Shown one piece after another: positions 1-22,215 of a DNA stretch of 22,215 bases. A model generated the notes under the pieces. It had not been told where the DNA came from and ran no database searches. It worked only from the letters and a program-made list of their open reading frames with translations. A program made the position numbers and the translations under genes. Within the stretch, counting starts at the first letter, position 1. The number at the start of each line of letters is the position of its first letter. Source of the stretch: a virus; IMG/VR virus record IMGVR_UViG_3300012920_000312, positions 1 to 22,215 of that record; one strand, 5' to 3'.

Positions 1-638
1 AAATGATAAGTTGTTTTATGTGCTTTGCCATAAGTTCTTCTTCTTGGTATTAAAGAGCCTTTGCCAAATTCAGCACGTTCTTGTTCCATTCTCATTTCCT
101 CTAATGCTTTTTCAAACAACTGAGAAAACATACTTACACGTTCATCTTCCATTAAATAAATAGAAGCGTGTTTTAGACAACCATACAAATAAACGTCTGG
201 ATGTCCGGTCGATACAAAATTAGTAGTGTTTGTGCTACTTAAAGCCGGTATCGAGCCATAATAAGTTAATTGTAAAGTATAATCTTTATCAGGTGTAGGT
301 GCTAATTCTAAAGTTTTATCAACAATAGCAAAATAAACTGGTTGTCCAGAAGTATTGTCATTAGCCTTCCTATAAACATCTAAAGACTCAATAGACTGTT
401 GTAGTAAAGGTGTAAAGTCGCTAGATGTAATTTCTATATTTATAACTTCTAGCCAATCTGAAGGTAAAGAAAGATATTGACCATCTGCTATTGCATTGGC
501 TCTTATTACCATATCTTTTGTTCTTAATCTTCTGTTTAGTTCTCCTTCAGTAATATCAATAAAAGAGTCGAGTTTAGAAGTCAAATCGCTTCTATTTAAA
601 AAATCTGCTATCTGTGTTTTTAGTTCATCGTACGTCAT
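1..638 (-). CDS. SU10/P22 gp4-like head-tail adaptor protein, partial (C-terminus off the left edge)
   Basis: At least 212 residues are visible, starting MTYDELKTQIADFLNRSDL and continuing through a helix of the form FIDITEGELNRRLR. This opening (YDEL...DFLNRSDL...F...AE..LNR.LR) is the hallmark of the gp4/SU10-type adaptor that docks below the portal ring and connects head to tail. Later there is a segment around GQYLSLPSDWLEV, then PLLQQSIESLD and a beta-rich part ending LTYYGSIPAL, all matching the family's layout. The C-terminal part visible is helical and charged. The ATG (638-636) shares ATGA with the stop of the preceding gene, so the two are translationally coupled. It follows capsid and head genes, as expected for a head-completion protein. 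The C-terminus lies outside the window. Confidence 0.85.
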   Translation of the reverse strand, partial: MTYDELKTQIADFLNRSDLTSKLDSFIDITEGELNRRLRTKDMVIRANAIADGQYLSLPSDWLEVINIEITSSDFTPLLQQSIESLDVYRKANDNTSGQPVYFAIVDKTLELAPTPDKDYTLQLTYYGSIPALSSTNTTNFVSTGHPDVYLYGCLKHASIYLMEDERVSMFSQLFEKALEEMRMEQERAEFGKGSLIPRRRTYGKAHKTTYH

Positions 639-925
639 ACTTTACCTTGCCAAGTTCTGAAAAGTTTATTGTTAGGATCGTTTAGCCATTTTTTCCATTT
701 GGCTTTGTCGTTCGCCCAACCTTCTCGTATAGCTTTTTGATATATTACCATAGGTACTTCCGCAACATGACGTAATTCTTTACCTGGTTTAAATTCTTGT
801 AAGTCTTTAACGTGCTTTAATATTGGTGCTACGTTTTGTTTGGTGTGATAAACAAACTTATCATCTTCGGTAGCAAATTCGCTAACAAAGTTTGTTCTTG
901 AGTCTATTACTGTTCTTCTTGCCAT
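635..925 (-). CDS. Conserved small phage protein of unknown function between capsid and adaptor
   Basis: 96 residues, basic, beginning MARRTVIDSRTNF and ending LFRTWQGKV. I do not recognise a named domain. It has no signal peptide or membrane segment. A stretch near residues 36-60 (ILKHVKDLQEFKPGKELRHV) looks helical, and the C-terminal third is tryptophan- and lysine-rich (WANDKAKWKKWL). Its place, directly after the major capsid gene and before the adaptor, is typical for small structural or head-completion proteins, but that is inference only. There is no Shine-Dalgarno sequence: the ATG lies 3 nt after the U-tract of an intrinsic terminator. Its stop overlaps the adaptor start (ATGA). Confidence 0.75.
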   Translation of the reverse strand: MARRTVIDSRTNFVSEFATEDDKFVYHTKQNVAPILKHVKDLQEFKPGKELRHVAEVPMVIYQKAIREGWANDKAKWKKWLNDPNNKLFRTWQGKV

Positions 926-928
926 TTT

Positions 929-954
929 AAAAAAGAGGGGCGATTAAGCGCCCC
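929..954 (-). terminator. Rho-independent terminator after the major capsid gene (leftward)
   Basis: Read on the minus strand, an all-GC stem GGGGCG / CGCCCC with a 6-nt loop is followed by TC and six T residues. It lies 12 nt beyond the capsid stop codon and directly before the next start codon (925-923). On the plus strand there is no U-tract, so it acts leftward only. It probably sets the high capsid to low head-completion transcript ratio. Confidence 0.8.
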
Positions 955-966
955 CCTTAATTAAAC

Positions 967-1902
967 TTATGATGTTGATAAGTCGTACACAGCACCATGA
1001 GCAGCTTCGTTGCTCACTTCTAAACCATATTCGACAACTATCATTTTAGTTTCAGCATCACCAATAGTTGAGATGTCGATAGTTTCAAAATCTCTAAGAT
1101 AAGAAACTTTTGCATACTCAGGGTCTAATAGTAAGGCAGTTCTACCTCTACTTCTGTTTGAAGGAACTACTTGTAGTTCTCCAAAGTCGCCAGAGTAGAT
1201 AGATACAGATGCTTCAATAGTATTAGCATCTACAAACTGTCTAGCTGAACTTCTGCCAGTAAAACCAGATACAACTGATTTTACGTGAGGGCCAACAACT
1301 AATAATGATGGCTCTCCACCATTAGTGGAACAAGACTGTTGAACAGTCTTAACAAGAGCTTCAGTTATAGCTCTTTGCGTTCCATTAGTAGTAGCTGCAC
1401 CACTACCGCCATAAACACCATTAGTACCGATAGACTTGTTAGTAGTGATCCAAGTTTCTAAACCACCTGTTTGCCTAGCAGTAGTAGCGTTACCGGCTGC
1501 TTTTGCGTTGTTTTGAGTTAAGGCTTCTTCCATATCTCTTTTCAACGCTTTAGCCATAAGAGCTAATTGGTGAGCCATTTCACTTCTTTTGCCTGCTGCA
1601 TCAGAAGCATTTTGTGAGCCTGTAACTGTTGCATCTCTGCTTGAAATCATACAGATATTGCTCACTCTAGTTGTAGCAGTCGAAGCTGCTCTTGAAAGTT
1701 CAAAACCTTCAAGTTTTCCAGTTGCACTTGGAGTTGGCAAAGATTCTACTTGCCAATCAAACTGCACATTACTTACGTTATTTCTTCCTATGGCACTCAT
1801 TACCGGAGTTGCTGTTGGAGAGATGTTATAAATAACATCGCTTAATTCTTCTCTGTCAGCAGTCGCAGTATAAGTATCAAAGGCATTTGTAACTTTAGCC
1901 AT
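967..1902 (-). CDS. Major capsid protein, SU10 / DUF5309-like (HK97 fold)
   Basis: 311 residues. The N-terminus (NAFDTYTATADREELSDVI, then ISPTATPVMSAIGR) and the following segment VQFDWQVESLPTPSATGKLEG are the signature of the DUF5309/SU10-type capsid family, which folds like HK97 capsid protein. The middle part has helical stretches typical of the family (HQLALMAKALKRDMEEAL) and a Gly/Thr-rich loop near residues 140-178. The C-terminal part (LLVVGPHVKSVVSGF, then DPEYAKVSYLRDF) is also family-like. No N-terminal prohead protease is seen and there is no obvious long delta domain, which fits the use of a separate scaffold encoded directly upstream. AGGAG lies 8 nt before the ATG. A GNRA hairpin precedes it and an intrinsic terminator follows it, both consistent with strong, separate control of this gene. 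Confidence 0.92.
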   Translation of the reverse strand: MAKVTNAFDTYTATADREELSDVIYNISPTATPVMSAIGRNNVSNVQFDWQVESLPTPSATGKLEGFELSRAASTATTRVSNICMISSRDATVTGSQNASDAAGKRSEMAHQLALMAKALKRDMEEALTQNNAKAAGNATTARQTGGLETWITTNKSIGTNGVYGGSGAATTNGTQRAITEALVKTVQQSCSTNGGEPSLLVVGPHVKSVVSGFTGRSSARQFVDANTIEASVSIYSGDFGELQVVPSNRSRGRTALLLDPEYAKVSYLRDFETIDISTIGDAETKMIVVEYGLEVSNEAAHGAVYDLSTS

Positions 1903-1914
1903 TTTTCATACTCC

Positions 1915-1930
1915 TCTAGCTTTCGCTAGA
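1915..1930 (-). promoter_or_regulatory. GAAA-tetraloop hairpin just upstream of the capsid ribosome-binding site
   Basis: On the minus strand TCTAGC-GAAA-GCTAGA forms a perfect 6-bp stem closed by a GNRA tetraloop. Its 3' arm runs straight into the AGGAG of the capsid gene. It lies between the scaffold stop and the capsid start. A likely role is 5' stabilisation or a cleavage-product end of capsid mRNA; this is inference. Confidence 0.5.
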
Positions 1931-1932
1931 AA

Positions 1933-2952
1933 TTAAATTAAATTTTCAAAAACTTTAGCCGCATCTTGGACTTTGCCAGATTTAGCTAACCTCTGTTTAG
2001 ACTGTTTTAAAGGAGTTGATTTTCTAACTTGATTTGCAGTTCCAGGCCTAGCTACTCTGGCTGCAGATTTTTGTGTTGGTTTTTTCTTTGTTGCTTTTAC
2101 AGTTTTATCATGCAACCAAGAATTTCTTAAACCTAATAAAATTCTGTAGTCATAAACCTGATCCATTTCTTCTGCTGTGAAACCTAATGAGTTAATAGCA
2201 TAATCCCTAATAGCTATCTTTTCAGAATTAGCTTTTTCGGTATCTTTCCATTCCGGAACTTTTTTTAATAACTCCTGGTTACCGAACTGAATAAATTGCT
2301 CTATTTGTTCTCGCTGTTTTGCAATTTCATCATCTTTGAGTCTTTGCTGTTCAGCTTTTGTAGCTTCCAGTTGTTTCTTTTTTTCGTTCCAAACATCTTT
2401 TTCACGAACATAAGCTATGGGATCATTTTCATATAGCTGTTTCCAATCAGGCTCTTTGCCTAATTCGGCTTCTAAACTAGCTTCAAGTTTAGGTAATAAA
2501 TCCCTATAAACTTCGTCTTTTTGCTTTAACTCTGCTTGTTGGCTTTCAATCTCTTTACGTTGATTAGCCAATTCTTGAGTCTTGCGTGTATAGTCTTGCT
2601 GACGACTGTAACCATTTTGGAGTTCTTCGAGGGTAACTTGAGTTTCTATACCATTTTGTTTGACAGTATAAAGCTCAGGTTGTTCGCTCTCCTCATGCTC
2701 TACTTGATCTTCTATTGACTCGTCTTGATCTTCTTCAAGAACTTCTTCATCTGTTTCTTCAATTTCTTCAGTAGCTTCCAATTCAACTTCTGTTTCTTCG
2801 GTAACTTCCTCGATTTCTTCTACAGTTTCTTCAACAAGCTCTTGATTTTCTTCTATTGGTGCTTCTTCTTCAGGAGTCAATAAGTTAGAAAATGCTTGTT
2901 CTGCCTGTTGTAAATTAGTTTGTAATGCAGTCGGTTTTTCCGGTGTTGCCAT
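1933..2952 (-). CDS. Capsid scaffolding protein, acidic and coiled-coil
   Basis: 339 residues. Residues about 26-95 are a low-complexity run rich in Glu with Val, Ile and Thr. A short conserved patch follows (YTVKQNGIETQVTLEELQNGYSRQ, about residues 95-118), often seen in phage scaffolds as TVKVDG...VTLEEL..GY.R..DY. Residues about 120-240 are a long Gln/Lys/Glu coiled coil, and the C-terminus is basic (KKKPTQKSAARVAR and beyond), as in P22-like scaffolds whose basic tail binds the coat. Its position immediately upstream of the capsid gene agrees. Start: ATG preceded by GAGG. The Glu-coding tract is visible on the plus strand as a TTC-rich stretch from about 2700 to 2890. Confidence 0.85.
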   Translation of the reverse strand: MATPEKPTALQTNLQQAEQAFSNLLTPEEEAPIEENQELVEETVEEIEEVTEETEVELEATEEIEETDEEVLEEDQDESIEDQVEHEESEQPELYTVKQNGIETQVTLEELQNGYSRQQDYTRKTQELANQRKEIESQQAELKQKDEVYRDLLPKLEASLEAELGKEPDWKQLYENDPIAYVREKDVWNEKKKQLEATKAEQQRLKDDEIAKQREQIEQFIQFGNQELLKKVPEWKDTEKANSEKIAIRDYAINSLGFTAEEMDQVYDYRILLGLRNSWLHDKTVKATKKKPTQKSAARVARPGTANQVRKSTPLKQSKQRLAKSGKVQDAAKVFENLI

Positions 2953-3019
2953 GTTTTTACCTCATATAGTAAATAATGTTCAAATTTTACTCTAAAAGAC
3001 CAGGAAAGCTCAAGAATTA

Positions 3020-3283
3020 TTATCTAGTTATGCTTCTTATCTTGTCTAATTGAGTTTTAGTTATTCTGCCTTTTTCAATAATAATCCTTAGATGTTTTTC
3101 TACTTCTGGCAAAATTCTGATAGCTTTGTGTAAATCTTCTCTAAAACTGCTATCAGCTTCAGAGGAGTTTTCCCACTTTTGCATATATTCTTCTTTGAGG
3201 TGCGCAACAGCTTTTTTAAATACTTCGCTATTTAAAATAACTTCTGCTTCATTGGCTTCTAATATTTCTTTTTGTGAGGGCAT
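3020..3283 (-). CDS. Small charged helical protein of unknown function
   Basis: 87 residues, starting MPSQKEILEANEAEVILNS. It is largely helical by composition, with no Cys, no membrane segment and no signal peptide. The region around residues 15-50 (NSEVFKKAVAHLKEEYMQKW) resembles small conserved proteins often encoded near portal and scaffold genes in podovirus-like genomes, whose function I do not know. It lies 4 nt downstream of the one-TM gene and 67 nt upstream of the scaffold gene. The Shine-Dalgarno sequence is weak, so coupling to the preceding stop is likely. Function unassigned. Confidence 0.65.
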   Translation of the reverse strand: MPSQKEILEANEAEVILNSEVFKKAVAHLKEEYMQKWENSSEADSSFREDLHKAIRILPEVEKHLRIIIEKGRITKTQLDKIRSITR

Positions 3284-3286
3284 AAT

Positions 3287-3508
3287 TTATGAGATAGCTT
3301 GATAAATAACTTCTTGTAATAAAAAACCAGTAACTCCTAAAAATATTGTCAAAACAAATATTAGCGTGTTTCTTATGGTTTTATTAACTGAAGTAATAGC
3401 GTTTTCAATGGCTTCTAAACGTCTATAGTTTTCCTTCCAACGCTGTTCACAAGCAGCTTCATGGGAACTTAAACGCTTATCTATTTCTGCTACAGTCGCT
3501 CTTGCCAT
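3287..3508 (-). CDS. One-transmembrane holin-associated protein (XhlA-like topology)
   Basis: 73 residues. An amphipathic, charged N-terminal part (residues 1-45, containing RLSSHEAACEQRW and YRRLEAIENAI) is followed by one hydrophobic segment at about residues 47-65 (NTLIFVLTIFLGVTGFLL) and a short tail. This coiled coil plus C-terminal TM arrangement is that of XhlA/hemolysin-type accessory holins. It sits directly after an M15 peptidase gene and close to a 3TM holin, so a role in lysis is likely. It could instead be a membrane-anchored chaperone or spanin substitute. GGAG lies 8 nt before the ATG, and the upstream stop (TAA) abuts the start. Confidence 0.6.
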   Translation of the reverse strand: MARATVAEIDKRLSSHEAACEQRWKENYRRLEAIENAITSVNKTIRNTLIFVLTIFLGVTGFLLQEVIYQAIS

Positions 3509-3889
3509 TTAATAACTCCAAACAGTAGGTCTTGGTCTTTCTTCTGAGTGATCTGCAATATCAAGATGTATAAATCTACTATTGCCTTTTTGATTAACGC
3601 CAATGCCTGTAAAACCATATTCTCTTGCATAAGTAATAATTTTATATGCTTCCACACCACGACACAATATATCAACTGCAAGACCTGTACTATGTGTACC
3701 AGGCTTAGATTTTTTTGCTTCAATAGGATGTTCTGGACAACGATAGCCAGAACTAACTACAAAAGAAAAATTTAAAAAAGTTCTAAGAGCTTGTAGCCTA
3801 TTTAATAGTTCTTCTTTGATGCCTTCCTTGCCACAATGCTGACAAGCAAATTCTTCTGGTTTAAAGTTTTTATATAATTCCCAGTTCAT
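3509..3889 (-). CDS. Peptidase M15 (M15_3) endolysin-like protein
   Basis: 126 residues from the chosen ATG; a TTG two codons upstream is also possible. It has the motifs of the VanY/M15 D,D-peptidase fold: SGYRCPEHP near residue 47, then HSTGLAVDI (first zinc-ligand H and the D of the SxHxxGxAxD motif), and FIHLDI near the C-terminus with the last zinc ligand. An N-terminal pair CQHC precedes the fold, as in many phage M15_3 proteins. There is no signal peptide, so it needs the holin for release. M15_3 proteins occur both as phage endolysins and as tail-associated peptidases; the adjacent holin-type genes favour the endolysin role. It overlaps the end of the preceding small gene by 20 nt. 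Confidence 0.85.
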   Translation of the reverse strand: MNWELYKNFKPEEFACQHCGKEGIKEELLNRLQALRTFLNFSFVVSSGYRCPEHPIEAKKSKPGTHSTGLAVDILCRGVEAYKIITYAREYGFTGIGVNQKGNSRFIHLDIADHSEERPRPTVWSY

Positions 3890-4064
3890 CTGCAAACATT
3901 ACCTTTTCCGCCATTACATATTCGCCAACAACAACCAAATCTTTATTCATTTTTTTTGCTTTACTTTTAGCTTCTTCGTAAGTGTTAGCATAGACCAATG
4001 GGCCTTCAAATATTCTTACAGTTTTATCTGATAAAACTGCCGGAATTTCTGTCATAAATACCAT
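3870..4064 (-). CDS. Small beta-alpha-beta phage protein of unknown function
   Basis: 64 residues. The pattern RIFEGPLVYANTYEEAKSK then DLVVVGEYV is a strand, a helix with the EEAKxKA motif and a strand, a layout common in tiny phage proteins that carry no known activity. AAGG lies 7 nt before the ATG at 4064, and the holin stop is immediately upstream, so this start is preferred over the Met at residue 4. It sits inside the lysis cluster between holin and endolysin, which is the only hint of its role. It vaguely resembles the gene at 5740-5925 (same A.[ST][YF]E[EQ]AKS core), but too weakly to call them paralogues. Confidence 0.6.
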   Translation of the reverse strand: MVFMTEIPAVLSDKTVRIFEGPLVYANTYEEAKSKAKKMNKDLVVVGEYVMAEKVMFADELGII

Positions 4065-4065
4065 A

Positions 4066-4488
4066 CTAAGGCCTTAGTACATCTTTAACATTTTCTTCTC
4101 GCATATTGTTACGAGCTACACCTTTCCATTTTTCAGCAGTTCTTAAACCGCCAAGACCAAGCAAGGACAAAGTTAAGGTCATTAGTCCTTCAGTATTTAA
4201 AACTGGTGGTTGAATTGATGATCCTGAGATAACTACTATCCAATTCATTAAAGGTGCTAAAAAGTATTGCCACATCAAGGCTAATGCGCAAATCCAAAGG
4301 ATTGCAGGCCTTGATCCCGAAACAAAAATAGAAGGATGTTTTGCTTGTTCTAAATTTATTTCTGCTTGTGCTTTTTGCAAATCAATCATTTGCGCTTTGA
4401 TACTAGCTTCTAATTCCATACGCTTATTTTTATCAGGTATGGCTTTACCAATTAAATCGCTTATTGGTTTAAAAAATTTATCAATCAT
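4066..4488 (-). CDS. 3TM-type holin (GTA/phage holin, PF11351-like)
   Basis: 140 residues. An N-terminal amphipathic part with IPDKNKRMELEASIKAQ is followed by the family's diagnostic stretch SGSRPAILWICALALMWQYF, a first TM helix. A second hydrophobic segment follows at about residues 76-90, and a third around LMTLTLSLLGLGGLRTAEKW with the conserved LGLGGLRTAEK motif. The C-terminus is polar. This family makes the inner-membrane lesion that lets the endolysin reach the cell wall. It overlaps the upstream membrane-protein gene by 8 nt and is followed closely by the small gene and the M15 peptidase, forming a lysis block. Confidence 0.9.
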   Translation of the reverse strand: MIDKFFKPISDLIGKAIPDKNKRMELEASIKAQMIDLQKAQAEINLEQAKHPSIFVSGSRPAILWICALALMWQYFLAPLMNWIVVISGSSIQPPVLNTEGLMTLTLSLLGLGGLRTAEKWKGVARNNMREENVKDVLRP

Positions 4489-4843
4489 CGTCTTTACCTT
4501 CTAATATTTTTTGTAGTTTCATAGCCTTTTCATGCGCTGAATCAGCGTGTAAATCTTTATCAACTATTTTCTCCAATTTTAAACTCTCTATCTTGGTATT
4601 GCTAATGTAACGCCAAGTATAACCATCTTTTGAATATACACCAAAGACAGTAGTACCCATACCAATCTTGATTATCATGGCTTGTTCGCCATCGAGTAAG
4701 ACTTTATCGCCTTCGTTAAATTGTGAGTTTAGTTTGAATTTAAGACCTTTGATGAATGATACTGAATAATCTTTAAGAGCAAGACCACCTAAGACACTTG
4801 CTAATAATAAAGATGCTTCAACATAATATTGCTCAAAATCCAC
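4481..4843 (-). CDS. Membrane protein with an MscS beta-domain-like segment
   Basis: 120 residues from a GTG start (4843-4841). Residues about 8-27 (VEASLLLASVLGGLALKDY) are one hydrophobic segment. Residues about 33-86 follow the order of the MscS middle beta domain: a basic linker (FIKGLKFKLN), FNEGDKVLLDGEQAMIIKI matching F.vGD.v.v.g..G.V..I, then GTTVFGVYSKDGYTWRYISN matching T.l.t.dg....iPN, and TKIESL. This is recognition of a pattern and not a search result. In true MscS channels the TM3 pore helix precedes this domain and a C-terminal vestibule follows; both are reduced or absent here, and the tail is an acidic helix. It sits next to the holin, so envelope action during lysis or infection is plausible. 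Confidence 0.5.
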   Translation of the reverse strand: MDFEQYYVEASLLLASVLGGLALKDYSVSFIKGLKFKLNSQFNEGDKVLLDGEQAMIIKIGMGTTVFGVYSKDGYTWRYISNTKIESLKLEKIVDKDLHADSAHEKAMKLQKILEGKDDD

Positions 4844-4848
4844 TTATC

Positions 4849-4995
4849 TTAACCATGAGTTTTTTGCACCTCAAACTCAGCAGTTAAACTTGCCCCTTTA
4901 TGTGGTTTGAATTTGCCTTTGTGCTTCATTAATTTATAAGTCTTGCCAGACTTCATAAAGTGATAGCCTTTAGGTGCTTTTATTTTTTTATTCAT
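4849..4995 (-). CDS. Small basic phage protein (KAPKGYHFMKSGK type)
   Basis: 48 residues: a Lys/His/Gly-rich protein beginning MNKKIKAPKGYHFMKSGKTY, then KLMKHKGKFKPHKGASLTAE, ending FEVQKTHG. I recall very similar tiny proteins (a KAPKGYHWMKSG opening and a PHKGASLSA motif) in aquatic phage genomes, without known function. Codon use matches the neighbours. It starts two nucleotides after the stop of the 22-residue gene and ends 5 nt before the MscS-like start, filling the gap exactly. The composition suggests binding to nucleic acid or to an acidic surface of the virion; this is inference. Confidence 0.7.
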   Translation of the reverse strand: MNKKIKAPKGYHFMKSGKTYKLMKHKGKFKPHKGASLTAEFEVQKTHG

Positions 4996-4997
4996 GC

Positions 4998-5066
4998 TTA
5001 ATATTTCTTTTTAGTTTTAGGTTTTTTGTTTTTTTTCTTTTTTGTTTTTGAATGATAACCTGGCAT
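4998..5066 (-). CDS. Tiny lysine-rich peptide (22 aa)
   Basis: The peptide MPGYHSKTKKKKNKKPKTKK plus KY has 12 lysines in 22 residues. GAGGAAAAC gives a good ribosome-binding site 8-9 nt before the ATG, and the ATG overlaps the upstream stop as TAATG, so translation looks real despite the size. It is comparable to short polybasic peptides often seen beside portal or lysis genes in phages. A role in DNA or capsid binding is a guess. Confidence 0.5.
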   Translation of the reverse strand: MPGYHSKTKKKKNKKPKTKKKY

Positions 5067-5311
5067 TATGTTTTCCTCGTTTTTTTCTTTTTTGGTCTTA
5101 GTAAATCTGCATCGGCTTTTCTTGCACCACCTTTGCCTGTAGCAAAAGATCGTACTCGGCCTGCAGCCCATTGATGCGCAGACACACCTGGTCGTGATCC
5201 TGACGAATAATATGCGCCAAGACCTCGTTTATAAACTTTTGCTAAAGTGCCTTTGGAAATACCACTAGACTTAGCGTATTTCTTTAAAGTTGCTTCTTTA
5301 CTTCCTGCCAC
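5066..5311 (-). CDS. Small basic conserved phage protein with YKRGLGAYYSSGSRPG motif
   Basis: 81 residues from a GTG start. The core KVYKRGLGAYYSSGSRPG, followed by SAHQWAAGRVRSFATGKGG and ARKADADLL, is a short domain I recognise from many tailed phages and large DNA viruses of aquatic origin, where it is a domain of unknown function (one of the DUF58xx Pfam entries; exact number not verified). The N-terminus is helical and Lys-rich, and the C-terminus ends in a KKKKTRKT tail. The two invariant-looking parts, GSRPG..AHQWA and ARKAD, suggest a conserved binding site. It overlaps the preceding gene by 14 nt and the next by the TAATG arrangement. Confidence 0.75.
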   Translation of the reverse strand: MAGSKEATLKKYAKSSGISKGTLAKVYKRGLGAYYSSGSRPGVSAHQWAAGRVRSFATGKGGARKADADLLRPKKKKTRKT

Positions 5312-5489
5312 TTTTGCTTCTCTGTTTAGATATTCTGTTCATCATAGCCGGTGTTAATTTACCTTGTCTGTATAGTTTAGCAGTTCTTTTTATTTCTTTC
5401 TCCCTAGCTTTTGGATTTTTTGCGCCTTTTACATACTTCTTAGGCACACCACCTTTAGTCTTTGGTACTTTCTTAAACTTTCTCACCAC
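5298..5489 (-). CDS. Small basic conserved phage protein (PKKYVKGA motif)
   Basis: 63 residues from a GTG start: KKVPKTKGGVPKKYVKGAKN, then PKAREKEIKRTAKLYRQGKL, then TPAMMNRISKQRSKSGRK. The order PKKYVKGAK.P..R..EIK.T..LY..GK resembles a viral domain of unknown function found as a small virion-region protein in aquatic phages (DUF5824-like by memory). Very high Lys/Arg content, no Cys, no TM. The start overlaps the upstream DUF6321-like gene by 7 nt. It belongs to the run of five basic small proteins between portal and the membrane genes. Confidence 0.7.
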   Translation of the reverse strand: MVRKFKKVPKTKGGVPKKYVKGAKNPKAREKEIKRTAKLYRQGKLTPAMMNRISKQRSKSGRK

Positions 5490-5740
5490 TTCACCTTATT
5501 CGCCCAATATGCTGCGGACATTTTGCCTTTAGCAATATTTTTTGCATGTCTTGCTTTAAAAGACTTAGCACGTTTGGTCATAGTTTTATCGCCTGTCTTA
5601 CCTTGTTGTCCAAACCTAATGGTTTTTATTTTATCGCCTTGTTTAGCAACCACAATATGTGATTTGGTTTTGTGTCCTGGCGTTCTTTTAGGTTTGTTAT
5701 ACCCAGACACACCTGCTCGTTTCAATCTTGGATCTTTCAT
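5483..5740 (-). CDS. DUF6321-like small basic protein
   Basis: 85 residues. The sequence DPRLKRAGVSGYNKPKRTPG, HKTKSHIVVAKQGDKIKTIR, FGQQGKTGDKT and the ending KSFKARHAKNIAKGKMSAAY then WANKVKW is the near-invariant DUF6321 pattern found in phages and giant viruses. The fold appears to be a beta hairpin core (SHIVVAKQGDKIKTIRFGQQG) followed by a helix with conserved FKARH and SAAYWANK. Function unknown. Proteins of this type are strikingly conserved for an unassigned viral gene. Its ATG overlaps the upstream stop as TAATG, so it is coupled. Confidence 0.85.
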   Translation of the reverse strand: MKDPRLKRAGVSGYNKPKRTPGHKTKSHIVVAKQGDKIKTIRFGQQGKTGDKTMTKRAKSFKARHAKNIAKGKMSAAYWANKVKW

Positions 5741-5925
5741 TAGTGTAAAGTTATTTCTTTAATTAAAAATATTTCAGTATCAGCTTCTATTTTATCCTTA
5801 AATAAAAATTTCATAAATGATTTTGCTTGTTCAAAACTACGAGCCTTAATATCTGTGCCGATATAAACGTAATCCCCAACTACACATTCCAAATGATAAA
5901 GTTTAACTGGCGCTATTGAAGTCAT
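5740..5925 (-). CDS. Small protein of unknown function overlapping the portal gene end
   Basis: 61 residues from the ATG at 5925-5923, starting MTSIAPVKLYHLECVVGDYV and ending IFLIKEITLH. The pattern is strand (LYHLECVVGDYVYIG), helix (SFEQAKSFMKFLFKDKIEA) and strand (TEIFLIKEI). A TTG codon at 5949 would extend it but lies deeper in the portal gene; the ATG is preferred. It overlaps the portal 3' end by 23 nt. Codon use agrees with the neighbours. No family recognised; the fold layout is like the 3870-4064 product. Confidence 0.6.
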   Translation of the reverse strand: MTSIAPVKLYHLECVVGDYVYIGTDIKARSFEQAKSFMKFLFKDKIEADTEIFLIKEITLH

Positions 5926-8038
5926 CGTCAAACAACCCCTGCGACTCAACTTTTGCCACTTGCCTTATAGTTTCTCTATCTCGTTCCATTAGAGCATTTA
6001 TTTCAGCAATATCAACTTGTGTTCCATATTTAGCTGCTAATTCAGCAGCTTTTATTCTAATATCGGCTTCAGCTTCATCACGCTGTCTATCATCATCCAT
6101 AATAATTTTCATACGACTTGTTTCTGCATCCAATACAGCTTTTTGCGCTTGAACTCTTGATTTTTGAATTTCTGCTTCTGCTAATAATTCCGCAGGATCA
6201 GGTTTTTGTTCCTCTGGCATTGGGGGCATAGGCGGAACTTGAGTATTTACAAAACTTTGCGCATCTTTAAAGCCTGCTAACTCAATCATTTTAGTAAGTG
6301 TGTTTGAGTATTGCTGTAAATTTACTAAAGGATTTTGTGGGCCTAACTGTTGTAAAATTTGTTCTTGCTTACTTGCTAAGTTATTTAGCACCATCATTTT
6401 TTCTTCATCGCTATTTTTAGAAATTGCAACATTAATAGAAATATCTTTATCAGAATCCCAATAACGAGGATCAACCGGAATAAACTCGTTGTTAAGTCTA
6501 AACATATCTTGTCCTTCCTGGTGCTTAACAACTAAATTATTTACCAAACCAAACAATTCTTTCATGCCACCTTCGGCAAAATGACGACAAATCAACTCAA
6601 CTCTGCCTTGCGCACCAGACATAGTAGCTGATACCGCAGCTTTAGTAGTGCTTTGCAGAGCTTCAGCGTTTAAACCGGCACTTGCTTTAGAAACACCAGT
6701 TCTGTTTTCTTTTGCTTCGTCTAAATATCCTAAAACCGGAAAGGCTTCTTTACCCACGAAAGGTACTGAAAAAGGTTGCACCATACCTGGCGCTCTCATA
6801 CGAATTGGTTGTCCTATATCGGTGTTTAGTACATCGTCAATATTAACTTGTCCTTCAACTACACCCATTCTTGGAAAAATTGAATGGCCCAAAGAATCTA
6901 AAGTATCACGCATAATTTGTGATTTAGCTCTTTGTATCGGCATAACATAATCTGCCGGACACGATCCTATAGCTGTATGTGGCTCAGGATCAGGAGAAAA
7001 CATTACAATCGGTAAATCATCCCATTGTTCAACATTAATTACATTTATTCCTTCTCCGGCAGTACAAACTCTTATACGCTCGTCTATACCATCGCCATCT
7101 AAATCAAAAAATAAATAATGTTCAACATATAAAACATTTTTATTGCCATAACTTCCTCTGTCGTCAAAAACATTGTCGTCATAAGGATTACGAGCTTCTA
7201 TTTCATCGTAAGTATCAGCATCTAAATTAGAGCCTGAGCCTGCATATTGTTGTATTTCTTCTCTGTCATAACCCATAGCTACTAAGTCGCTTACAGTTTT
7301 TACCATGCGATGTGCAACATAAGGCGCTTCATAAATATTTCTTGCATTACGAGAAATCAAAACTTCTTCTGGGGGGATAGACTCAATACAAACTTGATTT
7401 TTTTTCTTGACTCGTCTAATTGTTACATCGTAACTAACTGGAGTTTCTTGCATGACTTCTTCGCCAGTCATACGATCAACCATTTTCATTTGTTCCATTT
7501 CAATTTTTTCTTTAACTATTTCAACATCAGCATCCATGACTAACGCCATGTATGCTTCTCTAGTTAAATTTGTGTATTCGTGTGTAGAAGCTGAAATGCT
7601 ATCATCCCAAAATGCCTTAACAAAACCTGATTTTCGCACGAGCGCATCTTTGAACGCATCGTAAAGAACTTTAAAGCCAGGATTTTTTTGCTGAATAATA
7701 TAATTAATATAGTTTGTTTGTTGTTCTGCTAATGGTATGTCCTCTGGATTGCGAGGTATAAATTCAACGACTTTTTTTGTGCCAAAAAACGTACGCATAA
7801 TTGAAGGCAACATAAATAAAATAGAATCTCTAACATCAGTAGAAATAAACTCAGACTGCAAAGAACTATTTGCTTCAGGCTCGTTGCCTAAATAATATTC
7901 TGTAGCTTCCGCCCTAGACTCTCCGATTTGGTCGATGTAGTCTTTAGCATCATCCATTTCGGATTTAATGATGCTTTGTAACTCTCTTGTATCAATCTGT
8001 TCTTCTTGATTTTCTTCTTTATCTTTGTCGTATTCCAT
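5903..8038 (-). CDS. Portal protein, P22-like
   Basis: 711 residues, the usual length of P22-type portals. Early motifs include SRAEATEYYLGN, then FISTDVRDSILFMLPSIMR, which are characteristic. The mid-part has EIVKEKIEMEQ and SIPPEEVLISRNARNI (the IPPEE/EF.i...A motif), then VEHYLFFDLDGDGIDERIRV, all typical. The core segment PADYVMPIQRAKSQIMRDTL then NRTGVSKASAGLNAEAL is the portal stem/wing region. The last about 130 residues form a coiled coil rich in Ala, Glu and Arg (barrel-like extension) ending in an acidic tail. It forms the dodecameric ring at the head vertex through which DNA is packaged. It lies 3 nt downstream of the large terminase, as expected. Confidence 0.95.
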   Translation of the reverse strand: MEYDKDKEENQEEQIDTRELQSIIKSEMDDAKDYIDQIGESRAEATEYYLGNEPEANSSLQSEFISTDVRDSILFMLPSIMRTFFGTKKVVEFIPRNPEDIPLAEQQTNYINYIIQQKNPGFKVLYDAFKDALVRKSGFVKAFWDDSISASTHEYTNLTREAYMALVMDADVEIVKEKIEMEQMKMVDRMTGEEVMQETPVSYDVTIRRVKKKNQVCIESIPPEEVLISRNARNIYEAPYVAHRMVKTVSDLVAMGYDREEIQQYAGSGSNLDADTYDEIEARNPYDDNVFDDRGSYGNKNVLYVEHYLFFDLDGDGIDERIRVCTAGEGINVINVEQWDDLPIVMFSPDPEPHTAIGSCPADYVMPIQRAKSQIMRDTLDSLGHSIFPRMGVVEGQVNIDDVLNTDIGQPIRMRAPGMVQPFSVPFVGKEAFPVLGYLDEAKENRTGVSKASAGLNAEALQSTTKAAVSATMSGAQGRVELICRHFAEGGMKELFGLVNNLVVKHQEGQDMFRLNNEFIPVDPRYWDSDKDISINVAISKNSDEEKMMVLNNLASKQEQILQQLGPQNPLVNLQQYSNTLTKMIELAGFKDAQSFVNTQVPPMPPMPEEQKPDPAELLAEAEIQKSRVQAQKAVLDAETSRMKIIMDDDRQRDEAEADIRIKAAELAAKYGTQVDIAEINALMERDRETIRQVAKVESQGLFDDDFNSAS

Positions 8039-8041
8039 TGA

Positions 8042-9574
8042 TTAACCTATGCGTATAATTTTGGATTTTAAAGGTTGCCTAAAATTATACCCCATAAACG
8101 ACATACTGCCACTAAAGGAAGCAGCTGAACTTGCCATTGTTAGTGCTAAAGCATCTGCTTTGTCTGGCGATTTTATTCCACGCTTACGCATTTCTTCTTT
8201 ACTCTCAAGTTTTATTTTTCCAGATGAGGTATATTTATAGATAGGCGCAGCTAATTCAGAAACAAGCTCATCATCATTAGGAAGTCTGCAATCACGCTGC
8301 GCCAACCAATCTTTTATTGAAAACCACAACTCTGCTCGTAAATTTAAATAATTTTTTTTCGTTGCCGGTGCTTCAGAAACATTGATCCCACGCACAGGTA
8401 AGTTTTGTTCGGCTAGTCTATCGACAACACCAGAGCCTAAACCGATAACATCAACTAAAATTTCTTGTGGTCGTTCTAAGGCGGTGCAATCATCAAATTT
8501 ATTTTTTACCGCACCACAAAGTTGCATCAAATCCATAGACTGGAAAGACTTCATTTCTAAAACTGTGTTTCCTTGACGAACGCAAAGAGCAGAATTATCG
8601 CCACCATAACGTGCAACATCTAATCCCCAAATAATTGGCGCACTTGCGGACAAAGAAACATCTCTGTCAATAGATGCTTTGATTAACTCCATTGGAATTA
8701 CAGTATCATCGTCAGCACGTGGGAATTCGCCCAATACTTCCACACGTGCGACTGTTGAATCTTCGCCATATTGTTCTAACATTTGTTGGAATAACTCTTT
8801 ATCTGTGCCTTCAACTGTTCTTGAATCAATTTGTTCTTGTTTCCAGAACGAACGCTTTCCATGAAAAGAATCATAAAATGGGCCTGTATTTCTTCTAGGA
8901 TTAGAAAAAGTTAGCCAATACCTATCTGCTGTTGGCTCAGAGAAAAATCCCTCAGAAACGCTGTAAATAGGTGCAGGAATACCAGATGCTTCATCCATGA
9001 TTAAACAAACACCATAACTTGAATGAATACCGGCAAAAGCATCTGGATTTTCCTCAGACCATAATTGTGCTTGTGCGTAGTAATACCCAGTATCAATTTT
9101 TAAATCACGCACAAGCGCTTCTTCAAACCATTGTGCCGGTCTTATTGTTGTTGCGGTTTTGTTAAACCAATGTGAATTTATAGCTAAAGTTAGCCATTTG
9201 CCTAATTCCGCCCATGTTCTTGAGCGTAATTGTTGTTCGGTGTTTGCTGTTACAATTATTGTTGATCCTAGTCTGGTAGATAGCATCCATAGTATTAACC
9301 AAGACACTAAAGCAGACTTTCCAATACCACGACCACTAGCAACTGCTAAACGATACATTTCTGGAAAATCAATAGTTTGATTTCTTTGTATATGTATTCC
9401 GATATCTCTCAAAATTTTTTCTTGCCACTTACGAGGGCCAGTAAAGTTTTCGAGGGGTGTTCCTTCTTTGCCCCATTCAAAGACAAATTTAACAAAATTC
9501 AAAGGATCATCTTTGATATTCATTGACCATAGCTCGGTCATTAGTTTTTTTTCTACTTCACTTCCATATTTCAT
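8042..9574 (-). CDS. terL: Terminase large subunit (packaging ATPase and nuclease)
   Basis: 510 residues. The N-terminal ATPase has Walker A at about 79-88 (ASGRGIGKSA) and Walker B at about 188-196 (GVCLIMDEA), with the coupling segment WLTFSNPRRNTG near 220-231. The C-terminal RNase H-like nuclease has acidic residues in WGLDVARYGGDNS (D319), in ILVDVIGLGSGVVD (D375) and in KSPDKADALAL (D474), so all three metal sites appear intact. It cuts concatemeric DNA and pumps it through the portal encoded just downstream. It lacks a clear Shine-Dalgarno sequence; a run of nine T residues precedes the ATG. A 152-nt structured gap separates it from the small terminase gene. Confidence 0.95.
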   Translation of the reverse strand: MKYGSEVEKKLMTELWSMNIKDDPLNFVKFVFEWGKEGTPLENFTGPRKWQEKILRDIGIHIQRNQTIDFPEMYRLAVASGRGIGKSALVSWLILWMLSTRLGSTIIVTANTEQQLRSRTWAELGKWLTLAINSHWFNKTATTIRPAQWFEEALVRDLKIDTGYYYAQAQLWSEENPDAFAGIHSSYGVCLIMDEASGIPAPIYSVSEGFFSEPTADRYWLTFSNPRRNTGPFYDSFHGKRSFWKQEQIDSRTVEGTDKELFQQMLEQYGEDSTVARVEVLGEFPRADDDTVIPMELIKASIDRDVSLSASAPIIWGLDVARYGGDNSALCVRQGNTVLEMKSFQSMDLMQLCGAVKNKFDDCTALERPQEILVDVIGLGSGVVDRLAEQNLPVRGINVSEAPATKKNYLNLRAELWFSIKDWLAQRDCRLPNDDELVSELAAPIYKYTSSGKIKLESKEEMRKRGIKSPDKADALALTMASSAASFSGSMSFMGYNFRQPLKSKIIRIG

Positions 9575-9642
9575 AATATTAAAAAAAAATTATCTGATTA
9601 GTTACTCGTACGCTGCCAGCCTGATTATTTTTAAATGGGGGG

Positions 9643-9675
9643 CCAGGCGATAGTAAGTGCTTACTATAAGCCTGG
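9643..9675. repeat. 33-bp near-palindrome in the terminase intergenic gap
   Basis: Outer arms CCAGGC (9643-9648) and GCCTGG (9670-9675) flank inner arms ATAGTAAG (9650-9657) and CTTACTAT (9660-9667) with a 2-nt centre. Only one side has an extra base (g versus aa). This gives 14 base pairs on either strand. Immediately beside it, on the minus strand, is a TATAAT (9683-9678), so the palindrome could be the start of a leader RNA or an operator. It could also be a packaging-recognition site. Confidence 0.6.
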
Positions 9676-9686
9676 ATATTATAGGA

Positions 9687-9724
9687 TGGGCGATGTAGCG
9701 GAGAAAAGGAAACAACATCGCCCA
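9687..9724. repeat. 10-bp inverted repeat with purine-rich loop, directly after the small terminase gene
   Basis: Arms TGGGCGATGT (9687-9696) and ACATCGCCCA (9715-9724) are perfect, with an 18-nt purine-rich loop on the plus strand. The right arm ends 2 nt from the small terminase stop codon (9729-9727). No U-tract follows on the minus strand, so it is not a standard intrinsic terminator. The whole gap 9575-9726 contains no credible gene. Confidence 0.6.
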
Positions 9725-9726
9725 AT

Positions 9727-10239
9727 TTATGTTTCTGTTTTGGTAGAAGGAAGAGATTCAGAAACATTTAAAGACTCTTTACTATCTAAGAAGGAACGCC
9801 CCCTATTAGAATCAACATCTTCAACCCTTTTGATCTCTGCGGTTGTATCTGGTATGCGTTTTTTAGCGGAGTTTATAATTTCATCAAGTGAAAACGTATT
9901 TTCTATTTTTTGAACATCTGACCAATCTGCAACTTTTTCCCCTCTATTTTTTAAAAAAAAGATTTGCGCAGACACATTGGGCGGATTTCCGCTTCTTCCA
10001 GTTGCCGAATCAAAAAGAGCGTTTGAAACTTCCGCTACAGCTTTGATTTTTCCCCTCTTTAAAGTGGTGTCAAAAATGGCAGAATCTCTTTTCCTTCTTG
10101 CGAGTGTACTTAATGAAACCCCCAGAACTTCTGCAATAGAGCGTTCTGAAACCCCCAGGCCAGATAATTTTTCAATTTGTTCTAATTGTTCCTCTGTAAA
10201 GGTAATGCGCTTTCTTCCGACTTTTTTCTTTTCTTGCAT
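9727..10239 (-). CDS. terS: Terminase small subunit (HTH DNA-recognition)
   Basis: 170 residues. The basic opening (MQEKKKVGRKRITFTEEQ) is followed by a helix-turn-helix at about residues 18-50 (EQIEKLSGLGVSERSIAEVL, then GVSLSTLARR). Next comes the family's conserved helix with LKRGKIKAVAEVSNALFDSA, then NVSAQIFFLKNRGEKVADW. The latter phrase (a.ifwLKnr..W.d) is diagnostic for phage small terminases. The C-terminal about 50 residues are charged and probably disordered. It recognises the packaging site and loads the large subunit. It is the first gene of the leftward late operon, starting from the divergent region at 10240-10391, and lacks a strong ribosome-binding site. Confidence 0.85.
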   Translation of the reverse strand: MQEKKKVGRKRITFTEEQLEQIEKLSGLGVSERSIAEVLGVSLSTLARRKRDSAIFDTTLKRGKIKAVAEVSNALFDSATGRSGNPPNVSAQIFFLKNRGEKVADWSDVQKIENTFSLDEIINSAKKRIPDTTAEIKRVEDVDSNRGRSFLDSKESLNVSESLPSTKTET

Positions 10240-10295
10240 AGCTTATTTTATATTTTTTTGATCTTTTAAGCATTAATTTGGAAAAACAATGTGCT

Positions 10296-10323
10296 TATAT
10301 AAAAAGCGTAAAAGTGTTTTAAA
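10296..10323 (-). promoter_or_regulatory. Candidate leftward promoter for the late operon
   Basis: Read on the minus strand: TTTAAA (10323-10318), a 16-bp spacer, then TATATA (10301-10296). Predicted start is near 10289, about 50 nt upstream of the small terminase ATG. The region is very AT-rich, so matches occur easily; low confidence. Confidence 0.3.
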
Positions 10324-10327
10324 ATGG

Positions 10328-10355
10328 TTGTAAATGATTATTCTTCTGGTATTAT
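10328..10355 (+). promoter_or_regulatory. Candidate sigma70-type rightward promoter with extended -10
   Basis: TTGTAA (10328-10333), a 16-bp spacer, and TATTAT (10350-10355) preceded by TGG, giving the extended -10 form TGnTATnnT. The start would be near 10362. AAAGGAG (10377-10383) and the first ATG of the small-gene operon (10392) follow at good distances. The candidate leftward promoter lies upstream in the same gap. Confidence 0.6.
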
Positions 10356-10391
10356 TGTCATATTGATTAACTAACTAAAGGAGAATTATCA

Positions 10392-10742
10392 ATGTCAAAC
10401 ATAAAACAAAGAAAATTTAGTATGCAAGAACTCACAATTATGCAAATGATTTGCGAGTATTCTTACGCAAAACATACAGACCAAAATGAGTTATTTACAT
10501 ACTTCAATCCAACGGATGTTAATACTTTAGGATATTTCAAAAATAAAACTTTTGCTTCTAAATATTCAAGAGAATTTTTTGACTGGATTTCAAGGGAATA
10601 CGTTCCAGAATTTGAAGGCTATCAAGGAGAATTAAAAGAATTATCAGATGAAGATAAGGAAACAATTGTTGAATTATCGGATGATTTTTTTAAAGACTTT
10701 GATATTGAAGATTTAAAAGCTAAAACCGAGGAAGTAGCCTAG
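10392..10742 (+). CDS. First gene of the rightward small-protein operon, unknown function
   Basis: 116 residues. The N-terminal half is mixed and aromatic (MSNIKQRKFSMQELTIMQMI, then CEYSYAKHTDQNELFTYFNP). The C-terminal half is acidic (LSDEDKETIVELSDDFFKDF then DIEDLKAKTEEVA). No family recognised, no membrane segment, no Cys pair that suggests metal. AAAGGAG lies 8 nt before the ATG. Its last codons and stop (GCC TAG) form the left arm and loop of an intrinsic terminator, so it is transcribed more than the genes after it. This makes it the likely main product of the promoter at 10328-10355. Confidence 0.8.
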   Translation: MSNIKQRKFSMQELTIMQMICEYSYAKHTDQNELFTYFNPTDVNTLGYFKNKTFASKYSREFFDWISREYVPEFEGYQGELKELSDEDKETIVELSDDFFKDFDIEDLKAKTEEVA

Positions 10743-10757
10743 CTACTTCCTTTTTTT
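10729..10757 (+). terminator. Intrinsic terminator built on the stop codon of the first gene
   Basis: A 10-bp perfect stem AGGAAGTAGC / GCTACTTCCT with a 3-nt loop (CTA) is followed by a run of T residues. The TAG stop (10740-10742) lies across the loop and the right arm. A ribosome reading to the stop would cover the left arm, so termination could depend on translation of this gene. Confidence 0.85.
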
Positions 10758-10771
10758 ATAGGAGAAACAAT

Positions 10772-10942
10772 ATGAAATTAACCAAAAGACAAAAAGAAGT
10801 TTTAGAGGATGTTTTATGGAAAGAGTCCAAAGAATTAATGAATTTAATTCATAGTGGCAGTAATTCTGTTGATAAAAGATATTGTTCTAACAATTTAAAA
10901 GTAGTTGATAACATTTTAGATAAAGTATTAGAGGAGAAATAA
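10772..10942 (+). CDS. Small unknown protein (56 aa) after the terminator
   Basis: 56 residues, MKLTKRQKEVLEDVLWKESK to VDNILDKVLEEK. It is helical by composition, with one Cys. GGAGAAA lies 5 nt upstream of the ATG. It ends with EEK because the ribosome-binding site of the next gene (GGAGAA, 10933-10938) is embedded in its last codons; the next ATG is 2 nt after its stop. No domain recognised. Confidence 0.7.
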   Translation: MKLTKRQKEVLEDVLWKESKELMNLIHSGSNSVDKRYCSNNLKVVDNILDKVLEEK

Positions 10943-10944
10943 TT

Positions 10945-11292
10945 ATGCAAATGCAAGTTGAAAAAATGTACGAATATAACCCTTATGACTCAGAATATGA
11001 GTTAGCCAAAGATAACAAAACATTTTTGGTTGTTTGGGGAGATGGTTATTTAGGCAACGAAGAAATTCCAGAAAATGAAATTTTTTATATTGAATCTTTA
11101 GAAGATGAATATTTTGTTATTCATCACTATACGCAACAAAGATTAAGTTATTTCAAAGAGATCGAATTAGCGGAAGAATGGCATTTAGAGGAATCTTTTC
11201 TTGATAAATTATTTGATGCTAGAGAAGGAGATTGGCTTACATATAGTGATTTAAGTGGAACAATCTGGTTTAAATGTATGAGGGAGAAATAA
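10945..11292 (+). CDS. Acidic, aromatic-rich small protein of unknown function
   Basis: 115 residues, rich in Asp/Glu and Tyr/Trp/Phe (VWGDGYLGNEEIPENEIFYI, then SLEDEYFVIHHYTQQRL). Tryptophans at WGDGY, EEWHL, DWLTY and TIWFK. It is predicted soluble. I do not recognise a family; strongly acidic proteins of this kind in phage accessory operons are sometimes DNA mimics that block host nucleases, but nothing here proves it. A good ribosome-binding site is contained in the preceding gene's end. It ends in REK, carrying the GGAGAA for the next gene. Confidence 0.7.
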   Translation: MQMQVEKMYEYNPYDSEYELAKDNKTFLVVWGDGYLGNEEIPENEIFYIESLEDEYFVIHHYTQQRLSYFKEIELAEEWHLEESFLDKLFDAREGDWLTYSDLSGTIWFKCMREK

Positions 11293-11294
11293 CC

Positions 11295-11477
11295 ATGAAT
11301 AAAAATGCAGAAAAACTTATCTCAAAAATAGGAGAAAAGAAGTACACAATTATTGCTATGTTGGTTGATGATTTAGGTTGGGATTATCAATCAATGACTG
11401 TAAGTGGGAGAGAAATTTATAAAAAGTTATGCCTTGAACTTGGTTGGGAATTTGAATGGGATGAGGAGTTAGGATAA
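11295..11477 (+). CDS. Small unknown protein (60 aa)
   Basis: 60 residues from the ATG at 11295, chosen because GGAGAA (11283-11288) lies just upstream; an in-frame ATG at 11274 would start inside the previous gene without a site. The sequence opens MNKNAEKLISKIGEKKYTII and ends WEFEWDEELG. It may form a helical N-terminal half with an acidic tail. No family recognised. The stop overlaps the next start as TAATG. Confidence 0.65.
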   Translation: MNKNAEKLISKIGEKKYTIIAMLVDDLGWDYQSMTVSGREIYKKLCLELGWEFEWDEELG

Positions 11478-11920
11478 TGAAAGACACTAGCAAACAATTA
11501 CTAAGCAAAAATAAAAAGCTATTCCCCTTCCATAGTGGAGGGGGATGTATTCACTTTGCCTATGAAACAGATCACGAGGATTTGATCTGGCTGATAAATA
11601 AAGCTGATTTATATAACCCAACATTTAATGATAAAGGATTTCCAGAGTTTGAATGGGTAAACGAGTACCCAGAAGATATAAATGATTGGTGTATGTTCGG
11701 ACTAGACTTTAATAATTTAGACCAAGAATATGAAAGACTCGCATTAAACATCATAGATGTGATTGAAAACGCAATTGGCAAACCATCTGATGATTATTCT
11801 TTTTCAAGTAATGATTGGTCGTGTGAATTTTTTACCAGATATCAAAAAGGCATCAATGTATTAAACGAACTATCGCCCAAGATAGACCAAGAAATAATTA
11901 AATTTTGTAAGGAGAAATAA
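11477..11920 (+). CDS. Unknown acidic protein (147 aa)
   Basis: 147 residues, opening MKDTSKQLLSKNKKLFPFHS then GGGCIHFAYETDHEDLIWLI. It contains Cys at residues about 24, 72 and 115 but no clear metal site. A mid part DINDWCMFGLDFNNLDQEYE is acidic and aromatic. No known domain. GAGGAG in the previous gene acts as the ribosome-binding site. It ends CKEK and carries GGAGAA (11911-11916) for the next gene. Encoded in the small-protein operon, so probably an accessory function against or for the host; unproven. Confidence 0.7.
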   Translation: MKDTSKQLLSKNKKLFPFHSGGGCIHFAYETDHEDLIWLINKADLYNPTFNDKGFPEFEWVNEYPEDINDWCMFGLDFNNLDQEYERLALNIIDVIENAIGKPSDDYSFSSNDWSCEFFTRYQKGINVLNELSPKIDQEIIKFCKEK

Positions 11921-11922
11921 CT

Positions 11923-12468
11923 ATGAGAGAAAATAATATGCTCTTTAAGTCAAAAGTATGTTTTGACGATTATTATGAAAAAAACCAAGATTCAAGTTTA
12001 ATTTACGATTGTTGGTTAGATGCAACTAGTAAAGGTTGGAATGGTTGGGCGATGCCTTATCTTGAAGAATCTGAATTCAATAGGTTTATGGAAAACATGA
12101 AAATTGATTTCAACAACATGGAAGATGATTATGATAAGGATTTTCTGGAAGAATTATCTCTAATTAAACCAGAAGTAATAAATGGCAAGACTATGTATTA
12201 TTTTGGCGGTTGGCTTACTTGGAATATTGAAGATGATGATTTTATTGAGAAAAGAGATAATTTGTTATCAAAAACTAAACCATGTAATCCAGTTAAAGAG
12301 TTGAAAGAATTTAGACTTGTAAAGATTTCTACCATTACTGAAGAATGTTATGTGATGGCGGATGATTGGGAAAAAGCTGAAGAACTAGGTCATTTATCCG
12401 AAGATTTAGATTGGAGAATGATGAACAGCAAAGCAGAAATTGAAGTTGATTCTTACGAGAGCGAATGA
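11923..12468 (+). CDS. Unknown acidic two-part protein (181 aa), largest in the operon
   Basis: 181 residues. The N-terminal part to about residue 115 is Trp-rich and acidic, with segments such as YDCWLDATSKGWNGWAMPYL, NNMEDDYDKDF and YYFGGWLTWNIEDDD. A second part from about residue 120 (EFRLVKISTITEECYVMADD, then WEKAEELGHLSEDLDWRMM) fits a strand-strand-helix layout of the xVxVxTxTEExYVxAD..E.AEEL kind found in small phage proteins. The first part may be an independent domain. No enzyme motif was found. Translation is coupled by the GGAGAA at 11911-11916. A ribosome-binding site for the following gene lies just after its stop. Confidence 0.7.
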   Translation: MRENNMLFKSKVCFDDYYEKNQDSSLIYDCWLDATSKGWNGWAMPYLEESEFNRFMENMKIDFNNMEDDYDKDFLEELSLIKPEVINGKTMYYFGGWLTWNIEDDDFIEKRDNLLSKTKPCNPVKELKEFRLVKISTITEECYVMADDWEKAEELGHLSEDLDWRMMNSKAEIEVDSYESE

Positions 12469-12480
12469 GGAGAAGTAACC

Positions 12481-12657
12481 ATGAACAAAAATTATTTAGA
12501 CAGTCTTAACAAAGATCAATTAGAAACTCGTATTTATGATTTGAACAATGAGTTAAACCAAGAATGGCATTTAGAAAGAATTATGAAATTAAGAACTGCT
12601 CAAAGATTACAAAGAGAAGTTTCTTATTGTGAAAAATTATTAAAGGAGAAAGCATGA
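12481..12657 (+). CDS. Small coiled-coil protein (58 aa)
   Basis: 58 residues, MNKNYLDSLNKDQLETRIYD, then LNNELNQEWHLERIMKLRTA and QRLQREVSYCEKLLKEKA. It looks like a helical hairpin with heptad-like leucines. GGAGAA (12469-12474) is 6 nt upstream of the ATG. Its stop overlaps the next ATG (ATGA). No known family, but such short helical proteins are common in phage accessory operons. Confidence 0.7.
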   Translation: MNKNYLDSLNKDQLETRIYDLNNELNQEWHLERIMKLRTAQRLQREVSYCEKLLKEKA

Positions 12658-12905
12658 ATAAATTAATTAGTATTAGAGCATATGAATATCAAGAATTAGA
12701 TGAAGATGCAAAAAATACATTCATAAATTCTATGTATGATTTTCCTTTTGATTACGAAGATGAAGATGAAGAAGGCAATACAATAATTAAATATAATTAC
12801 TTCGCCGATATGGATTTAGCAGAACAAATAGAATTTTGTGAAATGAATAAATATCTTTTTAATAAACATGGCGAACTAATTGGACACTTAGAGGAGAAAG
12901 CATGA
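12654..12905 (+). CDS. Small acidic protein with an ELDEDAK motif of a phage family
   Basis: 83 residues, opening MNKLISIRAYEYQELDEDAK. The motif Y.y.EL.edAK....., followed by an acidic/aromatic mid part (DFPFDYEDEDEEGNTIIKYN) and a C-terminal HGELIGHL, resembles a widespread phage protein group with the form ...F.ELS.EAK..A... and a late F...G.i. Function unknown. GGAGAA at 12645-12650 precedes it, and the stop overlaps the next ATG (ATGA). Confidence 0.7.
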   Translation: MNKLISIRAYEYQELDEDAKNTFINSMYDFPFDYEDEDEEGNTIIKYNYFADMDLAEQIEFCEMNKYLFNKHGELIGHLEEKA

Positions 12906-13198
12906 GATTTTATAGAGAGCATGGAGATATAGATCAAGAAATTTGGTGTAATTTTGATAAGGAAGTAAGGCAAGATAAAAAAGTTAGATACTTTGTTGAG
13001 TGGGATATTACTGAAGATATAGATGAAGTAATTAAAAATAAACTAAAAGACGAACTTCAAATTAACGAAGATAATTATTTTGCTATGGATAATATGGAAG
13101 GTTTTTGTACTTCTAGTTATAAAGAAGGCTTGAAGTTTTATTCTGATTTAGTATCAATAATTGATGAACAATTAAAAATATGGAAGGAAAAAGAATGA
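12902..13198 (+). CDS. Unknown acidic protein (98 aa)
   Basis: 98 residues, opening MRFYREHGDIDQEIWCNFDK. It has a strand-like VRYFVEWDITEDIDEVIKNK, then an acidic mid part and a helical end SIIDEQLKIWKEKE. No recognised family. It belongs to the chain of overlapping genes: its ATG overlaps the previous stop (ATGA), and its own stop overlaps the next ATG (ATGA). GGAGAA at 12893-12898 serves it. Confidence 0.7.
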   Translation: MRFYREHGDIDQEIWCNFDKEVRQDKKVRYFVEWDITEDIDEVIKNKLKDELQINEDNYFAMDNMEGFCTSSYKEGLKFYSDLVSIIDEQLKIWKEKE

Positions 13199-13332
13199 GT
13201 AGAAATTATCTAGTACAAGCACACTTAGAGTATTTGGTCGAAGAAGGCTTGAAAAAAGGACTAACCGAAAAACAAGCTATTGATTATGCAAACAATATAT
13301 TTTTTTCAAAGGAGATAATAAATGAGTGGTAA
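13195..13332 (+). CDS. Tiny unknown protein (45 aa)
   Basis: 45 residues, MSRNYLVQAHLEYLVEEGLK then KGLTEKQAIDYANNIFFSKE. It seems mostly helical. The ATG overlaps the previous stop (ATGA) and it overlaps the next gene by 11 nt. The upstream GGAAGG acts as ribosome-binding site. The end of the gene holds AAAGGAG for its neighbour. Confidence 0.6.
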   Translation: MSRNYLVQAHLEYLVEEGLKKGLTEKQAIDYANNIFFSKEIINEW

Positions 13333-13549
13333 TAAATCAGATGTAGCAGTATGTTTTGAAAGCGTATCTGAATTTTTTGATAACTATGATTATCATAGTC
13401 CAGAAGGTTGGCTTACTGAAATTTTAAATGGAAACATTGATTTAAACATAATGCGTAAAGCAATTTTGCATCATGCAGAAGGTAAATTTGAATCTTGCCA
13501 AGTCTTAGTTGATGAAATGCACATTCATAAATGGTGGAAAGATGAATAA
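13322..13549 (+). CDS. Unknown protein (75 aa), histidine- and tryptophan-rich end
   Basis: 75 residues, opening MSGNKSDVAVCFESVSEFFD. The middle has YHSPEGWLTEILNGNIDLNI and the end a His/Trp-rich MHIHKWWKDE. There is no recognisable domain; HH, HIH and two Cys could bind metal, but the spacing fits no known motif. AAAGGAG precedes it in the end of the previous gene. Its stop region overlaps the next ATG by 8 nt. Confidence 0.65.
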   Translation: MSGNKSDVAVCFESVSEFFDNYDYHSPEGWLTEILNGNIDLNIMRKAILHHAEGKFESCQVLVDEMHIHKWWKDE

Positions 13550-13670
13550 AGAACTATATTTTAAAAGACGAGCAAATTTAAAGACTGCTATACGCAAAGC
13601 CAAGTCTTTAGAGTTTAAGCAATTATATGTGTCAAAAATTATAGAACTTGATAAAATGTATCGTAGTTAA
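13542..13670 (+). CDS. Tiny basic protein at the end of the operon (42 aa)
   Basis: 42 residues, MNKELYFKRRANLKTAIRKA then KSLEFKQLYVSKIIELDKMY and RS. It is basic, unlike most genes in this operon, and appears to be a helical hairpin. It starts within the end of the previous gene. The anti-SD hairpin begins 6 nt after its stop. Confidence 0.6.
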   Translation: MNKELYFKRRANLKTAIRKAKSLEFKQLYVSKIIELDKMYRS

Positions 13671-13675
13671 TTAGC

Positions 13676-13726
13676 GTGGGAAAACTCTTTTTCTATAAGA
13701 TAATTCTCCCCTTAGAGTTTTCCCAC
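13676..13726 (+). promoter_or_regulatory. 3' hairpin with a loop complementary to the operon's own ribosome-binding site
   Basis: A 12-bp perfect stem, GTGGGAAAACTC (13676-13687) and GAGTTTTCCCAC (13715-13726), holds a 27-nt loop. In the plus transcript the loop ends GAUAAUUCUCCCCUUA (13699-13714). Its reverse complement matches the leader of the first gene: 11 of 11 bases pair with GGAGAATTATC (10380-10390), and CTAA further upstream pairs too. The core GGAGAA also occurs at seven later junctions of the operon. No U-tract follows either arm, so it is not a standard terminator. It could be a 3' UTR-derived RNA that occludes translation starts, or a DNA-level repeat. Confidence 0.55.
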
Positions 13727-13864
13727 CACTAAACCATGCAAAGATCAAAAACTCTCTTAAAACCAGAACATAACTCAATCAAAAAAAAATCTTCTCAGTC
13801 GAGAAAAAAAAGAATCTCATCTAGCACGATGAATAAGCAAAAAAAACGAATTCGTGGCAAGAAT

Positions 13865-14296
13865 TTAAAAATTTCTGGTAGGTAATTCTTCTCTTAATAA
13901 TTTATTCAAGCCAACTAAAAGAATATGTCTGCGAATACCACGTCTGCTTTTTCGCATGAGCGTTTTATTTTCCTCGTCTGCTAACCAAACGATATTCCTT
14001 TCCTCACTTGCTAATTCAATTAAAGCATTACTAACTGTCTTATGACTCATACCGCACATGAGCGCATAATATCTATTACTATCATGCGAACTCCAGGTTT
14101 CTAGTCTATGCCTTTCACAAATCGCCCATAAAGTTAATTTACTAGCCGGACTTAAATCTTTTCTCCCCACGTTCGCACGATACCACTTCCACACGATCTT
14201 TTTCGCTTCTCCGAACGAACGATAGCGTTTCGCTACGCTCGTCTGCACGAACGCACTAGCGCTTTCATTCTCTACTTCTTCTACTAACCACCACAT
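13865..14296 (-). CDS. Winged-helix DNA-binding protein, candidate replication initiator or regulator
   Basis: 143 residues. A helix-turn-helix/winged-helix core occupies about residues 48-110: DLSPASKLTLWAICERHRLE, then YYALMCGMSHKTVSNALIEL and a wing-like ERNIVWLADEENK. The C-terminus is basic (LMRKSRRGIRRHILLVGLNK). This is the layout of phage/plasmid replication proteins and DnaD/RepA-like wHTH regulators. It is preceded by a long inverted repeat, a TA tract and four 21-bp repeats. It lacks a Shine-Dalgarno sequence, and a TATAAT sits 5 nt before the start, so it could be leaderless. Base composition from about 14160 to 14275 is more GC-rich than its neighbours. Whether it binds the repeats is inference. 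Confidence 0.6.
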   Translation of the reverse strand: MWWLVEEVENESASAFVQTSVAKRYRSFGEAKKIVWKWYRANVGRKDLSPASKLTLWAICERHRLETWSSHDSNRYYALMCGMSHKTVSNALIELASEERNIVWLADEENKTLMRKSRRGIRRHILLVGLNKLLREELPTRNF

Positions 14297-14303
14297 AATA
14301 AAT

Positions 14304-14339
14304 TATAGAGCGTAGTTGCCTTAAGCAACTCGCTCTATA
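14304..14339. repeat. Long inverted repeat over the promoter of the winged-helix gene
   Basis: TATAGAGCG (14304-14312) pairs with CGCTCTATA (14331-14339), and AGTTGC (14314-14319) with GCAACT (14325-14330). One base (14313) bulges and the loop is CTTAA. This gives 15 bp. On the minus strand a TATAAT (14307-14302) overlaps one arm, close to the gene start, so the repeat may be an autoregulatory operator. It may also be part of an origin. Confidence 0.6.
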
Positions 14340-14356
14340 TATATGTATATATATAG
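14335..14356. other. TA-tract, possible DNA-unwinding element
   Basis: 22 nt made almost only of alternating T and A, itself nearly palindromic around one G. It lies between the inverted repeat and the 21-bp repeats. Such tracts are easily melted and are common in origins, but AT-rich genomes have many, so the call rests on its position. Confidence 0.35.
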
Positions 14357-14366
14357 GATATTGTCC

Positions 14367-14450
14367 TTTAGAATCGCCAAATAGTACCCTAGATTCTCCA
14401 CTTTGTACCCTAGATTACCCATTTGATTCCTTAGAATCGCCACCTTTTTT
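14367..14450. repeat. Four direct repeats at exact 21-bp period (iteron-like)
   Basis: Units start at 14367, 14388, 14409 and 14430. From the third base they read TAGAATCGCCA, TAGATTCTCCA, TAGATTACCCA and TAGAATCGCCA. TAGA, the following T, CCA and a later T are invariant in all four. The 21-bp spacing is two helical turns, so a protein would bind one face. The array lies upstream of the winged-helix gene and overlaps the 3' end of the 38-residue gene (units 3 and 4). Iterons of an origin, or an operator array, are the two readings. Confidence 0.65.
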
Positions 14451-14531
14451 CTTCTCTTTCTTAAAGATTCGGTCAAATTCTTCGTCAAATTTCTTTTTAT
14501 TTACTGGTCTTAACCAGTCGCCTTTACTCAT
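14415..14531 (-). CDS. Small phage protein (38 aa) overlapping the repeat array
   Basis: 38 residues, MSKGDWLRPVNKKKFDEEFD then RIFKKEKKKGGDSKESNG. A strong GGAG lies 7 nt before the ATG. The order of MSKGD.xRPV.xKKxF..xxDRIF resembles tiny phage proteins I have seen without a known function. Its last codons run through two of the 21-bp repeats, so the repeats constrain the protein or vice versa. It overlaps the previous gene by 8 nt. Confidence 0.6.
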   Translation of the reverse strand: MSKGDWLRPVNKKKFDEEFDRIFKKEKKKGGDSKESNG

Positions 14532-14631
14532 CATCTTTCTCCTTTTTCTTGGGATACGCTTTCCACAACGCTTCGTTATATTCTTTCTCCGCCTTACGAT
14601 TCTTTTTCTTTCTCCTTCTGATAAAGCTCAT
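14524..14631 (-). CDS. Tiny basic protein (35 aa)
   Basis: 35 residues, MSFIRRRKKKNRKAEKEYNE then ALWKAYPKKKEKDDE. The ATG overlaps the stop of the membrane peptide (ATGA). A TTG further upstream in the same frame is possible but would overlap that gene entirely, so the ATG is chosen. It overlaps the next gene by 8 nt. Very basic, no family recognised. Confidence 0.5.
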   Translation of the reverse strand: MSFIRRRKKKNRKAEKEYNEALWKAYPKKKEKDDE

Positions 14632-14789
14632 AGTTTGTCGATAATAATTATTTGAGTAACTAGCAAGAGTGCCAATAACAAATTGGAGAAAAAAATTAAT
14701 ATCGCCAGTATTAGATGATACCAAATCCAACGAGTAGCATAAGCGTTTTTTATTGATAAATCGTTTGGGTCGTATTCTTCTTTATTCAT
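14628..14789 (-). CDS. Small membrane peptide (53 aa)
   Basis: 53 residues: a polar N-terminus (MNKEEYDPNDLSIKNAYATR), then a long hydrophobic segment at about residues 21-50 (WIWYHLILAILIFFSNLLLA then LLLVTQIIII) long enough for one long or two short membrane helices, and a short DKL end. ATG overlaps the methyltransferase stop (ATGA) and its stop overlaps the next ATG, so it is translated only with its neighbours. Function unknown; phage membrane peptides of this size include superinfection-exclusion proteins. Confidence 0.65.
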   Translation of the reverse strand: MNKEEYDPNDLSIKNAYATRWIWYHLILAILIFFSNLLLALLLVTQIIIIDKL

Positions 14790-16030
14790 AATTCCATATT
14801 ATTCAAAATGTGAGCGATAACATCAACAGTCCACCCATTACCAAGCATCTTATATCTTTGTGTATTTGATACATAATTAGTGTAATCTTTTGGAACTGTT
14901 TGAAGCGCTTCACATTCTCTTACTGTTAGCTTTCTCCAATGCAAATCATCAACACTATCCCACTCATGCCTATCATACGATCCTCTACCGCCAGAGCGGA
15001 CTGTTTTAGATTCAGTCCTAAGTTTTGGCTCAGTTTTCACAACCACACTATCTTTTTGAATTGATCCTATTGAATTACTTTTTTGATCTTTTCTTAACTC
15101 CAACATTTGTTTAGGTTTTGTTTCTTTCCAGGCCACCCTCTTACCATCTTTCTTAGATCTTGCTCTCCAGGCCCCAGATACAACTTTTGGCTCACGATTA
15201 CCACCACCCATTGAGTTTAGTGTTGGCGATTTACCATCTGGAGAATAAACTCTTTTAAGTATGTCGTGTCCTTTTATATCTGTAGCTATACCCACTTGTT
15301 TAGGTTTAGTTTCAATATAACTCGCATCAGTTGGCTCTTTGTGATAACCGGCAATCAAAGTGCCTATTTTTTCTGAATCTTCATTATAAAAGAAACCTTT
15401 ACCTCTTGGAGAGTTTAAAACTCTATCAACCTTTGCATCAGAAAGTTTATATTTTTCCTCTGGATTTTCTTCAAGAATATCTTTTAAAACTATGCCCTTA
15501 TCTTCTGGTTGTTCAATATTAGGTATATTAGTCCAATATAATCTCTGTCTATTCTGTGCGCTTACTAAAGCTGAATTGATTAAGATAGGTTTTATTTGAC
15601 TGCCAAACAAATCGCCACCTTCAAACTCTGGATAACAAGCTGATACTTGTTCAGTAATGACATCTTGAAATTGTTGCTTCATTTTTACATTTTCTAATAA
15701 AAAATATTTTGGCTTGATACCTTTTAACATCCTAATAAATTCAAAAAACAATGCGGAACGTGGATCGTCAAAAGCTAATTGTTTTCCGGCAAAGCTGAAA
15801 CCTTGACATGGACTACCGGCTAAAATTAAATCAATGTCTTGAAAATCTTCTGTTTTTAAATTGCAAACATCTCCAACTTGTATTGTTTCAGGAAAATTTG
15901 CTTGGCATACCTTAATAGCATATTTATCTATCTCACTAGCATAGTAAGTGCTTACTTCTATTCCAAGCCTTTGCAGAGCTAGTTGTCCGCAACTCATACC
16001 ATCAAATAAACTTAATACTCTTAATCCCAA
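14786..16030 (-). CDS. DNA (cytosine-5-)-methyltransferase
   Basis: 414 residues. Motif I LSLFDGMSCGQLAL (AdoMet binding) lies near the start. Motif IV is GSPCQGFSF with the catalytic Cys near residue 75, motif VI is ENV at about 113-115, motif VIII is QNRQRLYW at about 159-166, motif IX is RKLTVRECEALQTVP at about 366-380 and motif X is LGNGWTVDVIAHI near 396-408. All catalytic motifs look intact. A target-recognition region of about 195 residues between VIII and IX is long and carries repeated TKPKQ phrases. No restriction partner is visible, so it is an orphan enzyme, probably protecting phage DNA. The start is TTG, overlapping the primase-helicase end by 10 nt. Confidence 0.93.
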   Translation of the reverse strand: MGLRVLSLFDGMSCGQLALQRLGIEVSTYYASEIDKYAIKVCQANFPETIQVGDVCNLKTEDFQDIDLILAGSPCQGFSFAGKQLAFDDPRSALFFEFIRMLKGIKPKYFLLENVKMKQQFQDVITEQVSACYPEFEGGDLFGSQIKPILINSALVSAQNRQRLYWTNIPNIEQPEDKGIVLKDILEENPEEKYKLSDAKVDRVLNSPRGKGFFYNEDSEKIGTLIAGYHKEPTDASYIETKPKQVGIATDIKGHDILKRVYSPDGKSPTLNSMGGGNREPKVVSGAWRARSKKDGKRVAWKETKPKQMLELRKDQKSNSIGSIQKDSVVVKTEPKLRTESKTVRSGGRGSYDRHEWDSVDDLHWRKLTVRECEALQTVPKDYTNYVSNTQRYKMLGNGWTVDVIAHILNNMEL

Positions 16031-17868
16031 TTTATACCGCCTTCAATATCTTCTATCGGCTCAAGCACAACGTCTTTTCTAAACAAAGTCTTGACTGAAT
16101 AATCTATTTCGCTGTTTGACTTAACCATACTTGCTCTGACAACCCTTGTTCTGTCAAATTCTACGCCATTTTGTAAGCACAAACGCTCTGCTTCTTCTTC
16201 TGAACTTAAATACAACGCTAGTGCGAATCTGTGTGCATCAACGAGCGAACTTGCGCCACGAATACTTGCTCTTGCTGTCATATTATCTTCTGTTGATACA
16301 AGGCCTGCTTTGCTCATGTGATGAATACTTAATACTGTTGCGCCAAGTCTTGCGGAAATACTAGCGCAAAAACTTGCATACATTTGACCTGCTTCATTGG
16401 AACTACTGATACTAGCACTTACAAAACTTTGTACTGGATCAATTACCACCAACTTTAAATTATCTATGCTTTCTAGGGCAGTAATCAATTCATCTCCTTG
16501 TGCGGTAACGTGCAAACCTTGAGAATTGTTATCTCCTAAAACAATCAATCTTTCTTTCATACTAGGTATTGGCAAAGCATAGACTTCGTTTAGACCTTCA
16601 AACCTTTTGCCTTGTTTATCCAATGAATCGACTCTGCGATGTAACTCTTGATGATCATCTTCGCTACTGAGATAAACTGCACTCCCAGAACTTACAATCG
16701 GATTGCCTAACCAAGAGCCAGAGCCATGAGCAACTTTTAGGCATAAGTCCAATGCCAACATAGATTTACCTATGCCACCAATACTTGCCATGATTCCAGG
16801 TTTGCCAAGCTCAATAAAATTTTCTACCAACCATTCTCTTTTTGGTATCTCGCCTTTGAGAAACTTGATATTAAATTGTTTTAAGGGTAACCCACGATCT
16901 AAGATTTCATTTCTAACAACATCTAAACCTTGCTCTTGGTGTAAGTCGTTGAAGTCGCCAACAATAGAAGGCAACCTCACAACTGTATTGTTGATTGCTG
17001 AAGTAATTTCTTCTGCTTTCTTTTGACCAATGGAATTGGCATCATTATCAAAGCAAATTAGGAATTTTGCTTTAGTTAGCTTTCTAAGATTAGTCAAAGC
17101 TGTAAGACCAAAGTTTGCTGAAAATACGCAAACGACTGGTAAATTCGTTGCCATGTGACAAGAAATACCTGTGGCTATCCCCTCTACAATTAAAATTTGA
17201 TCTAAGTCTTGCCATTCAGACCAACTAAATCCAATGGTGTGAACACTACCTTTAACTTCACTTGCACTAACAAATCTTTTATCTCCTTTTGCACTAATAT
17301 ACTGCAAAGATCGTAATTTTTGATCCTTGACACTATTGGTAGAATATAAAGGAACAACAAGAGAATCTCTTATTGTTTTTAACCCATAATTTTTAATTTT
17401 TTTATTTTCTAAATACTTATGATGCACACACTCTTTTGCGCCTTTAAATCTTTCCTCACAATCTTTAGCTACTTCATCGTGCCTTTTAGCTCTTTCTTTC
17501 TTACTCCTCTCTATGTTGTTAGCAATATCGGCTTTTAATTTATTTCTTTCTTGTACTGATAGTTTGTTAGTGTCTGTGTTAGACCACTTAAAAGTTGTAC
17601 CATTTCGCCAATTACCATAAACAATATTTATGTAATTACCATTTTCGTTATACACATACCAACCGGATTTTTCGTTGCTTTTATCTGGCCTGGTGTTAGC
17701 ACTTGCTTTGACCATACATCTGATAACATCCCCAGAAGTATCAATAAAACTTACTGCTAAACCATCATCGTTCATTTGGTTAATAGCATCAGAAATATCT
17801 TTGCCACTCCCAAAATGTAATTCTTTATCTAAAACTAATCCATTCTCATAAAAATTAGTCAGGTCCAT
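16021..17868 (-). CDS. TOPRIM primase-helicase fusion with RepA-like AAA+ domain
   Basis: 615 residues. The N-terminal part lacks a zinc finger and starts with a region of unknown fold, then a TOPRIM domain at about residues 222-300 (ILIVEGIATG with E229, ICFDNDANSI with D274 and D276, GDFNDLHQEQ). The C-terminal half is a RecA-type hexameric helicase of the RepA/AAA_25 kind: Walker A at about 362-369 (SIGGIGKS), Walker B at about 472-478 (KLVVIDP), and the motif SIHHMSKAG near 514-522. This arrangement makes primers and unwinds DNA for phage replication. It overlaps the zinc-ribbon gene upstream and the methyltransferase downstream. GGGAA before the ATG is the likely ribosome site. Confidence 0.9.
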   Translation of the reverse strand: MDLTNFYENGLVLDKELHFGSGKDISDAINQMNDDGLAVSFIDTSGDVIRCMVKASANTRPDKSNEKSGWYVYNENGNYINIVYGNWRNGTTFKWSNTDTNKLSVQERNKLKADIANNIERSKKERAKRHDEVAKDCEERFKGAKECVHHKYLENKKIKNYGLKTIRDSLVVPLYSTNSVKDQKLRSLQYISAKGDKRFVSASEVKGSVHTIGFSWSEWQDLDQILIVEGIATGISCHMATNLPVVCVFSANFGLTALTNLRKLTKAKFLICFDNDANSIGQKKAEEITSAINNTVVRLPSIVGDFNDLHQEQGLDVVRNEILDRGLPLKQFNIKFLKGEIPKREWLVENFIELGKPGIMASIGGIGKSMLALDLCLKVAHGSGSWLGNPIVSSGSAVYLSSEDDHQELHRRVDSLDKQGKRFEGLNEVYALPIPSMKERLIVLGDNNSQGLHVTAQGDELITALESIDNLKLVVIDPVQSFVSASISSSNEAGQMYASFCASISARLGATVLSIHHMSKAGLVSTEDNMTARASIRGASSLVDAHRFALALYLSSEEEAERLCLQNGVEFDRTRVVRASMVKSNSEIDYSVKTLFRKDVVLEPIEDIEGGINWD

Positions 17869-18199
17869 TGTATTTTCCCAATTCAGCTTCGTAATCTAAA
17901 TAACTTAAAATTATTGTATTGAAAAAAGAATCTCGTTGATCGTTAGACCATTTATGCAACTCAAAGCTGCCACTAGCTTTAGCCAGTTCTAAATATTTGT
18001 CTTTGCTTTGTTTTCTTGCGTACCTTATGGCATCTTCGTTTGTATAAGATTTTCTAGCAAGTTTTTCTCCTTTTTCAATTCTCCTCTTAATTTCCTCTAA
18101 GTGTTGCATAGAGCAACTACCATAATGAATATCTTTGTGCTTGTAAAGAAAGCCTTGTGCAGGGCGACCACACGCCCCACACAAACTCGTTTTCTTCAA
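17855..18199 (-). CDS. Zinc-ribbon protein, DUF6511-like
   Basis: 114 residues from a TTG start. The opening LCGACGRPAQGFLYKHKDIH followed by YGSCSMQHLEEIKRRI gives CxxC plus CSxxH, a zinc ribbon of the kind found in DUF6511 proteins of phages. The rest is helical and ends in acidic residues. It is directly upstream of the primase-helicase, which lacks its own zinc domain, so it may supply it in trans; inference. The TTG overlaps the previous stop (TTGA), so it is coupled to the SSB-like gene. Confidence 0.75.
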   Translation of the reverse strand: MKKTSLCGACGRPAQGFLYKHKDIHYGSCSMQHLEEIKRRIEKGEKLARKSYTNEDAIRYARKQSKDKYLELAKASGSFELHKWSNDQRDSFFNTIILSYLDYEAELGKYNGPD

Positions 18200-18672
18200 A
18201 AGGGAATATCCTCAGAATCTAAAGGATCAACTTCGACTGGTTTTTTATCAGACAATTCTTCTTTCGGTAAAATAGATTCAGTTTGCTCTGCCTTACTAAA
18301 ACCTTTACCAAATTGACTATCTATTTCCGGATAACCATTGTCATTGATTTTAACCATGCCATTGAATTTAATACCTCTTAATTCTTCTGTATTTTTAAGA
18401 GTAGTTAGATCACAAGCTGCTGCTAAAGCAGACAACTCTGTTTTACCTATTTCAACAGATTTTGCTGAATTAGGATTTGCTACTGTAAATAAACCTGAAA
18501 CTAAACGACCTTCATGTTTAGGGCCTTGTATCTGAAAAGACATTCTACATCCTACCCAACCACTATCATTTCTTATTTCTTGTTCATCAACATATTGCAT
18601 AACATATTTGCCAGGCTCTATGTTTTCTTCTACTTCGCTTATTTCTAAGCCACCATACTGCTCAAGTTCCAT
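18196..18672 (-). CDS. SSB-like single-stranded DNA-binding protein (DUF669-like)
   Basis: 158 residues from the ATG at 18672; GAGG lies 6 nt upstream, so the GTG further out is not needed. Features: IEPGKYVMQYVDEQEIRNDS, then CRMSFQIQGPKHEGRLVSGL, then KTELSALAAACDLTTL, the strand-rich DUF669 pattern. The C-terminus is acidic and ends DSEDIPF, the SSB-type tip that binds partner proteins. It would coat single-stranded DNA during Sak4-mediated annealing and replication. It overlaps the zinc-ribbon peptide by 11 nt and shares its stop with the next start. Confidence 0.75.
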   Translation of the reverse strand: MELEQYGGLEISEVEENIEPGKYVMQYVDEQEIRNDSGWVGCRMSFQIQGPKHEGRLVSGLFTVANPNSAKSVEIGKTELSALAAACDLTTLKNTEELRGIKFNGMVKINDNGYPEIDSQFGKGFSKAEQTESILPKEELSDKKPVEVDPLDSEDIPF

Positions 18673-18793
18673 TTTTAACCTCACTTTTATTATATTTACT
18701 TAAACAATTTGCACACAAAAATAAACCACCGCTTTTGTAAATAGCTTCTAGTTCACATTCATCGCAAAAAATAATATCTACATCATCCATCAT
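18662..18793 (-). CDS. Small zinc-ribbon peptide (43 aa)
   Basis: 43 residues with MMDDVDIIFCDECELEAIYK then SGGLFLCANCLSKYNKSE. The two CxxC pairs (CDEC and CANC) form a compact zinc ribbon. The ATG overlaps the stop of the Sak4-like gene (ATGA), GGGGAG lies 8 nt before it, and the end overlaps the SSB-like gene by 11 nt. The tight overlap on both sides supports it being real. Function unknown; small zinc ribbons of this size are common beside phage recombination genes. Confidence 0.75.
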   Translation of the reverse strand: MMDDVDIIFCDECELEAIYKSGGLFLCANCLSKYNKSEVKNGT

Positions 18794-19518
18794 TTCAACA
18801 TCTCCCCACGAACAGTTTCCCAATCAAAAGGCAACATTTCTGGTAGTGCATATCTGTTCTTTGCTAAGTAAGCCGGTTTTTCAACGCAGTAAATTACACG
18901 ATCTCCACTCACAGCTTTAGTCGTCATGTTGCCACCCTTACCTTTGACTTGTACTGTTCCAAGTTTGTAGTTTGCAAAGAAACAGCAATCGCTATGTTCA
19001 AGAATTAAATCTGCTGCTTTTCTGTGTAGCTTTAATTCATGGCGATCATAGGCTTCGATTTCTGGCGACTCAAAACGCTTTATTTGATTATGTGCTATCT
19101 GCATAATCATAAAACCTTTTTCTCTTAATTCATTTAAAAGCCTTATGTATTCACGCCAATACTTCAACACTTCTACATAACCTTTACCAAATCCAGGCTG
19201 CTCAATTGACTTCCAATTATTATCTTGACAGGCCTTATCCCAAATCAAAGGCTCAAGCCAATCTAAACTGTCAACAACAAGAGTTTTATAATCAGTATCA
19301 TTATCAATCAGAGACTGTAAGTTTTTTAGCACATCTTCAAAACTTGTTGCCAATGGAAAATGGTCGGCTTCGATTTTTCCCATCCCATCTTCACAAAGAA
19401 TAAAAATTGGTTTGTTTGTACTTGCTGCAAAAAAAGTCTTTCCTACTCCTGCACCGCCATAAAGAACTATTCTTGGTGGCTTCTGTTTTGCTTTTTTTCT
19501 GATATTAGCTAGACTCAT
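18790..19518 (-). CDS. Sak4-like RecA-fold ATPase (single-strand annealing recombinase)
   Basis: 242 residues. Walker A GGAGVGKT at about 21-28 and Walker B LVVDSLDWLE at about 80-89. The later parts (IMQIAHNQIKRFESPEIEAY, then LKLHRKAADLILEHSDCCFF) match the AAA_24/Sak4 family of phage recombinases. They work with SSB-like proteins and a nuclease, both encoded next door. A strong AAGGAG is present before the ATG. It overlaps the previous gene by 14 nt and the zinc-ribbon peptide by ATGA. Confidence 0.88.
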   Translation of the reverse strand: MSLANIRKKAKQKPPRIVLYGGAGVGKTFFAASTNKPIFILCEDGMGKIEADHFPLATSFEDVLKNLQSLIDNDTDYKTLVVDSLDWLEPLIWDKACQDNNWKSIEQPGFGKGYVEVLKYWREYIRLLNELREKGFMIMQIAHNQIKRFESPEIEAYDRHELKLHRKAADLILEHSDCCFFANYKLGTVQVKGKGGNMTTKAVSGDRVIYCVEKPAYLAKNRYALPEMLPFDWETVRGEMLK

Positions 19519-19753
19519 TTTTATTCTCCTTTAAATCTAAAATGTTGTTATTACCTTCCAAAGAACTTTTCAATTCTTGAATTATCCTTCGTTTATGATC
19601 TTGTATAAGACTAAGTTGATTTTGCGCTTCTTGTTCTTTTGGCATTAAATACTTAGCCATATCTAACAATTCCATCTGTTCTTTTGACAAATCGGCTTCT
19701 AAATATTCCTTATCATCAATTTTTACAGTTGGACTTTTTACTTCTTCAGTCAT
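19505..19753 (-). CDS. DUF6447-like small protein
   Basis: 82 residues from the ATG at 19753, chosen because GGAG lies 9 nt upstream; the first ATG at 19768 sits on that site. The opening MTEEVKSPTVKIDDKEYLEA then DLSKEQMELLDMAKYL, followed by a coiled-coil half (EQEAQNQLSLIQDHKRRIIQ), resembles DUF6447 proteins (I.iDGKEY....LS...k..L). Function unknown. It lies between the nuclease and the Sak4 genes and overlaps both, so it likely takes part in the same recombination module. Confidence 0.65.
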   Translation of the reverse strand: MTEEVKSPTVKIDDKEYLEADLSKEQMELLDMAKYLMPKEQEAQNQLSLIQDHKRRIIQELKSSLEGNNNILDLKENKNESS

Positions 19754-20480
19754 ATTTACTATCTCCATTTAATTTATAAGTTTCACATACTCTTTTAGCC
19801 GGACAAAATCTACATTGTTCGCCAAAAGCGTAATTCGGTGTTTCTGCTTCACAGGCATCAAGAGCATCTTTTAGTTTTGAAAAACCCCAATCTACAAGGT
19901 TTTCAGCAGTAGTTTCCCATGAGCGCACTTTGTCTTTTGATCTTGGTTGCACTATTGTCATTACGACTTTCATGTTTTCGTTGCCATACCTTGATAAAGC
20001 GCCTAAAGCATATATAGACATTTGTAGATTATGTTCAGGACTAACAGGCCATGTGCCAGTTTTTAAATCTACGACTTCAATTATTTCTTTGTTAAAAATT
20101 ATTGCATCCGCAGTTCCCCAACATTCAGGATTTATTTCTTCAATGCTAACTTGTTCTTCAATCAGAGGTTTTGCTTTTAATTCTTCAGACCTTTTTTTTA
20201 TGTAGTCCACATAAAACTTAGCGCAATCTATCATTTCTTGATCTGCATAAATTTTTACATCTTCTACAGTTTCGCTTTTACCAAGCCAATAATCTTCTAG
20301 CGTAATGCCTTCTAAGTGTCCTTTCATAAGCATTTCTGCCATGTTGTGTATAAAAGTACCCACTAGCGCAGGTCTGCCAACTGGCTCTCTTTCAATGCCT
20401 TCCGACAATTTAATTGAGCCAGGACACGCAAACCAACGCTCTGCACTTGAGGGAGAATATTTACTATGCTTTGATGGCAT
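19746..20480 (-). CDS. DUF2800-type PD-(D/E)XK nuclease with Cas4-like Cys cluster
   Basis: 244 residues from the ATG at 20480 (an upstream TTG at 20519 overlaps the excisionase gene and is less likely). The start SKHSKYSPSSAERWFACPGS is the DUF2800 hallmark. Nuclease motifs: FIHNMAE (H45), GTADAII (D125), VVDLKTGTW (D138 and K140), then NLQMSIYALG (Q153). Cysteines at 19, 223, 226 and 232 (FACPG and QCRFCPAKRVC) fit a Cas4/AddB-like 4Fe-4S site. It probably resects DNA ends for the Sak4 recombinase. It overlaps the DUF6447-like gene by 8 nt. Confidence 0.88.
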   Translation of the reverse strand: MPSKHSKYSPSSAERWFACPGSIKLSEGIEREPVGRPALVGTFIHNMAEMLMKGHLEGITLEDYWLGKSETVEDVKIYADQEMIDCAKFYVDYIKKRSEELKAKPLIEEQVSIEEINPECWGTADAIIFNKEIIEVVDLKTGTWPVSPEHNLQMSIYALGALSRYGNENMKVVMTIVQPRSKDKVRSWETTAENLVDWGFSKLKDALDACEAETPNYAFGEQCRFCPAKRVCETYKLNGDSKYD

Positions 20481-20499
20481 ATTATCTTTTATAAATTCT

Positions 20500-20688
20500 C
20501 TATTCGCTTCTGCTAACAAATGAATTCTCCTCTATTTCTTTTATATCTGCCATATCATATAAAATCTTCTTTCCTATTTTGTAGTATGGTGGGCCTTCGC
20601 CTTTCATTCTTTGATTAGCTAGTGTTCTTGGACTTTTGTGCCATCTATCAGCTAACTCTTTAGGTGTAATATAATCCTTATCGTTCAT
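20500..20688 (-). CDS. Excisionase-like MerR/AlpA-type HTH protein
   Basis: 62 residues, MNDKDYITPKELADRWHKSP then RTLANQRMKGEGPPYYKIGK and KILYDMADIKEIEENS. This is the winged-helix pattern of AlpA/excisionase proteins: an ITPKELADRW turn, RTLANQR recognition helix, GPPYYKIGKKILYD wing. It would direct integrase toward excision or act as a regulator. It is the first gene of the leftward early operon and lies between that operon and the DUF1289 gene. Confidence 0.85.
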   Translation of the reverse strand: MNDKDYITPKELADRWHKSPRTLANQRMKGEGPPYYKIGKKILYDMADIKEIEENSFVSRSE

Positions 20689-20722
20689 GCTTTCTCTTGT
20701 ATGTTAATGTTTCTACCTTTGA

Positions 20723-20730
20723 AGTATAAT
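20723..20730. promoter_or_regulatory. Interleaved divergent -10 elements
   Basis: The plus strand has TATAAT at 20725-20730 and the minus strand has TATACT at 20728-20723, overlapping by four bases. The right-hand gene (20746) is about 15 nt away; the left-hand gene start (20688) is 35 nt away. No clear -35 is visible on either strand, so the call rests on the -10 hexamers and on the divergent gene layout. Confidence 0.4.
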
Positions 20731-20745
20731 TTAACCATAAAAGAT

Positions 20746-21051
20746 ATGAAAAAGACAATGTGTTTTCGAGATCAATTAAAAATGGATGGTTTTTCGACTT
20801 CATTAGAGGACTCTCCATGTATAAGCGTTTGCTCGACAACCTATGGTTTGAAAGATAGTTGTATCTGTGGTCGCAATCTCAAGCAAATAAGTTCTTGGAA
20901 TTCTTACGATACGCTTACAAAGAAAAAAATAGTGATGAACGCCATCCAGGACAAAAATTCGTTTCCTAGACAAAAACTTACTTTTTTGGCAGACGATCAT
21001 AATATTTCTTTTGATAAGGCTAAGCAGATTTTTGTTATTGATAAACTATAG
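20746..21051 (+). CDS. DUF1289-like small cysteine-rich protein
   Basis: 101 residues from the ATG at 20746; an ATG at 20701 would precede the candidate -10 and is less likely. The core DSPCISVCSTTYGLKDSCIC then GRNLKQISSWNSY matches DUF1289 (SPC..VC....G.C.GCGRT..EI..W). The second pair is CxC here, where the family normally has CxxC, which is odd. The rest is a basic helix and a short end (DDHNISFDKAKQIFVIDKL). DUF1289 proteins are mostly of proteobacterial genomes and thought to bind metal. It converges on integrase, overlapping its end by 17 nt, and looks like a separately transcribed accessory gene. Confidence 0.75.
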   Translation: MKKTMCFRDQLKMDGFSTSLEDSPCISVCSTTYGLKDSCICGRNLKQISSWNSYDTLTKKKIVMNAIQDKNSFPRQKLTFLADDHNISFDKAKQIFVIDKL

Positions 21052-22147
21052 GAAGTTGAATATCTGAGAGAATTTCGTTTCCGATTTTCTCTATATTTTC
21101 TTTACTCGTTCTATCCTCAATATGTTGATAGCGTTGCATCATAGACAAAGATTTATGGCCCATAAGCTCTCCAGTCTGCAAAGTTTGAATTTTTGCAGAA
21201 TTTGTTGAAATCGTACCAAAACTGTGGCGTAAATCGTGTAAAACAAGGTCATTACACCCACAAGCTAATTTAACGCTATTCCACAGCTTTATTGGATTTT
21301 TGATACCAAGTATCGTTTTTTTCTTTTTTTCGCCTTGTAGCGCTTGTATGACACTCCGACTTTGAGAATTCAACCAAATTTTTCTAGTTTTGCCATCTTT
21401 ATCGGTTTTATGATCCTTTAGTTCAATGTAATCGCCATGCCAATCTTCCCATCTTGCTTTAGCCAATTCTCCCTTTCTAGCGCCAGTAAAAATAAGCAAT
21501 AATATAAAACTTACAGAATAAATTAGTGTTCTATCTTCATCTAATCTTCTAAATAATTCCTGGAAAATTTTTAATTTTTCTTCAGGTGTATAATGTCTAT
21601 TTCTTTTTACCTCAAGATGTTTTTTAATTCTACTTGCCGGATTTATTTCAATAAACTCGTAATCTATCGCAATCTCAAAAACAGTTTTTAAAATAGTTAG
21701 ACAGCGATTAGCTGTATATTTTGACCTAAGACTTAAATCATCAAACCAAGATTTAACATCTCCTCTGCTGATTGTATCTATTGGTAAATGACCAAAACCA
21801 GGCTTGATGTCTTTCTCGTACAAGCGCACATATTCTTGAATGGTCTTTCTGTTGTTCATCTCCAACTGTTGTTGATATTTTGCAAAGACATAATCTGTCG
21901 TTGGTGTCTGCTTGTCGTTCTTAGCCAAAGGATCAAAGTTAGTATCAAGCAACATCTTGGCTTGTAGTTCACTTGCAATCTTGCGTACTGTTTGTATCGG
22001 CATACCGCCATGACCAATCTTCATGTTTCTGCGTTTGCCATTGAAAGTATATTTTAGATAGTAGCTTATTTGTTTCTGGCCTTTGCTATTAGTCCAGGCC
22101 ACTTGTTTTATACTTTGATTAAGTTTGTCTGAGGTTATCTTTTTCAT
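21035..22147 (-). CDS. int: Tyrosine-recombinase integrase
   Basis: 370 residues. An arm-binding N-terminal part (SYYLKYTFNGKRRNMKIGHG) is followed by a core-binding domain and the catalytic domain. All key residues are visible: R224 in TGARKGEL, K247 in DHKTDK, H304 and R307 in HDLRHSFG, H331 in LMGHKSLSM and Y340 in QRYQHIED. So the enzyme looks active. It integrates the phage genome into the host chromosome; the attachment site could not be located. It lies 1 nt downstream of a small membrane-protein gene, which may be cotranscribed. Its 3' end overlaps the convergent DUF1289-like gene. Confidence 0.95.
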   Translation of the reverse strand: MKKITSDKLNQSIKQVAWTNSKGQKQISYYLKYTFNGKRRNMKIGHGGMPIQTVRKIASELQAKMLLDTNFDPLAKNDKQTPTTDYVFAKYQQQLEMNNRKTIQEYVRLYEKDIKPGFGHLPIDTISRGDVKSWFDDLSLRSKYTANRCLTILKTVFEIAIDYEFIEINPASRIKKHLEVKRNRHYTPEEKLKIFQELFRRLDEDRTLIYSVSFILLLIFTGARKGELAKARWEDWHGDYIELKDHKTDKDGKTRKIWLNSQSRSVIQALQGEKKKKTILGIKNPIKLWNSVKLACGCNDLVLHDLRHSFGTISTNSAKIQTLQTGELMGHKSLSMMQRYQHIEDRTSKENIEKIGNEILSDIQLPIVYQ

Positions 22148-22148
22148 A

Positions 22149-22215
22149 CTACACCAGGTAAATTTCTAAGTTCCAAACGAACGCAAGGACAATGCCAAGT
22201 AATAATAAAATGATT
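22149..22215 (-). CDS. C-terminal part of a small membrane protein upstream of integrase (partial)
   Basis: Twenty-one residues are visible: IILLLLGIVLAFVWNLEIYL then V and a TAG stop (22151-22149). This is a hydrophobic helix plus a short end. The stop lies 1 nt from the integrase ATG, which suggests translational coupling. The rest is outside the window. No domain assignment possible. Confidence 0.55.
   Translation of the reverse strand, partial: IILLLLGIVLAFVWNLEIYLV

Follow-up and report, generated by a model that had tools for sequence, protein, structure and literature searches.

An operon-end hairpin of uncultured marine phages with a loop complementary to the ribosome-binding site of the operon's first gene

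We describe a hairpin located at the 3' end of a small-gene operon in an uncultured marine phage and its relatives, the loop of which is complementary to the ribosome-binding site that opens the same operon. Comparison of relatives gives good support to the view that this complementarity is biological and is under selection. The reading that we favor, with a probability of roughly 70%, is that the hairpin would act as a 3'-end antisense element that represses translation of the promoter-proximal gene as a form of negative feedback. A first-pass annotation of this DNA had proposed a regulator residing in the 3' UTR, or a separate small RNA, and when aimed at the first leader this appears to be the best account of an RNA that is made from the operon strand and whose pairing is selected.

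The stretch of DNA analyzed, referred to here as the window, comprises the 22,215 bases of a virus record and belongs to a podovirus-like phage. Its minus strand holds structural genes and replication-type genes, and between these two sets lies a plus-strand operon of small uncharacterized genes that spans positions 10392 to about 13885. The first gene of this operon (10392-10742, plus strand) encodes a 116-aa protein without a known family and has an unstructured leader (fold z -0.4). A sigma-70-like promoter candidate (10328-10355, plus strand; TTGTAA-N16-TATTAT with an extended TG) would leave a 5' UTR some 30 nt long; it is a consensus match only, and such matches are no commoner in the window than in shuffles. 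The remaining operon genes (10772-13549, plus strand) are small uncharacterized ORFs with mostly GGAGAA-type ribosome-binding sites, followed by a 42-aa ORF (13542-13670, plus strand) for which many close relatives have a homologue. This ORF ends in a stop codon 5 nt ahead of the hairpin, which is on the same strand as the operon. One further short ORF may follow; this 49-aa Lys/Arg-rich ORF (13736-13885, plus strand) starts 9 nt past the hairpin without a Shine-Dalgarno sequence, and it has counterparts in relatives L030, L098 and L099; inspection of more distant types turned up none. Convergent with the operon is a replication-initiator-like HTH gene (13865-14296, minus strand; phrog_270, E 5.8e-5), referred to here as repA, for which no relative was found in INPHARED.

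The hairpin itself consists of a perfect 13-bp stem with a 5' arm GTGGGAAAACTCT (13676-13688) and a 3' arm AGAGTTTTCCCAC (13714-13726) that together enclose a 25-nt loop TTTTCTATAAGATAATTCTCCCCTT (13689-13713), all on the plus strand. These outer coordinates are exactly those reported previously, and the earlier count of a 12-bp stem and a 27-nt loop is corrected here. It exceeds in length every other perfect stem of the window that has a loop of 60 nt or less, with stems of at least 13 bp occurring 0.2 times on average per shuffled window, and the RNA fold of 13660-13740 has an energy of -23 kcal/mol (z -6.1). We considered and rejected an intrinsic terminator, as there is no U-tract directly 3' of the stem (the sequence past 13726 is CACTAAACC) and the hairpin is not among the predicted terminators; the plus strand downstream of the hairpin also has no terminator-like site up to position 15000. 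A promoter candidate for the hairpin at 13629-13657 was likewise discarded, being inside coding sequence in a region where promoter-like matches are no commoner than in shuffles. Neither a promoter nor a terminator marks out a discrete small RNA here. A search of Rfam gave no match in the window at the gathering threshold, and at a relaxed threshold gave only chance matches around the hairpin.

Within the loop, the anti-RBS segment GATAATTCTCC (13699-13709, plus strand) is the reverse complement, at 11 of 11 positions, of GGAGAATTATC (10380-10390, plus strand), the stretch that makes up the first gene's Shine-Dalgarno sequence and spacer. This 11-nt match, already recognized in the first-pass annotation, is the longest complement of the loop on the entire plus strand of the window. 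The additional match to CTAA at 10375-10378 with a one-base offset was also described correctly, as was the recurrence of GGAGAA at seven further junctions of the operon (10761, 10933, 11283, 11911, 12469, 12645 and 12893); we find three more copies within genes (10626, 11331 and 12413). An 11-nt match to this leader is found for 16 of about 19,900 random 25-mers from the window (~0.08%, about 1 in 1,000). The window by itself is thus only suggestive of a functional pairing, and the test must therefore come from relatives. Prediction of duplex energies, a check that had been proposed earlier, gives -16.3 kcal/mol for the loop with the first leader versus -13.3 for the best internal ribosome-binding site, with a few other plus-strand sites in the window forming computed duplexes slightly better than that with the leader (-17.3 vs -16.3). 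The internal ribosome-binding sites pair less well than the leader, which gives no indication that each gene is controlled directly, and a translational shutdown of the operon as a whole is not supported. Any effect on the later genes would presumably need polarity or termination.

Using the hairpin, the large terminase and repA as queries, we obtained several hundred IMG/VR loci, in which repA served as the anchor for locating hairpins. The hairpins of these relatives occupy the same spot, between the operon end and the convergent repA. Their stems differ almost completely (GTGGGAAAACTCT, GAAGGAAGGTTTC, GAAGCAGCGGCAA, GTAGGAAGGTTTC, GTATAGGGTTATC, GAGTACGCTTCTT and others), and within the window's own lineage, A, the loop core is retained although the stems change. 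When six 13-bp stems are compared, all 78 cells are paired (100%) with both-sided changes at 12 of the 13 pairs. The stem covariation score is 1.108, versus 0.30 for shuffled alignments and about 0.2 with a slid partner or structure, a count for which loops were hand-trimmed to equal length so as to keep the stems in register. Two successive hairpins are present near the operon end in L060, L062, L064, L133 and L153, both with anti-SD loops in L062 and L064.

The type of wobble pair in these stems identifies the strand that matters. We used a strand-neutral search that scored G.T and A.C alike, where an A.C on one strand would be a G.U on the opposite strand, and across 22 distinct anti-RBS stems counted 230 Watson-Crick pairs together with 19 G.U pairs and no A.C pairs on the plus strand (p = 2e-6); this set was picked by loop content, which has no bearing on wobble type. 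Matched hairpins from a held-out set of genomes gave G.U versus A.C counts of 10 to 1, and a set taken without selection, chance hairpins among them, gave a weaker bias of 41 to 31. The presence of G.U but no A.C on the operon strand indicates that the functional molecule is an RNA made in the direction of the operon. A minus-strand reading, for which the loops of many relatives look like a ribosome-binding site plus ATG, was rejected as neither the window nor L017, L022 or L098 retains the ATG; it is also opposed by the plus-strand stem wobbles and by a weak minus-strand control.

Among 110 genomes with a strong hairpin, 62 have a loop run of at least 8 nt complementary to their own first leader. 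The Shine-Dalgarno region is covered in 56 of these matches, nine reach the start codon, and the pairing is centered on positions -12 to -6. With loops chosen by stem strength only and compared at the level of clusters, duplexes with the own leader are stronger than those with foreign leaders (z = -5.2, 18 clusters), while controls using flanks, shuffled loops and the minus strand gave z values between -1.9 and +1.0. The longest perfect match is likewise longer with the own leader than with foreign ones (z = 8.3, 27 clusters), the own leader being the best, ties included, in 13. Additionally, in a table of eight loop/leader types each loop binds its own leader best in all rows. A flank-only test with the Shine-Dalgarno core masked is borderline (z -1.7, p 0.05) because masking breaks the helix too. 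Across clusters, the leader ranks first among ribosome-binding sites in many, but not all, genomes.

We repeated the same pipeline on contigs fetched later, which comprised 33 new genomes, 26 of them with hairpins, in 14 clusters. The held-out contigs gave z = -4.9 for energy and 5.3 for match length, where identical 3' regions were removed, a few loci may stem from contigs of the first set and one cluster (L329) lies near an old one. This set includes new matched types, namely L282 (TTTACGGAGA), L326 (CTTTGGAGAAG), L259 (GGAGAGTAAA) and also L296. In another relative, L222, the leader AAGGAGAGTAAA is matched at 12 of 12 positions by a loop with TTTACTCTCCTT. The complementarity is therefore conserved in relatives in the sense that loops differ by lineage yet track their own leader. 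An inert inverted copy of the leader, which had been offered as the alternative to an RNA role, is rejected by the stem covariation, the G.U strand bias and the repeated re-matching of loop and leader across lineages.

Type A, which includes the window, L002, L013 and others, has the leader GGAGAATTATCAATG and a loop that contains the GATAATTCTCC segment. In type B (L028, L030 and L091) the leader GGAGAAATATTATGAAA and the loop TTTCATAATATTTCTCC match over 17 nt, start codon included; the type-B counterpart of type A's GGAGAATTATC is GGAGAAATATTATG, and the type-B repA is about 90% identical to that of the window. Further types are represented by L036/L187 (GGAGAAAACACA), L055 (AAGTGAGgtAACAATGGA, where the start codon is also covered), L074/L199-L212 (TACTTTAGG plus GG), L169-L172 (GGAGATAAATA), L155 (TTAATTAAGGAG) and L054 (AGGAGGGAAT). 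The loops of L036, L047, L103 and L187 have one anti-SD stretch, CACTCTCC, that may serve a different gene and a second one, GTTTTCTCC, that matches the first leader. In L074 and L199 a near-copy of the leader (TACTTTAGGAGGTA) is also located ahead of the second gene. Loops of most types, for example at 13710-13711 of the window and in L074 and L160, have a C that faces an A of the Shine-Dalgarno sequence in lineage after lineage. Such positions (for example CCCC against AAGG) are A.C mismatches that make the antisense imperfect, and this feature may limit pairing with other ribosome-binding sites.

A stem that is kept while its loop complementarity is lost, the observation that had been named as one that would speak against a regulatory pairing, is seen only as mosaic exceptions. 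In L005/L009 and L022 the hairpin is retained and the pairing weakened, and these genomes are probably mosaics. In L093/L096 the leader of the first gene is unmatched (-9.3 kcal/mol) and gene 2, which has a canonical type-A leader, pairs at -19.3, so that the predicted pairing follows the leader to gene 2. L216 has a loop in common with L055 that pairs in another register. Little or no match between loop and leader is found in the L069 type, the L107 type, L157 and L160, and the L075 group matches only weakly.

We propose that the hairpin would function as an antisense element, either within the operon transcript, whose 3' end it occupies, or as a small RNA cut from that transcript. The stem would serve as a scaffold that displays a single-stranded anti-RBS in its loop, and the loop would pair within its own operon's promoter-proximal leader, where it would cover the Shine-Dalgarno sequence and spacer and at times the start codon too, thereby blocking ribosome loading on the promoter-proximal gene. 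Such feedback would be delayed, as the RNA exists only after polymerase has reached the operon end, after which translation from the first leader would be damped. Action could be in cis through a 3'-UTR contact, in trans through a processed RNA, or both, with a possible knock-on to downstream genes through Rho or, in some lineages, through a terminator at gene 1. The sequences show the hairpin, its pairing potential, its strand and the covariation of the stem and of loop with leader, the last of these replicated. The proposal further assumes that loop and leader would encounter each other in the cell and that their pairing would be repressive; the RNA may also be processed, and downstream genes may feel the consequence. 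A shared site in leader and loop for a single-strand RNA-binding protein was discarded, because the two are reverse complements and a strand-specific protein would see different motifs.

The terminator-like element at gene 1 of the window (GAGGAAGTAGC...GCTACTTCCTT plus a T-tract; 10728-10759, plus strand) resembles an intrinsic terminator and straddles the stop codon. It is found at the same place in L005, L017 and L097 and after gene 2 in L093/L096, and is absent from the other relatives compared. The hairpin of this element is always at the stop of a gene with a type-A leader, where a terminating ribosome would cover it. Loss of gene 1 translation could let the straddling terminator form and thus cut downstream transcription. 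As a universal part of the mechanism the element was rejected, since it is present only in some type-A genomes, and with most relatives being devoid of it such a step would at best be a lineage-specific addition.

Repression from the 3' end of an operon has precedents in bacteria. CarZ and OppZ of Vibrio cholerae are autoregulatory sRNAs derived from the 3' UTRs at operon ends that repress their own operons, with CarZ targeting the first gene of its operon; they are cut by RNase E, require Hfq and have a Rho-independent terminator at their end (PMC7398697). Like these sRNAs, the phage hairpin is found at the 3' end and on the same strand, at the same position in relatives, and its loop is complementary to a translation start in its own operon, apparently kept by selection. 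Unlike them, it belongs to phages, has no Rho-independent terminator and presents its anti-RBS on a single long stem, and its loop and leader covary in many types. In the icaR mRNA of Staphylococcus aureus a UCCCCUG motif at the 3' end pairs with the mRNA's own Shine-Dalgarno sequence, blocks ribosomes and recruits RNase III (PMC3868564). At the level of sequence the phage hairpin is similar in having a 3'-end anti-SD that is complementary to a Shine-Dalgarno sequence of the same operon mRNA. It differs from that cellular mRNA with its 7-nt motif in that a polycistronic phage operon is involved and that matches of ~8-17 nt reside on a covarying hairpin.

Other roles for the same pairing have to be weighed against repression of the phage's own leader. 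The hairpin could instead be an immunity or superinfection RNA akin to c4: expressed from a resident phage, it would chiefly target, in trans, the leader of a relative that enters the cell. Two phages that share a type would then silence each other's promoter-proximal gene while other types escape, with the types being specificity groups whose loop and leader co-diversify like immunity types. We regard such RNA-coded specificity as unlikely, although close relatives such as types A and B do switch loop and leader, the eight-type table has the own leader bound best, and the window contains an ORF at 21035-22147 that by eye we take to be integrase-like. The c4 RNA sits upstream of its target and has more than one complementary segment. 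A precedent exists in that the complementary loop sequences of this antisense RNA of phages P1 and P7 bind around a ribosome-binding site (PMC12197685). The phage hairpin shares with c4 a loop complementary to a ribosome-binding site, but is 3.3 kb downstream of its target and matches no Rfam family. Weighing against immunity, no separate hairpin promoter was identified, one type is common to many genomes and cross-type energies are not negligible.

Less likely still, the hairpin could be directed against Shine-Dalgarno sequences in general and lower the translation of many messages from phage and host, the first leader being one target among them. Staphylococcal sRNAs with C-rich loops, such as RNAIII and RsaE, direct UCCC-type loops at Shine-Dalgarno sequences and are independent genes with many trans targets. 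The phage loop is similarly C-rich and aimed at a Shine-Dalgarno sequence, but it is one hairpin tied to its own operon. A CUCC-like anti-SD in nearly all matched loops would suit such broad damping, as would internal ribosome-binding sites that score near or above the leader (L030 gene 2, L169/L171); however, specificity for the own leader extends past the Shine-Dalgarno core across lineages, and the C-opposite-A substitutions weaken generic Shine-Dalgarno pairing.

A positive or structural role, in which contact between the 5' and 3' ends stabilizes, circularizes or protects the operon mRNA, would draw on the same pairing evidence, and a 3'-end hairpin without a U-tract could be a stability element. 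We consider this improbable, as the pairing is centered on the place where the ribosome binds, which favors repression, and as the icaR and CarZ precedents both repress. A DNA-level element, such as an operator, recombination site, inversion repeat or replication origin, would fit the inverted copies that flank the operon and the adjoining replication-type gene; it is nonetheless highly improbable given that the stems have the wobble signature of RNA, that stem sequences are unconserved and that the register of the loop-leader match varies. Chance or a neutral inverted leader copy, which the low complexity of ribosome-binding sites and the 1-in-1,000 frequency of the window's match might otherwise allow, is scarcely credible in the face of stem and loop-leader covariation that is replicated in held-out genomes.

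The distribution of the hairpin appears to be restricted. A counter-oriented small-gene operon beside the terminase genes is also present in L219-L221, the terminase of which is about 50% identical, but it ends in ordinary terminators or lacks a hairpin that matches. The distant phages MW202898, OR003940 and MW202483 (terminase about 50%) have operons laid out in a similar way with ordinary terminators or no matching operon-end hairpin, and thus the element seems limited to the uncultured marine group. No prophage with a close terminase was found in a host search of 84,980 genomes. The L222 contig, with a terminase 83% identical to that of the window, was binned with an uncultured Candidatus Pelagibacter MAG, which is a weak hint of a SAR11-type host. 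With no counterpart in Rfam, and with a literature search that covered an open-access subset of papers, the element is perhaps best called a marine-phage family of operon-end anti-RBS hairpins.

To our knowledge, few cellular operons have been found to encode a 3'-end RNA that targets the operon itself. The hairpins described here would make such an RNA widespread in a large group of uncultured marine phages, in many re-invented versions that each match themselves. They would provide a natural series of compensatory pairs for studying how an RNA at the end of an operon times gene expression, as well as a route to finding such regulators from sequence alone. Finally, they raise a possible tie between RNA pairing and the specificity of phages toward one another.
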